Positions 1 to 64,000 of a stretch of DNA of 64,000 nt are shown piece by piece (within the stretch, counting starts at the first letter, position 1; every line of letters begins with the position of its first letter). Made by a program: the position numbers and the translations under genes. The notes under the pieces are model-generated. The model saw nothing but the letters and a program-made list of their open reading frames with translations. It was not told where the DNA came from and ran no database searches. The stretch is from contig NZ_JAAIKE010000001.1 of the NCBI RefSeq assembly GCF_010915705.1, positions 310,001-374,000 on the forward strand, written 5' to 3'. Source of the stretch: Pseudotabrizicola algicola (GTDB lineage: Bacteria > Pseudomonadota > Alphaproteobacteria > Rhodobacterales > Rhodobacteraceae).

Positions 1-1
1 G

Positions 2-481
2 ACGCGGGTTCTGGTGGCCACCACGGTGATCGAGGTCGGGGTGAATGTGCCCAACGCCTCGATCATGGTGATCGAGCGGGCCGAAATCTTCGGTCTTGCG
101 CAGTTGCACCAGTTGCGGGGGCGCGTCGGGCGCGGGGCGGCGCAATCGACCTGCCTGCTGCTGTATCAGGCGCCGCTGAGCGAGGCCGGAGAGCGGCGGC
201 TGACCACGATCCGCGACACCGAGGACGGGTTCCGCATTGCCGAGGAAGATCTGGCGATGCGGGGGGCGGGTGACCTGATCGGCACGGCGCAATCGGGGCT
301 GCCGCGCTTTCGCGTGGCCGATCTGGAGCGGCAGGGGGCGCTGATGGCGGTGGCGCAGTCGGATGCGCGGGCGCTGCTGACGGTCGACCCCGGGCTGACC
401 AGCCCGCGCGGGCAGGCGGCACGGCTGCTGCTCTGGCTGCTCGATCAGGACCGCGCGATCCGGCTGATCGCCGTGGGCTGA
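2..481 (+). CDS. recG: ATP-dependent DNA helicase RecG, C-terminal part (5' end outside window)
   Basis: This is the last ~159 codons of RecG, the helicase that remodels stalled forks and branched DNA. The reading frame is open from base 2, so the start lies upstream of the window. Helicase motif V (ATTVIEVGVNVPNA) and motif VI (QLHQLRGRVGRG) of a superfamily 2 enzyme are visible. They are followed by a RecG-type tail with EEDLAMRGAGDLIGTAQSGLP. Mfd shares part of this pattern, but the GTAQSG segment and the short tail favour RecG. No terminator is evident after the stop, and the next transcription signal is a LexA-type box 27 bases on. Confidence 0.93.
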   Translation, partial: TRVLVATTVIEVGVNVPNASIMVIERAEIFGLAQLHQLRGRVGRGAAQSTCLLLYQAPLSEAGERRLTTIRDTEDGFRIAEEDLAMRGAGDLIGTAQSGLPRFRVADLERQGALMAVAQSDARALLTVDPGLTSPRGQAARLLLWLLDQDRAIRLIAVG

Positions 482-507
482 CCAAAAATCTTAATTTGTT
501 CCCGAAT

Positions 508-522
508 GTTCTTAAAAAGTTC
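508..522 (+). promoter_or_regulatory. LexA-type SOS box (GTTC-N7-GTTC)
   Basis: The sequence GTTCTTAAAAAGTTC is an exact direct repeat GTTC-N7-GTTC, the form known for LexA of alphaproteobacteria including Rhodobacter. Another GTTC lies at 498-501, and two GAAC elements (GTTC on the other strand) lie at 537-540 and 547-550. A possible -35 (TTTACA, 523-528) follows directly, so a bound repressor would cover the promoter of the small gene at 581. That it works as a LexA site is inference from the match and its position. Confidence 0.6.
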
Positions 523-580
523 TTTACAGACACGGGGAACGTGTGAGAACAATATGGCAACAAGCAAGCAGGAGGATGCC

Positions 581-700
581 ATGGTTGCCCAAGTCAAGGA
601 TATCGTCACCCGGTCCCGCGCGACGCTGATCGAAGATCTGGCGGGTGTCGCGGCCCTGTTTGCCACGCTTTTTGTCTGCCTGTCCTTTACCTCGTTCTGA
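581..700 (+). CDS. small membrane protein of 39 residues, possibly SOS-controlled
   Basis: I do not recognise a named family. The start ATG at 581 is chosen because GGAGG lies at 571-575, five bases upstream. An in-frame ATG at 554 has no such site. The protein has an amphipathic basic N-terminus (MVAQVKDIVTRSRATLIEDL) followed by one hydrophobic segment (about residues 21-37), ending in SFTSF. This is the plan of a single-pass inner-membrane peptide. A LexA-type box overlaps its likely promoter and a strong terminator follows, so it appears to be its own transcription unit. By analogy with SidA of Caulobacter, an SOS-induced small membrane division inhibitor, a role in damage response is conceivable. 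There is no sequence evidence for that function. Confidence 0.6.
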   Translation: MVAQVKDIVTRSRATLIEDLAGVAALFATLFVCLSFTSF

Positions 701-781
701 CACTGCCTGCGGTCTGCCCGATCGCGCGCCCCGCACCTGTCCCCAAGTGGTGCCCCTTGCGCGCAACAGACACGCCACTTG

Positions 782-814
782 CCGCCGCATGTCACTGACA
801 TGCGGCGGTTTTTT
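782..814 (+). terminator. intrinsic terminator after the small membrane protein gene
   Basis: A near-perfect stem of about 12-13 bp (CCGCCGCATGTCA at 782-794 with TGACATGCGGCGG at 796-808) is followed by six T residues. It ends the plus-strand unit of the 39-residue protein and sits just before the 3' end of the convergent chemotaxis gene. Confidence 0.9.
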
Positions 815-827
815 CACTCAGGGGCCG

Positions 828-2234
828 TCATTCAAAGGCATAGGCCAGACGCAGGCCGCCCCAGTGCCGCCCCTTGACGCGGATCGGGGCGGAGACGTCT
901 TTCATCATTGCAAACGTGCCGCCGCCCATGTCGCGGCGATAGACTTGCAGCAGGAAGGGTTCGGTATTGCGTCCGGCCCCCAGACCGACGCGGTCGTCGA
1001 AGATGCGGCGGTTGCGGCAATGGGCGGCGTTCCAGACTGGATCACGGCTTTGCGGGGCGCTGAACTTTGCGTTGTGGGTCGGCAGATAGCCGTTGCGGTC
1101 CACCGCCGCGCAGAACACGATTCGCGGGTCCATCGTCAGGACGGTTTCCTGCACCGCCGGGAAGAGCCTGTCCGTCAGATCGGTGAACGGGGCGAGCAAC
1201 TGTTCGGGGTTGGTGCCGGGGATCGGGCGATAGCGCTGGTCGAACAGGGTGGCGAGCGGGATCTCGCCGCTGTCAACGGCCGCGTCCAGCCGCGCGCCGA
1301 GTTGTCTGGCGGCGTCGCGCACAAGGTTGATCATCGGCCCGTCCGCCGAGCGCGCGCCCAGTTGCACCGCCTTTTGCACCAGCCTTTCGCTCAGCCCGAT
1401 CAGGCCCGAGGTTTGTTCGCGCGCGCGGGTCATGCCGGTGGCGGTGGTGTCGGACGCGGTCAGCAATGCGTCAAACAGGGGGGTGAAGGTGTCATTCGCG
1501 GCCTGCACCCTTGCGGCGGATTGCGCGATGCCTTGCGCCGCCATCTGTCCCGAGCGGACGCTTTGCGCGATGTCACCCAGCGCGGTGTCGATCCCTGCCG
1601 CGCCGGTCAGAGCATCGCCCGCCCGCACCGCCACCTGTTCCGCCTCGGTGCGCAGCCCGCCGATCCCGTTCGTCAGCCCGTCGATGGCATGGCGGATAGC
1701 CTCTGTCGCTTTTGCGGTGCGACGCGACAGGGCGTTGATTTCATCCGCAACCACGGCAAAGCCGCGACCGGCGCTGCCGGCATGGGCCGCTTCGATCTTG
1801 GCGTTGATGGCAAGGATGTTCACCTGCATGGCGATTTCACCAATCTGGTGCGCCGATTTCTGCATCTCGGTCAGGGTGCCCGCCACCGAGAGCATCCGCG
1901 CGGCCAGGGTCTGCACCCATTCGGCAACGTGCTGGCTTTCCACGTTGCTGTCGCGGATCTGGCGCGAGGAGTGTTCCACGCCTTCCAGCGTCTGCGCGAC
2001 GGTCTGCACCAGAACATCCGTGGCCTCGCGCACGGCGGCGTTCTCGCGTGCGACCGCCTCGACCGCCACCTTGGCGCGCTGCATCAGGGCGCGCTGGTCC
2101 TGTGTCGTGGTATCAAGGGTGTCGATGAAACCGGCGACCGCGACCACATCATGCCCGAGGTGGATAGCGGTGCCGTAAAGATGGTCGAGCACGTCGAGGT
2201 CGGGTTCAGCTTCCACCGGCTTCAATACGTTCAT
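828..2234 (-). CDS. soluble methyl-accepting chemotaxis protein with C-terminal sensor domain
   Basis: This 468-residue chemoreceptor has the cytoplasmic signalling domain in the N-terminal half. The hairpin tip is seen at [20 protein letters not shown], followed by [17 protein letters not shown]. No transmembrane segment is visible, so the receptor is probably cytoplasmic or only loosely membrane-associated. The C-terminal ~100 residues hold a conserved block ([42 protein letters not shown]) found at the end of a class of alphaproteobacterial receptors, presumably a ligand-binding module. The order signalling-then-sensor is the reverse of a classical receptor. The start at 2234 is supported by an AGAGG about seven bases upstream. 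No other chemotaxis gene is nearby. Confidence 0.85.
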
Positions 2235-2286
2235 CTCTGGCCTCTTGCTTTGGAACCGTTAAAGACGGGCCGGAGAGACGGTGCGT

Positions 2287-2748
2287 TTAGGCATCCCCCG
2301 CATTTTTCTGTGCAGCATCCGCGCTGCTGGCGGCCTCTGCGGCGGCCTCGATTGCCAAGAGGATGGAGGCGTGGCGGTTCTTGTAGTCGCGGGCAGGGGT
2401 CAGCACCTCAAAGCCCGCGAAGGGGGCGGGCGGCACGGGGCCCGAGGATTTGAGCATGGCGCGCAAGGCGTCGCGCCCCGCCGCAAGCTCTGCCGCGGTG
2501 CGGCCCAGAACCGCCTGACCCAGCAGGCTGGCCGCGGCCTGACCCAAGGCACAGGCCTTGACGTCCTGCGCGAAGGCGGTGACGCGGCCCGCTTCCATCA
2601 CCACATCCACCGTCACGGTCGAGCCGCAAAGGGGCGAGCGCTTGCGCACCGTCGCCTGAGGCTGGGGCAGGCGGCCGTGGTGCGGGATATCCGCCGCGAG
2701 TTCGAGGATGCGGCCGGAATACAGGCTGATCAGGTCACTGTCGCTCAT
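2287..2748 (-). CDS. iron-sulfur cluster assembly scaffold-like protein (IscU/SufU type)
   Basis: This 153-residue protein has the IscU/NifU N-terminal fold signature. The first ligand motif is SPLCGSTVTVDV (Cys41) and the second is VKACALGQAAASLL (Cys66). The third cysteine of classical IscU/SufU is not present in the rest of the chain, so cluster assembly by the standard route is uncertain. The C-terminus contains PAR-DYKNRHASILLAIEAA, which resembles the family end. It is divergent from hisI, with 87 bases between the starts. Function as a real scaffold is inference; the family membership is fairly clear. Confidence 0.78.
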   Translation of the reverse strand: MSDSDLISLYSGRILELAADIPHHGRLPQPQATVRKRSPLCGSTVTVDVVMEAGRVTAFAQDVKACALGQAAASLLGQAVLGRTAAELAAGRDALRAMLKSSGPVPPAPFAGFEVLTPARDYKNRHASILLAIEAAAEAASSADAAQKNAGDA

Positions 2749-2835
2749 TTAACGAGACCGCTGGGGTGCATGGCGCTTTTCCTTCTGACCTGTTTTAGAT
2801 AGACCGATCCCCCGCAGACGCCAAGGAGAACGCGC

Positions 2836-3207
2836 ATGGCTTTTGACCCCGCAAGCCTAAAGTATGATGCGAACGGATTGATTCCCTGTATCGCGCAGGA
2901 TGACGACAGCGGCGAGGTGCTGATGATGGCATGGATGAACGCCGATGCGGTGGCTCGGACGCTGGAGACGGGCCGCGTGACCTATTGGTCCCGCTCGCGC
3001 GCGGCGTTCTGGGTCAAGGGCGAGACGTCGGGGCATTTGCAGCATCTGGTGGAGTTGCGGGTCGATTGCGACCGTGATTGCCTGCTGGTTCGGGTGCGCC
3101 AAGAGGGTCCGGCCTGCCACACCAACCGCCGGTCGTGCTTTTACACCGTGGTGCGCGACGGGGCCGAGGTGATTGTCATGGAACCTATGGCTGCGACGAA
3201 TAGTTGA
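2836..3207 (+). CDS. hisI: phosphoribosyl-AMP cyclohydrolase
   Basis: HisI opens the purine ring of phosphoribosyl-AMP in histidine biosynthesis. The 123-residue length is normal for a stand-alone HisI without the HisE domain. The family metal sites are visible: the Mg-binding DCDRD (Asp77, Asp79, Asp81) and the Zn cysteines Cys78, Cys94 and Cys101 in GPACHTNRRSC. The substrate region WSRSRAAFWVKGETSGH is intact. The start at 2836 follows AAGGAGA with good spacing. No other his gene is in the window. Confidence 0.96.
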   Translation: MAFDPASLKYDANGLIPCIAQDDDSGEVLMMAWMNADAVARTLETGRVTYWSRSRAAFWVKGETSGHLQHLVELRVDCDRDCLLVRVRQEGPACHTNRRSCFYTVVRDGAEVIVMEPMAATNS

Positions 3208-3301
3208 GCTATTATCTCGGCTTTACCGGTGGCGGGTCTTGACCTTTCGCGCGGAAACACAGCTATTTGCCCCAACCACAATCGACAAAAGGATGAAAAC
3301 C

Positions 3302-3901
3302 ATGGCTTTCACACTTCCCGACCTGCCTTACGCCCATGATGCGCTGGCGGACCTTGGCATGTCGAAAGAGACGCTGGAATATCACCACGACATTCACCAC
3401 AAAGCCTATGTCGACAACGGCAACAAGCTGATTGCCGGAACCGAGTGGGAAGGCAAGTCGGTCGAAGAGATCGTGGTCGGCACCTATAACAAGACCGCCG
3501 TGGCGCAGAACGGTATCTTCAACAACGCCAGCCAGCACTGGAACCATGCCCTGTTCTGGGAAATCATGGGACCGGGCGAGAAGAAGATGCCGGGCGAGCT
3601 GGAAAAAGCGCTGACCGAGGCTTTCGGGTCGGTCGACAAGTTCAAGGAAGAGTTTTCGGCGGCCGGTGCGGGCCAGTTCGGATCGGGCTGGGCATGGCTG
3701 GTGAAGGACGCCTCGGGCGCATTGAAGGTCACCAAGACCGAGAACGGGGTGAACCCGCTGTGCTTTGGCCAGACTGCTTTGCTGGGCTGTGATGTGTGGG
3801 AACATTCCTACTACATCGACTTCCGCAACAAGCGCCCCGCCTACCTGACGAACTTTCTTGACAAATTGGTGAACTGGGAAGCCGTCGCAGCCCGCATGTA
3901 A
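3302..3901 (+). CDS. sodB: superoxide dismutase, Fe type
   Basis: SodB converts superoxide to hydrogen peroxide and oxygen in the cytoplasm. The 199-residue chain carries the four metal ligands His28, His82 (SQHWNH), Asp164 and His168 (DVWEHSYY). The outer-sphere glutamine sits in NNASQHWNH (Gln78), the position used by Fe enzymes; cambialistic use of Mn cannot be excluded. The start at 3302 is chosen because an AAAGGA precedes it at a suitable distance and the family begins MxFxLPxLPYAxDAL. It is followed by a strong terminator, and the 94 bases upstream should hold its own promoter. Confidence 0.96.
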   Translation: MAFTLPDLPYAHDALADLGMSKETLEYHHDIHHKAYVDNGNKLIAGTEWEGKSVEEIVVGTYNKTAVAQNGIFNNASQHWNHALFWEIMGPGEKKMPGELEKALTEAFGSVDKFKEEFSAAGAGQFGSGWAWLVKDASGALKVTKTENGVNPLCFGQTALLGCDVWEHSYYIDFRNKRPAYLTNFLDKLVNWEAVAARM

Positions 3902-3925
3902 GCCTAAGCTGTTGATTTAAAACAA

Positions 3926-3958
3926 AACCCGCGCAAGTTGGCCTTGCGCGGGTTTTTT
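3926..3958 (+). terminator. intrinsic terminator of sodB
   Basis: A 12-bp perfect stem (AACCCGCGCAAG at 3926-3937 with CTTGCGCGGGTT at 3943-3954, loop TTGGC) runs into a T tract at 3953-3958. Confidence 0.93.
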
Positions 3959-4042
3959 GCTGCGGTCAAGGTGTCACACTGGCGTTGTAGGCCGGACTTC
4001 CCATCTAGGGGCGAGAGCAAACAAGAAACGATGGGAGGCCAA

Positions 4043-4477
4043 ATGACGACGATGACACGCAACTGCTGGCTGGTGGTGGTGGACGGTGACGGCGCCATGA
4101 TTCTGGAAAATGCCGGCACGGTTTCGGCGCCCGATCTGCGGGTGATTGACCGGATTTCGACGCCGGGCAGCGAAGGGGCGGCGGACAGGCTGTCCTATGG
4201 GGCGCGTGCGGGCGGAGCCGAGGCCAGCGACCGCGCACGGCTGGCGGAAACGGCAATGGTGGCCATGCTGATGACGCGCCTGTCTTTTGCGGTGCGCCAG
4301 TCGCGCACCTCGCGTCTGGCGATAGCCGCGCCGCCGCATTTGCTGGAAGCGATCCGCACGCGGCTGGATGACAATTTGCGCGGGCGCGTTGTGATCATGT
4401 TGCCCAAGACACTGACGCACAAGCCATTGGAGCAGGTGGTGACCGTCATCAATGATGCGATGCTGCGCGCCGCCTGA
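4043..4477 (+). CDS. host attachment family protein (Host_attach-like)
   Basis: This 144-residue protein resembles the family annotated as 'protein required for attachment to host cells', seen in many alphaproteobacteria. Supporting features are the N-terminal WLVVVDGDGAMILE strand, the middle LAIAAPPHLLEAIR, and the C-terminal LPKTLTHKPLEQV. The last block resembles the translation release-factor-like fold in this family. There is no signal peptide, so the family name is probably misleading and the protein is cytoplasmic. The start at 4043 has GGGAGG five bases upstream, which decides it over the ATG at 4031. It stands alone between sodB and the convergent LOG gene. Confidence 0.65.
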   Translation: MTTMTRNCWLVVVDGDGAMILENAGTVSAPDLRVIDRISTPGSEGAADRLSYGARAGGAEASDRARLAETAMVAMLMTRLSFAVRQSRTSRLAIAAPPHLLEAIRTRLDDNLRGRVVIMLPKTLTHKPLEQVVTVINDAMLRAA

Positions 4478-4527
4478 CGGCACAGTTCGTGCATGGCCTG
4501 CGCTTTGGCGCGTAAACCGTTGCTGGA

Positions 4528-5082
4528 TCAGGATAAAGCCTGCTCCAGCGCGGCAAGAAGCGCCGGAACGTCCGGCACGCTGGTATAGGCGGTGCGCAGG
4601 TGGTCTTCGGCAAAGCCCTGTGCGATGACGTGATCCATCAGCGCGATCAGCGGTTGCCAATAGCCAGAGGTATCAAGAAGGAAGATCGGCTTGCGGTGCA
4701 GGCCGATCTGCCGCCATGTCAGCACCTCGAAAAACTCGTCCAGACTGCCCGCGCCGCCCGGCAGGACCACGATGGCATCCGAGTTCATGAACATGACCTT
4801 CTTGCGCTCGTGCATGTTCTCGGTGATGACCAGCTGGTTCAGGTCGCGCTTGCCGCGTTCCTTACCCATCAGGTGTGTGGGGATCACCCCCATCGTGCTG
4901 GCACCTGCCGCGATGGCGGCGCGCGCCACCTCTCCCATCAGGCCGACATCGCCCGCGCCATAGACCAGCCGCCAGCCATGCTGTGCCAGACCGTTGCCGA
5001 GGCTGAGCGCGTCTTGGGCATAGGCTGGCGACTGGCCGGGACGTGATCCACAAAAGACACAGACAGAACGAAGCGGGGTCAT
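4528..5082 (-). CDS. LOG family / TIGR00730 Rossmann-fold nucleotide hydrolase
   Basis: This 184-residue protein belongs to the former 'lysine decarboxylase-like' group, whose studied members hydrolyse nucleoside 5'-monophosphates (cytokinin riboside 5'-monophosphate phosphoribohydrolase, LOG). The family start SVCVFCGSRPGQSPAY, the YGAGDVGLMGEVA loop and the signature PGGAGSLDEFFEVLTW (residues 108-123) are visible. Serine replaces the usual threonine of PGGxGT. The start at 5082 has AGGA upstream and begins at the family N-terminus; the open frame further upstream is low-complexity and not coding. The physiological substrate here is unknown. Confidence 0.9.
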   Translation of the reverse strand: MTPLRSVCVFCGSRPGQSPAYAQDALSLGNGLAQHGWRLVYGAGDVGLMGEVARAAIAAGASTMGVIPTHLMGKERGKRDLNQLVITENMHERKKVMFMNSDAIVVLPGGAGSLDEFFEVLTWRQIGLHRKPIFLLDTSGYWQPLIALMDHVIAQGFAEDHLRTAYTSVPDVPALLAALEQALS

Positions 5083-5212
5083 AAGAGCATCCTGATGGTA
5101 TTTTCGTTGCAAGCCCAGTGATATCGGGGTTCCTATGCAAAGGAAAGCAGGGGCCGGAAACAGGCCTCGCTGGTCCGGCGGTGACGGGCCGGGGATGTGA
5201 CGGGGAAATGCG

Positions 5213-6862
5213 ATGACGGTTTGGCAGGGCATGAGCGGCGGCGCGCGGGCGGCAAGTGTTGCGGCGGGGGCTGCGGTGGTGGTGGCGGTGCTGGCCTTGA
5301 TCTGGCCGAAGCCGGAGCCGGAGACATCGGCCACGCCAGCCCCGATGGCCGCGAGCCCTGCGGCGACGGCGCCGGAAGCGGCTCCGGCCGGGGAGGTCGC
5401 CGCGGCGTCTGATGAAGTGGCGGCGGAAGAAGTGGCGGCGGAAGAAGTGGCCGAAGCGGTGCCAGAACCCGCACCGGAACCCGCTGGCGCCGATGATGCA
5501 GCCCCCGGCGATGTGGCCGAAGCGGCTGACGCGCCCCAAGGGGACGAAGACATTGCCGTGGAGGCAGAGGCCGGCACCGCCGCCGCCGGCGATGCGGCGT
5601 CGCAAGAGGATGTGGCGGAAGCGGCTGAGGCACGCGCCGAGCCTGCCGCCGAGGCCGCGCCGCTCTCAGAAGCGGTGGCGCCCAGCTTTGACAGTTACCG
5701 CGTACAGGCCGATGGCTCTGCCGTGGTCGCGGGCCGAGCCGCCCCCCTGTCGCTGGTGCAGGTGCTGGTGAACGGCGCGGCGGTGGCCGAGACGCGGGCG
5801 GGCCGCGATGGCAGCTTTGCCCTTCTGTTCACCCTGCCGCCCAGTGCCGATGCCAGCCTGATGACGCTTGAATCGGTGCTCGAGGACGGGCGCAGGCCGG
5901 TTTCGTCGCAATCGGTGGCCTTGGGGCCGATTGCCGGACCGCAAGTGCTGGCGCAAGCGGAGCAGGCCCCCGCCGAAGCACCGGTCGAAGCACCTGCCGA
6001 AGCACCTGCCGCAGTAAATGACGCGCCCGGGGCGGTTCTGGCCCAAGCTGGCGCGGATGCGGAGCCTGAGGCCGTGGCCGAGGTGGTTGCGGAGCCTGAG
6101 GCGGTGGCTGACGCGGCCCCCGATGCGGTGGTCGCGGCGGCGGAAGGAGCGCCAGAGCCTGCGGCCCCGCCTGCCGCGCTGCTTGTGACAGAGGAGGGGG
6201 CCGCGCTGGTGCAGGCCCCTGCCGAGCGGGTGGCGGGCAGCGAAGCCGCAGCGGTGGTGCTGGACGCGATCTCCTATTCTCCTACCGGCGCGGTGCAGCT
6301 TTCGGGACGGGGCGAGGCGGCACAAGCCGTGCGCCTCTATCTGGACAGCGCGGCGGTGGCCGAGGCGGCGATCTCGGCTGCCGGTCAGTGGCAGGTGACA
6401 TTGGGCGACACGCCCCCCGGTGTCTATACGCTGCGGATCGACCAGATCGACGCGGCAGGCAAGGTCACGGCGCGGTTCGAGACGCCGTTCAAGCGCGAGA
6501 CGCTGGAGACGCTGGCCGCCTTGGCCCAGCCCGATGCCGCAGCCGATGCGCCGCCGGAAACCGGCACGCCCTCAAACCCCGCCGAGCCGCTGCCTGCGGC
6601 GGCTGGCGCTGAGCCGGCCCCTGCTGCGAGCGCTGCGGATGCGCCGCAACCGGTGGTGGCCGATGCCGCCGCCGCGCCCGCAGCACCTCCGCCCCCCGTG
6701 ACGGTGACGGTGCAGCCCGGATTTACCCTCTGGGGCATCGCGCGCGAGAATTTCGGCGAGGGCATCCTCTATGTGCAGGTCTATGAGGCCAACCGCGACA
6801 AGATCCGCAATCCCGATCTGATCTATCCGGGGCAGGTCTTTACTATTCCGGCCAAACCCTAA
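5213..6862 (+). CDS. membrane-anchored LysM domain protein with long Ala/Pro/Glu-rich linker
   Basis: The 549-residue chain starts with a short cytoplasmic stretch and one hydrophobic segment (about residues 12-30). A very Ala-, Pro- and Glu-rich region follows, interrupted by two small beta-rich modules (around [16 protein letters not shown] and [15 protein letters not shown]). The last ~50 residues are a LysM domain: [18 protein letters not shown], then [20 protein letters not shown]. LysM binds peptidoglycan, so the protein probably links the inner membrane to the wall. The repeated acidic linker is likely disordered. It is followed after 61 bases by the Atm1-type exporter. The start at 5213 is not well fixed; ATG 5231 is also possible. 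Confidence 0.8.
5414..5452 (+). repeat. 15-base tandem repeat inside the LysM protein linker
   Basis: The unit GAAGTGGCGGCGGAA occurs twice in a row (5414-5428 and 5429-5443), and a partial third copy follows. It encodes EVAAE repeats. A related EAPxEAP run occurs near 5970-6011. Such repeats are prone to slippage and length change. Confidence 0.85.
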
Positions 6863-6923
6863 CGAGGCTCTGGCCATTTCTGGCGCCACCCCCTAGGTAT
6901 TGGGGCCGGAAAAGAGGCCCCCT

Positions 6924-8738
6924 ATGTTTGATCCTGCCCCGAAAGATGCCCCGGCCACCGGTTTTCAGACCATGGCCCGTGTTGTCCCCTATCTATGGCC
7001 CCCGGGCGAGGCCTGGGTAAAGCGCCGGGTGGTTGGCGCGCTGCTATTGCTGGTGATGGCCAAGATCGTCTCGGTCTCGACCCCGGCGATCTACAAGCAG
7101 GCGGTGGATGCGCTGGCGGGGGAAAGCCCGGATACCGGCACCTTGCTCGGGCTGGCGGCGGTGGGGCTGACGATCGCCTATGGCGTGGCCCGCCTGATGA
7201 CGGTGGCGTTTCAGGAAATGCGCGATGCGGTTTTCGTGCGGGTGGGCCAGCGTGCGCTGCGCCAGCTGGCGCTGGAGACGTTCACCCATATCCACCGCCT
7301 GTCGCTGCGCTATCACATCACCCGCAAGACGGGGGGGCTGAGCCGGATCATCGAACGCGGGGTGAAGGGCGTCGACTTCCTGTTGCGCTTCATGCTGTTG
7401 TCGATCGGGCCGCTGATCCTTGAACTCAGCATGGTGTCGATCATCTTCGCGCTGGTGTTCGGCTGGCAATATGCGGCGGTCGTGGTGGTGGTCATTTCGA
7501 TCTATGTGGCCTTTACCTTCAAGGTCACCGAATGGCGCGTGGCGATCCGGCGCGAGATGAATGCGCAGGATACGGATGCCAACCAGAAGGCCATCGACAG
7601 CCTGCTGAACTATGAGACGGTGAAGTACTTCAACGCCGAGGCGATGGAAGCACAGCGTTATGACAACGCGATGCAGCGCTATGAGGTGGCAGCGGTCAAG
7701 ACAGGGCTTTCGCTGGCCTTCCTGAACCTCGGGCAGGCGTTCCTCATCACCACGGGGCTGGTCATCGTGATGGTGATGGCGGCGCGCGGGGTGCAGGCGG
7801 GGCAGTTGACGGTGGGCGATTTCGTGATGGTCAACGCCTACATGATCCAGATCACCATGCCGCTGAACTTCCTCGGGACCGTCTATCGCGAAATCCGGCA
7901 GGCACTGGTGGACATGGGCGAGATGTTCGGGCTTTTGGGCCAGCCTGCCGAGGTGACGGACAAGCCCGGCGCGCCCGATCTGGCGGTGCGCCAAGGCGAG
8001 GTGACCTTTGACGCCGTACGCTTCGACTATGACCCGACGCGGCCTATCCTCAAGGGTGTGAGCTTTACCGTGGCCCCGGGGCAGCGGGTGGCACTGGTGG
8101 GGCCTTCGGGGTCGGGAAAGTCGACCATCGGGCGGCTGCTGTTCCGGTTTTACGATGTGACGAGCGGCGCGATCCGCATCGACGGGCAGGACCTGCGCGA
8201 TGTGACGCAGACCAGCATCCACGGCCAGATCGGCGTGGTGCCGCAGGATACGGTGCTGTTCAACGATACGGTCTATTACAACATCGCCTATGGCCGCGCT
8301 GGCGCGACACGCGAGGAAGTGGAGGCCGCGGCGAAGGCGGCGCGCATCCACGATTTCATCATGTCGCTGCCCGAAGGCTATGAGACGACGGTGGGCGAGC
8401 GCGGGCTGAAGCTGTCGGGCGGGGAAAAGCAGCGGGTCGGCATTGCGCGCACCTTGCTCAAGAACCCGCCGATCCTGATACTGGACGAGGCGACGAGCGC
8501 GCTCGACACCCAGACGGAACGCGACATTCAGGACAGCTTGTTGCTGATGGGCAAGGGGCGATCCGTGATCACCATCGCGCACCGCCTGTCAACCATTGCC
8601 GATGCCGACCAGATCATCGTGCTGGAGGCAGGCGAGATTGTGGAGCAGGGCACGCATGAGGCGCTGCTGGCCAATGGCGGACGCTATGCGGCCATGTGGG
8701 CGCGGCAATCGGCGGAAGAAGAGGAAGAGGCGGCATAG
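6924..8738 (+). CDS. Atm1-type ABC exporter (half-transporter, permease plus ATPase)
   Basis: This 604-residue ABC transporter has an N-terminal membrane domain of six helices and a C-terminal ATPase with Walker A GPSGSGKST, signature LSGGEKQR and Walker B ILILDEATSALD. The membrane part (FTHIHRLSLRYHITRKTGGLSRIIERG and NYETVKYFNAE) is typical of the Atm1/ABCB7/HMT1 group. That group exports glutathione-linked sulfur or metal species and supports iron-sulfur and metal homeostasis. The start at 6924 is preferred because AAAGAGG lies six bases upstream; the TTG at 6900 lacks support. It works as a homodimer in known cases. Substrate here is inferred from the family only. Confidence 0.9.
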   Translation: MFDPAPKDAPATGFQTMARVVPYLWPPGEAWVKRRVVGALLLLVMAKIVSVSTPAIYKQAVDALAGESPDTGTLLGLAAVGLTIAYGVARLMTVAFQEMRDAVFVRVGQRALRQLALETFTHIHRLSLRYHITRKTGGLSRIIERGVKGVDFLLRFMLLSIGPLILELSMVSIIFALVFGWQYAAVVVVVISIYVAFTFKVTEWRVAIRREMNAQDTDANQKAIDSLLNYETVKYFNAEAMEAQRYDNAMQRYEVAAVKTGLSLAFLNLGQAFLITTGLVIVMVMAARGVQAGQLTVGDFVMVNAYMIQITMPLNFLGTVYREIRQALVDMGEMFGLLGQPAEVTDKPGAPDLAVRQGEVTFDAVRFDYDPTRPILKGVSFTVAPGQRVALVGPSGSGKSTIGRLLFRFYDVTSGAIRIDGQDLRDVTQTSIHGQIGVVPQDTVLFNDTVYYNIAYGRAGATREEVEAAAKAARIHDFIMSLPEGYETTVGERGLKLSGGEKQRVGIARTLLKNPPILILDEATSALDTQTERDIQDSLLLMGKGRSVITIAHRLSTIADADQIIVLEAGEIVEQGTHEALLANGGRYAAMWARQSAEEEEEAA

Positions 8739-8771
8739 GGCCGTCTTTTCTGCGCCTTTGCGGCGAGCGCG

Positions 8772-11700
8772 CTATTCGGCGGCGCTGCGGAGCGGATGGG
8801 GCGTTTGGGGTTCTGATGGTTCATCCCACAGGATCGTCGGCCCCTTGACCGCGCGGGCCGCGCGGGTGAGCGCCAGATCGCGGGCCTCGAGGCTGCCCTT
8901 GCCGTGGGCGAGCGCCGAAAGCTGCGCCCAGCCGCGATAGGCCCCCGCCCAGAACCAGACCCGCAGCGCCAGCAGCGAGGGTGTCAGCACCAGCGTCAAC
9001 ATCGTGGCGACGCCAAGCCCGAAGACCACCGCCGTTGCCAGCTGGATCCACCACAGCGCCGAGGGGCTGTTAAGCGAATAGCCGCCGCCGAAGAAATCGA
9101 CCGAGAGGCCGAACATCATCGGCGCAAGGCCCGCCATCGTGGTGATGGTGGTCAGCAGAACGGGGCGCAGGCGCTGTTCGGCGGTGCGGGTGATCGCCTC
9201 GAGCTTGGGCATGTAGCGGCTGAACTCCTGATAAGTGTCGATCAGGATGATGTTGTTGTTCACCACGATGCCCGCGAGCGCGACGATGCCGGTGCCGGTC
9301 ATGATGATGCTGAAGGTCTGGCCCATGACCATCATGCCGATCAGCACCCCTGTGGTGGAGAGGACCACGGCCAGAAGCACCAGAACCGCATTGTAGACAG
9401 AGTTGAACTGCGCCAGCAGGATGATGAACATCAGCCCAAGCGCCCCAGCGAAGGCCTTGCCCAGAAAGGCCCCGGCCTCGGCCTGGTCTTCCTGATCGCC
9501 TGTCCATGTCCAGCTGACACCTTGCGGCAGCGGGTTGGTGGCAAGCCATGCGTTCAGCGTCTCGATCCGCTCGGTCGCGTTGATCGGCACGCCATCGGGG
9601 CGGGTCAGGCCGGGGGCGACATCGGCCTTGACGCTATAGACGCGGGATTCGTCCACCCGCTCGATCCGGCCCAGTTTGGCGACCGGCTGGCGGGTGATGA
9701 AATTTGACAGCGGCACAAGGCCATCATTGGTGCGCACCTTGAGCGAGTCGAGCGTGGACAGCACGCGGTCGGCCTCGGGCAGACGGACGCGGATTTCGAT
9801 TTCCTCATCCGAAGAGTCGACGCGCATGGTATCAAGGAGCACCCCGCGCGTTACCAGTTGCACCATGCCGCCCACGGTGGCCACATCGGCCCCGAAGCGG
9901 CCTGCGCGGGCGACATCGACGGTGATTTCCCAGTCAATGCCGGGCAGGGGGCGGGTATCTTCGACGCCGATGATGCCGTCCATCGTCGCCATCTGGGCGC
10001 GCACGATTTCCACCGCATCGCCAAGGGCGCCAAAATCATCGCCCGACAGGCGCAGGTGCAAGGGTTTGCCAGACGCCGGGCCGGAGGAGCCTGCCAGCAC
10101 CTCGATACGGATGCCGGGCAGGCTTTGCAGCCGCGCGGTCAGATCGGCGATGATGCGGTCGCCGCCCAGGGCGGGGTCATGGCTGCGCTCTTCCCAAGGG
10201 GCGAGTTCCAGCTGGATCTGGCCGATGCTGTCGAGCGGGGCCTGCGCGCCGCCGGTATTGGCGTTGAGCCCGCCCGCTCCGGCGAAAGAGAAGGTGGATT
10301 TCACCCCCGGCGTGCCGACAACCAAGGCTTCTGCCTGCCGCAGCAGCGCGTCCTTTTCGGCCAGCGACAGGTTGCCGCGCGCCTGCACATAGACGATGGC
10401 CTGTTCGGGTTCGGTGGCGACAAAGAATTCGACGCCTTTGCCATGCTGCGAATAGAGGCCGAAGACCACTGCGACAAAGCCGATCACTGCCGCGATGGTG
10501 ACCAGAGGCATGATCGGGTTGCCGGTCAGGAAGCGAATCACATGGCCGAACGGGCTGCGGCGGTAGCCTGCAACGATGGGGGCGCGGCGGACGGGTTTTG
10601 CCGCCTCGATCGTGATGGAGGCGGCAAAGCCCCCAAGCATTGCCAAGGCCACCCCCGGCAAAAGCGCGGTGGCGCCGCTGCCGCGCGGGGCGAGCATGAG
10701 CGCGACACCGGTGAACAGGAGTCCCAGCGCCACAAGGACCAGCACCAGCCGCAGCCAGAGCGGGCGCGGGCGCAGCAGGGCGGCGATGGCCTCAAGCCGA
10801 CGGGTGATGCGGCCGGCGACGCCGCCGACCACCGGCACATAGATCAGCGCGACCAGCAGCGACGCCGAGAGCACGAAGATGAGGGTGACGGGCAGCATGC
10901 CCATGAATTCGCCGGCCACACCCGGCCAGAACAGCATGGGCAGAAAGGCGCAGAGCGTGGTGGCAGTGGAACTGACGATGGGCCAGAACATGCGCTTGGC
11001 GGCTTCGGTATAGGCGGCCATCGGGCCGGAGCCGTCCTGAATGCGCTTGTCGGCATATTCCACCACCACGATGCCGCCGTCGACCAGCATCCCCACCGCG
11101 AGGATCAGGCCGAACATCACGATGTTGGACACCGAGATGCCGAGCACGGCAAAAAAGGCGAAGGTCAGCAGGAAGGTGGTGGGGATCGAAAAGCCCACCA
11201 GCAGGGCCGAACGGGTGCCGAGTGCCGCCAGCACCACCACCATGACCAGCGCAATCGCGGTCAGCACCGCTCCTTCAAGCTGGCGCACCATGCCTTCGAC
11301 ATTGGTGGACTGGTCGAGCGAGGCTGCCACCGAGACAGAGCGGCGCAGCGGCTCCGGCCAGGCCGCGACCTCGGCGGCCACCACATCCTGCACCAGACGC
11401 GAGGTGTCGATCAGGTTGAAGCCTTTGCGCTTCACGACCTGAATGGCGACGGTCGGCTCTCCGTTGTAGCGGGCGGTGCCGGTCGGGTCTTCGAAGGTGA
11501 GGTTGATCTGCGCCAGATCACCGAGGGTGATGGCGCGGTCGCCGTTGACCTTGACGGGGAGGCCGTAAACCTGCGCCGGGCTGTTGAAGCTGGAGGGGAT
11601 CTTGACGGCGAAGGCCCCGTCGGGGGTTTCCACCTCTCCGGCAGCGATCAGCTGGTTGTTGCGGGTGACCACGGTGATCAGTTCGGCGGCGGTGACGTTG

Positions 11701-12284
11701 TAAGCCTCGAGCTTCAGAGGGTCGATCAGCACCTCGAGCATCTCGTCCCGGTGGCCCGCCAGTTCCGCCTTGAGCACCGGCTCCAGCGCGGCAATCTTCG
11801 ATTGCAGGTCTTTCGCGGCGCGCAAGAGCGTGCGTTCCGGCACATCGCCAGACAGGGCGATGACAAGAATGGGAAATTCGCTGAAGTTGATCTCGTTGAC
11901 CGAATATTTGTCGGCCCCTGCGGGAAACTTCGCCTCGGCGGTGTTCATCCGGTCGCGCACGTCGGCGATGATCTTGGTCTTGTCCCAGCCGAATTCGAAT
12001 TCCAGCGCGACGCCGCCATAGCCCTCGGCCGCGGTGCCCGATATGCGCTTGAGCCCGTCAAGGCCGGACAGTTCCTGTTCCATCACCTTGACCAGCAAGG
12101 TTTCGGAGTCGGCGGCGGAAATGCCGGGGAAGGGGACCGAGACAAACAGGGCGGGGATGTCGATATCGGGCTCGCCCTCTTTGGGCAGGCTGACATAGGC
12201 CAGCACGCCTGCGGCCGCCGAGAGCAGGATGAAGGCCACCACCATGCGGGCACGGGCCGCGGCCCAGTCGATGAGGCCGGTCAT
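8772..12284 (-). CDS. RND efflux transporter, inner-membrane permease, with an extra hydrophobic insert
   Basis: This 1170-residue permease has the RND plan: a first helix, a large periplasmic loop, a helix bundle, and a repeat of the same. It is about 120 residues longer than AcrB. The central region (residues ~505-565) carries two additional hydrophobic stretches (WLRLVLVLVALGLLF and LLPGVALAMLGGFAAS). By eye, the helix-4 proton motif reads LVDGGIVVVE (Asp402, Gly403) instead of VDDAIVVVE, and the helix-10 lysine is replaced by Asn1009 (GIVVNNNIILID). It overlaps the adaptor gene upstream by four bases, so the two form an operon. No TolC-type channel is in the window. Confidence 0.92.
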   Translation of the reverse strand: MTGLIDWAAARARMVVAFILLSAAAGVLAYVSLPKEGEPDIDIPALFVSVPFPGISAADSETLLVKVMEQELSGLDGLKRISGTAAEGYGGVALEFEFGWDKTKIIADVRDRMNTAEAKFPAGADKYSVNEINFSEFPILVIALSGDVPERTLLRAAKDLQSKIAALEPVLKAELAGHRDEMLEVLIDPLKLEAYNVTAAELITVVTRNNQLIAAGEVETPDGAFAVKIPSSFNSPAQVYGLPVKVNGDRAITLGDLAQINLTFEDPTGTARYNGEPTVAIQVVKRKGFNLIDTSRLVQDVVAAEVAAWPEPLRRSVSVAASLDQSTNVEGMVRQLEGAVLTAIALVMVVVLAALGTRSALLVGFSIPTTFLLTFAFFAVLGISVSNIVMFGLILAVGMLVDGGIVVVEYADKRIQDGSGPMAAYTEAAKRMFWPIVSSTATTLCAFLPMLFWPGVAGEFMGMLPVTLIFVLSASLLVALIYVPVVGGVAGRITRRLEAIAALLRPRPLWLRLVLVLVALGLLFTGVALMLAPRGSGATALLPGVALAMLGGFAASITIEAAKPVRRAPIVAGYRRSPFGHVIRFLTGNPIMPLVTIAAVIGFVAVVFGLYSQHGKGVEFFVATEPEQAIVYVQARGNLSLAEKDALLRQAEALVVGTPGVKSTFSFAGAGGLNANTGGAQAPLDSIGQIQLELAPWEERSHDPALGGDRIIADLTARLQSLPGIRIEVLAGSSGPASGKPLHLRLSGDDFGALGDAVEIVRAQMATMDGIIGVEDTRPLPGIDWEITVDVARAGRFGADVATVGGMVQLVTRGVLLDTMRVDSSDEEIEIRVRLPEADRVLSTLDSLKVRTNDGLVPLSNFITRQPVAKLGRIERVDESRVYSVKADVAPGLTRPDGVPINATERIETLNAWLATNPLPQGVSWTWTGDQEDQAEAGAFLGKAFAGALGLMFIILLAQFNSVYNAVLVLLAVVLSTTGVLIGMMVMGQTFSIIMTGTGIVALAGIVVNNNIILIDTYQEFSRYMPKLEAITRTAEQRLRPVLLTTITTMAGLAPMMFGLSVDFFGGGYSLNSPSALWWIQLATAVVFGLGVATMLTLVLTPSLLALRVWFWAGAYRGWAQLSALAHGKGSLEARDLALTRAARAVKGPTILWDEPSEPQTPHPLRSAAE

Positions 12285-13429
12285 GGCGCGACCTGACGCA
12301 AGGTGACGGTGACGGGGCTGCCATCGGTCACGAATTCCTGACCGACGGTGATGACGGTCGCCTCATCGGGAAGGCCGGTGACGAGCACGCCCTCGACCGT
12401 GTCGCGCAGGACGGTGACGGGGGCAAAGCTGGCCTGTCCGTCGACGGCAAGCCGCACCCCGAGCACGCCGGCATTGTCGAGGGTCAGGCTGGAGCCGGGC
12501 AGAAGATGCGCCATCACGCCATCGGCCCCGATCAGCATTTCCGCCGTCTGCCCGTCGCGGATCGCAAGGTCGGGGTTCGGCACCGTCACCTCGACCCGGA
12601 AGGTGCGGGTGGCGGGATCGGCCGAGCGGGAGAGGAACGTCACGCGACCCTGCACCTCGCGCCCCGAAATCAGCCGCGCCCCCGCAACCGCGCCCACTGC
12701 GATGCGGTCAACATCGGCCTCGGGGACAAAGCCCACCAGCTTGATCGGATCAAGCTGGATCACGGTCGCGCATGCCCCGCCCGGCTGCACAAGGCTGCCC
12801 AGTTCGGCGGTATCGGTTTCCAGCAACCCTTCGAACGGGGCCGTGACGGTCAGACGGGCGATGTCGATGCGGATCGCCTCGAGCGCCGAGCGGGCGGATT
12901 GCACCCCGGCGCGGGCCGATTCCAGCGCGGCCTCGGTGCCGATGCGGCGGGTTTCGGAGGCAAAGCCGCCCTCTTGCAGGCGGGTCGCGGCCTCGGCGTT
13001 GATCTCGGCCTCGCGCAAGCGCGCCTGCGCCTCGATCACGCGGGCCTCGGCCTCGGCCTCCTGCTGGGGGCGCGTGCCGGGATCAAGGGTGCAAAGCGTC
13101 TGGCCCGCAGTCACAAAGGCCCCGCGCCGCAACGGTTCGGAGCGCACGAGGCCGCCGGTTTCCGCCCGCACTTCGACCTGACGTGCCGCCTCGGTGCGGC
13201 CCCGCGCGATCACGGCATTTTGCACCAGCGATGCGCGAGAGGCGAGCCCGACGACGGAAATGGCACCATCGGCGGCGACAGAGGGCGAAGGGGGCGCGCC
13301 GGCAGGGGCCGCAGCGGGTTGCGCGCCAGTTTCGGCGGCGGTGGTGGCCATCAGCCTGTCGCGTTCAAAGACGGCGACATAGAGCGTCGCAGCCACGGCC
13401 AAGGCGGTGAGGGGAGGAAGGATACGCAT
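12281..13429 (-). CDS. RND efflux periplasmic adaptor (membrane fusion protein)
   Basis: This 382-residue adaptor has an N-terminal signal/anchor (MRILPPLTALAVAATLYVAV), a biotinyl-lipoyl-like part (VRAETGGLV...GAFVTAGQTLCTLDPG), a coiled-coil hairpin rich in Glu/Ala (about residues 110-170), and beta-barrel domains. It bridges the permease to an outer-membrane channel. The ATG at 13429 is favoured over the GTG at 13435 because AAAAGG lies at suitable distance. Its end overlaps the permease start in an ATGA. A perfect inverted repeat lies inside its coding sequence (12736-12758). Confidence 0.92.
   Translation of the reverse strand: MRILPPLTALAVAATLYVAVFERDRLMATTAAETGAQPAAAPAGAPPSPSVAADGAISVVGLASRASLVQNAVIARGRTEAARQVEVRAETGGLVRSEPLRRGAFVTAGQTLCTLDPGTRPQQEAEAEARVIEAQARLREAEINAEAATRLQEGGFASETRRIGTEAALESARAGVQSARSALEAIRIDIARLTVTAPFEGLLETDTAELGSLVQPGGACATVIQLDPIKLVGFVPEADVDRIAVGAVAGARLISGREVQGRVTFLSRSADPATRTFRVEVTVPNPDLAIRDGQTAEMLIGADGVMAHLLPGSSLTLDNAGVLGVRLAVDGQASFAPVTVLRDTVEGVLVTGLPDEATVITVGQEFVTDGSPVTVTLRQVAP
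12736..12758. repeat. perfect 11+1+11 inverted repeat inside the adaptor gene
   Basis: The arms CCAGCTTGATC (12736-12746) and GATCAAGCTGG (12748-12758) are exact inverse complements around one G. It lies in the coding region for QLDPIKL of the efflux adaptor. It may be chance or an intragenic operator; nothing else here decides. Confidence 0.6.
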
Positions 13430-13630
13430 GACCACCTTTTTCGAGCCGCTCCGGCTGTGCCTAATCTAAGGCTTGTGCCGCGTCGCGGCAAGATGCGCGC
13501 GCAGCGCGGGCGGGGGCAGGGCTTGGCAAGCCCTTGTGCTTGCGTGTAAGACAGGGCCAAAGGGTTCGGTCTGGTCGGGATGATCCCGGCATGGCCGCAG
13601 CCGACAGCGCCTGAAGAAAGCCAGAGTGAC

Positions 13631-14290
13631 GTGAGCAATCCCGAAAGTTTCATCCAGGAAGTCACCGAAGAGGTCCGTCGGGACCGGCTTTATGCCTATT
13701 TCCGCAAATACGGCTGGATTCCCGCGCTGATCGTCGTGGGTGTCGTTGCCGGCACCGGTTGGACCGAATGGTCCAAGGCGCGCAATGCGGCGCAGGCGCA
13801 AGCCTTTGGCGATGCGGTTCTGGACGCGCTCGATCTGGGCGGCGCGGAAGAGCGGCGGGCTGCCTTGGCGGCTGCCCCTGCCTCGGGCGCGCAGCAGGCG
13901 GTGCTGGCGCTCTTGCTCGCCTCGGACCCGGCGGAAGACCGCGCGGGCAGTCTGGCGGCGCTTGAACAACTGGCGGCAGATGGCGCGCAGCCGCAAAGTT
14001 ATCGTGATCTGGCGGTTCTGCGCCGGGTGATCCTTCTGGGCGCCGAGATGCCTGTGGTCGACCGCCGCGCGCTGCTTGATCCGGTAGCGGCGCCGGGACG
14101 TCCGTTCCGGCCGCTCGCGCTGGAGCAGCTGGCCTATCTCTTGGTCGAGGAAGGCCGGACCGAAGAGGCGATTGCCGCGCTGCGGTCGCTGACGCAGGAC
14201 CAACAGGCCCCCGCGGGCTTGCGTGGCCGTGCAGGACAGATGATTATGGCGCTGGGGGGCGATGTTGCCCCGGCGGGTGATGCGGGTTGA
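13631..14290 (+). CDS. YfgM-like membrane-anchored TPR protein
   Basis: This 219-residue protein resembles the TPR_21 / YfgM group. It has a cytoplasmic start (SNPESFIQEVTEEVRRDRLYAYFRKYGW), one membrane helix (IPALIVVGVVAGTGW), and a helical repeat region outside. In E. coli YfgM is a partner of the periplasmic chaperone network and sits before bamB-der, exactly as here. The GTG at 13631 is chosen because the protein homologues begin at SNP; ATG 13580 would add 17 residues rich in proline. The gene ends four bases before the TTG from which bamB could also be read, so the unit is tightly packed. Confidence 0.8.
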   Translation: MSNPESFIQEVTEEVRRDRLYAYFRKYGWIPALIVVGVVAGTGWTEWSKARNAAQAQAFGDAVLDALDLGGAEERRAALAAAPASGAQQAVLALLLASDPAEDRAGSLAALEQLAADGAQPQSYRDLAVLRRVILLGAEMPVVDRRALLDPVAAPGRPFRPLALEQLAYLLVEEGRTEEAIAALRSLTQDQQAPAGLRGRAGQMIMALGGDVAPAGDAG

Positions 14291-14328
14291 TCCGGCGCTG
14301 CTGGCTCGGGTCCGGGGGAGTGGAGCGG

Positions 14329-15681
14329 ATGGTGACACGGAAGCGCTGTTTGGGACTGTCGGCCATTGCCGCTGTCATGCTGCTCTCTGCTTGCGAGCGT
14401 GAACTGGTGCTGTCGGGGGAGCGTTTCCCCGTGCGCGCCGATCTGGATGCCTCGCTGCCCGTGCCGGGACAGCCTGCGCCCGTGGCCCCGCCATCGCAGC
14501 CGGTGAACCAGAGCGTGGCGATTTCGCTGCCCGCCCCAGTTGCCAATGCCGATTGGACGCATCGCGGCGGCTCTGCCCGCCATGCCTCTGTGCACGGGCG
14601 TTTGTCAGCCGCGCCGCAGCGCGTGTGGAGCGCCAATATCGGCGCAGGGTCGAGCCGGATGAACCGGCTTTCCGCCGCACCCGTGGTGGCGGACGGGCGC
14701 ATCATCACGATGGACAGCCGCGCGCGTGTGGTCGCGACCGGCACCAATGGCGCAACCCTCTGGCAGACCGAACTTGCCGCCCCCTTTGACCGTGGCGGCG
14801 ATGTTTCGGGTGGCGGCGTCGCGCTTGGCGGTGGCATGGTCTTTGTGGCGACCGGCTATGGCGAGTTGGTGGCGCTACAGGCCAGCACAGGCGCGGTGGC
14901 GTGGCGGCAACGGCTCGCCAGCCCGGTTTCGGGCGCGCCGGCCTATGATGGCGGCAGCGTCTATGTGGCGACGCGCGATGGCGCTGGCTGGGCGGTGGAT
15001 GCGCGCAGCGGCAAGGTGCAGTGGACGGTTCCGGGTCTGCCAAATGCGCTGGCGGTGGCTGGCTCGGCTGCGCCTGCGGTGACTGACCGCACGGTGATTT
15101 TCCCCTTCCCCAGCGGCGAGCTTGTTTCGGCCCTGCGGCTGAACGGCGTGCGTGTCTGGGGCGCTCCGGTGACGGGACAGCGTCCGGGGCGCGGGTATGC
15201 GGGGCTGACGGATGTGACGGGTGATCCTGTCGTCGTCGGCAGCACCATTTACGCGGGCACCGCCGCAGGCCGCACCGCCGCGATTGACGCCGGAACGGGC
15301 GAGCGCCGGTGGACAGCGGTAGAGGGCGCGATGAATCCGCCGTTGGTGGTGGGCGGGTCGGTTTTTGTCGTCAATGACGAAGCGCGTCTCGTGCGGATGG
15401 ATGCGTCCAGCGGCGATGTGATCTGGATGGCCGAGATGCCCTATTTCGAGAACGAGCGGCCCCGTCGGCACAAGGCGATCACCGCGCATTACGGTCCGGT
15501 TCTGGCGGGCGGGCGCATTGTGGTCGCCTCGGGAGACGGGCTGCTGCGGTTGTTCGATCCGGCCAATGGCGCGCTAGTCGGCACGGCACAGATCCCGGGC
15601 GGTGCGGCGTCAGCCCCTGCGCTTGCGGGCGGGGCTTTGTATGTGGTCGGCACCAACGGGCAACTTCACGCTTTCCGTTAA
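14329..15681 (+). CDS. bamB: outer membrane assembly lipoprotein BamB (PQQ-type beta-propeller)
   Basis: The 450-residue chain starts with a lipoprotein signal (RCLGLSAIAAVMLLSAC; Cys at the lipobox). It then forms an eight-bladed propeller with repeated blades such as GATLWQTEL, GAVAWRQRL, GKVQWTVPG, GERRWTAVE and GDVIWMAEM. BamB helps the BAM complex insert outer-membrane beta-barrels. The start at 14329 has GGGGGAG upstream and gives the signal peptide. The neighbours (YfgM-like upstream, der downstream) match the conserved order. Confidence 0.92.
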   Translation: MVTRKRCLGLSAIAAVMLLSACERELVLSGERFPVRADLDASLPVPGQPAPVAPPSQPVNQSVAISLPAPVANADWTHRGGSARHASVHGRLSAAPQRVWSANIGAGSSRMNRLSAAPVVADGRIITMDSRARVVATGTNGATLWQTELAAPFDRGGDVSGGGVALGGGMVFVATGYGELVALQASTGAVAWRQRLASPVSGAPAYDGGSVYVATRDGAGWAVDARSGKVQWTVPGLPNALAVAGSAAPAVTDRTVIFPFPSGELVSALRLNGVRVWGAPVTGQRPGRGYAGLTDVTGDPVVVGSTIYAGTAAGRTAAIDAGTGERRWTAVEGAMNPPLVVGGSVFVVNDEARLVRMDASSGDVIWMAEMPYFENERPRRHKAITAHYGPVLAGGRIVVASGDGLLRLFDPANGALVGTAQIPGGAASAPALAGGALYVVGTNGQLHAFR

Positions 15682-15734
15682 GGCCAAAGCCCTGTATGGG
15701 GTTCGGCTTGAATGATACCGGACCTGTATAAGAC

Positions 15735-17195
15735 ATGAGCTTTACCCTCGCCATCGTGGGCCGCCCCAATGTGGGCAAGTCGACGCTTTTCAACCGCCTT
15801 GTGGGGCGCAAACTGGCCTTGGTCGATGACCAGCCCGGCGTGACCCGCGATCTGCGCGAAGGCGACGCCAAGCTGTTCGATCTGCGCTTCACGGTGATTG
15901 ATACCGCCGGTCTGGAAGAAGTGACCGATGACAGCCTTCAGGGCCGCATGCGGCGGCTGACCGAACGCGCGGTCGACATGGCCGATATCTGCCTGTTCCT
16001 GATCGACGGGCGCGCCGGCGTGAACCCGTCGGATGAAGTGTTTGCCGATATCCTGCGCAAGAAGGCGGCGCGGGTGATCCTTGGCGTGAACAAGGCCGAG
16101 GGCCGCGCCGGAGAGGAAGGCGCGCTGGAGGCGTGGTCGCTGGGTCTGGGGGAGCCGCTGCGCTTGTCGGCCGAGCATGGCGAGGGGATGGATGACCTGT
16201 ATCGCCTTCTCAAGCCCCTGGAAGGCGAGTTTGCCGAGCGGGAGGCGGAGAACACCCCCCTGACCGACGTGGATATCTCGGAAGAAGACGCCGAGGTGGA
16301 GGCGGATGAATTCGCGCATCGCCCCACGGCGAAAAAGCCGCTCCAGATTGCGGTGATCGGGCGCCCGAATGCCGGAAAATCGACGCTGATCAACAAGATC
16401 ATCGGCGAAGATCGTCTGCTGACCGGGCCGGAAGCCGGGATCACCCGCGACGCCATTTCCGTGCGGTCGGAATGGCAGGGCACGCCGGTGCGGATCTTCG
16501 ACACCGCCGGCATGAGGAAGCGCGCGAAAGTCACGGAAAAGCTTGAGAAATTGTCGGTTGCCGACGGTTTGCGCGCCGTGCGCTTTGCCGAAGTGGTCGT
16601 CGTGCTGCTGGATGTCGATATTCCGTTTGAGTCCCAAGACTTGCGGATCGCAGATTATGCGGAATCCGAAGGTCGCGCCGTGGTGATCGCGGTGAACAAA
16701 TGGGATCTGGAAGAGGACAAGCAGGACAAGCTGGCCGAACTGAAAGAGATGTTCGACCGCCTGTTGCCACAGTTGCGCGGCGCGCCGCTGGTCACGGTTT
16801 CGGCCAAGACCGGCCGCGGTCTGGACCGCCTGCATGATGCGATCCGCCGCGCGCATGACACCTGGAACAAGCGCATCACCACCAACCGGCTGAACACCTG
16901 GCTGAGCGCGATGACCGAGGCGCACCCGCCACCGGCACCGGGCGGCCACCGGATCAAGCTGCGTTACATGACGCAGGTGAAGACGCGCCCGCCGGGGTTC
17001 GTGATCAAGTGCTCGCGCCCCGACGAGCTGGCCGAAAGCTACAAGCGCTATCTCGTCAACGGCTTGCGCGACCACTTTGACATGCCCGGCACGCCGATCC
17101 GCCTGTTCTTCCGCAGTCAGGCGAATGAAAATCCGTTCAAGGATCGCAAGTTCCATACGCCCAGCCGTTTGCGCAAGCATATGGACAAGAAGTAG
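15735..17195 (+). CDS. der: ribosome-assembly GTPase Der (EngA)
   Basis: Der has two tandem GTPase domains followed by a KH-like domain and is needed for 50S subunit maturation. The 486 residues include the first P-loop GRPNVGKST with DTAG (VIDTAGLEE), then the second P-loop GRPNAGKST with [11 protein letters not shown] and NKWD. The C-terminal KH part holds [22 protein letters not shown]. Length and order are complete. It lies 53 bases after bamB. Confidence 0.98.
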
Positions 17196-17293
17196 CCGGT
17201 CGCGGGCTTTTCATCATCCGCGCCCCATGTTAGGGACGCGCCGAAATTCACGGGTGCAAGGCAGGGCCTTGACCCATTACAGGAGACGCCGAA

Positions 17294-17716
17294 ATGGCCA
17301 TCGAACGCACGCTTTCCATCATCAAGCCCGACGCGACCAAGCGCAATCTGACCGGCAAGATCGTTGCCAAGTTTGAAGAAGCCGGCCTGCGCGTCGTCGC
17401 CTCCAAGCGCATCCACCTGACCGCCGCCCAGGCCGGTGAGTTCTATGCCGAGCACAAGGAGCGCGGCTTCTACGGCGAACTGTGCGAATTCATGGCATCC
17501 GAGCCGGTGGTCGTGCAGGTGCTGGAAGGCGAAGGCGCGATTGCCAAGAACCGCGAAGTGATGGGTGCCACCGATCCGGCCCAAGCCGCTGACGGCACCG
17601 TGCGCAAGGATTTCGCGCTGTCCAAGGGCGAAAACTCGGTTCACGGGTCCGACAGCGCCGAGTCGGCTGCGCGCGAGATCGCGTTCTTCTTCTCTGGCCT
17701 CGAACTGGTCGGCTAA
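17294..17716 (+). CDS. ndk: nucleoside diphosphate kinase
   Basis: Ndk moves the gamma phosphate between nucleoside tri- and diphosphates through a phosphohistidine. The 140-residue length is standard. The family start [15 protein letters not shown], the substrate region [13 protein letters not shown], and the active site NSVHGSD (His117) are intact. AGGAGACG precedes the ATG. A terminator lies just beyond it, inside the 3' end of the convergent gene. Confidence 0.98.
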
Positions 17717-17731
17717 GGCCGGGCGGGGCGG

Positions 17732-18070
17732 CTAGCGCCGTTCCACCACACCGAAAAACTGAAGGGCCGCCTCCAGATCGGAGCGGCCCTTTTCCTTTGT
17801 GCCCAGCATGGCGGATTTGATCGCATCAAAACGGGTGCGCAGCGCGGCCTTTTCGTCGCCCTTGCAGTCGTTCCACGGACGGCCTTGCAGGCCCATCACC
17901 AGAACGTAATAGCCGATGAAATGCGGCGGCGTTCCGGACATAAGCAGGCGGCGGTAGGCCTCATCCGCGCCAAGCGCCCGCAATTCTGCCGCCGTGTGGA
18001 TGCCAGCGCGGGCAAAGGCCGCTTCCGATGCGGGGCCAAGGTTGGGGATGGAGGAAACGGGATCAGACAT
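17732..18070 (-). CDS. TfoX C-terminal domain protein
   Basis: This 112-residue protein begins MSDPVSSIPNLGPASEAAFARAG, with the helix-hairpin-helix-like IxxLGxxxExxLxxxGI pattern of the TfoX C-terminal domain. The motif ELRALGADEAYRRLL and the end VMGLQGRPWNDC also fit. Only this domain is present; the N-terminal TfoX domain of the competence regulator is absent. Its role is unknown. The start at 18070 is chosen as the family N-terminus. The ndk terminator lies within its last 20 codons. Confidence 0.8.
   Translation of the reverse strand: MSDPVSSIPNLGPASEAAFARAGIHTAAELRALGADEAYRRLLMSGTPPHFIGYYVLVMGLQGRPWNDCKGDEKAALRTRFDAIKSAMLGTKEKGRSDLEAALQFFGVVERR
17764..17793 (+). terminator. probable terminator of ndk, inside the convergent gene
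   Basis: Stem GGGCCGC-TCC (17764-17774) pairs with GGA-GCGGCCC (17780-17789) with one bulged C, followed by TTTT. It lies about 50 bases after the ndk stop and within the coding region of the TfoX-domain gene. Confidence 0.55.
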
Positions 18071-18146
18071 GGCGCACCGTGGAATCAGAACGGGGCCAGC
18101 GTGACCGCCGACCCCGTCTTGTGCAAGTCTGTTCTTTATCTGTTCT

Positions 18147-18266
18147 TCAGATCGACGCCCAATCCTTGAAAACCGGCGTGCCACCCTGCTGCTGCGGTGC
18201 GGGCTTGCTGCCGCCTTGCTGCTGTTGGCCGCCTTGTTGGGGCGTGGAATTCTGCTGCGGGGTCAT
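18147..18266 (-). CDS. small Gln/Pro/Gly-rich protein of 39 residues (hypothetical)
   Basis: The frame reads MTPQQNSTPQQGGQQQQGGS and ends PVFKDWASI. The ATG at 18266 is chosen because GGAG lies six bases upstream. Longer frames from further upstream have poor codon use. The chain is low-complexity, without signal or membrane segment, and probably disordered. The compact aromatic tail FKDWASI is the only part likely to be conserved. I do not recognise a family, and the call rests on the ribosome site and an open 517-base gap between neighbours. Confidence 0.4.
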   Translation of the reverse strand: MTPQQNSTPQQGGQQQQGGSKPAPQQQGGTPVFKDWASI

Positions 18267-18536
18267 TTTCTGCTCCATCTGACCATATGCCTGCCGTGTT
18301 TCCAGCATTGGCACGGCTTGAGGCCGCAGCAAGACGAAAACATGACAATGCAGCGACGCATTTATGCTGCCTGTGTAAAACCCGCAACAGGCGAAGCGAT
18401 CACGTTGTCGAATTCCGGGCCGCGCATGGCAAAAACCTGCCGCATGATGCGCTAGCGGCCTTGCGCGGGGCCGTGGGACAGCCAGAGCCGCGTGCCTGTT
18501 GCCAATCACCGCCCCGCGGCTTGCCGCCCCTCATGC

Positions 18537-18562
18537 AAAAGGCCCGCGCATCGGCGCGGGCC
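18537..18562 (-). terminator. intrinsic terminator of transketolase gene
   Basis: On the minus strand, GGCCCGCGC pairs with GCGCGGGCC (9 bp, loop CGAT) and is followed by TTTT. It starts 25 bases past the tkt stop. Confidence 0.85.
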
Positions 18563-18587
18563 CTTGGTCTGTAAGGTGCGGATGGAT

Positions 18588-20603
18588 TTACAGAAGCGCC
18601 TTGGCCTTTGCCGCAGCAGCTTCGGCCGTGATCCCGAATTCGGCATAGAGCCGCTCTGCCGGGGCAGAGGCGCCAAAGCCCTGCATCCCCACGAAATCGG
18701 CCTTGTCGCGCTTGCCGCCTTCGCCCAGCAGCCATGCGTCCCAGCCAAAGCGCACACCGGCCTCGATCGCCACACGGACGGCACCGGGGGGCAGCACCTT
18801 GCGGCGATAGGCGGCATCCTGTTCGGCAAAGAGTTCAAGGCAGGGCATCGAGACCACACGGGTGCCGATCCCTTCGGCTTCCAGCAGATCGCGAGCCTTC
18901 AGCGCGATTTCCACCTCGGAGCCGGTCGCCATCAGGATGACCTGACGCTTGCCCGTGGCCTCGGCCAGAACATAGGCGCCCTTGGAGACGAGGTTCTGGT
19001 TCGTATGCGTCTTGCGCACCGCAGGCAGGTTCTGCCGCGACAGCGCCAGCACCGTGGGTGTGGTCTTGGTGGTCAGCGCGACCTCCCAGGCTTCGGCGGT
19101 TTCCACCAGATCGGCGGGGCGGATCACATAGGTGTTGGGCGTCGCGCGGCTGATGGCCAGATGTTCCACCGGCTGGTGGGTCGGCCCGTCTTCGCCCAGC
19201 CCGATGGAGTCATGCGTCATCACATAGACCACGGGCACGCCCATCAACGCCGAAAGGCGCATCGAGGGGCGGGCGTAATCGGTAAAGCACATGAAGGTGC
19301 CGCCATAGGCACGCACGCCGCCATGCAGGGCCAGACCGTTCATCGCGGCAGCCATGCCATGCTCGCGGATGCCGTAATAGACGTAGCGGCCCTTGCGATC
19401 CTCGGCCGAGAAGACGCCCAGATCGGCGGTCTTGGTGTTATTCGACCCGGTAAGATCGGCAGAGCCGCCGATGGTTTCCTGCATCACCGGATTGACGGCG
19501 GCGAGCACCTTTTCCGAGGCCGCACGGGTCGCGAGTTTCGGCAGGTCTTCCACGGCCTGCTTCTTCACGCCGCGGATGGTGGCGGTCAGCTTGGCAGGCG
19601 CATCACCGGCGAAAATGCGCTTGAACTCGGCCTGTTTGGCGGGCGACAGCGCGGCCAGACGGGTTTCCCAGTCGGCGCGGGCGGTCTGACCCTTCGCGCC
19701 GACGCCTTCCCACCAGCTTTTCACATCGGCAGGCACTTCGAACGGGCCGCCGGGCCAGCCGTAGCCATCCTTGGCGGCTTGCAGTTGCGCCTTGTCGGTC
19801 AGCGCGCCGTGGCCCTTGGAAGTGTCTTGCGCCGCATGGCCGATGGCGATGTGGGTCTTGCAGGCGATCATCGCGGGGCGCGGGCTGGCCTTGGCGGCGG
19901 TGATGGCGCGGTCGATGTCCTCGGGATCATGCCCGTCGCACGAGAAGACATCCCAGCCTGAGGCGGCAAAGCGCGCCGACTGGTCGGTGACGTCGGAGAG
20001 AGACACCTTGCCGTCGATGGTGATGCCGTTGTCATCCCAAAGCACGATCAGGCGCGAAAGCTGGAGCTTTCCGGCCAGACCGATGGCTTCTTGCGAGACA
20101 CCTTCCATCAGGCAGCCATCGCCCGCGATGACATAGGTGTAATGGTCCTGAACCTTGGCTCCCCAACGGGCGCGCAGGGATTCTTCGGCCATCGCAAAGC
20201 CCACGGCGTTGGATATGCCCTGACCCAGCGGGCCGGTGGTGGTTTCCGCTGCCGAGACATGGCCATATTCCGGATGGCCTGCGGTGATCGCCCCCCATTG
20301 GCGGAAGTTCTTCACCTGCTCCAGCGTCATGTCGGCATAGCCGGTCAGATACATCAGGCTGTAAAGCAGCATCGAGCCATGACCCGCCGAGAGGATGAAA
20401 CGGTCACGGTCGGGCCAGCGCGGGGCCGAGGCATCGAACTTCAGATGATTGGCGAACAGCACGGTGGCCACATCGGCCATGCCCATCGGCATGCCGGAGT
20501 GACCGGAATTGGCGGCGGCGACAGCATCCAGCGTCAGGGCACGGATGGCGGTGGCGCGCATCCAATGATCGGGGTGGCGTTCGCGCAGGGTCTGGATGTC
20601 CAA
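18588..20603 (-). CDS. tkt: transketolase (probable TTG start)
   Basis: Transketolase moves two-carbon units in the pentose phosphate and Calvin routes with thiamine diphosphate. Conserved parts include [34 protein letters not shown], the ThDP motif [13 protein letters not shown]...DDNGITIDG, and [21 protein letters not shown]-type loops (here [15 protein letters not shown]). The TTG at 20603 is chosen: AGGAG (minus strand, 20611-20615) is seven bases upstream and the protein then starts with [13 protein letters not shown], giving 671 residues, as usual in the family. An ATG at 20618 lacks a ribosome site. The gene is divergent from the coiled-coil/zapA group. Confidence 0.95.
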
Positions 20604-20813
20604 GGCCGGGCTCCTCATACTTGGATCAATGCGGGTTGAGGGTTCCTTACCACCCCAGACGGCAAGATCAAGCACAGCGGGCCCTCTGTGGACGATATGG
20701 GGCGTTCCTCCCCCCTGCTTTGGGATAAGATCAGGGTTGACCTGTCCTTTTTCGATTCGCATTGGTAAGATGAGGGCAGAGTAAAACGCCGGGACAGCCG
20801 GGAAAGAGGGGGC

Positions 20814-21347
20814 ATGGACAACATTGCCGAACTGGAGCGCCGGATCACGGCGGCGCTGATGCGGATTGGAACCGGGGTGGAAAGCCTGTCGGCGGCACAG
20901 GCCGCAGCGGAGCAGGGCGCGCCGGTTGCAACGCTGGCCGATGGCGTGGCCGAGGCCGAGATCGCGCGGCTGAACGAAGCGCTGGATGACGAGCGCGGGC
21001 GCAGCGCGCAGTTACAGGAACGCCTGCGCGCCCAGCGGGGCACGGATGACGGAAAGGTGCAGGCACTCGAGGCCGAGGTGGATCGGCTGACGCGGCTTCT
21101 GGATGTGCAGGGGCTGGAAATGCAGCGCCTGAAGAAGACCGTGGTGGGCTTGCGCGAGCAGTTGCGCCTGATGGGCGAGGCACAGGCCGAAGGCAGGGTG
21201 GAGCCGCATCTGATCAACAAGGCGATGCTGACCGAGTTGGAGGCGCTGCGCGCCCTGCGCTCGGCCGAGGCGGCCGAACTGGAAGAGTTGATCGCGGCGC
21301 TTGACCCGTTGGCGGGTCCGAAACAAGAGGTGGCGCAGGATGCCTGA
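20814..21347 (+). CDS. coiled-coil protein upstream of zapA (hypothetical)
   Basis: This 177-residue protein is not a family I can name. It is almost fully helical and highly charged. The stretch of residues ~45-125 has strong heptad character ([40 protein letters not shown]), followed by [15 protein letters not shown]. There is no signal peptide or membrane segment. Its end overlaps the start of zapA by eight bases, which suggests translational coupling and a possible role with the divisome. The start has GAGGGGGC upstream. Confidence 0.75.
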
Positions 21348-21714
21348 TGTAACTGTCACCATCGGCGGGCGCGATTTTCAGGTCGCCTGTCAGGCCGGAG
21401 AAGAACATTTCCTTCGCGCGGCGGCGGCCATGCTGAACGCCGAGGCAGAGCCCTTGGTGCAGCAAATGGGCCGTTTGCCCGAAGCGCGGATGCTGCTGAT
21501 GTCGGGGCTGATGCTGGCCGACAAGACGGCAGCGGTGGAAGATGAAAACCGCCAGTTGAAGGAACGGGTCGCAGCCCTTGAGGCGCGCGCCGTGCCGCCG
21601 CCTGAAAAGGTGGAAGTGCCGGTGATCCCGCCGCAGGTCTTCGAGACGATGGCGGAAATCGCCGCGCGGGCCGAGGCCTTGGCCGACCGCATCGAAGAAA
21701 AGGCGCAGGCGTGA
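21340..21714 (+). CDS. zapA: cell division protein ZapA
   Basis: ZapA bundles FtsZ filaments at mid-cell. The 124-residue protein has the family N-domain (VTVTIGGRDFQVACQAGEEHFLRAAAAMLN), the middle helix with MSGLMLADKTAAVEDENRQL, and a coiled coil. The start at 21340 is chosen from the family N-terminus ([10 protein letters not shown]) and overlaps the upstream gene. The following gene begins in its stop codon (TGATG). Confidence 0.88.
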   Translation: MPDVTVTIGGRDFQVACQAGEEHFLRAAAAMLNAEAEPLVQQMGRLPEARMLLMSGLMLADKTAAVEDENRQLKERVAALEARAVPPPEKVEVPVIPPQVFETMAEIAARAEALADRIEEKAQA

Positions 21715-22058
21715 TGCGGCGGCGCATCGCGCCCGTGCTGGCCGTGGTGGCTGGCGTTGCCGCAGGCGCGCAGGTCTGGGCTGCGCCTCTCGAGGTGAAC
21801 AACATCCGCCTGACCTGCGACCGTGATGTGGTGGTGCCGGTCACTTTTGTCACGGGGCCGGAAGATGCGGTGGCAGTGATGCAGATCGATGGCGGGCAGT
21901 TCCTTTTGTATCAGGAGCCGGCAGCCTCGGGCGCGCGCTATGCCTGGCCGTCGGGCGGGGCAAGCTATGTGCTGTGGACCAAGGGCGATCAGACCACGAT
22001 CCTGTGGCGCGAAGCCGGAGCCGAAACGGTTCTGCTGACCTGCACCCGGGAAATGTAA
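21714..22058 (+). CDS. MliC-like lysozyme inhibitor family protein
   Basis: This 114-residue secreted protein has a signal peptide (RRRIAPVLAVVAGVAAGAQVWA) and a compact domain: LTCDRDVVVPVTFV, QFLLYQEPAASGARYAWPSG, LWTKGDQTTILW, and a final LLTCTREM. The two cysteines and the ASGARY plus WTKGD blocks match the MliC/PliC family of c-type lysozyme inhibitors. There is no lipobox, so it would be periplasmic rather than lipid-anchored. It overlaps the zapA stop by one base and is followed by a terminator. Confidence 0.75.
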   Translation: MRRRIAPVLAVVAGVAAGAQVWAAPLEVNNIRLTCDRDVVVPVTFVTGPEDAVAVMQIDGGQFLLYQEPAASGARYAWPSGGASYVLWTKGDQTTILWREAGAETVLLTCTREM

Positions 22059-22083
22059 AGCCCGCGAGGTTACGCGGGCTTTT
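22059..22083 (+). terminator. terminator between convergent MliC-like and grxD genes
   Basis: Stem AGCCCGCG (22059-22066) with CGCGGGCT (22073-22080), loop AGGTTA, followed by TTTT. It starts at the stop codon of the MliC-like gene. Confidence 0.7.
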
Positions 22084-22116
22084 CAAGGGTTTGTGGCGCG
22101 TCTTTGAAGCAGAGTC

Positions 22117-22479
22117 TCAGGAAGCGTTGGCTTCGCGGATCTTGTTCGCGGCGTCCTTGTCAAAGGCGACGCCCTTGGCTTCGAACAGGGCGTCGAGTTC
22201 GCCCGACAGGGTCATCTCGGTGACGATATCACATCCGCCGATGAATTCGCCCTTCACATAGAGCTGCGGAATGGTGGGCCAATCGGAGTAATCCTTGATG
22301 CCTTGGCGGATTTCGGCATCGGCAAGAACGTTCACATCGGCAAACTCGACGCCCATGTAATTTAGAACGCCCGCGACGCGGCTGGAGAAACCGCATTGCG
22401 GCATCATCTTGGTGCCCTTCATGAACAGCACCACGTCGTTCTTTTCGACAGTATCCTTGATCTGGTCTTGAGCACTCAT
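22117..22479 (-). CDS. grxD: monothiol glutaredoxin of the Grx4/GrxD type
   Basis: This 120-residue CGFS glutaredoxin binds and passes on [2Fe-2S] clusters, usually with a BolA partner. The active site is CGFS (Cys29), preceded by KGTKMMPQ. The glutathione region WPTIPQLYVKGEFIGGCDIV is intact. It is downstream of bolA with 16 bases between, which fits the known BolA-Grx pairing. purL lies upstream in the same orientation. Confidence 0.96.
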   Translation of the reverse strand: MSAQDQIKDTVEKNDVVLFMKGTKMMPQCGFSSRVAGVLNYMGVEFADVNVLADAEIRQGIKDYSDWPTIPQLYVKGEFIGGCDIVTEMTLSGELDALFEAKGVAFDKDAANKIREANAS

Positions 22480-22495
22480 CTGCGTGTTCCTTTGG

Positions 22496-22732
22496 TTATT
22501 CCGGGGCGCGGGTGGTCAACGCCAGGGCGTGCAATTCGCCATGCGCCCCGTCCATCTTGCCTTTGAGGGCGGCATAGACCGCGCGCTGCTGCTGCACGCG
22601 GTTCATGCCGCGAAACGATTCATCCACCACTTCGGCGGCGAAATGCTGACCATCATCGCCCTGCACCGTGATTTTGGCCTGCGGAAAGCTGGCGCGGATC
22701 AGGGCTTCGATATCGCGTGCGTCGATGGGCAT
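22496..22732 (-). CDS. bolA: BolA family protein
   Basis: This 78-residue BolA-type protein has the family motif QHFAAEVVDESFRGMNRVQQQRAVYAAL, which includes the invariant FxGxxxVxRHQxVY-like region. HGELHALAL forms the last strand. It partners with the CGFS glutaredoxin encoded next to it. It is probably the short type that regulates iron or redox metabolism rather than the E. coli BolA stress regulator, but the sequence does not decide this. Confidence 0.92.
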   Translation of the reverse strand: MPIDARDIEALIRASFPQAKITVQGDDGQHFAAEVVDESFRGMNRVQQQRAVYAALKGKMDGAHGELHALALTTRAPE

Positions 22733-22815
22733 AGGCGGCTCCTGTCGTGTCTTGGGACAAATCTAGGCTGCCACAGCGGTGGCTGCAAGAAAGCTTTGGC
22801 AGAATATCCGCCGCC

Positions 22816-24978
22816 TCAAAGGCCAAGCGTGGCTTCGAAGGCGGTTCTGTAGGTGGCGCTCAGGTCGGCCAAGGGGGCTGACTGCCCGCCCAGGCTGACG
22901 CTGTCGCCTCCAAAGCGCCCGACCACGGTGACGGGCACCCCCGCCGCATGGCCCGCGCCCTTGAGCCCGTGCAGCATATGCGGATCGATCGCCACCAGAT
23001 AGCGCGCCTGATCTTCCCCGAAGAGCGCGGCAATATCGCCGGTTTCCAGATCGATACCGATGCCCGAGGCTTCGGCCATTTCAAAGGCGGCCAGCGCCAG
23101 CCCGCCATCGGAAAGGTCGGTGCAGCAGCGGAAGGTCTTGGCCTGCGCGCGGATGAAATCGCCGTGGCGCTTTTCGGCGACAAGGTCGACTGCGGGGGCA
23201 TCGCCTGCCTCGATCCCGAAGGCCTCGGCCAGAAGCGCAGATTGGCCAAGGTGCGCGCCGGTGCTGCCGATCAGCACCGCCAGATCGCCCGCCTGCGCCT
23301 TGCCGTGGATCAGGTGATCCATTGTCGGCAAGAGGCCGACCGCACCGATGGTTGGGGTGGGCAGGATGCCGGAGCCGTCGGTTTCGTTGTAGAGCGAGAC
23401 GTTGCCCGAGACGATGGGCATATCCAGCGCGGCCACAGCGGCCCCGATGCCTTTGATCGCGCCGACAAGTTGGCCCATGATCTCGGGTTTTTCCGGGTTG
23501 CCGAAGTTCAGGTTGTCGGTGGTGGCAAGCGGGGTTGCGCCCATCGCCGTAAGATTGCGATAGGCTTCGGCCACGGCCTGCTTGCCGCCCTCGAACGGGT
23601 TGGCCTTGACGTAGCGCGGCGTCACATCCGAGGTGAAGGCCAGCGCCTTGCCGGTGCCATGCACCCGCACGACGCCCGCAGGCAGGCCGGGGGTGACCAG
23701 CGTATCTGCGCCGACCTGACTGTCATATTGCTCCCAGACCCATGCTTTGTGGGCGTAGCTGGGGCTGGAGATCAGCGCGCGCAGGCCATGGAGCGGCGCA
23801 ATCGCCGGAACCTCGGCCAAGGGCGCGGCGGCGGGCGTTTCCACCCAAGGGCGGTCATATTCGGGGGCGGTCGACGAGAGCTTCGACAGGGGCAGATCGG
23901 CCTTGATGTCGTTGCCATGCAGGATGAGGAAGCGGTCTTCGGGAATGGTTTCGCCTACGATGGCGAAATCGAGATCCCATTTGACGAAGATCGCCCGCGC
24001 CACATCCTCAAGCTCTGGCTTGAGCACCATCAGCATCCGCTCCTGGCTTTCCGAGAGCATCATTTCATAGGCGGTCATGCCGGTTTCACGCTGCGGCACA
24101 TCGGCGAGCTGCAGCTTGATGCCCAAGCCGCCCTTGTCGCCCATTTCCACCGCTGAGCAGGTGAGGCCAGCCGCGCCCATATCCTGAATGGAGATGACCG
24201 CGCCGGAGGCCATCAGTTCGAGGCAGGCTTCCAGCAGGCGTTTTTCGGTGAAGGGATCGCCGACCTGCACGGTGGGGCGTTTTTCTTCGATCGTGTCGTC
24301 AAACTCGGCCGAAGCCATCGTGGCCCCGCCGACGCCATCACGGCCTGTTTTGGCTCCGAGATAAACCACCGGCATGCCGACGCCCGAGGCGACCGAGTAG
24401 AAAATCTTGTCGGCATCGGCCAGACCTGCCGCAAAGGCGTTCACAAGGCAGTTGCCGTTATAGGATTTGTGAAACCGGACCTCGCCGCCGACGGTCGGCA
24501 CGCCGAAGGCATTGCCGTAGCTGCCGATGCCTTCGACCACGCCCTTGACCAGATGAGCGGTTTTGGGATGCGAGGGAAGGCCGAAGGACAGCGCGTTCAT
24601 CGCGGCAATCGGGCGGGCGCCCATTGTGAACACATCGCGCAGGATGCCGCCAACGCCGGTGGCCGCGCCCTGATGGGGTTCGATGTAGGAGGGGTGGTTG
24701 TGGCTTTCCATCTTGAAGATGACCGCCTGACCATCGCCGATATCGACCACCCCCGCATTTTCGCCGGGGCCGCAGATCACTTGCGGGCCGGTCGTGGGCA
24801 GGGTGCGCAGCCATTTCTTGGACGATTTGTAGGAACAATGCTCGTTCCACATCGCCGAGAAGATGCCAAGTTCGGTGAAGTTTGGCTCGCGGCCGATGAT
24901 CTCAAGGATCCGGGCATATTCGTCGGGTTTGATCCCGTGCTTTGCGATCAACTCGGGCGTGATTGCAGGTTCGGTCAT
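22816..24978 (-). CDS. purL: phosphoribosylformylglycinamidine synthase subunit II
   Basis: PurL turns FGAR, glutamine-derived ammonia and ATP into FGAM in purine synthesis. The 720-residue small-type PurL needs PurQ and PurS, neither in the window. Typical regions are [47 protein letters not shown], and [20 protein letters not shown]. The start at 24978 is placed at the family N-terminus ([21 protein letters not shown]). It leads the purL-bolA-grxD set. Confidence 0.97.
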
Positions 24979-25047
24979 GTCTGGATTCCCCGATGCGGCC
25001 TCGTTGCTGCGCTTTAGGCGAAAGCAGGCGCAAGGGGAAGGGGGCAT

Positions 25048-25075
25048 AGGCCCCGGCACGGGGAAGCCGGGGCCT
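25048..25075 (-). terminator. hairpin between PRC-barrel gene and purL
   Basis: A 10-bp perfect stem (AGGCCCCGGC at 25048-25057 with GCCGGGGCCT at 25066-25075, loop of eight) lies just past the stop of the minus-strand secreted protein gene. No T tract follows, so a terminator role is tentative. Confidence 0.4.
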
Positions 25076-25087
25076 GTCGCAGAGGCG

Positions 25088-25531
25088 TTAGTTGGTGGAA
25101 GAGCCGCCTTCGGCGTCAAGTTGCGCGTTGAGCGCGGCGAGGATTTCGGCCTTGGACCAGATCAGCAGGACATCGCCCTGCGCTTCCTGACCGGCGGCCA
25201 GCATCACCTGAAAGTTGTCGGCCATCGCGCCGACCTCTTGGTCGAGATCGACCAGAATGATCGTGGTGCCATCGGCCTGTGTGGCCGCGCTGGAGATCGT
25301 GCCAAGGCGCTGCCCATCCGAGGACAGCACCGCGTTGCCGACATAGGCTTCGGAAACGGGGGTGATGGAATGTCCGGCGGCGGTTCCGACGGTGCTGGTG
25401 CCATCCGCCACGGCGGTGATGCCCACCTGCGCGGTGATATCGGTGGTGTCGCTGGTTACCTGCGCCAGAGCCGGAAAGGCGATGAAGGCACCCAAGGCGG
25501 TGCTGACAAAGAGGGTTTTAAGTTTGGTCAT
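25088..25531 (-). CDS. secreted PRC-barrel-like protein
   Basis: This 147-residue protein has a clear signal peptide ([23 protein letters not shown], cut after ALA). The mature part has a PRC-barrel-like core: [23 protein letters not shown], then [19 protein letters not shown]. It ends in an Asn/Ser-rich tail. PRC-barrel proteins of this secreted kind are common in Rhodobacteraceae, but their role is unclear. It is monocistronic by orientation and spacing. Confidence 0.65.
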
Positions 25532-25800
25532 CTAAAAGTCCTCGCTTTTGGTTTCGTGGCCAGAAGCCATGCGGAAAGAACACCCGAGGGGCGGCCGGGT
25601 TGCCTCTTTGCGATCCGACTTCGGCGCGGCGCACGAAAGCGGAGGAAATCCGCCTGCGGGGCCGAGTCAGGCAGGCGGATTGTTGCGAGGGCGGCAGCGG
25701 GTGCGGAACCTTTTCGCGGCTCGCCCCCTGCGGTTCTTATTGTGCTGAGAACGCGGGCGCTGCGCGGATTGTCTGGGCAAAGCGGCGGCAATTGCGCGGA
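25532..25800. other. non-coding stretch between PRC-barrel gene and sRNA candidate
   Basis: I see no gene with believable codon use here. It should carry the promoter of the secreted PRC-barrel protein, and it ends at the T tract of the terminator of the candidate RNA. Open frames on both strands are arginine-rich artefacts. Confidence 0.5.
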
Positions 25801-25890
25801 AAATAAAAAAAGGCCGAGCATAAAGCTCGGCCCAAGTCCAACAGGGAGGTATGAAGCGTGTGAGAGTGAACACTCGACCACCCGCTTCAT
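25801..25890 (-). ncRNA. candidate small regulatory RNA with intrinsic terminator
   Basis: Read on the minus strand, an 8-bp stem forms between ATGAAGCG (25883-25890) and CGCTTCAT (25851-25858). It encloses a small GAGTG/CACTC hairpin. A single-stranded ACCTCCCTGT follows, which resembles an anti-Shine-Dalgarno. Then comes a terminator: GGCCGAGC pairs with GCTCGGCC (25812-25832) and runs into seven T. A promoter-like TTGCTC-N17-TAAATC would start the RNA close to 25890. Third codon positions of overlapping frames are far less GC-rich than real genes here, which argues against coding. A possible short ORF on either strand is the alternative. Confidence 0.45.
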
Positions 25891-25932
25891 GGGTGGATTT
25901 AGGCATGCGCTTGATTCGGAGCAAGGCTGAAC

Positions 25933-25950
25933 ATGCTGCTAATGCAGCAT
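25933..25950. promoter_or_regulatory. palindrome of LysR-site type
   Basis: ATGCTGC-TAAT-GCAGCAT is a perfect inverted repeat and contains the LysR pattern T-N11-A. It is centred about 52 bases upstream of the inferred 5' end of the sRNA candidate and just beyond the lysR stop. Binding is inferred, not shown. Confidence 0.4.
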
Positions 25951-25996
25951 GGCCGCTATGTGCTGGGCGCATGGCTACTGTTGGCGCGTCGGCAGG

Positions 25997-26893
25997 TCAG
26001 TCGACTTGCTGGCGTTTGCGATAGGCGAAAATCTCATCCGTCACGAATTCGCGGAAGGCCGCGACGCGCTTTGAATGGCGCAGCTCTTCGGGATAAGCGA
26101 GGAACACCGGCACCTCTGCGCTTTCGGTTTCCGGCAGGACGCGCACAAGATGGGGGAAGTCTTCGGTGATGTAATCGGGCAGGACGCCGATCCCCAGATG
26201 GTTCAGCACGGCCTGAAGCACCCCGAAGTAGTTGTTCACCGTCAGGGTGGACGGAATATCATGCGCCATGAGTTCCTGCACCAGTGACGCGCCCGCCGCC
26301 ACCTGCGGCACGCCCGCGTGCTGTGCGATCAGGCGGTGCTGGGTGAAATCATCCATCGAGGTGGGTGTGCCATTCTCGGCCAGGTATTCCGGAGACGCAT
26401 AGAGCCGCATCTTGATGTTCATCAGCCGCTTGCGGATCAGGTCGGCCTGGCTTGGTTCTTTCATGCGGATGGCGACATCCGCCTCACGCATGGGCAGATC
26501 GAGGACACGTTCTTCCAGCATCAGGTCGATCTTGAGGCTGGGGTATTTCTTGTAAAGGTTCGCCAGACGCGGCGCGAGCCAGAGCGTGCCGAACCCCGTG
26601 GTGGTGGTGACGCGCAATTCGCCGAATACCTCGTCCTCGGAATCGCGGATGCGGGCGGCGGTCGCCTCCAGCCGTTTGACCATCGCCTGCGTGGCGTCAA
26701 ACAAAAGCTCGCCTTGTTCTGTAAGGATCAGCCCGCGCGCATGGCGGTGGAACAGGGTGACCGACAGGCTTTCCTCCAGCGCCCTGATCTGGCGGCTGAC
26801 GGCGGATTGCGACAGATGCAGCACGTCACCGGCATGCGTCAGGCTGCCTTTGTCGGCAACCGCATGAAAGATGCGCAGTTTGTCCCAATCCAT
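25997..26893 (-). CDS. LysR-family transcriptional regulator
   Basis: This 298-residue regulator has an N-terminal winged helix-turn-helix (LRIFHAVADKGSLTHAGDVL, HLSQSAVSRQIRALEESLSV, LFHRHARGLILTEQG) and a periplasmic-binding-like effector domain (GELRVTTTTGFGTLWLAPRL). The effector and target are not apparent. The gene is transcribed towards the sRNA candidate, with an 18-base palindrome (25933-25950) of LysR type between them. The start has no strong ribosome site but is the family N-terminus (MDWDKLRIF). Confidence 0.92.
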   Translation of the reverse strand: MDWDKLRIFHAVADKGSLTHAGDVLHLSQSAVSRQIRALEESLSVTLFHRHARGLILTEQGELLFDATQAMVKRLEATAARIRDSEDEVFGELRVTTTTGFGTLWLAPRLANLYKKYPSLKIDLMLEERVLDLPMREADVAIRMKEPSQADLIRKRLMNIKMRLYASPEYLAENGTPTSMDDFTQHRLIAQHAGVPQVAAGASLVQELMAHDIPSTLTVNNYFGVLQAVLNHLGIGVLPDYITEDFPHLVRVLPETESAEVPVFLAYPEELRHSKRVAAFREFVTDEIFAYRKRQQVD

Positions 26894-27283
26894 TTTTAGA
26901 CCCTTTAAAGAAAGCCAGACGCTAGCACGGTCCGCCTCATGTGGGGAGAATCATTCGTATGTAAATGCCGCTGCGCCCGTTAATCTGTGACAAAATCGGC
27001 CCTTTGTTTCGCGTGGGCGGGTGACCGCGCAGGCAAGCTTTGCCGTTCGGCGTTTTGCCATGATGCGGCGGGGGCGTTTGCGGGGACTGCGGCGCCCGAA
27101 GGGATTGGCCTTTCAGGCGCTGCCGCCGTGGAGAGGGGCGGGCGGGAATTTCTGCGCCGCGCCACATACGATCTTTCACCCTGCCCGTTGCGGCCTTATG
27201 ATCCGCGCCACGAATGCGAGGCGACATACAAAACGCGCTGACCGGGCCAAGGCCCCGCAACAGGCGCAGAGCGGGGGCAGGCA
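26894..27283. other. 390-base region between divergent lysR and murI, no gene seen
   Basis: Frames on both strands are rich in Arg and Ala and lack ribosome sites. The stretch should hold the lysR and murI promoters. I see no tRNA, hairpin terminator or clear operator. Confidence 0.5.
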
Positions 27284-28096
27284 ATGGCGGTTGGGGTTTT
27301 TGACAGCGGGATTGGCGGGCTGACGGTGCTGGACGCGATCACGCGGCGGTTGCCGGACCTGCCTCTGGTTTATCTGGGGGACAATGCCCATGCGCCTTAC
27401 GGGGTGCGGACGCATGAAGACATCTTCAACCTGACCTGCGCCGCGGTAGAGCGGTTGTGGGACGAGGGCTGCGATCTGGTCATTCTGGCTTGCAACACCG
27501 CCTCTGCCGCCGCGCTCAAGCGGATGCAGGAAACATGGCTGCCTGCGGACAAGCGGGTGCTTGGGGTGTTCGTTCCGATGATCGAGGCGCTGACCGAGCG
27601 GCAATGGGGCGACAATTCCCCCCCGCGCGAGGTGGCGGTCAAGCACGTCGCCCTGTTCGCCACGCCGGCCACGGTTGCGAGCCGCGCCTTCCAGCGGGAA
27701 CTGGCCTTTCGGGCGATCGGCGTCGACGTCGAGGCGCAGCCTTGCGGCGGGGTGGTCGATGCGATCGAGCAGGGGGACGAGATTTTGGCCGAAGCGCTGG
27801 TGCGCAGCCATGTCGAGGCGCTCAAGCGCCGGATGCCCCACCCCGAAGCGGCGGTGCTGGGCTGCACGCATTACCCGCTGATGGAGGGGGCATTCCAGGA
27901 GGCGCTCGGGCCGGGGGTCAAGGTGTTCAGTCAGGCCAATCTGGTGGCCGAATCCTTGGCCGACTATCTGAGGCGGCGGCCCGAGATGCTGGGCAGCGGC
28001 ACCGGGTCGAAATTCCTGACGACCGGCGATCCGAAGACGGTGTCTTCCAAGGCCACGCAATTCCTGCGGCGGCGCATTGTTTTCGAGGCGGCCTGA
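27284..28096 (+). CDS. murI: glutamate racemase
   Basis: MurI makes D-glutamate for peptidoglycan. The 270-residue enzyme shows the substrate loop [13 protein letters not shown] (Asp7, Ser8) and both catalytic cysteines, Cys70 in ILACNTASA and Cys194 in LGCTHYPL. The sequence [10 protein letters not shown] is also typical. The ATG at 27284 begins at the family N-terminus. It ends seven bases before the FNR-type box that serves the downstream ccmE. Confidence 0.96.
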
Positions 28097-28102
28097 CCGC
28101 GA

Positions 28103-28116
28103 TTGATCCTGATCAA
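28103..28116. promoter_or_regulatory. perfect FNR/FnrL box upstream of ccmE
   Basis: TTGATCCTGATCAA is an exact TTGAT-N4-ATCAA, the FnrL consensus of Rhodobacter and of E. coli FNR. Its centre lies 94 bases before the ccmE ATG. If it acts as a class II activator site, transcription would start near 28151. It is the only exact match I found in the window. Confidence 0.75.
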
Positions 28117-28203
28117 TCACATCTGCGCATTGCGGCATCACAACACTCGACAAGGGCAGGGTTTCGCCCCACATCAGGGTCACATTTGACAAGAGAGGTG
28201 CGC

Positions 28204-28656
28204 ATGTCGGGGATGAAGGGGCTGAAGAAGCAGCGGCGGGTGCAGATCATCTTGCTGGCCTTTGCGGCTTTGGCTGTATCCACGGCAATGATCGGCTATG
28301 CGATGAAGGACGGGATCAACTTCTTCCGCAGTCCGACGCAGGTGGTCGAGGACCCTCCGCGCGAGGGAGAGGTGTTCCGGATCGGCGGTCTTGTCGAGGA
28401 AGGCAGCATCATCCGTGGCCAGAGCGAGACCATCAGCTTTCGCGTGACCGATACCAACCAGACCATTCCGGTGCGCTATACCGGGATTTTGCCTGATCTG
28501 TTTTCGGAAGGGCAGGGCATGGTCGGCACGGGGTCTATGGTGGGCGATACATTTGTCGCCACCGAGATTCTGGCCAAGCATGACGAAACCTATATGCCCG
28601 CCGAAGTCGTCGATGCGCTGAAGGCGCAGGGCGTTTATCAGGACTCCGGCAGCTAA
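28204..28656 (+). CDS. ccmE: cytochrome c maturation heme chaperone CcmE
   Basis: CcmE takes heme from CcmC on a histidine and hands it to the apocytochrome lyase. The 150-residue protein has a short cytoplasmic start, one membrane anchor (VQIILLAFAALAVSTAMIGYAM), and a periplasmic OB-fold. The heme-binding motif is LAKHDETYMP, with covalent His126 and Tyr130. AGAGG precedes the ATG. The other ccm genes are not in the window, so ccmE is a stand-alone unit. The FNR box suggests oxygen control. Confidence 0.96.
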   Translation: MSGMKGLKKQRRVQIILLAFAALAVSTAMIGYAMKDGINFFRSPTQVVEDPPREGEVFRIGGLVEEGSIIRGQSETISFRVTDTNQTIPVRYTGILPDLFSEGQGMVGTGSMVGDTFVATEILAKHDETYMPAEVVDALKAQGVYQDSGS

Positions 28657-28738
28657 GGGCGCGCGCCGTCTTTCTGCGCCGTTAATCCAGAAGCGGCAGG
28701 TTTGCCTCGGGGGAGTGTCGGAACTCCGGGGAAAGCCA

Positions 28739-29350
28739 ATGACAAGCGTAAGACGACTGGCCGAAGAGATTGTCGCCCGCGAGGGCGGTTTTGTGAACGA
28801 TCCTGACGATCCGGGCGGGGCCACCCGGCATGGTGTCACCCTTGGCACCCTGCGCAGGCTGGGGCTTGATGTGAACGGGGACGGGCGGACCGATGTGGCC
28901 GATGTCCGGAGCCTGAGCCGTGCGCAAGCGGTGGAGATTTATCTGGAGCATTATCACAAGCGCCCCGGCATCGCGGCGCTGCCCGAGGTTTTGCAGGCCT
29001 CGGTGTTTGATATGTATGTGAATGCCGGATCCAATGCTGTGAAGATCCTGCAGCGGCTGGTCACCGATATGGGGTTTCCCTGCACCGCCGATGGCAAGAT
29101 CGGCCCGCAGACAATCCGCTCGGCGCAGCTGGCCTATGAAGCGGCGCCCCGGCATCTGGCGGATGCCTACGGGATTGCGCGGCGCAATTATTACTACCGT
29201 CTGGCAGATGCCCGCCCGCAAAGCCGCAAGTTCGCGCGGCGGGTCGATGGCGGCAAGGGCGGGTGGATCACCCGCGCCGAGGAATTCATCGCGCCGCGCT
29301 ATCATCTGACCGCAGCGCAACATCGGGAAAGGGTCGCAAAATGGGGCTGA
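28739..29350 (+). CDS. holin-associated N-acetylmuramidase (GH108 endolysin, GTA-type)
   Basis: This 203-residue protein belongs to glycoside hydrolase family 108. The catalytic region VAREGGFVNDPDDPGGATRHGVT has the likely catalytic Glu15 and the family's DPxDPGGAT loop. The C-terminal part (IGPQTIRSA, then WITRAEEFI) is the usual peptidoglycan-binding end. It has no signal peptide, as expected for a holin-dependent enzyme. The next gene overlaps by ten bases and encodes a holin. In R. capsulatus a similar unlinked endolysin/holin pair releases gene transfer agent particles. GGGAAA lies before the ATG at 28739. Confidence 0.88.
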   Translation: MTSVRRLAEEIVAREGGFVNDPDDPGGATRHGVTLGTLRRLGLDVNGDGRTDVADVRSLSRAQAVEIYLEHYHKRPGIAALPEVLQASVFDMYVNAGSNAVKILQRLVTDMGFPCTADGKIGPQTIRSAQLAYEAAPRHLADAYGIARRNYYYRLADARPQSRKFARRVDGGKGGWITRAEEFIAPRYHLTAAQHRERVAKWG

Positions 29351-29838
29351 TTTCGGGTTTGGGTCTGGGGCGGGGCGCGGTTCCGGCCCTGGGGGGCGTA
29401 AGCCGCGAGATCGCGCGCTCGATCGCGCCCGATCTGGCGCGTGGTCTGGCGGATGCGGTGCAGAACCTGCCGGTGCCCGAACCGGGCGCGCTGCCGCCCG
29501 CGCGTCCCGGATCGGGATATGACCGGCTGATCGATGCCCTCAACCGCTTGCCGCGCCCCTTCATGGCCTTTGGCGCGCAGGCGCTGGTGCTCTATGCCCT
29601 GCTGGACCCTGCGGGTTTTGCGCGGCGGATGGAGGGGCTTGATGCCATGCCCGAGGCGCTGTGGTGGCTGCTCGGGGCGGTGATTACCGCCTATTTCGGC
29701 GCGCGCGAGGCGCATCACCTGCGCAACAGAACACCGCCCGCCGCGCCGTCCGCGACCGCAAGCGCCGCCCCGAAAGCGGGGGATGACCTGTCGGACGGGG
29801 CCAATCCGGCCTTGGAGGACTGGCGCGGCAACGGCTGA
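29341..29838 (+). CDS. holin family protein (GTA-type, three hydrophobic segments)
   Basis: This 165-residue protein has an amphipathic N-terminus ([26 protein letters not shown]) followed by hydrophobic stretches (the latter part of that segment, then [20 protein letters not shown]). The C-terminal tail is polar. That layout and its overlap with a GH108 lysozyme match the GTA holin family. The ATG at 29341 overlaps the endolysin stop, so translation is coupled. It would open the inner membrane to let the lysozyme reach the wall. Role in GTA release is by comparison with R. capsulatus. Confidence 0.82.
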
Positions 29839-29849
29839 ACTTGACCTGA

Positions 29850-29881
29850 CTTGCGCCCTCTGGCATGGCCTTGGGCGCAAG
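29850..29881 (+). promoter_or_regulatory. hairpin in the leader of argS
   Basis: CTTGCGCCC (29850-29858) pairs perfectly with GGGCGCAAG (29873-29881) around a 14-base loop, 15 bases before the argS ATG. No T tract follows. It could end the holin transcript or act on argS translation. Confidence 0.4.
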
Positions 29882-29896
29882 ACAGGATTTGATCAG

Positions 29897-31639
29897 ATGC
29901 ACCTCTTCGCCGATATTCGCTCCACCGTGCTGGATGCCTTGACCCAGATGCAGGCCGAGGGCGCGTTGCCCGCCGGTCTCGATTTCGCCAATGTCGCGGT
30001 AGAGCCGCCGCGCGATGCGGCACACGGGGATATGGCGACCAATGCGGCGATGGTGTTGGCCAAGGCTGCGCAGATGCAGCCGCGCGCGATTGCCGACGTG
30101 CTGGCCGCGAAGTTGCTCGCCGATCCTCGTATCACCGCAGCCGATGTGGCAGGGCCGGGCTTTTTGAACCTGCGGCTGGCTCCGATGGTCTGGCAAGGCA
30201 TCGTGCAGGCCGTGCTGACGCAGGGCACAGATTTCGGCCGGATCGATCTGGGCAAGGGCCTGAAGGTCAATGTCGAATTCGTTTCAGCCAACCCCACCGG
30301 CCCGATGCATGTGGGCCATGTGCGCGGCGCGGTTGTGGGCGATGCGCTGGCCAATCTGCTGGCCTTTGCGGGCTGGGATGTGACGCGCGAATATTACATC
30401 AACGATGGCGGCGCGCAGGTCGATGTGCTGGCGCGCAGCGCCTATGAGCGCTACCGCGAGGCGCATGGGCTGGAACCGGAAATCCGCGAGGGGCTGTACC
30501 CCGGTGATTATCTGGTGCCGGTGGGCGAGGCGCTTAAGGAAAAATACGGCGACAGCCTTCTCGACAAGGGCGAGCAGGTCTGGCTGTCCGACGTGCGCGA
30601 CTTTGCCACCCAGATGATGATGGACCGCATCCGCGAGGATCTGGCGGCGCTGGGCGTGCAGATGGACCTCTATTCCAGCGAAAAGGCGCTTTACGGCACC
30701 GGCAAGATCGAGGCCGCGATCCAGACGCTCAAGGGCATGGACCTCATCTACGAGGGTGTGCTGGAGCCTCCAAAGGGCAAGGAACCCGAAGACTGGGAGC
30801 CGCGCGTGCAAACGCTGTTCCGCAGCACCGCGCATGGTGATGACGTGGACCGCCCGGTGCAGAAATCCGATGGTGGCTGGACCTATTTCGCGCCCGATAT
30901 CGCCTATCACTATGACAAGGTGCAGCGCGGCTTTGACCAGTTGATCGACATTTTCGGTGCCGATCACGGGGGCTATGTCAAGCGCATGAAGGCGGCGGTT
31001 TCGGCGCTGTCGGGCGGGCGTGTGCCGCTGGACATCAAGTTGATCCAGCTGGTCAAGCTGTGGAAGAACGGCGAGCCGTTCAAGATGAGCAAGCGTGCCG
31101 GCACCTTCGTGACCCTGCGCGACGTGGTGGAAATGGCCGGCGCGGATGTGACCCGCTTCATCATGCTGACGCGCAAGAATGACGTGGCGCTGGATTTCGA
31201 CTTTGACAAGGTGCTGGAGCAGTCGAAGGACAATCCGGTGTTCTACGTGCAATATGCCAATGCACGGGTGAACAGCATCCTGCGCAAGGCGCGCGAGGCT
31301 GGCGTGGATGTTTCGGACGCCGCGCTTGCCGCTGCCGATCTGACGCGGCTGGACCACGCGGCCGAGATCGGGGTGGCCAAGAAGATTGCCGAATGGCCGC
31401 GCCTTGTGGAGATTGCCGCGCGCGGGAACGAGCCGCACCGCGTGGCATTCTACCTGTATGAACTGGCTTCGGACCTGCACGGGTTGTGGAACCGGGGCAA
31501 TGACGACGTGTCCTTGCGCTTCCTGCAGGAGGATACCGCCACATCGCAGGCGAAAATCGCGCTGGCGCGGGCCGTGGGCGTTGTCATTTGCTCAGGTCTT
31601 GGTATCTTGGGGGTAACTCCGGCCGAGGAAATGCGCTGA
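29897..31639 (+). CDS. argS: arginyl-tRNA synthetase
   Basis: ArgS charges tRNA-Arg. The 580-residue class I enzyme shows the HIGH-type motif ([22 protein letters not shown]) and the KMSKS-type loop [10 protein letters not shown]. The DALR anticodon-binding domain is at the C-terminus ([19 protein letters not shown]). The ATG at 29897 is the family start [11 protein letters not shown]. It is the first of a run of plus-strand genes with an SPOR protein, nagZ and scpAB. Confidence 0.97.
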
Positions 31640-31705
31640 CCAACAGTGTCCCGCCGGTGATGCAGGCAAAAAGGGCGGGGCAAACCCGTCCGATCGAGGC
31701 AGAGC

Positions 31706-32704
31706 ATGGCGGATATCGACTATGATGATTACGAGGCGGCGCCTCGTATCACGGGCGGACAGGCGCAGCGGCTGGTTCATCTGGCGGGGGCGGCCTGCTC
31801 GCTGGCATTGATCGCCGGAATGGCGTTCTGGGGGTATAAGCTGGCGGTGCGCGATGTGACGGGCGTGCCTGTCATCCGCGCTGCGGAAGGTCCGATGCGG
31901 ATTGCGCCGTCAAACCCCGGCGGGTCGGTTGCCGACCATCAGGGCATGGCGGTGAATGTGGTGGCGGCTGCGGGCGGTGCGGGGGACCTGCCCGAAGAAA
32001 TCGTGCTGGCCCCTGCGCCGATTGATCTGAGCGCGGAAGACGTGCCGGGCCTTGCGCCGCTTGATCCGCTGGCCGAAGCTGCGCCCGCAGCAGCCCCTCT
32101 GTCCGCGGCAACGGGCATGGCAGGGTCGGACCCTGTGGGGCTGGACGGGCCTGTATCTGACATTTCCGCCGTTCTTTCGGATCTGGCGGCGGCCCCGGAT
32201 GCGACCGCGCCTGCCGCGGAAGATGCGGTTGCCCTTGCGCTGGCCGAAGCGCTTGGCGGGGCCGCGCCACTTGCGCCCTTGGCAGAAGAGCCCGTGGCAG
32301 AGGCCGCACCGGATGGCATGGGCGCGGCGGTGATCCGCCCGCGGCCGCGGCCGGGAACGGCCTTGGCTTCTACGCCTGCGGCTTTGGCGGCGGCAGAGCC
32401 GGTGAATGTTGCGGTGGCCATCGGCCCCGAGGTGGATGTGGCCAGCCTCGCGGTTGGCACCCGTCTGGTGCAACTGGGCGCTTTCGACAGCGCCGAGATC
32501 GCGCGCGCCGAATGGGTCAGGCTGCGGGACCGTTTTGGCGATCTGATGACAGGGAAATCCTTGGTTGTGCAATCGGCGCAATCGGGTGGGCGCACGTTCT
32601 ATCGCCTGCGGGCGCATGGCTTTGCGGGCGAGGATGACTCGCGCCGCTTCTGCGCCGCGCTGCTGGCGGAAAACGCGCCCTGCATTCCGGCCGTGCATCG
32701 ATGA
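31706..32704 (+). CDS. inner-membrane SPOR domain protein
   Basis: This 332-residue protein has a short cytoplasmic head, a single membrane helix (LVHLAGAACSLALIAGMAFWGY), a long Ala/Pro-rich periplasmic linker, and a C-terminal SPOR domain (GTRLVQLGAFDSAEIARAEWVRLRDRFG, then GGRTFYRLRAHGFAGEDDSRRFCAALL). SPOR domains bind denuded glycan strands at the division site. The end overlaps nagZ by four bases, in keeping with a wall-related operon. The call is firm for the domain, not for a named gene. Confidence 0.85.
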   Translation: MADIDYDDYEAAPRITGGQAQRLVHLAGAACSLALIAGMAFWGYKLAVRDVTGVPVIRAAEGPMRIAPSNPGGSVADHQGMAVNVVAAAGGAGDLPEEIVLAPAPIDLSAEDVPGLAPLDPLAEAAPAAAPLSAATGMAGSDPVGLDGPVSDISAVLSDLAAAPDATAPAAEDAVALALAEALGGAAPLAPLAEEPVAEAAPDGMGAAVIRPRPRPGTALASTPAALAAAEPVNVAVAIGPEVDVASLAVGTRLVQLGAFDSAEIARAEWVRLRDRFGDLMTGKSLVVQSAQSGGRTFYRLRAHGFAGEDDSRRFCAALLAENAPCIPAVHR

Positions 32705-33705
32705 CGGGCCGGCTTGCCGCGATTTTCGGCTGCGCGGGGCCGGTTCTGGGCGCGGATGAGGCGGCGTTTTTCCGCGACGCCGACCCGTTCGGCTTTATCC
32801 TTTTTGCGCGCAATGTCGACACTCCGGCGCAGGTGCGCCGCCTGACCGCCGATCTGCGCGCGGCGGTGGGGCGCGATGCGCCGGTGCTGATCGATCAGGA
32901 GGGCGGGCGTGTGCAGCGCCTGCGTGCGCCGCATTGGCGCGAGTGGGCGCCGCCTCTGGACACGGTGGCGCAAAGCCGCGATCCGGCTCGCGCGATGTGG
33001 GTGCGCTCGCGGATCATCGCGCACGAGTTGCGCGGGCTGGGCGTGGATGCCAATTGCGCGCCTTGCGCAGATGTCGCCTCTGATGCCACCCATCCGTTTT
33101 TGAAGAACCGCTGCTACGGCACCGATGCGGCCACCGTGGCGGCGATGGCTTTGGCGGTGGCGGAGGGGCATCTTTCGGGCGGCGTGCTGCCTGTGGTCAA
33201 GCATTTGCCGGGACATGGGCGCGCGACGGCAGACACGCATCATGACTTGCCGACCGTCACAGCCTCGCGCGCGGAACTGGCGGCGACAGATTTTGCGCCC
33301 TTCAAGGCGCTGAACCATCTGCCGATGGCGATGACCGCGCATATTGTCTTTTCCGCCTATGACGACAGGCCCGCGACCCAAAGCACCGAGATGATCCGCG
33401 TGATCCGTGAAGAGATCGGCTTTGAAGGTCTGCTGATGACGGATGATCTGAACATGCAGGCCCTGCGAGGCACTTTGGCCGAGCGCACGGCAGCCTCGGT
33501 GGCTGCGGGCTGTGATCTTGCGCTGCATTGCAAGGGCGATATGGCCGAGATGGAGGCTGTTGCTGCCGCCTGCGGTGAGCAGGGCGAGGCCACGCGCCAG
33601 CGAGCCGAACGGGCGCTTGCCATGCGCTCTGCCCCCGACCCCGTTGACATTCAGGCCCTCGAAGCAGAATTTCGTGGGCTGATGTCCGGGGATGCCGATG
33701 CCTGA
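32701..33705 (+). CDS. nagZ: beta-N-acetylhexosaminidase NagZ
   Basis: NagZ removes N-acetylglucosamine from recycled anhydro-muropeptides in the cytoplasm. The 334-residue GH3 enzyme shows FGFILFARNVDTPAQVR-type start, DQEGGRVQRL, and the loop KHLPGHGRATADTHHDLP, which holds the catalytic His/Asp of NagZ. The sequence LLMTDDLNMQALRG carries the nucleophile Asp. It overlaps both neighbours, so it is part of the SPOR-nagZ-scpA-scpB operon. Confidence 0.93.
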   Translation: MTGRLAAIFGCAGPVLGADEAAFFRDADPFGFILFARNVDTPAQVRRLTADLRAAVGRDAPVLIDQEGGRVQRLRAPHWREWAPPLDTVAQSRDPARAMWVRSRIIAHELRGLGVDANCAPCADVASDATHPFLKNRCYGTDAATVAAMALAVAEGHLSGGVLPVVKHLPGHGRATADTHHDLPTVTASRAELAATDFAPFKALNHLPMAMTAHIVFSAYDDRPATQSTEMIRVIREEIGFEGLLMTDDLNMQALRGTLAERTAASVAAGCDLALHCKGDMAEMEAVAAACGEQGEATRQRAERALAMRSAPDPVDIQALEAEFRGLMSGDADA

Positions 33706-34492
33706 ACCGATTGCCGACGATTGGGGCGAAGATCGCCTTGCGCCTGCGGACCGTATGGCCGCAGAGGCGCTGATCGTCGATGTCGACGGGTTCGAAGGAC
33801 CGCTTGACCTTTTGCTTACGCTGAGCCGCACCCAGAAGGTGGATTTGCGGCGGATTTCCGTGCTGCAACTGGCCGAGCAATACCTTGGCTTCGTGCAAAA
33901 GGCGCAAAGCCTGCGGATCGAGCTTGCGGCGGATTATCTGGTGATGGCGGCTTGGCTGGCGTTTCTCAAATCGCGCCTCTTGCTGCCGCCCGAGCCCGGG
34001 GAAGATGGCCCGAGCGCAGAGGATCTGGCCGCGCACCTCGCCTATCAGCTGGAGCGCTTGCAGGCCATGCGCGAGGCCGCCGCGCGGCTGATGGCGCGCG
34101 ACCAGCTCGGCCGCGATTTTTTTGCGCGCGGCGTGCCGGAGACGATCAGTCACCACCGCTCGGTCACCTATGAGGCGTCGCTGCTGGACCTGATGCGTGC
34201 CTATGCGCGTATCCGCACCAAGGACGAATTCCGCCCCTTTGTGATGGACCGTGACCATGTGTTCACGATGGAGCAGGCGCTGGAGCGGATGCGCGGCCTG
34301 ATCGGCTATGTCGGTGAATGGTCGGAGCTGACTCAGTTCCTGCCCGAGGGATGGGAGGCCACGCCGATGCGCCGCCGATCTTCGGTGGCCGCCCATTTTG
34401 CCGCCATCCTTGAAATGGCCAAGCGCGGCCAGATCGAAGTGCGTCAGGGCGAGATGTTTGCCCCGATCCAGATCCGCCGGGGTGCGCAATGA
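33692..34492 (+). CDS. scpA: segregation and condensation protein A
   Basis: ScpA is the kleisin of the bacterial SMC complex. The 266-residue protein has DGFEGPLDLLLTLSRTQKVDLRRISVLQLAEQYL, the family's SMC-binding start, and ends with a winged helix (VAHFAAILEMAKRGQIEVRQGEMF). The start overlaps the end of nagZ; ATG 33698 has a better spaced GGGG than ATG 33692, so two residues are uncertain. It overlaps scpB by four bases. Confidence 0.95.
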   Translation: MPMPEPIADDWGEDRLAPADRMAAEALIVDVDGFEGPLDLLLTLSRTQKVDLRRISVLQLAEQYLGFVQKAQSLRIELAADYLVMAAWLAFLKSRLLLPPEPGEDGPSAEDLAAHLAYQLERLQAMREAAARLMARDQLGRDFFARGVPETISHHRSVTYEASLLDLMRAYARIRTKDEFRPFVMDRDHVFTMEQALERMRGLIGYVGEWSELTQFLPEGWEATPMRRRSSVAAHFAAILEMAKRGQIEVRQGEMFAPIQIRRGAQ

Positions 34493-35130
34493 GCGAGCCC
34501 ATGGAAAAGAGCCTGTTCGACGCGCCGCCGATGGGCGAGCAGGAGCGGATGGTGGAAGCGATCCTGTTTGCCAGTGCCGAGCCTGTCACGGTTGCAGAAC
34601 TGGCCGCGCGCATGCCGCATGGCTGCGATCCGGCCGAAGCATTGGCCTATCTGCGCAAGCGCTATGAGGGGCGCGGCGTGCATCTGGTGCGGGTGGGCGA
34701 TGCATGGGCGATGCGCACTGCTGCCGATCTGGGACATCTGATGCGCAAGGAAACGGTGGAAAGCCGCAAACTGTCGCGCGCCGCCATAGAAACCTTGGCG
34801 ATTGTCGCCTATCATCAACCCGTAACCCGCGCCGAGATTGAAGAAATCCGGGGTGTGGCCGTATCGCGCGGCACGGTGGACCAGTTGATGGAACTGGATT
34901 GGATCAGGCTGGGCCGGCGCAGGATGACACCGGGTCGCCCTGTCACCTTTGTGGTGACCGAGCATTTTCTGGATCACTTCGGTCTGGAATCGGCACGCGA
35001 TCTGCCGGGGATCAAGGAATTGCGGGCAGCGGGCCTGCTCGACAACCGGCCCTTGCCGGGGTCGATGCAAAAGCCTGATGACGATGAGGACGAGGCCACT
35101 TCCGGCCAGAGCGAATTGTTCGAGGATTGA
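34489..35130 (+). CDS. scpB: segregation and condensation protein B
   Basis: ScpB is the second non-SMC subunit. The 213-residue protein holds two winged helices, with the typical MVEAILFASAEPVTVAELAARMP, RKLSRAAIETLAIVAYHQPVTRAEIEEIRGV, and GRPVTFVVTEHFLDHFGL. The acidic C-terminus is normal for the family. Overlap with scpA indicates translational coupling. Confidence 0.96.
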   Translation: MSEPMEKSLFDAPPMGEQERMVEAILFASAEPVTVAELAARMPHGCDPAEALAYLRKRYEGRGVHLVRVGDAWAMRTAADLGHLMRKETVESRKLSRAAIETLAIVAYHQPVTRAEIEEIRGVAVSRGTVDQLMELDWIRLGRRRMTPGRPVTFVVTEHFLDHFGLESARDLPGIKELRAAGLLDNRPLPGSMQKPDDDEDEATSGQSELFED

Positions 35131-35131
35131 G

Positions 35132-35344
35132 ATGAACCTGAACCAGATCATCAATATGGTGACCCGCATTTTCCTGCGGAAGGGCGTCAACTGGGGCATC
35201 AACAAAGGCACCCAGATGATTTCCAATCGCGGCAAATCGGGTGCTTCGGTGCCACCCGCCGACCCGCATCACGCCAATCAGGCGCGCGAGGCGGCCAAGC
35301 GCGCACGCAAGGCGGCAGCGGTTACACGGCGCATCGGCCGCTGA
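35132..35344 (+). CDS. small basic protein of 70 residues after scpB (hypothetical)
   Basis: The chain starts MNLNQIINMVTRIFLRKGVN and ends with a Lys/Arg/Ala-rich tail (EAAKRARKAAAVTRRIGR). There is a weak hydrophobic face in the first 20 residues, no signal peptide, and a PPADPHH linker. In some relatives tatA would follow scpB here; this protein is not TatA. The start lies one base after the scpB stop codon and behind GAGGA, so it is probably co-expressed with scpB. No function can be named. Confidence 0.7.
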   Translation: MNLNQIINMVTRIFLRKGVNWGINKGTQMISNRGKSGASVPPADPHHANQAREAAKRARKAAAVTRRIGR

Positions 35345-35500
35345 GCGTCACCTGCCTGTCACTTTGTTGTGCGATCCATGCGCTGCTGGTCGCGCGTAGC
35401 ATCCCCACATGGGTTAGGGGGCTTGCCAGATGCGATCCGCCAGATATAGTCCGGTGTATCAGGGCAGGTTCCCTGCGCTGTGGCCAGATGGGCAACCGAG

Positions 35501-36106
35501 ATGGGTGGGGTCACTCTACGGATGGACGGCGATTTCAGAACTCAGTTTGTGCGCGACCCGGCGTCGCTCAAGCATTATCCGGCGCTGGTGCTGAATGCGG
35601 ACTATCGCCCGCTCAGCTATTACCCGCTCAGCCTGTGGCCCTGGCAAGAGGCGATCAAGGCGGCGTTTCTGGACCGGGTGCAGATCGTGGCCGAATATGA
35701 CCACGTGGTCCGAAGCCAGAGGGCCGAGTTCCGGATACCCTCGGTCGTCGTGCTCAAAGATTACGTTAAACCCCAAAAGCGCGTGGCCTTCACGCGCTTT
35801 AATCTTTTTCTGCGGGACGAGTTCTGCTGCCAGTATTGTGGCGCAAAGGGCGATCTGACCTTCGATCATGTGGTGCCGCGTGCGCGGGGCGGGGTGACAA
35901 GCTGGGAAAATGTGGTCGCCGCCTGCAGCCCGTGCAATCTGCGCAAGGGCTCCAAAACGCTGCGCCAGTCGGGTCTGCACCTGAACCGCGTGCCACGCGC
36001 GCCCACAGCCGAAGAGATGCAGGCCCATGGCCGGCGCTTTCCGCCCAATTACCTGCACGACAGCTGGATGGATTTCCTTTACTGGGACGCCGAACTCGAC
36101 GCCTGA
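35501..36106 (+). CDS. HNH endonuclease domain protein
   Basis: This ~201-residue protein carries an HNH motif of the zinc type: CQYCG, then LTFDHVVPRARGGVTSWENVVAACSPCNLRKG. The N-terminal half (HYPALVLNADYRPLSYYPLSLW and VPSVVVLKDYV-like IPSVVVLKDYV) is typical of a group conserved in Rhodobacteraceae and next to no restriction genes. Start is uncertain: ATG 35501 is used, and ATG 35522 (MDGDFRTQFVRD) or GTG 35480 are possible. It stands alone, so it is more likely a housekeeping nuclease than part of a defence system. Confidence 0.85.
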   Translation: MGGVTLRMDGDFRTQFVRDPASLKHYPALVLNADYRPLSYYPLSLWPWQEAIKAAFLDRVQIVAEYDHVVRSQRAEFRIPSVVVLKDYVKPQKRVAFTRFNLFLRDEFCCQYCGAKGDLTFDHVVPRARGGVTSWENVVAACSPCNLRKGSKTLRQSGLHLNRVPRAPTAEEMQAHGRRFPPNYLHDSWMDFLYWDAELDA

Positions 36107-36221
36107 CCGGTTCTGGTTTGCGCGCGGGCGTGAATATGCGCATGCATTCGCGCGCGTCTTGCGCTAGACGCCACGGCAAAGCGGGGCCGTTGGTTGCCCC
36201 TGTGGTGCGAAAGGCGGCGGG

Positions 36222-37175
36222 ATGACTGTTTCATGGCTTGTGACCCATTCGGGGGGCTTTCACGCGGACGAGGTTCTGTCGACCGTTGTGCTGTCGCGGC
36301 TTTTCCCCGACGCAAGCCTTGTGCGCAGCCGCGACCTTGCGTGGATCACCCCCGCTGCCGACCGTCTGATCTACGACGTCGGACGTGCTTATGACGCTGG
36401 GGCGGGGATATTCGACCATCATCAGCGTGACGCACCGCTGCGTGACGATGGTCAGCCCTACAGCTCCTTCGGGCTGATCTGGCGGCATTTCGGGATGGAG
36501 TATCTGCGCGCTCTTGGCCTGCCGGAACAGGATATCGCGCCGATTCACGCAGCCTTTGACGCCGATTTCGTGCTGCCCGTCGACCTGATGGACAATGGCG
36601 CATTAAGTCCGGCCTCGGCTGGCCCGCTTTTGGCTGATCTGACGCTGCCGATGCTGCTGGAATCGCTCAAGCCCGTGTTTGATGATCCCGACCCTGAAGC
36701 CGACACCCGCGCCTTCCATGCAGCGCTTTCGGTTGCGCGTGCCTTTGTCGAGGCGGCGATCCAACGCAAGGCTGCCAAGGCGCGCGCTGAGGCCGTGGTG
36801 CTGCGTGCGATCGCTGATGCCGGACAGTCGCGAGTGCTTGAACTGCCGCAGGGCATGCCCTTTCGTGCGGCGATCGAGAAGGTGGGGGCAGAGCATCTGC
36901 TTTTCGTGATCCATCCGCGTGAGACCGATTGGGCGCTGACCGGCATCCGCGTCGCCGATGACAGTTTCACGCAGCGTGCCGACCTGCCAGCCCATTGGGC
37001 GGGCTTGACCGATGCCGCGCTGGAGGCGGCTTCGGGTGTGGCTGGTGCGCGCTTTTGCCACAATGGCCGCTTCATTGCCGTGGCTTCGAGCCGCGCCGCG
37101 ATCCTGGCAATGGCGCAGGCCGCCGTTGCCGAGGCGGTGGGTGCCGAGGTGGCGGGCGCAGAACTTGCAGTGTAG
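36222..37175 (+). CDS. MYG1 family exonuclease-like protein
   Basis: This 317-residue protein belongs to the MYG1 (UPF0160) family of DHH-like metal-dependent hydrolases; human MYG1 is an RNA exonuclease. Metal-binding signatures are THSGGFHADEVLSTVVL, DVGRAYDAGAGIFDHHQRDA, and DADFVLPVDLMDNG. The last third has GARFCHNGRFIAVASS. The GTG/ATG region before it is short; the ATG at 36222 is behind GGCGGG. The biological role in bacteria is not settled. Confidence 0.9.
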   Translation: MTVSWLVTHSGGFHADEVLSTVVLSRLFPDASLVRSRDLAWITPAADRLIYDVGRAYDAGAGIFDHHQRDAPLRDDGQPYSSFGLIWRHFGMEYLRALGLPEQDIAPIHAAFDADFVLPVDLMDNGALSPASAGPLLADLTLPMLLESLKPVFDDPDPEADTRAFHAALSVARAFVEAAIQRKAAKARAEAVVLRAIADAGQSRVLELPQGMPFRAAIEKVGAEHLLFVIHPRETDWALTGIRVADDSFTQRADLPAHWAGLTDAALEAASGVAGARFCHNGRFIAVASSRAAILAMAQAAVAEAVGAEVAGAELAV

Positions 37176-37252
37176 GCCGGAAGGCGCATTGCGGGGGCAG
37201 AAAAACGGTCCGCGCGGGGGGTATTGTGCGGCAGACGCACATCCAAAGCGTT

Positions 37253-37321
37253 TTGATCCGGCATCACCCGATGCTAGACTTTGGTCGTCTGCTTGGATAG
37301 AAGGGCTGCGTTAGCGCTAAC
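37253..37321 (+). promoter_or_regulatory. promoter with LacI-type operator before zwf
   Basis: A -35 (TTGATC, 37253-37258) and -10 (TAGACT, 37275-37280) are 16 bases apart. Downstream lies the perfect palindrome GTTAGCGCTAAC (37310-37321), 27 bases before the zwf ATG. Such a site is typical of LacI-family regulators. In R. sphaeroides the LacI-type CceR is known to act on zwf-pgl-pgi; whether this is its site is inference. Confidence 0.55.
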
Positions 37322-37348
37322 GGCGCCCGCAGGAGCGAGGATTTCCAG

Positions 37349-38800
37349 ATGGTTTCGCGAGTCATTCCGGTCGATGCATTTGATCTTGTGATTTTTGGGG
37401 GCACGGGCGACCTTGCCCGCCGCAAGATCCTTCCGGGTCTGTATCGGCGTTTCGTGGCAGGGCAGATGACCCCCGACAGCCGGATCATCGGGGCCGCGCG
37501 CGGCGAGTTGAGCGATGAGGATTTCCGCAAACTGGTGGCCGAGTCGATTGACGAATTCGTGCCGAAAGACCGCCGCGACGCCGCGATGATCGCGGACTTC
37601 CTGACGCGCCTGCATTATGTGGCCATCGATGCCAAGGGCGATGGCGGCTGGAGCACGCTCAAGGACATGATGCGCGACGGGGTCGTGCGCGCCTTCTATT
37701 TCTCGGTCGCGCCGTCCCTGTTCGGAGATATCGCCCTGCGCCTCAAATCGCATGGGGTGGCCGATGATACGGCGCGGATCGTGGTGGAAAAACCCTTTGG
37801 CCGTGACCTGAAAACCGCCAAGGCCCTGAACGCGACGCTGGCACAGCATTTCCAGGAGACGCAGATCTACCGGATCGACCATTACCTCGGCAAGGAAACC
37901 GTGCAGAACCTGATGGCGGTGCGTTTCGCCAATATCCTGTTCGAGCCGCTCTGGAAGGCCGAATACGTCGACCACGTGCAGATCACCGTGGCCGAGACCG
38001 TGAGTGTTGACGGGCGCGGGGCCTATTACGACAAGTCGGGCGCGATGCGCGATATGGTGCAGAACCATATGATGCAGCTGTTGTGCCTCATCGCGATGGA
38101 GCCGCCCTATCACTTCGACCCGGATGCCGTGCGCGATGAAAAGCTGAAGGTCATCCGCGCGCTGGACCCGGTGCCGCAGCAAGATATCGTGCGCGGCCAA
38201 TACCTTGCCGGTGGCGGGCAGGGCGGGTATCTGGAGCATTGCGAAGACCCCGCCAGCACCACCGAAAGCTATATCGCGATGAAGGTGCATGTGTCGAACT
38301 GGCGCTGGAAGGGCACGCCGTTCTACCTGCGCACCGGCAAGCGGTTGCGCGCGCGGGCCTCGGAAATTGCCATCACCTTCCGCGAGCCGCCCCATTCGAT
38401 CTTTGACGATGCCAAGGGCTGGCGCGAGAATGTGCTGGTGATCCGCCTGCAGCCGGACGAAGGCATGAACCTGATGGTGATGATCAAGGAACCGGGACCG
38501 GGGGGGATGCGGCTGATGCAGGTGCCGCTGGACATGTCCTTTGCCGGGGTCATGGGCGATCAGGCCGAGGATATTCCAGATGCCTATGAGCGTCTGATCA
38601 TGGATGTGATCCGTGGCAACCAGACGCTGTTCATGCGCGGTGATGAGGTCGAGGCAGCATGGGCCTGGACCGATCCGATCATCGAAGGCTGGACGGCACG
38701 GGGCACCAAGCCGCAGGGATATGATGCGGGATCTTCGGGGCCGGAAGATGCGTTGATGCTGATGCACCGTGACGGACGGCGCTGGCGGGAGATACGATGA
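37349..38800 (+). CDS. zwf: glucose-6-phosphate dehydrogenase
   Basis: Zwf oxidises glucose 6-phosphate to 6-phosphogluconolactone and makes NADPH. The 483-residue enzyme has the nucleotide motif FGGTGDLARRKILPGLY, the substrate site YRIDHYLGKETVQN, and EKPFGRDLKTA. The family's C-terminal region (YAYERLIMDVIRGNQTLFMRGDEVE-like) is intact. It is first in the zwf-pgl-pgi operon and overlaps pgl by four bases. Confidence 0.97.
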   Translation: MVSRVIPVDAFDLVIFGGTGDLARRKILPGLYRRFVAGQMTPDSRIIGAARGELSDEDFRKLVAESIDEFVPKDRRDAAMIADFLTRLHYVAIDAKGDGGWSTLKDMMRDGVVRAFYFSVAPSLFGDIALRLKSHGVADDTARIVVEKPFGRDLKTAKALNATLAQHFQETQIYRIDHYLGKETVQNLMAVRFANILFEPLWKAEYVDHVQITVAETVSVDGRGAYYDKSGAMRDMVQNHMMQLLCLIAMEPPYHFDPDAVRDEKLKVIRALDPVPQQDIVRGQYLAGGGQGGYLEHCEDPASTTESYIAMKVHVSNWRWKGTPFYLRTGKRLRARASEIAITFREPPHSIFDDAKGWRENVLVIRLQPDEGMNLMVMIKEPGPGGMRLMQVPLDMSFAGVMGDQAEDIPDAYERLIMDVIRGNQTLFMRGDEVEAAWAWTDPIIEGWTARGTKPQGYDAGSSGPEDALMLMHRDGRRWREIR

Positions 38801-39471
38801 TGGATTTCATAACCTATCCTGACGCAGAGATGATGTATCTTGCACTGGCCAAGCAGATTGCCAGTGAACTTGGCGGGTTTTTGCGCCGCGATGGTCGCGC
38901 ATCGCTGTGCGTGCCGGGCGGCACCACGCCGGGGCCGGTGTTTGATACGCTGTCAGGGGTCGATCTTGACTGGGCCAATGTGGCGGTGTTCCTGAATGAT
39001 GAACGCTGGGTCCCCGAAAGCAGCCCGCGGTCAAACACGCGGCTGCTGCGCGAGCGTTTGCTGCGCGGACCGGCAGCGGCGTCGCAACTGGTGCCGCTTT
39101 ATGCGCCTGCCGATCAGCCGGAGGACATGCTGGAAACCCTGTCGGCAGGAATCGCGCCGCATCTTCCGATTTCGGTGCTGCTGCTGGGAATGGGAGCGGA
39201 TATGCACACCGCCAGCCTGTTTCCGGGGGCCGATCTTCTGGCCGAGGCTTTGGCTCCGGATGCGCCTGTGCTGATGGCGCTGCGGGCCGAAGCTGCCGGA
39301 GAGCCGCGCATTACCCTTTCGGCACAGGCGCTGAAAACCGCTTTCCATACGCATATTCTGATCCGCGGCGCGGAAAAGCGCGCGGCGCTGGAGCGGGCGC
39401 AAGGCCTGTCCGTCACCGAGGCACCGGTCCGCGCGGTGCTGGATGTTGCAACTGTTCATTGGACGGAATGA
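38797..39471 (+). CDS. pgl: 6-phosphogluconolactonase
   Basis: Pgl hydrolyses 6-phosphogluconolactone. The 224-residue protein has [41 protein letters not shown], and [18 protein letters not shown]. These are the usual substrate-binding motifs. It overlaps zwf and is one base apart from pgi, so the three genes are co-translated. No edd or eda is in the window. Confidence 0.95.
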
Positions 39472-39472
39472 G

Positions 39473-41074
39473 ATGAACCAAAGCTGGGACGCCCTCAAAG
39501 ACCATCAAGCTGCCGTCGAGGGTCGTCCGATCCTTGATCTTTTCGCCGAAGGAGGCCGTGCCGCAGACTTCTCTGCGACGGTTGACGGCATGATGCTTGA
39601 CTATGCCAAGACCAACATCGACGCCCGGGGGCGGGCCTTGCTGCTGGATCTGGCTGAAAAGGCGGGCGTGGCCGAGAAACGAGATGCGATGTTCGCAGGG
39701 GTCAAGATCAACGAAACCGAAGGGCGGGCGGTGCTGCATACGGCGCTGCGCAACATGGACAAGCCTCTGCTGGTCGACGGGCAGGATGTGACCGTGGCGC
39801 TGCGCGAGACGCATGCGCGCCTGCGTGCCTTTGCCGATGACGTGCTCAGCGGGCGCTTTGCCGGACAGGGGGGCAAGATCACCGATGTGGTGAACATCGG
39901 CATCGGCGGGTCTGACCTTGGCCCCGCGATGGCGGTGTTGGCCTTGGCGCCGTTTCACGACGGGCCGCGCTGCCATTTCGTCTCGAATGTCGACGGGGCC
40001 CATGCGGCGGACATCCTGCGCGGGTTGAACCCTGCGACCACGCTGGTGATCGTGGCCTCCAAGACCTTTACCACCATCGAAACCATGACCAATGCCGAAA
40101 CCGTGCGGGCCTGGATGGCGCGTGAGGTGGCGGAGCCAGCGGCGCAATTCGCCGCCGTTTCGACCTCTGCCGAAAAGACCGCAGCTTTCGGGATTCCGGC
40201 GGAGCGTGTCTTCGGGTTCGAGGACTGGGTGGGCGGGCGTTATTCGATGTGGGGACCGATCGGCCTGTCGCTGATGCTTGCAATCGGGCCGGAGCGCTTT
40301 GACGATTTCCTGCGCGGCGGGGCGGCGATGGATGCGCATTTCTGCAGCGCACCTTTTGCCGAGAATCTGCCCGTTCTGCTGGCGCTGGTGGGCATCTGGC
40401 ACAACCAGTTCTGCGGCTATGCGACGCGGGCCGTCCTGCCCTATGACCAGCGCCTCAGCCGACTGCCCGCCTATCTGCAACAGCTTGAGATGGAATCGAA
40501 CGGCAAGCGCGTGGCGATGGATGGCAGCGATCTGCCCTATCATTCCGGCCCTGTGGTCTGGGGCGAACCGGGCACCAACGGCCAGCACGCGTTTTACCAG
40601 CTAATCCATCAGGGGACGCGGGTGATTCCCTGCGAGTTTCTGGTGGCCAAGCGCGGGCATGAGCCGGATCTGGCGCATCAGCATCTTTTGCTGGTCTCCA
40701 ACTGCCTTGCCCAGTCCGAGGCGCTGCTGCGCGGACGGTCCTTGGCGCAGGCGACGGAAATCATGGCCAAGAAGGGCCTGACAGGGGTGGAACTGGACCG
40801 TCAGGCGCGCCACCGCGTCTTTCCGGGCAACCGGCCCAGCACCACGCTGGCCTATGACCAGCTAACGCCCTTTGTGCTTGGCCAGATCATCGCGCTTTAC
40901 GAACACCGGGTGTTTGTCGAAGGCGTGATCCTTGGCCTGAATTCCTATGACCAGTGGGGGGTGGAACTGGGCAAGGAACTTGCGCTGGCGCTGCAACCCG
41001 TGCTGGAAGGCAAGGCAGGCACCGAAGGCAAGGACGGATCGACCGCGCAACTCGCGGCATGGTTCCGGAGCTGA
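39473..41074 (+). CDS. pgi: glucose-6-phosphate isomerase
   Basis: Pgi interconverts glucose and fructose 6-phosphate. The 533-residue enzyme has [48 protein letters not shown], and the signature [16 protein letters not shown]. The start at 39473 is one base past the pgl stop (TGAGATG). In this pathway layout it feeds fructose 6-phosphate back into the Entner-Doudoroff route. Confidence 0.97.
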
Positions 41075-41085
41075 CGCAGCTGGGT

Positions 41086-41112
41086 GCACCGGGCCATGAT
41101 CTGGCCCGGTGC
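41086..41112 (+). terminator. hairpin downstream of pgi
   Basis: An 11-bp perfect stem (GCACCGGGCCA at 41086-41096 with TGGCCCGGTGC at 41102-41112) lies just after the pgi stop, between convergent genes. No T tract follows on either side. A role in ending both transcripts is likely but not certain. Confidence 0.5.
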
Positions 41113-41134
41113 CGACCTGAAAAACGGCCCGCAG

Positions 41135-41488
41135 TTACTTCAGCGCGGCCGTCACGATGACCTCGACGCGGTAATCGGGTGTTGCCAGCTTTGCCTCGCC
41201 CGTCGCGCGTGCCGGAGTATGACCTTGCGGCACCCAAGCATCCCAGACCGAGTTCATCTCCGCGAAATCCGCCATGTCGGCCAGCCAGATCTGGGCCGAC
41301 AGGATGCGGGTCTTGTCGGTTCCGGCCTCTGCCAGAATCCGGTCTACCTCGGCAAGGCAGGTGCGGGTCTGGTCCGCGACCGAGGCACCGGGGTTGCCGA
41401 CTTGGCCCGCAAGCCAGATGATGCCGTTATAGCACACGCCCTCGCTCATGCGTGCGCCGGTGCCGATGCGGGTGATGTCGTCGTTCAT
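41135..41488 (-). CDS. RidA family (YjgF/YER057c/UK114) protein
   Basis: This 117-residue protein is of the RidA superfamily that removes reactive enamine/imine intermediates. The end ATGEAKLATPDYRVEVIVTAAL has the family's conserved R and EVxVxA motif. The DQTRTCLAEVDRILAEAGTDKTRILSAQIWL helix-strand region matches. It is a stand-alone paralog; the canonical RidA-1 arginine context (SRxxV) is only partly present, so it may be a RidA-like group with another substrate. Confidence 0.88.
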   Translation of the reverse strand: MNDDITRIGTGARMSEGVCYNGIIWLAGQVGNPGASVADQTRTCLAEVDRILAEAGTDKTRILSAQIWLADMADFAEMNSVWDAWVPQGHTPARATGEAKLATPDYRVEVIVTAALK

Positions 41489-41552
41489 GGAAAGCTCCGC
41501 TTGTGAAAATCCCCTGCCTGCCTAGCGGCGGGGCTGCACAAAGTGAAGGGGG

Positions 41553-41855
41553 CTAGTCCAGCCGCTGACAGGTAAAACTGTCCCCCGAGACGGGCGAGAA
41601 CCAGTAGAGCGTGCTGTCGGGATTCACGGAGACAAAAAGCTGATAGCTGTCGTCAAATGACAGGACAAAACCGTTGCCATCAACCGCGATGTCGGTGATG
41701 GGCATATCTTCCGAGCCGTTGTTGTAGCTGTCCGCCGTAAAGGTAAACTCTGCCACTTCACAGTTCCAGCGGCCTTCAAAGGCAAACGTCTCTGCCGCAA
41801 GGCTGGGGCCCGCGGCAAGCAGGGTCGCGGAACAAACGGCGAGCAGAAAACGCAT
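41553..41855 (-). CDS. small secreted protein, unknown function
   Basis: This 100-residue protein has a signal peptide (RFLLAVCSATLLAAGPSLAA) and a mature part of about 80 residues. The mature chain has two cysteines (WNCEVAEF and FTCQRLD), likely a disulfide, and is rich in Asp, Ser and Phe, suggesting a small beta-rich domain. The start at 41855 gives the signal peptide; the open frame further upstream runs into the tRNA and is not coding. Family unknown. Confidence 0.65.
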   Translation of the reverse strand: MRFLLAVCSATLLAAGPSLAAETFAFEGRWNCEVAEFTFTADSYNNGSEDMPITDIAVDGNGFVLSFDDSYQLFVSVNPDSTLYWFSPVSGDSFTCQRLD

Positions 41856-41876
41856 GGCAGATCCGGGAAAAGGAAT

Positions 41877-41950
41877 TGGAGCGGGTGAAGGGAATCGAAC
41901 CCTCGTCATCAGCTTGGGAAGCTGCGGCTCTACCATTGAGCTACACCCGC
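41877..41950 (-). tRNA. tRNA-Gly (anticodon CCC), CCA encoded
   Basis: On the minus strand the sequence starts GCGGGTGTAGCTCAATGGTA and ends CACCCGC followed by TCCA, so the CCA end is encoded. The T arm has GGTTCGATTCC in its usual place. The anticodon loop reads TTCCCAA, giving anticodon CCC. The acceptor stem is perfectly paired. The first base pair of the anticodon stem is a G-A mismatch by eye, which is worth checking. Confidence 0.95.
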
Positions 41951-42060
41951 GACGCGTTCCGAGGTAAGCCAGTCATGCGCCGCCGTCAAGCACCAATGCG
42001 CGGTTCATCGGCGCGACTTCGCCGTCGGGGCCTGCCCTGTGGGGCGGGCGGATTGCCGTG

Positions 42061-42606
42061 TCAGTCGCCGAAAAAGCCGTGGGCGCGCTGCCATGCCGCA
42101 TCTGCCGCGATCTCGCCCGGGGCATCGGCGACCCCGTGCAGAGCGCCGCCCCAAGCCATGCCAAGCCAATCGGCGCAGCGCCGTAGCATCGCTTCGGGAA
42201 GGTCCGGCACGGTCGGGTCCGGATCTGCCCGCACCGTGATCAACCACAACCGCTTTTGCCTGATCCAGATCGGAAACTCCAGATCGGGCAGGTCCAGAAA
42301 GCCGGACCAATGATCCAGCAGCAGCTTGGCTGGTGCAGGCAGGCTGTACCAATAGACCGGGGCCACAATGCAAAGATCGCTGGCCGCGCGCATCCGGTCG
42401 ACAATGCGGGCCAGATCGCCCTCTGGACGCGTGGGCAGGGTCGGGCGCGGATCGATGAACGCGGGCAGGTCAAGGCGCGTCAGGTCAAGCCAGTCGCAGG
42501 GGCAGGGCAGGGCCTGCGCGGCATGGCGAGCCAGTTGCTCGCTGTTGCCGCCCTTACGGGCAGAGGACAGCAGGAACAGGAAACGGCGGTCTGGCTCGGC
42601 GATCAT
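42061..42606 (-). CDS. NADPH-dependent FMN reductase-like flavodoxin-fold protein
   Basis: This 181-residue protein has a flavodoxin-like fold: RRFLFLLSSARKGGNSEQLARHAAQ is the FMN phosphate-binding loop. VAPVYWYSLPAPAKLLLDHW matches the family's middle motif. The start at 42606 begins at the core strand and has no strong ribosome site. It lies about 30 bases past the fasciclin terminator. It may reduce flavins or quinones; substrate unknown. Confidence 0.78.
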   Translation of the reverse strand: MIAEPDRRFLFLLSSARKGGNSEQLARHAAQALPCPCDWLDLTRLDLPAFIDPRPTLPTRPEGDLARIVDRMRAASDLCIVAPVYWYSLPAPAKLLLDHWSGFLDLPDLEFPIWIRQKRLWLITVRADPDPTVPDLPEAMLRRCADWLGMAWGGALHGVADAPGEIAADAAWQRAHGFFGD

Positions 42607-42630
42607 GGCGCGCAAGGGATCATGCGGGCG

Positions 42631-42671
42631 AAGAAAAGAAAAGCCCCCGGATGCCACAAAGACACCGGGGG
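42631..42671 (-). terminator. intrinsic terminator of the fasciclin gene
   Basis: On the minus strand, CCCCCGG (from 42671 down to 42665) pairs with CCGGGGG (42650 to 42644) around a 14-base loop, and a T-rich run (TTTTCTTTTC) follows. It lies about 115 bases after the fasciclin stop. Confidence 0.75.
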
Positions 42672-42785
42672 TTGGCCACATGGGCGCTTGCGACAGAAGA
42701 GGGACAGTTTACATCTGCCGCAAGACACCTCTGGGCTCCGGGAACGTCGGGCGGAGTGACACACGACGCCCCTCGACTGCCAGCT

Positions 42786-43328
42786 TTACATTGCGGGCAG
42801 AAGCACCGTGTCGATCACATGGATCACGCCATTCGACTGTTTCACGTCGGCGATGGTGACGGTGGCGATGTTGCCCATGCCATCCTTGATCTTGACGGCA
42901 TCGCCTTCCAGCATGACGGTGAAATCACAGCCGCCAACCGTGTTCACGGTGTGCATGCCGCCGCCGTCGCCGATCATCTTGACGATGTCGCCCGACAGCG
43001 CATTGGCGGCCACGACGTGGCAGGTCAGGATCTTGGTCAGCTGGTCCTTGTTTTCCGGCAGCAGCAGCGTTTCGACCGTGCCTGCGGGCAGCTTGGCAAA
43101 GGCGTCATTCGTCGGTGCGAAAACGGTGAACGGGCCAGCGCTTTGCAGCGTTTCGACCAGACCTGCGGCCTGCACTGCGGCGACAAGCGTGGTGTGATCC
43201 GCCGAATTCACCGCGTTTTCGACGATGTTCTTGTCCTCGAACATCGGCGCGCCGCCGACCATCGGGTTTTCGGCAAAGGCGGTGGCGGTGGACAGCGCAA
43301 GGATCGAGGCTGCAAGGAACAGTTTCAT
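42786..43328 (-). CDS. secreted fasciclin domain protein
   Basis: This 180-residue protein has a signal peptide (KLFLAASILALSTATAFA) and one fasciclin (FAS1) domain: LVETLQSAGPFTVFAPTNDAFAKLPAGTVETLL (H1 motif), LTCHVVAANAL, and a final GVIHVIDTVLLP (H2 motif). FAS1 domains mediate adhesion outside the cell. The start at 43328 has GGGAG seven bases upstream. It lies directly after an ECF-type sigma/anti-sigma pair, which suggests that the sigma factor controls it, as SigK controls the fasciclin proteins MPT70/MPT83 in mycobacteria. Confidence 0.9.
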   Translation of the reverse strand: MKLFLAASILALSTATAFAENPMVGGAPMFEDKNIVENAVNSADHTTLVAAVQAAGLVETLQSAGPFTVFAPTNDAFAKLPAGTVETLLLPENKDQLTKILTCHVVAANALSGDIVKMIGDGGGMHTVNTVGGCDFTVMLEGDAVKIKDGMGNIATVTIADVKQSNGVIHVIDTVLLPAM

Positions 43329-43377
43329 CAGACAACTCCCAAAAATCTGAGACAGGATCATCCTGCCTTCGCTTTGG

Positions 43378-43406
43378 TTTACGAGCGTCCGTGAGCGCGA
43401 GTTTCA
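43378..43406 (-). promoter_or_regulatory. candidate ECF-sigma promoter of the fasciclin gene
   Basis: Read on the minus strand, TGAAAC (43401-43406) is followed after 17 bases by CGTAAA (43378-43383). This resembles the ECF pattern GAAC-type -35 and CGT -10. It sits about 50 bases before the fasciclin ATG. The assignment to the neighbouring sigma factor is inference. Confidence 0.45.
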
Positions 43407-43460
43407 GAACATCAGAAGATTTTTTCCCCGCTCACGCTTCGGTGAACGGGGAGGGCCGGA

Positions 43461-44108
43461 TCAAAGCTCGGCGGTCAGGATGACCGGTCCGGTCGGCGCA
43501 CCGGTGGGAGAGCCGCCTGCAGGTTCGACGGATACAGCCAGCACCCAGCCCTGTGGCGGGCGCGGATATTCGACGTCAAGGGGATCGCTGCCCAAGAGGC
43601 CCAGAGACACCGGGGCCGCGCCGGGGGCAATGACCCAAAGCTCATGCGTTTGCCCCTCGGGCGCCGGGTTGCCGGTCACGCGGCTCACCCGCAGATGGGT
43701 GCCATCGTGACGCGCCTCATAGACCAGAGCCGAGCCTTCAGTGCCAAGGTTGGCAATCACCACGCCCGGCGCGGATTGCGGCATAAGCAGCAAGACCCCC
43801 AAGCCCACGACCGAGGCCGTTACAGCGCCTGCCAGCCACAGACGCCAACTGCGTTGCAGCGCGGCCGCTTTGGGGAAGAGCCGCGATTCAATGCGCGGCA
43901 GCAAATCGGGCGGCACCGGAACGCTGGCATAAGCCTCGTTCAACGGCGCGAAATGCGCGATCCAAGCGGAAACGCGGGCTGCAAAGGCGGCATCTGTCTT
44001 TATGCGTGCCTCTGCGGCCAGCCGTTCGGGCAGGGCAAGCACACCCAGCACATATTCTGCGGCCAAGAGGTCGTCATCATCCTGCGGGGAAAACGGGGCG
44101 TCTGTCAT
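43461..44108 (-). CDS. anti-sigma factor of the RskA (anti-sigma-K) family
   Basis: This 215-residue protein has an acidic N-terminal sigma-binding part (DDDLLAAEYVLGVLALPERLAAEARI), a single membrane helix (residues ~89-109) and a periplasmic RskA domain (PEGQTHELWVIAPGAAPVSLGLLG; AVSVEPAGGSPTG). No zinc ZAS motif is present, in line with RskA. It overlaps the sigma gene by four bases in an ATGA. Release of the sigma factor probably needs regulated proteolysis; no protease gene is nearby. Confidence 0.88.
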   Translation of the reverse strand: MTDAPFSPQDDDDLLAAEYVLGVLALPERLAAEARIKTDAAFAARVSAWIAHFAPLNEAYASVPVPPDLLPRIESRLFPKAAALQRSWRLWLAGAVTASVVGLGVLLLMPQSAPGVVIANLGTEGSALVYEARHDGTHLRVSRVTGNPAPEGQTHELWVIAPGAAPVSLGLLGSDPLDVEYPRPPQGWVLAVSVEPAGGSPTGAPTGPVILTAEL

Positions 44109-44656
44109 TGCTCCAGACACTCCTTGAGCTTCAGCAGACTCCGCCGGAGCCATGTGCGCATGGTGTTGAGCGGAATGCCGTGGCGTGTCGCGAGCGCCTC
44201 GTAGGACAGGCCATCCAGATAGGCCCCGCGCACCGCCTCGGCCCGGGCAGGCTCCAGCGTATCGAAGCATTCCGAAACGCGCCGCGCCTCGCCTTGCGCG
44301 ATCAGCCGGGTTTCGGCCCGCGGGGCGCTGTCGGCGATCAGAGCGGCGGCATCATCATCATTCTGTTCGGGTTTGCGCGCACGCAACCGGTCGATCGCAT
44401 GGTTGCGCGTAAGAGCAACCAGCCACGTCATGCCTGCGCCGCGGGACGGATCAAACCGCCCGGCCCGCAACCAGACCCGTGTGAAAACCTCTTGCAACGC
44501 GTCCTCCGCTTCCGACCTTGTGCCAAGGATACGCAGCAGGACGCCCATAAGTTTCGGCCCGGCATGATGGTAAAGGTCACGGAATGCAGCCCTGTCCTGC
44601 CGGGCGACACGCTCCAGCAAAAGGCAGGTTTCTGTTTGGATCATGCCAGCATTCAT
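44105..44656 (-). CDS. ECF sigma factor of the SigK type
   Basis: This ~183-residue sigma factor has region 2 (AFRDLYHHAGPKLMGVLLRIL, then EAEDALQEVFTRVW and MTWLVALTRNHAIDRLRAR) and region 4 (YLDGLSYEALATRHGIPLNTMRTWLRRSLLKLKECL). It pairs with the RskA-like anti-sigma factor encoded just downstream. The start is uncertain among ATG 44656, ATG 44644 and a longer frame; none has a strong ribosome site. It follows the RACo-like gene by about 50 bases but is probably a separate unit. Confidence 0.88.
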   Translation of the reverse strand: MNAGMIQTETCLLLERVARQDRAAFRDLYHHAGPKLMGVLLRILGTRSEAEDALQEVFTRVWLRAGRFDPSRGAGMTWLVALTRNHAIDRLRARKPEQNDDDAAALIADSAPRAETRLIAQGEARRVSECFDTLEPARAEAVRGAYLDGLSYEALATRHGIPLNTMRTWLRRSLLKLKECLEQ

Positions 44657-44707
44657 ACGCCAGACGCTATCACGCCAGAGCGGCGATGCCAGCCCCAAAT
44701 CAGGCGT

Positions 44708-46738
44708 TTAGCCACGCCGCCGCCGTCCTTCCCGCCCGCCTGCGGTGTTGAAGGACAAATGGGGCAAGGTAACAATCGCCGCCAGCGAGGGAAAACCGTC
44801 GACCGCATGCGGGATCGCGTTGGCATTGACGAAATGTTCCTGAAAGCGCGGCTCGATCGCGGTTTCGACCTTATGGATGTGATGCACCGTCGCTTCGATC
44901 TGATCACGCGCACCCACATTGCACAGGGCGATACGGGCACCGGTTCCTGCCGCGTTGCCCGCGCTCGTCACCTTGTCCAGCGGCGCGTCGGGGATCATGC
45001 CCAGAACCATCGCGTGCTTGGGGCTGATATGCGCGCCAAAGGCTCCGGCAAGCGTCACCCTGTCGACATGGTCGATGCCCATTTCGTCCATCAGCAGCCG
45101 CGCACCGGCATAAAGCGCGGATTTCGCCAGCTGGATGGCGCGGATGTCGCCTTGGGTCACCAGAATGCGCGGCCCGCCATCGGCGCTGCCATCATGCAGC
45201 ACATAGGCGTGCGTGCGTCCCTCGGCGATGCAGCGCGCCGTGCCGGTTTGATCCGGCCCGCCGATGAGACCGCCCTGGTCGACAAGTCCGGCCATCCGCA
45301 TCTCGGCAACGGCCTCGATGATGCCCGAGCCACAAATGCCGGTGATGCCAAGGCGTTCGGTCGCAGCGGCAAAGCCCGGATCATCCGACCAGAGATCGGA
45401 GCCGATCACGCGAAAGCGCGGTTCTTTAGTAACGGGGTCGATTTCCACGCGCTCGATGGCACCGGGCGCTGCGCGCTGGCCAGAACTGATCTGTGCGCCT
45501 TCGAATGCCGGCCCCGTGGGGGAAGAACAGGCCAGAACCCGGCTCTTGTTTCCCAGCAAGATTTCGGCATTGGTGCCGACATCGACGATCAGCACCATTT
45601 CTTCGGATTGGCCCGGCTGTTCCGACAGGGCGACGGCGGCGGCGTCTGCGCCGACATGGCCCGCGATGCAGGGCAGCATATAGACTCGCGCTGCCGGATT
45701 CACCGATTTGAGGTCAAGATCGCGCGCATCGAGCGACAGGCTGCCTGATGTGGCCAAGGCAAAGGGCGCTTGCCCCAGTTCGACCGGGTCAATCCCCAAG
45801 AGAAGGTGGTGCATCACCGGATTGCAGACCACCACCGTCTCATAGATGCTGGCGGGATCTGCCCCGGCCTCGGCCGCGATGGACTGCGCAAGCCCATCGA
45901 GTGCCTCTCGCACGACGCGTGTCATTTCCACATCGCCGCCCGCGTTCATCATGACATAGGAAACCCGGCTCATCAGGTCCTCGCCAAAGCGGATCTGCGG
46001 GTTCATCACCCCGCCGGAGGCTAGCACCCGCCCGTCACGCAGATCGCACAGATGCGCTGCAATGGTTGTAGACCCCAAATCAACCGCAAGCCCCAGGATC
46101 GCGCCGTCATGAAATCCGGGCCAGAGGTCAAGGATGCGCGGCCGGCTGTCGTGATTGCCCTTGTGCAGCGCAACGGTGACTTTCCATTCACCCTTGCGCA
46201 GCGTCGGCTGCAAGCGCCGCAGGATCGCAAGATCGGCTGCCACGTCCTCGACCTGCCACTGGTCGCGCAAAGCGATGGCAAGGCGTTCGAAATCGCCGGT
46301 CGGTTCGTGCATGTCAGGCTCCGCCACCTCGACGTAGAGAAGGCGGGTGGCGGGGTCCATCGCGATGACGCGTTCGGCGGCCGATTTGCGGATCACCTGC
46401 TTGTGGACCTGACTCTCGGGCGGAACGTCGATCACCACATCGCCCATGATCCTGGCCTGACAGCCAAGACGGCGACCATCGAGCATGCCCCTTTTGGATT
46501 TGTACCGCTCCTCGACCGCGTTCCATTCGGTCAGCGCATCCTCGGCCACGGTGACGCCGTGCTTGGGGAACTCCCCGTAGCCGGGGCTGATCTGGCACTT
46601 CGAGCAGATTCCGCGCCCCCCGCAGACAGAGTCGAGGTCAACGCCCAGTTGACGGGCCGCCGAAAGGACCGGGGTGCCAAGCGGGAAGTGCCCGCGCTTG
46701 CCCGAAGGTGTAAAGATGACAAGGGCGTCGTCAGACAT
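44708..46738 (-). CDS. RACo-like corrinoid activation protein (ferredoxin plus ASKHA domain)
   Basis: This 676-residue protein begins with a [2Fe-2S] ferredoxin domain: Cys39, Cys45, Cys48 (CGGRGICSKC) and Cys93 (LGCQARI). A linker follows, then a large ASKHA ATPase-like domain: LAVDLGSTTIAAHL, NPQIRFGEDLMSRVSYV, IVDVGTNAEILLGN, ITGICGSGIIEAVAEM. Such proteins use ATP and an electron from the ferredoxin to reset Co(II) corrinoid proteins to Co(I). The ATG at 46738 is favoured since GGAG lies seven bases upstream. The start at 46744 is too close to it. It ends the one-carbon module with MeTr and MetF. Confidence 0.88.
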   Translation of the reverse strand: MSDDALVIFTPSGKRGHFPLGTPVLSAARQLGVDLDSVCGGRGICSKCQISPGYGEFPKHGVTVAEDALTEWNAVEERYKSKRGMLDGRRLGCQARIMGDVVIDVPPESQVHKQVIRKSAAERVIAMDPATRLLYVEVAEPDMHEPTGDFERLAIALRDQWQVEDVAADLAILRRLQPTLRKGEWKVTVALHKGNHDSRPRILDLWPGFHDGAILGLAVDLGSTTIAAHLCDLRDGRVLASGGVMNPQIRFGEDLMSRVSYVMMNAGGDVEMTRVVREALDGLAQSIAAEAGADPASIYETVVVCNPVMHHLLLGIDPVELGQAPFALATSGSLSLDARDLDLKSVNPAARVYMLPCIAGHVGADAAAVALSEQPGQSEEMVLIVDVGTNAEILLGNKSRVLACSSPTGPAFEGAQISSGQRAAPGAIERVEIDPVTKEPRFRVIGSDLWSDDPGFAAATERLGITGICGSGIIEAVAEMRMAGLVDQGGLIGGPDQTGTARCIAEGRTHAYVLHDGSADGGPRILVTQGDIRAIQLAKSALYAGARLLMDEMGIDHVDRVTLAGAFGAHISPKHAMVLGMIPDAPLDKVTSAGNAAGTGARIALCNVGARDQIEATVHHIHKVETAIEPRFQEHFVNANAIPHAVDGFPSLAAIVTLPHLSFNTAGGREGRRRRG

Positions 46739-47016
46739 GGGCATACTCCTGCTGCCTGCGTTGTAGCAGCGTTGGGCACGGCGGCAATGGGCCGGTGGGC
46801 CCGATTTTCATACGGGAAATCAAGGTGACGGAGGCGCTGCGCAGGTTTGGCACAGGGGACATTCGCGGTCGGGGTTGCTCCCCGACCACGGCACTGCAGG
46901 GCAGAGAAGGCTCCGGCGCATGAGCTGCGTCGAAGCCCTTGGAAAGACTGCGGATGGATGCCTGATGATCGGTGCCACGGGGCAAGCCTGCCCTTCCCGC
47001 AGAGGCCATCAGGGTA
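46739..47016. other. 278-base gap inside the one-carbon operon with a perfect hairpin
   Basis: No believable gene is seen. An 8-bp stem (GGTCGGGG at 46867-46874 with CCCCGACC at 46880-46887, loop TTGCT) is present without T tract. I tested it by eye against cobalamin and SAM riboswitch elements and found no clear B12 box or SAM core. It may hold an internal promoter for the activator gene. Confidence 0.45.
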
Positions 47017-47997
47017 TCAGGCGCGTCCGCGACGGCCACCGCGACGCCCCCCGGCCGCCTGGCTGGCAGCGGCCGAAGCCTCTGCAAAGGTCATGCCGCC
47101 GTCAACGGCCTCCAGCACCTTGGCGAACCTGATCCACTCTCCGCCATTTGCGTCATGGTCCATCAGGAAGTTGGCGGCGCGGATGGCCTCCATTTCCTGC
47201 TGGCGGACGGGGTTCATGATGGCCGAGGTCATGCCCGCGCCGATGGCCATCGGCAGGAAGGCCCCGTTGATGCCGTGGCGGTGGGGCAGGCCAAAGGAAA
47301 TGTTTGATGCGCCGCAGGTGGTGTTCACGCCCAGCTCTTCACGCAGGCGGCGAACGAGGGCAAAGACCTGTTGTCCGGCGCTGCTCATGGCCCCCACGGG
47401 CATCACCAGCGGGTCGACCACGATGTCATGCGCGGGGATACCGAAATCGGCGGCACGCTCGACGATCTTCTTGGCGACGGCAAAGCGGACATCCGGATCG
47501 GGCGAGATGCCAGTGTCGTCATTCGAGATCGCCACCACCGGCACATTGTATTTCTTGACCAGCGGCAGCACGAGTTCGAGCCGGTCCTCTTCGCCCGTTA
47601 CCGAGTTCAGCAGGGGGCGGCCCTCGCAGGCAGCAAGCCCTGCTTCCAACGCGGCAGGAACCGAAGAATCGATGCACAGGGGCACGTCCACGGTCTGTTG
47701 CACAATCTCGATCAAGGCGCGCATCAGCGGCGGCTCGACAAAGTTGTTGTCGGCATAGCGGGGGTCTTCCGCCATCTTGTTGGTGAACACCGCGCCCGAA
47801 TTGACATCCAGAACCGTGGCACCGCAGGCGACCTGCTCCAGCGCGTCGCGGATGACGGTTTCGAAATTGCCCGCCTCCAGCTCGGCGGCGAGTTTCTTGC
47901 GGCCGGTCGGGTTGATCCGCTCTCCGATCACGCAGAAGGGCTCATCAAAGCCGATGATGACAGTTTTCGTTTTGGATTCTAGGACGGTGCGGGTCAT
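47017..47997 (-). CDS. methyltetrahydrofolate:corrinoid methyltransferase (pterin-binding type)
   Basis: This 326-residue protein has a pterin-binding TIM barrel: FCVIGERINPTGRKKLAAEL, GATVLDVNSGAV, PLCIDSSVPAALEAGL, and VNTTCGASNISFGLPHRHGINGAFL. These match the AcsE/MtrH-like methyltransferases that move methyl groups between methyltetrahydrofolate and corrinoid proteins. The C-terminal tail is Ala/Gly/Arg-rich. With MetF, the Virulence_fact protein and the RACo-like activator it forms a module common in marine and soil Rhodobacteraceae. The methyl donor or acceptor is not apparent because no corrinoid protein gene is in view. Confidence 0.88.
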   Translation of the reverse strand: MTRTVLESKTKTVIIGFDEPFCVIGERINPTGRKKLAAELEAGNFETVIRDALEQVACGATVLDVNSGAVFTNKMAEDPRYADNNFVEPPLMRALIEIVQQTVDVPLCIDSSVPAALEAGLAACEGRPLLNSVTGEEDRLELVLPLVKKYNVPVVAISNDDTGISPDPDVRFAVAKKIVERAADFGIPAHDIVVDPLVMPVGAMSSAGQQVFALVRRLREELGVNTTCGASNISFGLPHRHGINGAFLPMAIGAGMTSAIMNPVRQQEMEAIRAANFLMDHDANGGEWIRFAKVLEAVDGGMTFAEASAAASQAAGGRRGGRRGRA

Positions 47998-48012
47998 TCT
48001 TAAACCTTTATC

Positions 48013-48933
48013 TCAAGCGGCCTTGGCGGGTTTACCAGCGGCGCCGCCATGTTCTGTCACCCATTGGGCATTGGTCTTGATACCACCCAGCGGGAAGAAG
48101 TGAACCTGCTCGATGCCGAAATCGGGATGCGCAGCCTTGTGCGCGGCCAGAGCGGTCAGCACATCGGTGGGTTCATAGGGCAAAAGCAGCTTTGTCACGT
48201 CCATCGCGCGTTTCTGCAGCACCTTGAGCGAGGGGCCGACACCGCAGGCTATGGCGAACTTGATCAGGGTCTGCAACTTAGCCGGACCGGCGACACCGAT
48301 ATGCACCGGCAGTTTCACGCCTTCGGCTGCCAGCCGGTCCACCCATGCGATTACGGGCGCGGCGTCGAAACAGAACTGGGTCGCCATGGCCATCTGCGCA
48401 TCGGTGCGCTCGGCAAAGGCCGATTTCCACCGCGCGGCCTCCATCACCATACGGTCAGAGCCATCGGGGTCGATGTCCTTGTTGCCTTCGGGATGGCCCG
48501 CAACATGCAGCCGCTCAAACCCGTCGAAGGCCCCTGACTCGAGCAGTTGCATCGAGGTGTGGAAATCGCCCACAGGCTCGGCCACGCCCCCTGCCAGAAG
48601 CAAGCCCTGACGCACCCCGACATCGCGGTAGCGTGCCACCCAATCGGTCAGCGTGGCGCGATCCTTGATGATGCGGGCCGGAAAATGCGGCATCGCGGTG
48701 AAGCCCTCGTCGGCCAGACGGCGCGCGGTGGTCACCATTTCCTCGATCGGCGTGCCGTCGATATGGGCAATGTAGACGCGGGTGCCGGCGGGCAGCAGAG
48801 TGCGGAAATCTTCCACTTTTTCGGCGGTGCGCGGCATCACCTCGATGGAATAGCCTTGCAGGAACGCCTCAAGCTGCCCCTGCGGCGTCGCCGGGGTCTG
48901 TGCGGACTTGCTGCGGAAATTGAACAGGGCCAT
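48013..48933 (-). CDS. methylenetetrahydrofolate reductase-like protein
   Basis: This ~306-residue TIM-barrel flavoprotein resembles MetF: SIEVMPRTAEKVEDF, GVRQGLLLAGGVAEPVGDF, LHVAGHPEGNKDI, QFCFDAAPVIAWVDRL, and HIGVAGPAKLQTLIKF. MetF makes 5-methyltetrahydrofolate or runs the reverse in methyl oxidation. The ATG at 48933 is favoured because GGAG lies six bases upstream, giving the start MALFNFRSKS; an ATG at 48954 is an alternative. Its place before the corrinoid methyltransferase suggests a one-carbon role separate from methionine synthesis. Confidence 0.88.
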   Translation of the reverse strand: MALFNFRSKSAQTPATPQGQLEAFLQGYSIEVMPRTAEKVEDFRTLLPAGTRVYIAHIDGTPIEEMVTTARRLADEGFTAMPHFPARIIKDRATLTDWVARYRDVGVRQGLLLAGGVAEPVGDFHTSMQLLESGAFDGFERLHVAGHPEGNKDIDPDGSDRMVMEAARWKSAFAERTDAQMAMATQFCFDAAPVIAWVDRLAAEGVKLPVHIGVAGPAKLQTLIKFAIACGVGPSLKVLQKRAMDVTKLLLPYEPTDVLTALAAHKAAHPDFGIEQVHFFPLGGIKTNAQWVTEHGGAAGKPAKAA

Positions 48934-48964
48934 CAACCTCTCCCTCAGGGTCATGCGCGGAGCC

Positions 48965-49267
48965 TCAGGCCTTGGCCCAGCCATCCGACGCGATCAGTGC
49001 TTTCAGACGTTCAGTGTCATATTCGGCTTCGAGCCGCGCCGCTTCCCGGCGCGCCACGTCTTCCTGCTCGCCCTCTGCCTCATAAGGCGGGGCTTTGCGC
49101 CATTCTGCCAGATAGGCATCGGCATCCTTGGCGCCGATCTTCATGGCGCAGCGGTCGATGGCTTGCTCGAAACGCTCGGTCAGTTGCACCTTTGCGCCGC
49201 GGCGGCCCTTGCCCACGATGACCTGTGCGGGGATGTCGCGCCAAAACACCACTGTCACCTCTGCCAT
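48965..49267 (-). CDS. Virulence_fact family protein of the one-carbon module
   Basis: This 100-residue protein has the family start MAEVTVVFWRDIPAQVIVGK and the middle LTERFEQAIDRCAMKIGAKDADAYLAEW. 'Virulence factor' is only the family label; in alphaproteobacteria the gene regularly precedes metF-like and corrinoid methyltransferase genes. It may be an accessory of that pathway. The end is 31 bases before the metF-like start. The ATG at 49267 is the family start. Confidence 0.78.
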   Translation of the reverse strand: MAEVTVVFWRDIPAQVIVGKGRRGAKVQLTERFEQAIDRCAMKIGAKDADAYLAEWRKAPPYEAEGEQEDVARREAARLEAEYDTERLKALIASDGWAKA

Positions 49268-49517
49268 GCGCCGATTCCCCTCCGCCACCTTCCTTTCCCT
49301 TCTAGTCGCCCGTTTGCGACAAGAGGGTGCGTTTTCGACATGGCGCGGTGCATCTGCGACCCGAGCCATTGCGGCAGGGCTGACTGGCGCATCGCCGCCA
49401 CAGCGCCGGCCTTGCCGCAGGCCACGGCAGACCCGGGGCAGGCAGGGCCGCGTATGAGTGCTTGCGGCAGGGGGGGAACGGCGCTACGTTTAAGGTAACC
49501 ACATATGGAGGGCGGCA

Positions 49518-50654
49518 ATGACGCCCGAGCGTCCCCAAGGGGGGGGCGCGTCGCAAACACCGGTCGAGCCTGACAAAGGCTCTCGTGTCGCCGAATCGTC
49601 ACCCCCTCACAAGCCGGGGCAGGGCACGCTATACGCGGCGCTCGACCTTGGCACCAACAGTTGCCGTATGCTGATTGCCCAGCCGAAGGGCAGTCAATTT
49701 ACGGTCGTGGACAGTTTTTCCAAGACTGTCCAGCTTGGCATCGGGCTTGAAGCTTCGGGCCGGCTTTCGCGTGCCTCTATGGGGCGCACGGTGCAGGCAT
49801 TGCGCATCTGCCAGAAGAAGATCGAACGTCACGGCGTGCATCGGATGCGACTGGTGGCCACCGAGGCCTGCCGCCGCGCGCGGAATGCGCGTGACTTCAT
49901 CCGTCAGGTCAAGCGCGAGACGGGCCTGGCTCTGGAGATCATCCCGCCGGAAGAAGAGGCGCGGCTGGCGGTGATTTCCTGCGCGCCGCTTGTCAATGAG
50001 CGGACCGAGCAATTGCTGGTGGTGGACATCGGCGGCGGATCGACCGAGCTTGTGTGGATCGACCTGTCGGGCGTAAGACCTGAAAACCGCCCGCGGTCCA
50101 TCATGAGCCTCCATACCGGCTTCAATGCGCAGCCCGAAGGCGGTGCGCGCGTGGTGGACTGGATTTCGGTGCCGCTGGGGGTTGCGACCTTGCGTGACCA
50201 GTTCGGCGATGTCGATGATGATGCCGCGCGTTTTGCCCTGATGAGCTGGTTTTTCGAAGAACAGCTTGCCAGCTTCTCCCCGTATAACGCCCAGCAACCG
50301 CGCGAGGGTTTCCAGATCATCGGCACATCAGGCACGGTGACCACGGTGGCGGCCAGCTATCTGGGCCTGCGGCGCTATGACCGCACGAAGGTGGACGGGT
50401 TGCAGATGACGAGCGACCAGATCGATTTCGTGATCCGCGATTATCTGGCGCTGGGGCCCGAGGGGCGGCGGGTGGACCCGCGCATTGGCCGCGACCGTCA
50501 TGCGCTGATCATGTCCGGTGCGGCTATCCTTCAGGCGCTGATGCGGATATGGCCGACGGATCGTCTTTCCGTGGCCGACAGGGGCCTGCGCGAAGGCCTG
50601 CTTTATGCCCAGATGACCGCCGATGGCGTGCTGACCGAAGGACCATTCACATGA
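49518..50654 (+). CDS. exopolyphosphatase / pppGpp phosphohydrolase (Ppx/GppA)
   Basis: This 378-residue protein has the ASKHA signature [52 protein letters not shown], and [17 protein letters not shown]. The family hydrolyses polyphosphate or the pppGpp gamma phosphate. The first 35 residues are a disordered extension. GGAGGG precedes the ATG. It is coupled with rlmE by an ATGA overlap. Ppx versus GppA cannot be decided by eye. Confidence 0.92.
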
Positions 50655-51400
50655 GTGACAAGAACATATCCGGCCGGGGCCAACGTGAGTTGCGGGTGCG
50701 GGTGAAAACCGCCAAGGGGCGCAAGCTGTCTTCGACGCTCTGGCTGGAGCGGCAGCTGAACGACCCCTATGTGATCCGGGCACGCAAGGAAGGCTATCGC
50801 GGACGCGCGGCCTACAAGATTCTGGAGCTTGATGACCGCTATGGCTTCCTCAAGCCGGGTGCGCGGGTGGTTGACCTCGGTTGCGCGCCGGGGGGCTGGT
50901 GCCAGGTGGCGGTGGTGCGCGTGAATGCGCTGGGGCAGAATCCGAAAAAGCCGGTCGGCACCGTCCTTGGTGTCGATCTGCAAGAGGTGGAGCCGATTCC
51001 GGGCGCGGAATTGCATCAGCTCGATTTTCTGTCCGATGATGCCGATGCCCTTGTGAAGGGCTGGCTGGGCGGCAGGGCCGATGTGGTGATGTCCGACATG
51101 GCGGCGGCAGCCTCCGGCCATAAGGCGACGGACCATTTGCGCATCGTCGCGCTGATCGAGGCGGCGCTGGATTTTGCCTTTGACGTGCTGGAAGATGGCG
51201 GCACCTTTGTGGCCAAGGTTTTGGCGGGCGGGGCCGAAAACACCATGCAGGCGACGTTGAAGAAGAATTTCCGCAAGGTTGCGAATGTGAAACCGCCCGC
51301 CAGCCGGTCGGACAGCTCGGAGAAATTCGTGGTGGCGATGGGATATCGCGGGCGCGAGCTGGCCGCGGCGGCTGCGGCCGATGATGACGCAGACGAGTGA
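50651..51400 (+). CDS. rlmE: 23S rRNA 2'-O-ribose U2552 methyltransferase RlmE (FtsJ)
   Basis: RlmE methylates U2552 in 23S rRNA late in 50S assembly. The 249-residue enzyme has the SAM motif [16 protein letters not shown], the catalytic KDKE pattern (Lys in RAAYKILE, Asp in VMSDMAA, Lys in FVAKVLAGG, Glu near the end in [10 protein letters not shown]), and the alpha-proteobacterial N-extension. It overlaps the Ppx gene. The end is Ala/Asp-rich. A bidirectional terminator follows. Confidence 0.95.
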
Positions 51401-51406
51401 AACGAG

Positions 51407-51431
51407 AAAGGCACCCCGCAGGGTGCCTTTT
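51407..51431. terminator. bidirectional terminator after rlmE
   Basis: AAAGGCACCC (51407-51416) pairs with GGGTGCCTTT (51421-51430) around CGCA. T residues follow on the plus side and A residues (T on the minus side) precede it, so it can serve rlmE and the convergent DUF882 gene. Confidence 0.85.
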
Positions 51432-51465
51432 CACGAAAATTCTGCGAATTTCCGGATTCTGAGGC

Positions 51466-52035
51466 TTAGCCGCCCCAGCTGCGGACCGGGCCGCAATCCA
51501 TGTGCACGAAGTTTGAACGAGAATAGCGCCCGACGCCGCCCGAGGCACAGGCCGCAGCGGCCTTGGCCATCTGGCTGACCGAACGGGATTTCAGCCGCAG
51601 ATCGGCCGCCTGACCCTTGAGGTGCAGCGAGTTCTGGGCAACGCCGCTGGACTGTGCACGCAGCATCGCATTGGTGCGGGGGCTGCGGTAGCCAGAAAGC
51701 ATCATGTAAGGTTCCTTGACGTCCATCAGCCGGTGGGCGGCTGCCATGATGTCAATAGTGCGGGCGTCGATGTTGGTCACATCATTGGACCGCCAGTCGC
51801 GCATGAAATGGTTGATCTCTGCCATCACCTCGGGAATGTATTTCCCTTCGATCCAGTAGATCGTGTCGATGCTTTCCCCGGTGCGGCCCGAATACATACG
51901 GATGCGGCGAATGTCGCCCGCGCCACGCAAAAGGCCGAAAGCGTTTGAATAGGTGGGTGCCGCAACCGCAACCGTTGCTGCGAACGCACCCAGAAGGCCG
52001 CGCCGCGTAAAACCCAACTTCGATGTATCTGCCAT
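51466..52035 (-). CDS. DUF882 / YcbK-like murein endopeptidase, Tat signal
   Basis: This 189-residue protein has a twin-arginine signal (TRRGLLGAFAATVAVAAPTYSNA). The mature part is a peptidase M15-like zinc domain: LSGYRSPRTNAML, SLHLKGQAADLRL (HxxGxAxD) and FVHMDCGPVRSW (HxD). E. coli YcbK/MepK cleaves D-Ala-mDAP or mDAP-mDAP cross-links. It is divergent from an L,D-transpeptidase that can make mDAP-mDAP links, so the two may act in opposite directions on the same bond. Confidence 0.88.
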   Translation of the reverse strand: MADTSKLGFTRRGLLGAFAATVAVAAPTYSNAFGLLRGAGDIRRIRMYSGRTGESIDTIYWIEGKYIPEVMAEINHFMRDWRSNDVTNIDARTIDIMAAAHRLMDVKEPYMMLSGYRSPRTNAMLRAQSSGVAQNSLHLKGQAADLRLKSRSVSQMAKAAAACASGGVGRYSRSNFVHMDCGPVRSWGG

Positions 52036-52351
52036 TCTAGCGCCTGTCCCGTCGTAATTTGACCACCTAGACGGCGGTTCGTCTTCACTTCGTCCCCAAG
52101 TGTGCAAGCTGTATGCCACAGCACCTTTTGCAACCCAAGTGCAGATTCTCCGCCGGTTCCCGGTTTAGGGGCGGTCGGCAAATTTTTGCTGAAAGTCGCC
52201 GATGGAATACGCAACATTTTTCTGATCGATCTGTTGCGCGAATGTGACGAGTTTGGCGCGCAATGTGATCTTCTGGCCGTAACGTGAATGGACAGCGCCG
52301 CCAACTTCGCGGAATGTGAGGAAAATAACCTAAAAGACTGGTTGGGACAGT
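52036..52351. promoter_or_regulatory. divergent promoter region with three TGTGA-type direct repeats
   Basis: The 316 bases between the divergent endopeptidase and L,D-transpeptidase genes hold no gene. Three direct repeats of CGCG-N(0/1)-AATGTGA are present at 52237-52247, 52257-52268 and 52308-52319. The first two are 21 bases apart, about two helical turns, and the third is 51 bases further. They lie about 105, 85 and 35 bases before the L,D-transpeptidase start. Each contains TGTGA, a CRP-type half site. Their binding protein is unknown. Confidence 0.5.
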
Positions 52352-53968
52352 GTGACGATGACTCGATGGAATGGTGCTTGTTCTGTGTCCGGCCTGGTGT
52401 TGTCGGCCAGTCTGTTTGCCTTTGCCGCGCCGATTGCGGCGCAGGATTTTCCCAGCCCCTTCGTGCAGACCATTGCCGCCGAAGCATCCGAGGATGCGAC
52501 GATTGCGGCTTTTTATGCCGAGAATGCCTATCGGACCCTGTGGACAGGGGAGGGCGCGCAGGATGTGCAGCGCCGTTCGGCCTTGCTCGCGGCGCTGTCG
52601 GGCGCCGCTGCGCATGGGCTGCCGGTGGCACGTTATGATGTGGCAGAACTCACTGCGCAATTGCGGGCGGCACAAACCGAAGGCGACCGCGCCCGCGCCG
52701 AGGTGGCGTTGACCCGCGCCTATCTGGCCTATGCCCGCGACATCAAATCCGGCGCGACCGATCCAAAGCGGGTCGATCCGGGCATCGTGCGCGAGATTGC
52801 GCGCCCCGATCCGGCGATGCTGCTGGCGCAGATGCAGACGCGCAACCCTGCGGAGGTGATGCACAGCCTTTTGCCGACCTCGCCGCGTTATGCGCAGTTG
52901 ATGCGGGCCAAGCTCTCGCTCGAAGCGCAGATCGCCGAGGGCGGTTGGGGACCTGCGGTAAAGGCGAAGGCGCTCGCACCGGGGCAGAGTGGCGATTCGG
53001 TCGTGGCCCTGCGGGACCGGCTTGGGGCGATGGGCTATCTGGGCCGCTCGGCCACCAAAACCTATGACGCGGCGCTGCAGGCGGCGGTTCAGCGCTTTCA
53101 GCTTGATCATGGACTGCCCGCCACGGGCAGCGCCGATGAGCGCACGCTCGCGGCGATCAATGTTGCCCCGCATGAGCGGCTCAAGTCGGTGGTCGTCGCG
53201 ATGGAGCGGGTGCGCTGGATGCATGACACCCCGCTGGGTGATCGGCACATCTGGGTGAACCTTCCCGATTTCACCGCAAAGATCGTCGATCACGGCAAGG
53301 TCACCTTTGAAACTCGGTCGGTGATTGGCAAGGACGTGGCCGCGCAGCACACGCCAGAGTTTTCCGACATGATGGCGCATATGGTGATCAACCCGAGCTG
53401 GGGGGTGCCGCGGTCTATCATCGTGAACGAATACCTGCCGCTGCTGCAGCGTAACCCGAATGCCGTGAGCCATTTGCAGGTGATCGACGGGCGCGGGCGT
53501 GTGGTGCCGCGCGGCTCGGTGAACTTTGCCGGCTATTCGGCGCGCACCTTCCCGTTCGGCCTGCGCCAGCCCCCGTCCGATGGCAATGCCTTGGGGAAGG
53601 TGAAGTTCATGTTCCCCAATGTGCATAACATCTATCTGCACGATACGCCGGCCAAGAACCTGTTCAGCCATGACGTGCGCGCCTACAGCCACGGCTGCAT
53701 CCGCCTGGCCGACCCGTTCGACTTCGCCTATGCCTTGCTGGCCCTGCAATCGGAGGACCCGCAGGCAGAGTTTACGCGCCATCTGAACACCGGCAATGAA
53801 ACCACTGTAAAGCTTGAACAAAAGGTGCCTGTGCATCTGGTCTATTTTACCGCATGGCCGGGAGAAAAGGGGCAGATGACCTACCGTGCAGATGTCTATG
53901 GGCGCGATGCCAAACTGTTTCAGGCGCTTGAGGCCGCCGGGGTGGTCTTGCCCGCAGTTCAAGGTTAA
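52352..53968 (+). CDS. L,D-transpeptidase with peptidoglycan-binding domain (YcbB-like)
   Basis: This 538-residue protein has a signal peptide (CSVSGLVLSASLFAFAAPIAA), an alpha-helical scaffold, a peptidoglycan-binding domain 1 (LRDRLGAMGYLG, then AVQRFQLDHGLPATGSADERTLAAIN), and a YkuD catalytic domain with SHGCIRLADP (Cys about residue 449). It makes 3-3 mDAP cross-links as E. coli YcbB/LdtD does. The start is either GTG 52352 or ATG 52358; GGGACA fits the former. It is divergent from an endopeptidase gene. Confidence 0.93.
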   Translation: MTMTRWNGACSVSGLVLSASLFAFAAPIAAQDFPSPFVQTIAAEASEDATIAAFYAENAYRTLWTGEGAQDVQRRSALLAALSGAAAHGLPVARYDVAELTAQLRAAQTEGDRARAEVALTRAYLAYARDIKSGATDPKRVDPGIVREIARPDPAMLLAQMQTRNPAEVMHSLLPTSPRYAQLMRAKLSLEAQIAEGGWGPAVKAKALAPGQSGDSVVALRDRLGAMGYLGRSATKTYDAALQAAVQRFQLDHGLPATGSADERTLAAINVAPHERLKSVVVAMERVRWMHDTPLGDRHIWVNLPDFTAKIVDHGKVTFETRSVIGKDVAAQHTPEFSDMMAHMVINPSWGVPRSIIVNEYLPLLQRNPNAVSHLQVIDGRGRVVPRGSVNFAGYSARTFPFGLRQPPSDGNALGKVKFMFPNVHNIYLHDTPAKNLFSHDVRAYSHGCIRLADPFDFAYALLALQSEDPQAEFTRHLNTGNETTVKLEQKVPVHLVYFTAWPGEKGQMTYRADVYGRDAKLFQALEAAGVVLPAVQG

Positions 53969-54009
53969 ATCTGCAAAGAGCCGCGAGGGTGCGGCCCGGA
54001 GGAGCCGCA

Positions 54010-55089
54010 ATGACCCATTCCATCGCCGAGATTGCCGCCGCCATCGGGGCTGAATTTGCGGGGGATGGCGCGCTTGAGGTGCGTGGGGCGGCAGAGCCTC
54101 AGCAGGCCGGGCCGGACCAGCTGGCGCTGGCGGTCAATCCGAAATATGCCGACGGTCTGGCGCAAGGTCGGGCAAGGGCTGCGATGCTCTGGCCCGGAGC
54201 GGATTGGCAGCAGATGGGCTTGCAGGCCGCCATCTTCGCGCCGCGGGGCCGTCTGGCGATGGCTGGGCTGACATCCTTGCTTGACGCCGGGCCGGTCATC
54301 GCGCCGGGGGTCCATCCGCTGAGCGTGGTCGATCCGTCTGCGCAGCTCGGCGAGGGGGCCGCAATCGGGCCTTTTGTAACCATCGGCGCGGGCGTTGTCA
54401 TTGGCCCCAATGCCCGCATTGCCAGCCATGTCAGCATTGCGGAAGGCGCAAGCCTCGGGGCTGATGCGCTTGTCCTGCAGGGCGCGCGGATCGGGGCGCG
54501 GGTGACCATCGGCGCGCGGGTGATCATCCAGCCGGGGGCAGTGATCGGGTCTGACGGGTTTTCCTTCGTCACGCCGGAAAAATCGGGCGTGGAGGAAATC
54601 CGTGAAACGCTGGGGCAGCGGGGCGATATTCGCGCGCAAAGCTGGACGCGCATTCATTCCTTGGGCGCGGTCACCATTGGCGATGACGTGGAAATCGGCG
54701 CGAATGCGTGCATCGATCGCGGCACGATCCGTGACACCACGATCGGCAGAGGCACAAAGCTGGATAACCTTGTGCACATCGGACACAATGTGCAGGTCGG
54801 CGATGATTGCCTTTTGTGCGGTCAGGTCGGCATTGCCGGATCGTCGCGGATCGGCAACAGGGTCGTGCTTGCAGGCCAGTGCGGCGTGAACGACAATATC
54901 TTCATTGGCGATGACGTGATTTGCGGCGGCGCGACAAAGGTCTTTACCAATGCGCCTGCGGGGCGGGTGTTGCTGGGCTATCCGGCGGTCAAGCTGGAAA
55001 CCCATGTCGAGATGCAAAAGGCCCTGCGCCGGTTGCCGCGTCTGGCCTCGAAAGTTGCCGCGATGGAGAGAGTCATCGAGAAGTCATGA
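54010..55089 (+). CDS. lpxD: UDP-3-O-acylglucosamine N-acyltransferase
   Basis: LpxD adds a hydroxyacyl chain to UDP-3-O-acyl-glucosamine in lipid A synthesis. The 359-residue protein has the N-terminal uridine-binding domain (LALAVNPKYADGL) and a left-handed beta helix with hexapeptide repeats (IGPFVTIGAGVVIGPNARI). The catalytic His region is LVHIGHNVQVGDDCLLCGQ, and the C-terminal helices follow. CGGAGGAG lies upstream of the ATG at 54010. It is followed by an acyl carrier protein and a ketosynthase, instead of fabZ-lpxA. Confidence 0.95.
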   Translation: MTHSIAEIAAAIGAEFAGDGALEVRGAAEPQQAGPDQLALAVNPKYADGLAQGRARAAMLWPGADWQQMGLQAAIFAPRGRLAMAGLTSLLDAGPVIAPGVHPLSVVDPSAQLGEGAAIGPFVTIGAGVVIGPNARIASHVSIAEGASLGADALVLQGARIGARVTIGARVIIQPGAVIGSDGFSFVTPEKSGVEEIRETLGQRGDIRAQSWTRIHSLGAVTIGDDVEIGANACIDRGTIRDTTIGRGTKLDNLVHIGHNVQVGDDCLLCGQVGIAGSSRIGNRVVLAGQCGVNDNIFIGDDVICGGATKVFTNAPAGRVLLGYPAVKLETHVEMQKALRRLPRLASKVAAMERVIEKS

Positions 55090-55129
55090 AGGCTTTCTAT
55101 AAGCCTTTCGAACAGGAAGGAATGATCGC

Positions 55130-55393
55130 ATGACAAATACCGCACAGACCATCATCGGGATCATTGCCGAGAAGGCGTTGCTGGAACCTGCAGACCTGAC
55201 TGTCGACACCAGACTAGATGCCTTGGCGCTCGACAGTCTTGCGATGGTTGAACTTGTCTTCGCGCTGGAGGAAGCCTTCGACATTTCGGTGCCCTTCAAT
55301 GCCAACGAACCGGGCAGCGAAGAATTCGACCTCTCGTCGGTGGCCGCGATCATCGCGGCGGTAGAGGGGCTTGTTTCCCAGAAGGCCGCCTGA
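55130..55393 (+). CDS. acyl carrier protein, specialised
   Basis: This 87-residue ACP has the phosphopantetheine site ALDSLAMVELV with Ser36 (DSL). The flanking helices differ from the primary AcpP (MSDIADRVKKIV type), so it is a dedicated carrier. It lies between lpxD and a ketosynthase, resembling the AcpXL idea in rhizobia where a special carrier supplies an unusual acyl chain to lipid A. The precise product is unknown. Confidence 0.9.
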   Translation: MTNTAQTIIGIIAEKALLEPADLTVDTRLDALALDSLAMVELVFALEEAFDISVPFNANEPGSEEFDLSSVAAIIAAVEGLVSQKAA

Positions 55394-55399
55394 GCGTCC

Positions 55400-56602
55400 A
55401 TGCCAAGAGTTGTGATTACGGGCGCGGGCACCATCAATGCCTTGGGGCATGACGTGGCCTCGACCTATGAAGCCTTTGCTGCGGGGCGTTGCGGAATCGG
55501 GCCGCTCGACATTCCCGATGGGGATCGGTTGTCAAATCGGGTCGCCGCACAAGTGCGGGGCTGGACCGCCACCGAACATTTTGACCTGCGCGGGCTAAGC
55601 CTTTATGACCGGATGACGCAATTTGCTCTGTGGTCGGCGAAACAGGCGGTGGCGCAGTCGGGTCTTGTGTTTGATGAACCGCTCGCGCTCCGCACCGGGG
55701 TGATCCTTGGCACGGCAGGCGGCGGGCTTGGCACCATCGACGACAGCTATCGCGCGGTTTATGCCGAAGGCAAGAACAGGGTTCATCCGCTGACCGTGCC
55801 GCGCCTGATGGCCAGCGCCGGGGTGAGCCACATCAGCATGGTTTACGGTCTGCGCGGGCCGGCCTTCGCCGTTTCGACGGCCTGCGCCAGTTCCAACCAT
55901 GCGATGGGGCTCGCCTTCCAGATGGTCCGGTCGGGCGCGGCGCCGGTGATGCTGACCGGCGGGGCAGAGGCGATGCTCACCTTCGGCGGTCTGAAGGCCT
56001 GGGAAGGGCTTCGGGTGATGTCAACGGACGAGTGTCGCCCGTTTTCGGCCGATCGCAACGGCATGATCCAGGGCGAAGGCGCGGCGGTCTTTGTGTTTGA
56101 AGCCTATGAGCATGCCAAAGCGCGCGGGGCAGACATTCTGGCCGAGGTTGTCGGTTTTTCCATGTGTTCCGATGCCCATGACATCGTGATGCCGTCGAGT
56201 GACGGGGCGGTGCGCGCAATGCGCGGTGCGCTGGAGGACGCAGGGCTGGCGCCGGAGCAGGTGGGCTATATCAATGCGCACGGCACCGGAACCAAGGCGA
56301 ATGACGCCAACGAGGCTCAGGCGATCCGCACGGTGTTCGGGGCAGAGCCGCCGCCGGTCTCTTCGACCAAGGCGGCGCATGGGCACATCATCGGCGGCAC
56401 GGGCGCGGTAGAGGCGCTTGCCTGCCTGATGGCGCTGTGTGACGGGGTGATCGCCCCGACGCTGGGCTACAGCCAGCCCGACCCGCTCTGCCCGCTCGAT
56501 GTGGTGCCGAACACCGCACGCCGCGCGCGCGTCGAGGTGGCCGTCTCGAACGCCTTTGCCTTTGGCGGGTTGAACGCGGTGCTGGTGCTGCGCCGCATGT
56601 AA
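55400..56602 (+). CDS. beta-ketoacyl-ACP synthase of an unusual FabF-like type
   Basis: This 400-residue condensing enzyme has the FabF fold: VVITGAGTINALGHD, the active-site Cys162 in VSTACASSNHAMG, His294 in NAHGTGTKAND, and a second His329 in KAAHGHIIGGTG. The last motif differs from the usual KSMTGHLLGAAG of FabF. C-terminal FAFGGLNAVLV is normal. With the ACP and lpxD it probably makes a particular acyl chain for lipid A or another envelope lipid. The start ATG is six bases past the ACP stop. Confidence 0.9.
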   Translation: MPRVVITGAGTINALGHDVASTYEAFAAGRCGIGPLDIPDGDRLSNRVAAQVRGWTATEHFDLRGLSLYDRMTQFALWSAKQAVAQSGLVFDEPLALRTGVILGTAGGGLGTIDDSYRAVYAEGKNRVHPLTVPRLMASAGVSHISMVYGLRGPAFAVSTACASSNHAMGLAFQMVRSGAAPVMLTGGAEAMLTFGGLKAWEGLRVMSTDECRPFSADRNGMIQGEGAAVFVFEAYEHAKARGADILAEVVGFSMCSDAHDIVMPSSDGAVRAMRGALEDAGLAPEQVGYINAHGTGTKANDANEAQAIRTVFGAEPPPVSSTKAAHGHIIGGTGAVEALACLMALCDGVIAPTLGYSQPDPLCPLDVVPNTARRARVEVAVSNAFAFGGLNAVLVLRRM

Positions 56603-56603
56603 A

Positions 56604-56641
56604 GGGCCGCGCCCCAGCAAGGACGCGGCCCGGTTTCAGTG
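56604..56641 (+). terminator. hairpin after the ketosynthase gene
   Basis: GGGCCGCG (56604-56611) pairs with CGCGGCCC (56634-56641) right after the stop codon. It lies between convergent genes and lacks a long T tract, so its terminator role is moderate. Confidence 0.5.
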
Positions 56642-56653
56642 CCCTGCGGGAGA

Positions 56654-57295
56654 TTACGGGTTGGTCGCGGACACTGCCGTATAGCCAGCCGTAAAGCCCT
56701 TGAGCGAGAGGTCCACGCTGACCTTCTGGTCGGGGGCGACCACGGGAACGATGGTCAGCACAGCCTTGGCCCCGCGCTTGAACTGTTCCACCTCTGCGGC
56801 GGTGAAGCCGATGCGCGAGACGCAGCCGATGGTCGAGCAGAAGGTGAAGGGATAGACCCGCGGTGCAGAGCCATCCACGGCCATCATCAGATTCTCGGTC
56901 AGCAGGGTTTCCAGCGGCACGATCACCGTCGCGCCAGCGGCTGCCTGCCCGCCTGCAGGCAGGTTGAACATGCTGAATTCGGCCACCGCATTGCCTTCGG
57001 AATCAAGCAAAAGCTGGTACAGCTGGCAGGGGTCGGCACCATCTTCGGTGCGGATGCAGCGCTGCTCCCAGGCTTCGAACTTTGCCTCGACATAAGAACT
57101 GCCGACACCGGACGCCTCGGCCCCGACTTCTGTTCCCATCGACAGCCCTTCTTCTCCGGCAGCGTCGGCGGCGAAGGTCTCATCCTCTGTCGCGGGAGCT
57201 GCGGTGTCCTGCGCCCAGACGGAGCTTGTGGAAACCGCCATAAAGAGGGCGAGTGCAAGAGACTTCGAAAGGGTCGGGTTCGTTGCAAAGGTCAT
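56654..57295 (-). CDS. invasion-associated locus B (IalB) family protein
   Basis: This 213-residue secreted protein has a signal peptide (SLALALFMAVSTSSVWA) and the IalB core: FEAWEQRCIRTEDGADPCQLYQLLLDSEG, AEFSMFNLPAGG, VPLETLLTENLMMAVDG, FTFCSTIGCVSRIGFTAAEVEQFKRG. The four cysteines of the family are present. IalB proteins are common in free-living alphaproteobacteria, where their role is unclear, so the name does not imply invasion. The start at 57295 gives the signal peptide. Confidence 0.88.
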   Translation of the reverse strand: MTFATNPTLSKSLALALFMAVSTSSVWAQDTAAPATEDETFAADAAGEEGLSMGTEVGAEASGVGSSYVEAKFEAWEQRCIRTEDGADPCQLYQLLLDSEGNAVAEFSMFNLPAGGQAAAGATVIVPLETLLTENLMMAVDGSAPRVYPFTFCSTIGCVSRIGFTAAEVEQFKRGAKAVLTIVPVVAPDQKVSVDLSLKGFTAGYTAVSATNP

Positions 57296-57803
57296 GTCAC
57301 GTCCATATTTCGCTGTTGGGCTTTCACCCGCTCGCGCCGATCTACCATGTTGCGCCGGACCTGTCAGGTGCCAAAAGCGTGACCTGATGGGGGCGGCAAG
57401 GCGCGGGGCCGCCAGTGTGCACGGCTGGTGGCGCGGCCTCTGCCTGTTGCGGCCAAGCACATGGCGAAAAATGAAAAAGGGCCAGTGGTCCGGCCCTTTT
57501 TCACGTTTATTTTTTTGCTCCCTGTCGGACTGGCCGACTTCATGGACGTGACGCTACGGTGGAATTTGGCAGGCGTCAACCGGGAATCTGATCACAAATA
57601 CGCCTGTAAAACATGCGATATAGGGGCAGGTTATCTCCGTTGGGCCTTGGGCGGGGCAGGTGGGCCCGCGCACGGCAGATCGGGGCTTCTTTCAACGCAT
57701 GGCCTGCCAGTGCAGGATCGCCACTGGCATCGCGGGCGCAAGTTTGTATGGTTGATCGCCAAGGGCCCTGCGGCCTCGGTCGGTGCAGAACAGGAGACAT
57801 CTG
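57296..57803. other. 508-base gap between divergent genes holding a terminator-like hairpin
   Basis: I find no believable coding frame. It should hold the promoters of the IalB-type gene and of the ATPase gene, whose GTG start lies at its right edge. A strong hairpin with T tracts at 57474-57517 lies in the middle although no recognised gene ends there. Confidence 0.5.
57474..57517 (+). terminator. intrinsic terminator-like hairpin with no parent gene
   Basis: AAAAAGGGCC (57474-57483) pairs with GGCCCTTTTT (57492-57501), and a second T run (TTTATTTTTTT) ends near 57517. A plus-strand transcript starting between 57300 and 57470 would end here. The A tract on the left also allows minus-strand use. 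Confidence 0.6.
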
Positions 57804-59381
57804 GTGTCGGAAGAGCCTTCAATTTTTGTCGGTGGCGGTGGGAAAGAGTATGGTCATCCGCAGCGGTTGTTGCTTGGCTATGGCAACCGTCACGGTCTGA
57901 TTGCGGGGGCCACCGGCACCGGCAAGACGGTGACGCTGCAAATCCTTGCCGAAGGGTTTTCTGCTGCCGGTGTGCCGGTGTTCCTGTCTGACGTGAAAGG
58001 CGATCTTTCGGGGTTGGCGGTGGCCGGAAGCGCCGCGGGAAAGCTGCACGAACCTTTCATGAAACGGGCGGCAACAATCGGTCTTGATCTGGTTTACAGC
58101 GCCTTTCCCGTCACCTTCTGGGATCTGTTCGGCCAGCAGGGCCACCCCATCCGTGCGACCGTTGCCGAGATGGGGCCGCTGCTTCTGGCCCGTCTGCTGG
58201 AGTTGACCGAGGCGCAAGAGGGCGTGCTGAATGTCGCCTTCCGTCTGGCAGATGAGGAAGAACTGCCGCTTCTGGATCTCAAGGATTTGCAGGCGCTTCT
58301 GGTCTTTGTTGCGGAAAACGCAGGCGCCATCTCGGCGCGCTACGGGCTGGTCGCTCCTGCGTCGATCGGGGCGATCCAGCGGCGGTTGCTGGTGCTTGAA
58401 AATCAGGGCGCTGCCGCGTTTTTTGGCGAACCGGCGCTGGATCTGGCCGATCTGATGCTGACCGATAGCGATGGCCGGGGCCGGATCAATATTCTGGCTT
58501 CGGACAAGCTGATGCACAGCCCCCGCCTTTATGCGACCTTCCTCTTGTGGCTGCTGTCCGAACTTTTCGAGACGCTGCCCGAGGTGGGCGATCCGGACAA
58601 GCCAAAGCTGGTGTTCTTCTTTGACGAGGCGCATTTGCTGTTTGCTGATGCCCCGCGCGCCTTGGTGCAAAAGGTGGAACAGGTGGCGCGGCTGATCCGG
58701 TCAAAGGGGGTGGGTGTGTATTTCATTACCCAGAACCCGGCGGATGTGCCCGAGAACATCCTCGGACAGCTTGGCAACCGCGTGCAGCACGCGTTGCGCG
58801 CCTTTACCGCCAAGGATCAGAAAGACCTGCGCTTGGCCGCACAGACCTATCGCGACAACCCCGCGTTCAGCACCGAGGATGCCATCCGCGAGGTGGGCAC
58901 AGGCGAGGCGGTGACGTCATTTCTGGAGCGCAAGGGTATTCCCGGTGTGGTGCAGCGCACGCTGATCCGGCCGCCCAGCAGTCAGGTCGGCCCGATTGAT
59001 ACCGCCTTGCGGGCGCAGTTGATGGTGATGTCGCCGCTCAGGGGCAAATACGACAGCATGATCGACCGCGACAGCGCTTATGAACGCCTGCGCGCGCGCG
59101 AGCAGAAAGCGGCGGCAGAGGCAGCCGCCGCCGAAACGCAGGCTGCCCCCCCACGCAGGGGCGAGACGGATCTGCGCCCCGACAGTGACGGGTTCAGCAA
59201 GGCGCGGCGCTATGACGGGGGCGACACCACCCGCACCGCAGCCCCCAAGCCGAGGACATCCAGCCGCAGCAGCGATTCCGTGGGCGAGGCTTTTGCGAAA
59301 AGTTTCGCCCGCCAGCTTGGCACCAAATCCGGGCAGGCGATTGTGCGCGGTGTGCTCGGCTCATTGTTCAAGAAACGCTGA
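57804..59381 (+). CDS. HerA/FtsK-type ATPase of the DUF853 (YjgR) family
   Basis: This 525-residue protein has Walker A GATGTGKT (residues 35-42), a VFLSDVKGDLSGLA motif, Walker B KLVFFFDEAHLLF and the sensor ITQNPADVPENILGQLGNRVQHALRAF. The C-terminus has a charged, disordered region and a final helix (GQAIVRGVLGSLFKKR). The GTG at 57804 is chosen because AGGAG lies seven bases upstream. The family is widespread and of unknown role; DUF853 has been proposed to act on DNA. Confidence 0.9.
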   Translation: MSEEPSIFVGGGGKEYGHPQRLLLGYGNRHGLIAGATGTGKTVTLQILAEGFSAAGVPVFLSDVKGDLSGLAVAGSAAGKLHEPFMKRAATIGLDLVYSAFPVTFWDLFGQQGHPIRATVAEMGPLLLARLLELTEAQEGVLNVAFRLADEEELPLLDLKDLQALLVFVAENAGAISARYGLVAPASIGAIQRRLLVLENQGAAAFFGEPALDLADLMLTDSDGRGRINILASDKLMHSPRLYATFLLWLLSELFETLPEVGDPDKPKLVFFFDEAHLLFADAPRALVQKVEQVARLIRSKGVGVYFITQNPADVPENILGQLGNRVQHALRAFTAKDQKDLRLAAQTYRDNPAFSTEDAIREVGTGEAVTSFLERKGIPGVVQRTLIRPPSSQVGPIDTALRAQLMVMSPLRGKYDSMIDRDSAYERLRAREQKAAAEAAAAETQAAPPRRGETDLRPDSDGFSKARRYDGGDTTRTAAPKPRTSSRSSDSVGEAFAKSFARQLGTKSGQAIVRGVLGSLFKKR

Positions 59382-59391
59382 TGCGACGGGC

Positions 59392-59414
59392 CGGGCAGGG
59401 CGGACCTGCCCGGC
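59392..59414. terminator. hairpin between convergent genes
   Basis: CCGGGCAGG (59392-59400) pairs with CCTGCCCGG (59406-59414) around GCGGA. It lies between the stops of the ATPase and the CorC-type gene and has no T tract. Confidence 0.45.
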
Positions 59415-59420
59415 TAGCCG

Positions 59421-60725
59421 TCAAAGGGGCCGCATTTTCAGCTTGACGATGCGGTTTTCGCGTTTCTGAACCACTTCAAAGCGGAAGCCGTGGAAGCTGA
59501 ACGCCTGACCTTCGTTGGGGATCATCTGGGCTTCGTGGATCACAAGGCCGGCAATCGTGTTGGCCTCGTCATCGGGTAGGTTCCAGTCCATCGCGCGGTT
59601 CAGGTCACGAATGGTCATCTGTCCCTCGACCAGATAATCGCCATTCTCTGCCCGCTTCAGCGCCGAGTCTTTTTGCACCACGTCGAATTCATCGGTGATT
59701 TCGCCGACGATCTCCTCCAGAATGTCCTCGAGCGTGATGAGCCCCTGCAATCCGCCATATTCGTCAACCACCAGAGCGAAATGGGTGCGCCGCTTCAGGA
59801 ACTGGCGCATCTGTTCGTCAAGCGCCGTGGTATCGGGGATGAAATAGGGTTTCATCGCCACCTTGACGATATCGAGGTCCTTGAGCGTGCCCAAGGTGCC
59901 GTTCGAGGTGCGCAACAGGCGGTCGACCTCGCGCAGCAGGTCCTTGGCGTGGACGACGCCGAGAATATTCTCTTCGTCATCGCGGAACAGCGGCAAACGC
60001 GTATGCGCCGAGGCCAGAACCTTGGTCAGGATCTGGTCGGGCGGCAGATCGGCGTCGAGCATCTCGATGTGCCGGCGGTGACGCATGATTTCATCGACGG
60101 TCCGGCTTCCCAGATCGAGGGCGCCCAACAGACGGTCGCGGTCCTCCTTCTCCACCGCGCCCTCGGAGTGACCGAGAGCAATGGCGCCGACAATCTCCTC
60201 GCGCAGGGCAAGGATCTTGCCCTCGGGGTCGGCCCGCACGCCGAAAACGCGCAGCACGCCCCGCACCAGCATGCGGACGACAGTCACGATGGGCGAGAAG
60301 ACAAGGATCAGCAGCCGGATCACCGGCGCGACCTTGGTGGCAAAAGCCTCGGGAAAGGTGATGGCGAGTGTCTTGGGCAGAACCTCGCCGAAGATCAGCA
60401 CCAGCACGGTCATACCCAGCGTGGCGAAAGCGACGCCGGAATCGCCCACTACCCGCGTCAGAAGGGCGGTCGCCAAGGATGCCGAGAGGATGTTCACAAC
60501 GTTGTTGCCAAGCAGGATGGCCCCGATCATCCGCTCGTTGTCCTCGGTAACCTTCATGGCCGCCTGCGCGCCGCGCGATCCCTTGTCGGCCGCCGTTTTC
60601 AACTTGGCGCGCGAAGCCGCCGTCAATGCGGTTTCCGAACCGGAGAAGAAGGACGACAGCACCAGAAGACACAAGATCCCTGCGGCGGTCAGCCAAAAGG
60701 CGGTGTCGAGGGCAGAGTTTTCCAT
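59421..60725 (-). CDS. CNNM/CorC-type membrane protein (hemolysin family label)
   Basis: This 434-residue protein has a DUF21/CNNM membrane domain with several helices (LTAAGILCLLVLSSFFSGSETALTAASRA). A pair of CBS domains (HTRLPLFRDDEENILGVVHAKDLL) and a C-terminal CorC_HlyC domain (ANTIAGLVIHEAQMIPNEGQAFSFHGFRFEVVQKRENRIVKL) follow. The family handles magnesium or cobalt efflux; 'hemolysin' is a legacy name. It is preceded by xerD and two unknown proteins on the same strand. Confidence 0.92.
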   Translation of the reverse strand: MENSALDTAFWLTAAGILCLLVLSSFFSGSETALTAASRAKLKTAADKGSRGAQAAMKVTEDNERMIGAILLGNNVVNILSASLATALLTRVVGDSGVAFATLGMTVLVLIFGEVLPKTLAITFPEAFATKVAPVIRLLILVFSPIVTVVRMLVRGVLRVFGVRADPEGKILALREEIVGAIALGHSEGAVEKEDRDRLLGALDLGSRTVDEIMRHRRHIEMLDADLPPDQILTKVLASAHTRLPLFRDDEENILGVVHAKDLLREVDRLLRTSNGTLGTLKDLDIVKVAMKPYFIPDTTALDEQMRQFLKRRTHFALVVDEYGGLQGLITLEDILEEIVGEITDEFDVVQKDSALKRAENGDYLVEGQMTIRDLNRAMDWNLPDDEANTIAGLVIHEAQMIPNEGQAFSFHGFRFEVVQKRENRIVKLKMRPL

Positions 60726-60785
60726 GACTGTCAGTGTTCCGTTACTGGGTTAATGCAAGGGGTGAATGGCCGCGTGCCTGACGCA

Positions 60786-61739
60786 TCAGGATCCTTTGGC
60801 CGCCGTGGCCAGAGGGTGATGCTGTAGCACCAGGGACTTGAGATGATCGTCAAGCACATGGGTGTAAATCTCGGTGGTCGACAGATCGGCATGGCCAAGC
60901 AGCGTCTGGATTACGCGCAGATCGGCCCCGCCTGCCAGCAGATGCGTGGCAAAAGCATGGCGCAGCGCGTGGGGCGTGACGCGGGCGGCAGAAACACCCG
61001 CTGCACCGGCAATCGCCTTGAGCATAAGGTGCACATGCTGGCGTGTGAGATGTCCATCCGCCCCCGGTCCGGGAAAAAGGTGGCGCGAGGCGGGCCGACC
61101 TGCGAGGCGCGCCTTGTCTTCGGCCTCATCGCGCAAGGTGAGCCAGGCTGACAGCGCCGCACGGGCCGGACCGGAAAGGGGCACCATCCGCTCCTTTCCG
61201 CCCTTGCCGCGCACCAGCAGCATGCGCGGATCGCCCCGCGCCGCCGAGGCGGGCAGGGTCACAAGCTCGCTCACCCGCATGCCGGTGGCGTAGACGAGTT
61301 CCAGCAAAGCCGCATTGCGCGCGCGCTCCGCCCCGTTGCGCCCGTGGCCGCGCGCCGCATCCATCAGCCGCGATACTTCGTCCACGCTCAGCGCATCGGG
61401 CAGGCGCTGGACTGCCCCCGGCCCCTTGATGCGGATGGCAGGATTGTCCGCGCGCCAACCCTCTTCATGGGCAAAGCGATACATCTGGCGAATAGAGGAA
61501 AGGCGGCGCGCGCGGGTGGCCTTCGACAAACCATTGGCATCACAGGACACCAGATACGCCTCGACATCCTCGCGTGCTGCCGTTGCAAAGGTGCCGCCCC
61601 TGTGCGCGACCCAATCGGCAAAATCCTTCAGGTCGCGCCCATAGGCCAGTTGCGTGTTGCGTGCGGCATCCAGCTCGGCGGCATGGGCGTCGAGGAAGGC
61701 CGATATCCACCTGTCAGATGTGGCAGGGCCTTCGCTCAT
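60786..61739 (-). CDS. xerD: tyrosine recombinase XerD (chromosome dimer resolution)
   Basis: XerD with XerC resolves chromosome dimers at dif. The 317-residue protein has the N-terminal SAM-like domain and all catalytic residues: Arg155 (ATGMRVSEL), Lys179 (RGKGGKER), His257 and Arg260 (HALRHAFATHL), His283 (LLGHADLSTTEIY) and Tyr292. Length is normal. The neighbours xerD-(unknown)-aroK match the order in other Rhodobacteraceae, which favours XerD over XerC. Its start overlaps the end of the upstream gene. Confidence 0.9.
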   Translation of the reverse strand: MSEGPATSDRWISAFLDAHAAELDAARNTQLAYGRDLKDFADWVAHRGGTFATAAREDVEAYLVSCDANGLSKATRARRLSSIRQMYRFAHEEGWRADNPAIRIKGPGAVQRLPDALSVDEVSRLMDAARGHGRNGAERARNAALLELVYATGMRVSELVTLPASAARGDPRMLLVRGKGGKERMVPLSGPARAALSAWLTLRDEAEDKARLAGRPASRHLFPGPGADGHLTRQHVHLMLKAIAGAAGVSAARVTPHALRHAFATHLLAGGADLRVIQTLLGHADLSTTEIYTHVLDDHLKSLVLQHHPLATAAKGS

Positions 61740-63289
61740 CCGCGCCGCTCCAGCAGCATGAGTTCCAGCGCCGTCTGGCGCGCGGTATCTTCAAGTCCGA
61801 TATGGCGCAGGAAAGCCAACCCCTCGGTCACGCCGGAAAGATCGCCCTGCACGCCCCGCCCGATCTTTTCGATCGCCAGCAAGATTCCCTCACCGATGCG
61901 GCGTTGTTCGATCAGAGCCGCGAATTCAGCGGTCGGCTCGCTGCGCAAAAAGGCCGGAGCGATGGCGCGCCCCAAGGTGTCGGGCGGAATCGCGCCAGAC
62001 AAAGACCCCGTTGCAAGACCGATCAGAAAGGCTTCGCGCGTCGATTCCGCTTTGCGCGCCTTCGCGATCGCTTCATAGCGCGGTGACAGCAGTCCCAGTT
62101 CAAAGGCGATCTTGCCCGCCTGACCCGTCAGCGGCAGCCGCGAAAGGTCTTCTGCGAACAAGGTGGCGAAGGGCACCTCTAGTTCTGCCTCGGTCATGCG
62201 CGCCCATGCGGCAGGCAGGCTTTGTGCGACCGCGCCCGGATCACCGGCGCGCAGGGCCGTTTCAAAGCGCTGAAAGGCATCCACGCGGTCCCAGACCCCG
62301 CCCGAGGCCGCGGGCAAACGCTCGGTGTAAAGGCCAAGCAGAACATTGGGCGCGATGACTCCGGCCCGCGCCAGACGCTCGGCCGATTCGATCTGGCTTT
62401 TCCAGCCTGCGGTGTCGCGCAACTCGGCATGGGCAAAGGCCAGCGGCAGCGTCATGGTCGACTGCGGCTCGCCAATCGCTTCGAACATGCGCCACGCCAG
62501 CGGGGTCATGCGTGCGGGAATGGGTGGCAGCGCATCCCCCTCGTAAAGGTCGGGGTCAAGAAACCGCGACAGGAGCGAGTCTTCTTCCTCGGTGACATAG
62601 CCAAGCGCCTGCGCCGTGCGCAGTGTCAGCGCCGCCGCGTTCCAGTCGCCCGAGCGCGCAACGCAAAAGATGCGGGCGGGAAAGGTCGGGGCCAGATTTG
62701 GCGTTGCGCGCATCATCTCGCAGCCGCGCTCTTCGTTTCCGGTCAGCAGCGCGACATCGAAAGCACGGCGAAAAAGCTCGGGGTCGCCCGCAGGGGCGGC
62801 CTCCAGCAGTTCCGCCGCCTGATCCAGCGCCCCCATCGACAAGAGCCTGTCGATCCGGGCCAAAAGCAGCGCGCCCTTGCCGCTGCTGTCAGGCGGGGGC
62901 GCGGCCTCGGCCAGCATCAGCGTGATCGTCAGCGACTGGAGCGCAGGCAAAAGATCGTTGCGCTCGCTTGCGATGGCGCTGCGCACCTCCTCTTCCAACC
63001 CCATGCCCCACAGGTCGCGAGGCAGGCCGCTGGTTGCAGGGGAAAGCAGCCCGATGGCATCGGGCGAAGGCGCATCAAGCACCGAAACCGCCACATCCTG
63101 CGGCAAGGCGCCGCCCGAAGTGACGGGCGCCTCTGCCGGAAGGGCAGGCGCGCCAACCGCCGCGCCCGCCGGCGTTGCGACCGAACTCGACAGCCAGTCG
63201 ATGGCCGACAGCGGATCCTGGGCGCGGGCTGGCAAAGCCGCGCCGGTCGCCATGACCAGTATCAGCGGCAGGGCTGCCCTAATCGGCAT
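61736..63289 (-). CDS. secreted protein of 517 residues, helical repeats, unknown function
   Basis: This large protein has a signal peptide (RAALPLILVMATGAALPARA) and a mature region with many short alpha-helical units typical of TPR-like repeats (for example GALDQAAELLEAAPAGDPELFRRAFDVA; LGYVTEEEDSLLSRFLDPDLY). It overlaps xerD by four bases and, at its start, the small gene upstream by eleven bases, so all three are one transcript. It is conserved in its position near aroK in related bacteria by my recollection; no function is known to me. Confidence 0.75.
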   Translation of the reverse strand: MPIRAALPLILVMATGAALPARAQDPLSAIDWLSSSVATPAGAAVGAPALPAEAPVTSGGALPQDVAVSVLDAPSPDAIGLLSPATSGLPRDLWGMGLEEEVRSAIASERNDLLPALQSLTITLMLAEAAPPPDSSGKGALLLARIDRLLSMGALDQAAELLEAAPAGDPELFRRAFDVALLTGNEERGCEMMRATPNLAPTFPARIFCVARSGDWNAAALTLRTAQALGYVTEEEDSLLSRFLDPDLYEGDALPPIPARMTPLAWRMFEAIGEPQSTMTLPLAFAHAELRDTAGWKSQIESAERLARAGVIAPNVLLGLYTERLPAASGGVWDRVDAFQRFETALRAGDPGAVAQSLPAAWARMTEAELEVPFATLFAEDLSRLPLTGQAGKIAFELGLLSPRYEAIAKARKAESTREAFLIGLATGSLSGAIPPDTLGRAIAPAFLRSEPTAEFAALIEQRRIGEGILLAIEKIGRGVQGDLSGVTEGLAFLRHIGLEDTARQTALELMLLERRG

Positions 63290-63416
63290 TCAATGTCACC
63301 GGAACCGTGACCTGAGATTGGTTTGGAGACAGGTCAGCCAGATAGGCATAGCCCGTCAGTGCCGCAAAACCCACAATGCCCAACACAATCACCACCTTGA
63401 GGAGACGCCCCACCAT
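63279..63416 (-). CDS. 45-residue membrane protein upstream of the TPR-like gene
   Basis: The frame reads MVGRLLKVVIVLGIVGFAAL and ends TVPVTLNAD. The N-terminus is basic and residues 6-25 form a single hydrophobic helix, followed by a short polar tail. That is the layout of a small inner-membrane protein. Its stop overlaps the ATG of the 517-residue protein by eleven bases, a sign of co-translation. It was found by reading the sequence and is too short for most gene callers. Function unknown. Confidence 0.65.
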   Translation of the reverse strand: MVGRLLKVVIVLGIVGFAALTGYAYLADLSPNQSQVTVPVTLNAD

Positions 63417-63665
63417 TTAGTCCTGCCCTTTCAGCCCGATTGTCCTGCGTGCCACGGGTTTACCCCGCCGTCTTTCCGCAGTGCCCCTATGCCCCCGCTG
63501 CGAATTGGCCGCTGCCGGACCGCATCACCGCTTGGTTGGGCGCGATTATATATGGCATTCACGGCGAGTTCACGCCATGAACAAAAAAATGCGCGTGATG
63601 CGCGCGAAAGCGTTGCTTTCGCCTGTTTGGCGCTGTGCGGGGACGGAACAAGTGAAGGAGGCAAC

Positions 63666-64000
63666 GTGGCACGCCTGAAAAAGACGGTCGCCATGGTGGG
63701 CATGATGGGGGCGGGAAAGACAGCGGTCGGCACGGCGCTGGCGGCGGCCCTCTCGGTGCCATTTGTTGATTCGGACGAGGAGATCGTCCGCGCTGCCAGC
63801 CGGTCTATCGCCGAGATCTTCGAGCGCGACGGGGAGCCGTTCTTTCGCGCCCGCGAATCCGAAGTGCTGGCCCGCCTTTTGCGTGGCCCGCCTTGCATCC
63901 TGTCGACGGGGGGCGGGGCCTATCTGGCAGAGGGGAATCGCCAGTTGATCTCTGCCACCGGCGTTGCGGTCTGGCTGCGCGCCGATCTTGATCTTCTCTG
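63666..64000 (+). CDS. aroK: shikimate kinase (3' end outside window)
   Basis: AroK phosphorylates shikimate in aromatic amino acid synthesis. The visible 111 codons show the P-loop VGMMGAGKTAVG, the shikimate-binding DSDEEIVRAA, the RExE motif (FFRARESEVL), and STGGGAYL. The GTG at 63666 is chosen with AAGGAGG four to five bases upstream. The frame continues past the window edge. aroB would be expected next. Confidence 0.95.
   Translation, partial: MARLKKTVAMVGMMGAGKTAVGTALAAALSVPFVDSDEEIVRAASRSIAEIFERDGEPFFRARESEVLARLLRGPPCILSTGGGAYLAEGNRQLISATGVAVWLRADLDLL

What the first reader, a model, noticed from the sequence alone, without database searches (positions are those of the whole stretch)
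498..700. A 39-residue membrane protein behind a perfect LexA-type box
GTTC-N7-GTTC (508-522) is the alphaproteobacterial LexA consensus. Three further GTTC/GAAC half-sites lie within 50 bases. It overlaps the likely promoter of a self-contained unit that ends in a strong terminator and encodes a single-pass membrane peptide. Small SOS-induced membrane proteins such as SidA of Caulobacter block division, so this could be an unrelated Rhodobacter counterpart.
Basis: partly seen in the sequence, partly recalled or inferred. Interest (0 to 1): 0.72.

Follow-up and report, generated by a model that had tools for sequence, protein, structure and literature searches.

The report
Conserved DNA-damage-controlled small membrane protein
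Next to a DNA-repair gene sits a tiny, so far unnamed membrane protein, shared by most Rhodobacteraceae examined, whose control switch carries the signature of the DNA-damage repressor LexA; it is probably made when DNA is damaged and may pause cell division, but that has not been tested.

Summary
The box is real: GTTCTTAAAAAGTTC, 508-522. By count alone it is chance level: 2 in the window against 1.36 expected, 108 in the genome against 184 for a control pattern. Conservation makes it significant. The 39-aa ORF (581-700) belongs to an unnamed family found in 255 of 295 Rhodobacteraceae genomes, without Pfam or NCBIfam match. Of 130 orthologous loci, 128 keep GTTC-N7-GTTC within 200 nt upstream (shuffles 0-1, CTTG control 0) and 124 have recG upstream. 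Conversely, 115 of 118 sites found by promoter motif alone are followed by the ORF. In 26 of these genomes the repeat, on either strand, stands before lexA in 25, recA in 24, uvrA in 25. LexA control is very likely. The protein is one membrane helix with a one-faced conserved stripe, T15-D19-G22-L26-L30-L34, suggesting helix-helix binding. A SidA-like division block is the best guess, untested. Against: 11 of 19 genomes without detected LexA keep the protein, and where I could look most keep the box. Verdict: a new, clade-wide member of a known kind.

The parts
2..481 (+). 3' end of recG (ATP-dependent DNA helicase), the conserved upstream neighbour
   Evidence: NCBIfam RecG models, best E 4e-84; RecG C-terminus found upstream of the orthologue in 124 of 130 loci
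498..522 (+). Upstream operator: GTTC-N6-GTTC-N7-GTTC; 508-522 is the perfect LexA-type direct repeat GTTC-N7-GTTC
   Evidence: GTTC-N7-GTTC within 200 nt upstream in 128 of 130 orthologous loci, N6 pair in 114 of 130; promoter profile
523..528 (+). -35-like TTTACA directly abutting the operator
   Evidence: conserved TTTAC(A) in the promoter profile of 128 loci; function inferred
544..552 (+). Conserved TGAGAACAA, presumed -10 region at fixed distance from the operator
   Evidence: (columns 35-43); -10 role inferred, not found by the sigma-70 scan
547..561 (+). GAAC-N7-CAAC: possible second, imperfect LexA operator over the start region
   Evidence: GAAC-N7-NAAC at this fixed position in 115 of 127 anchored loci; lexA promoters also have NAAC seven bases after the second GAAC of their box in 19 of 25, so it may instead be a general start-region feature
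537..540 (+). Extra GAAC half-site, not a conserved feature of relatives
   Evidence: no GAAC in the corresponding columns 29-32
570..575 (+). Ribosome-binding site AGGAGG
   Evidence: a purine-rich motif of this kind before the start in 121 of 130 loci
581..700 (+). 39-aa single-pass membrane protein
   Evidence: family in 255 of 295 genomes; dN 0.09, dS 0.56 against the congener
781..809 (+). Intrinsic-terminator-like hairpin followed by T run

Best explanation
A self-contained SOS gene of the Rhodobacteraceae. LexA bound to the GTTC-N7-GTTC repeat, which abuts the -35-like TTTACA (and perhaps to GAAC-N7-CAAC over the start region), keeps the promoter off. After DNA damage RecA-stimulated LexA self-cleavage frees it and a 38-42-residue, presumably N-in/C-out, single-helix inner-membrane peptide is made. 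The peptide uses one conserved helix face (T15, D19, G22, L26, L30, L34) to pack against another membrane helix. The likeliest partner is a late division protein (the FtsW/FtsI/FtsN level, as for Caulobacter SidA), so that division is delayed during repair. Shown here by comparison: conserved gene, conserved operator, conserved interface pattern. Inferred: LexA binding (about 0.87), damage induction (about 0.82), partner binding rather than pore formation (about 0.7), a division target (about 0.5).
For: Operator retained in 128 of 130 loci, spacing-specific (N7 128, N6 114; N5 0, N8 1; CTTG-N7-CTTG 0); shuffles 0-1 of 130. The 6 of 130 loci with no RecG match upstream keep the box. Reciprocal search by promoter motif: ORF follows in 115 of 118. 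Same repeat on either strand at lexA 25 of 26, recA 24 of 26, uvrA 25 of 26; the genome's own uvrA has GTTCTTAATCTGTTCTT. Apparent site turnover: G227 and G015 lack the GTTC-N7-GTTC repeat but have GAAC-N7-GAAC near the start region. First-profile protein hits in 244 of 276 genomes with lexA and 11 of 19 without, Fisher p 0.0014. D19 and G22 in 130 of 130, T15 128, L34 129; conservation periodicity peaks at 100 degrees, permutation p 0.001; hardly any charge after residue 22. One helix, residues 2-38, mean pLDDT 86.7, single-sequence model. LexA motif of alphaproteobacteria as GTTC-N7-GTTC (PMC3323433, passages); SidA as a 29-aa SOS-induced FtsW binder (PMC4211646, passages).
Against: No experiment. 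11 of 19 genomes without a LexA hit at 1e-8 still have the protein. Box state in these 11: G049 (100% complete, all candidates scored), G028 and G159 keep GTTC-N7-GTTC, G013 has the strict promoter pattern just upstream of its ORF, the listing shows the strict pattern with a spacer of this gene's type also in G069, G150, G158, G160 and G196 (place not checked against the ORF), and G147 and G157 lack the strict pattern. So the box does not visibly decay where LexA is not detected; either LexA is missed or missing from the assembly there, or something else reads the box. The AT-rich spacer is conserved too and differs from the spacers at lexA and recA. The conserved GAAC-N7-NAAC may be only start-region sequence. 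No homology to any known division inhibitor was shown. The helix periodicity also fits self-association.
Confidence: 0.53

Rival explanations
1. SOS-controlled, but acting on the membrane itself: a TisB- or DinQ-like peptide that depolarises the inner membrane and slows the cell into tolerance.
For: Same promoter evidence as the best explanation. Size and single hydrophobic helix fit. DinQ is an SOS-regulated single-transmembrane toxic peptide (PMC3567139, abstract start in the listing).
Against: Hardly any charged residue in the membrane part (mean 0.015 after residue 22), and a one-faced, nearly invariant stripe points to specific helix packing. RNA control of the kind known for such toxins was not looked for.
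Confidence: 0.2
2. SOS-controlled, but the peptide modulates another membrane process that follows damage, such as gene transfer agent release, DNA uptake, or stability of a membrane enzyme.
For: The family is confined, as far as sampled, to Rhodobacteraceae: 5 of 289 class-level genomes hit, four of them of this family (the window's own included) and one a marginal hit in a 526-aa frame. LexA is tied to gene transfer agents and CtrA there (PMC6473078, passages).
Against: The conserved neighbour is recG, in 124 of 130 loci; no link to gene transfer agents was seen, though wider neighbourhoods were not searched.
Confidence: 0.17
3. The conserved upstream element is not a LexA site but a promoter read by another regulator, and the peptide is not an SOS protein.
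For: The whole stretch, including AT-rich spacer and start region, is conserved. Box kept in genomes where no LexA was detected, G049 above all. By number alone the box is not in excess in the genome.
Against: Exact N7 spacing, the same repeat at lexA, recA and uvrA of the same genomes, the oppositely oriented repeat in G227 and G015, weaker retention of the protein where LexA is not detected.
Confidence: 0.12
4. Chance box in front of a spurious short ORF.
For: Box count alone is chance level in window and genome.
Against: 255 of 295 genomes have the protein; dN/dS about 0.17 against the congener; box in 128 of 130.
Confidence: 0.01

Closest known systems
SidA (Caulobacter crescentus), LexA-controlled division inhibitor
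   Same: Very short inner-membrane protein under LexA, in an alphaproteobacterium (passages of PMC4211646)
   Different: 29 residues against 38-42 in 129 of 130 members here; sequence relation not tested; target of the present protein unknown
DidA (Caulobacter crescentus)
   Same: Small single-pass damage-induced membrane protein that blocks division (passages of PMC4211646)
   Different: 71 residues and SOS-independent; the present gene has the LexA-type repeat
SosA (Staphylococcus) and other SOS-induced small division inhibitors of Gram-positives
   Same: SOS-induced division inhibitor (SosA: abstract start in the listing; YneA named from recall)
   Different: Other phylum; no sequence comparison made here
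DinQ and TisB (Escherichia coli)
   Same: SOS-regulated single-transmembrane peptides (DinQ: abstract start of PMC3567139; TisB from recall)
   Different: Toxic membrane peptides with RNA control (control by RNAs: abstract start for DinQ); the present protein has a one-faced conserved stripe, and RNA control was not looked for
phrog_22979, phage protein family of unknown function
   Same: Matches the 41-residue copy on contig C25 of this genome, E 5e-4
   Different: Does not match the chromosomal protein itself at E 0.1

Membership tests
LexA (SOS) regulon | LexA-type direct repeat GTTC-N7-GTTC in the promoter, conserved across relatives | tested here: met
   128 of 130 loci; 9 of 12 more diverged loci
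LexA (SOS) regulon | Same motif at the accepted LexA targets of the same genomes | tested here: met
   lexA 25 of 26, recA 24 of 26, uvrA 25 of 26; 26 of the 30 genomes of the first set were given, four fragmentary ones were left out
LexA (SOS) regulon | Gene absent or box decayed where LexA is absent | tested here: inconclusive
   Protein in 11 of 19 genomes without LexA hit against 244 of 276 with, p 0.0014. But the box is not decayed in the LexA-lacking genomes that I could see (G013, G028, G049, G159), and one search scored at most 20 candidates per genome
LexA (SOS) regulon | LexA binding and RecA-dependent induction by damage | not testable with these tools
   needs gel shift, RT-qPCR
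SOS-induced small membrane division inhibitors (SidA kind) | Short single-pass membrane protein | tested here: met
   by prediction: 38-42 residues in 129 of 130, one of 36; one helix; hydrophobic maximum at 20-36
SOS-induced small membrane division inhibitors (SidA kind) | Blocks division on expression; binds a late division protein | not testable with these tools
   needs expression and two-hybrid tests
SidA protein family | Sequence homology to SidA | not tested
   no SidA sequence was at hand; class-level profile search of 289 genomes gave no credible hit outside the bacterial family
Known curated protein families | Match in Pfam, NCBIfam, PADLOC, PHROGs or PDB sequences | tested here: not met
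   no match for the window protein in Pfam, NCBIfam, PADLOC or PHROGs; no PDB chain matches profile A1 at E 1

The most novel reading that the evidence does not exclude
The Rhodobacteraceae have their own, nearly universal SOS checkpoint peptide, unrelated by descent to SidA, SulA, YneA or SosA, which stops division by packing one invariant helix face (T-x3-D-x2-G-x3-L-x3-L-x3-L) against a divisome membrane helix; a phage-like region of this genome carries a mimic with the same core, suggesting that phages exploit the same target.
Probability: 0.38. Interest if true: 0.78.

Novelty: new member of a known kind. Interest (0 to 1): 0.62.

Why it matters
None of the titles and abstract starts listed by nine literature searches (open-licence library only, one list cut at 20 of 53) describes how Rhodobacteraceae arrest division after DNA damage. 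This gene is a ready candidate: found in 255 of 295 genomes of the family (267 with the diverged forms accepted), so short that annotation may miss it, and with a LexA-type repeat kept in 128 of 130 loci. In D. shibae and R. capsulatus LexA is tied to CtrA and gene transfer agents (PMC6473078, passages), so a damage-induced membrane effector would also bear on which cells release or receive DNA. The invariant D19 and G22 give point mutants for a direct test.

Tried and rejected
Genome-wide excess of the box: rejected as evidence, the pattern is not above its controls. CtrA site (TTAA-N7-TTAA, recalled): a near match in the window, but the TCATAAA spacer found in a number of orthologues destroys it while GTTC stays. 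Known RNA family in window 1-3000 at gathering scores: none. Sigma-70 consensus scan of 400-900: no promoter. Second box of the window, 18131-18145: read in context between genes with ndk and transketolase matches; no comparative support sought. Phage or plasmid spread of the gene: no phage record, one Pseudorhodobacter replicon, no viral contig with the promoter. Hit G023 was dropped as a chance match inside a 470-aa frame. The two 10-base stretches fetched (G045, G179) were of no use.

Limits of the sample: the 130 loci are 30 from the best hits and 100 of the matches listed, so the weaker-scoring part of the 255 genomes was looked at only through a few loci; the 12 diverged loci come from genomes outside the 255. 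For the lexA, recA and uvrA comparison 26 of the 30 first-set genomes were given; the fragmentary G021, G028, G091 and G166 were left out beforehand, and later showed that of these G028 (86% complete) has no LexA hit. The 2x2 table was put together by me from the tables and is not corrected for phylogeny. The profile uses the 128 loci that have the repeat, so its 100% half-site columns are so by construction. In one search one of the 128 lay outside the 110-nt stretch used, hence 127. Start codons were written as M in my scripts whatever the codon. One of the 130 (G161) has a stop inside the profile match and was counted as its shortened 36-residue form.

Full report
1. The observation. The perfect direct repeat GTTCTTAAAAAGTTC lies at 508-522 and three further half-sites lie at 498-501, 537-540 and 547-550. 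Behind it come TTTACA (523-528), TGAGAACAA (544-552), AGGAGG (570-575) and a 39-codon ORF at 581-700, then a terminator-like hairpin at 781-809. Upstream is the end of recG (NCBIfam RecG, best E 4e-84) and downstream, convergent, a gene with chemotaxis-receptor matches. By count alone the repeat is unremarkable: 2 in the window against 1.36 expected, 108 in the 4.49-Mb genome against 184 for the reversed control pattern.

2. The protein is a family. A search of 295 genomes of the same bacterial family with the single sequence gave 88 genomes with a match. A profile of 30 sequences gave 255 of 295, and 227 of 260 among good-quality genomes. Of the 40 without a match, a broader profile found a hit at E 0.05 in 13; I accept 12 as small ORFs, most behind the same kind of promoter, and reject one. 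In 289 genomes sampled over the class, 5 had a hit: four of this bacterial family, the window's own included, and one marginal hit inside a 526-aa frame. No Pfam, NCBIfam, PADLOC or PHROGs family matches the window protein, and no PDB chain matches the profile. Against the congener G135 the CDS has 9 synonymous and 6 non-synonymous codon changes in 37 codons, dN 0.09 and dS 0.56, so it is a constrained coding gene.

3. The operator is kept with the gene. I examined 130 orthologous loci (30, 100 fetched). GTTC-N7-GTTC lies within 200 nt upstream in 128, and GTTC-N6-GTTC in 114. The other spacings from 3 to 13 give 0 to 5, and CTTG-N7-CTTG gives 0. Twenty dinucleotide shuffles of the upstream regions gave 0 or 1 of 130. 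RecG precedes the gene in 124 of 130, and the 6 without a RecG match keep the box; one of these six lies near a contig end, so not all need be true rearrangements. The two loci without the GTTC-N7-GTTC repeat are G227, which has GAAC-N7-GAAC at the start region, and G224, with one GTTC half-site before TTTAC. Of the 12 diverged orthologues 9 have GTTC-N7-GTTC within 150 nt of the match; a tenth (G015) has GAAC-N7-GAAC instead; G211 and G201 have neither. Together that is 137 of 142 with the GTTC form and 139 of 142 with either orientation.

4. The promoter. Aligned on the box, 128 loci give GTTC-rCaAAT-GTTC-TyAwAAA-GTTC-TTTACA-N14-TGAGAACAAa-N3-gCAACA, at fixed spacing (the half-sites at 0-3 and 11-14 are 100% by construction, the one at -10 to -7 is 91-95%). 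At the start region GAAC-N7-NAAC is present in 115 of 127 loci, GAAC-N7-CAAC in 104. In the window this is 547-561. The lexA promoters show NAAC seven bases behind the second GAAC of their own box in 19 of 25, so this element is either a second weak operator shared with lexA or a general start-region feature. I cannot tell which. The strict pattern GTTC-N7-GTTC-TTKAC occurs in 231 of 295 genomes; the reversed control occurs in about 40 of 295, by my own count of the table. Not every one of the 231 need be this gene.

5. Reciprocal test. The 80 titles shown name Rhodobacteraceae genera or Rhodobacterales, except three named only to class or phylum (family membership of the genera is from recall). 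In 115 of the 118 the ORF follows. Of the 3 misses, two run off the end of the stored stretch and one (a Paracoccus) has a more diverged small hydrophobic ORF.

6. Is it LexA? In 26 genomes with the gene (26 of the 30 of the first set; four fragmentary ones left out), GAAC-N7-GAAC lies before lexA in 25 and before recA in 24, and GTTC-N7-GTTC before uvrA in 25. The uvrA box of this genome is GTTCTTAATCTGTTCTT, close to the present one. GTTC-N7-GTTC as the alphaproteobacterial LexA motif is stated in PMC3323433 (passages), and lexA, recA and uvrA as part of the conserved core of the regulon in its section 7 (read). That section also reports that recG of some alphaproteobacteria appears to be LexA-regulated; the site described here lies behind recG. 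The LexA DNA-binding domain was found in 276 of 295 genomes. The small protein was found by the first profile in 244 of those 276 and in 11 of the 19 without LexA, Fisher p 0.0014; among good-quality genomes 222 of 251 against 5 of 9, p 0.017. This fits but does not prove dependence: phylogeny was not corrected for, and one search scored at most 20 candidates per genome. Told against the reading: where I could look, the box is not decayed in genomes without a LexA hit. G028, G049 and G159 keep it, G013 has the strict pattern just upstream of its ORF, five more show the strict pattern with this gene's type of spacer (G069, G150, G158, G160, G196, place not checked), two do not (G147, G157). Several of these assemblies are incomplete, but G049 is 100% complete with all its candidates scored.

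7. What the protein looks like. Of 130 sequences 129 have 38 to 42 residues, and one has 36. D19 and G22 are invariant in 130 of 130; T15 is T in 128, L34 is L in 129, L30 in 126, L26 in 123; position 37 is P in 118 of 129 (the window has T). Conservation over residues 10-36 peaks at 100 degrees per residue, permutation p 0.001, as expected for a helix with one constrained face. After residue 22 charge is almost absent (mean 0.015 residues). The single-sequence AlphaFold model is one helix, residues 2-38, mean pLDDT 86.7, pTM 0.42. I infer a membrane helix with the N-terminus inside and a partner bound along the T-D-G-L-L-L face. The orientation is an inference from K6 and R11; the mean net charge of the first 22 residues is near zero. 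A self-dimer is possible too.

8. Mechanism. Committed reading: LexA off-switch, damage on-switch, membrane helix that binds and holds another membrane helix, probably of the late divisome, so that division waits. SidA, the main SOS division inhibitor of Caulobacter, is a 29-aa inner-membrane protein that interacts with FtsW, and DidA is a 71-aa SOS-independent one (PMC4211646, passages). Likelihoods: LexA control 0.87, specific partner 0.7, division target 0.5. The main rival, a pore-forming peptide, is less likely because the helix lacks charges and has one nearly invariant face.

9. A mimic. The genome has a second, 41-residue copy of the core on contig C25 (58% identity over 24 residues, E 0.0099), with D, G and the leucines in place. 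No box was seen within 130 nt upstream of its assumed GTG start. Neighbouring ORFs match phage families (ParB-like phrog_3264, E 2e-74; others of unknown function), and the copy itself matches phrog_22979, E 5e-4. A phage that carries a mimic of a division inhibitor would make sense, but this is a lead only.

10. Novelty. The kind (LexA-controlled small membrane peptide) is known; this family appears not to be named. Nine literature searches in the open-licence library listed no paper whose title or abstract start describes it; one search listed 20 of 53 papers. I saw passages of four papers and read one section of one of them. Most subscription papers are not held, and the R. capsulatus LexA paper could not be read, so prior description cannot be excluded.

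Noticed in passing
L002 (contig C25 of the same genome), complement of 1501-1572: A 41-residue copy of the protein's core, without a box within 130 nt upstream, in a region of phage-like genes (ParB-like phrog_3264); it matches phrog_22979 of unknown function at E 5e-4.
   Followed up: partly
window 18131-18145: Second GTTC-N7-GTTC of the window (GTTCTTTATCTGTTC), between genes with nucleoside diphosphate kinase and transketolase matches; conservation not tested.
   Followed up: partly
L034 and L035: GTTC-N7-GTTC near what reads like an imuA-imuB junction (identified by eye only) and, about 1.2 kb on, another at the start of a gene with an SRAP (SOS-associated peptidase) domain.
   Followed up: partly
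L021, L398 (genome G227): In this genome the GTTC-N7-GTTC repeat is missing both at the small gene, which has GAAC-N7-GAAC instead, and at uvrA, while lexA and recA have theirs.
   Followed up: partly
lexA promoters L075-L100: A third half-site NAAC stands seven bases after the LexA repeat in 19 of 25 lexA promoters, like the start region of the small gene.
   Followed up: partly
genomes G029, G059, G167, G195 (each at least 93% complete): Good-quality Rhodobacteraceae genomes with neither a LexA hit nor a hit to the small protein; candidates for loss of the SOS system.
   Followed up: no
genome G049 (locus L139): Complete genome without a LexA hit that keeps the small protein and an intact GTTC-N7-GTTC; unexplained.
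   Followed up: partly
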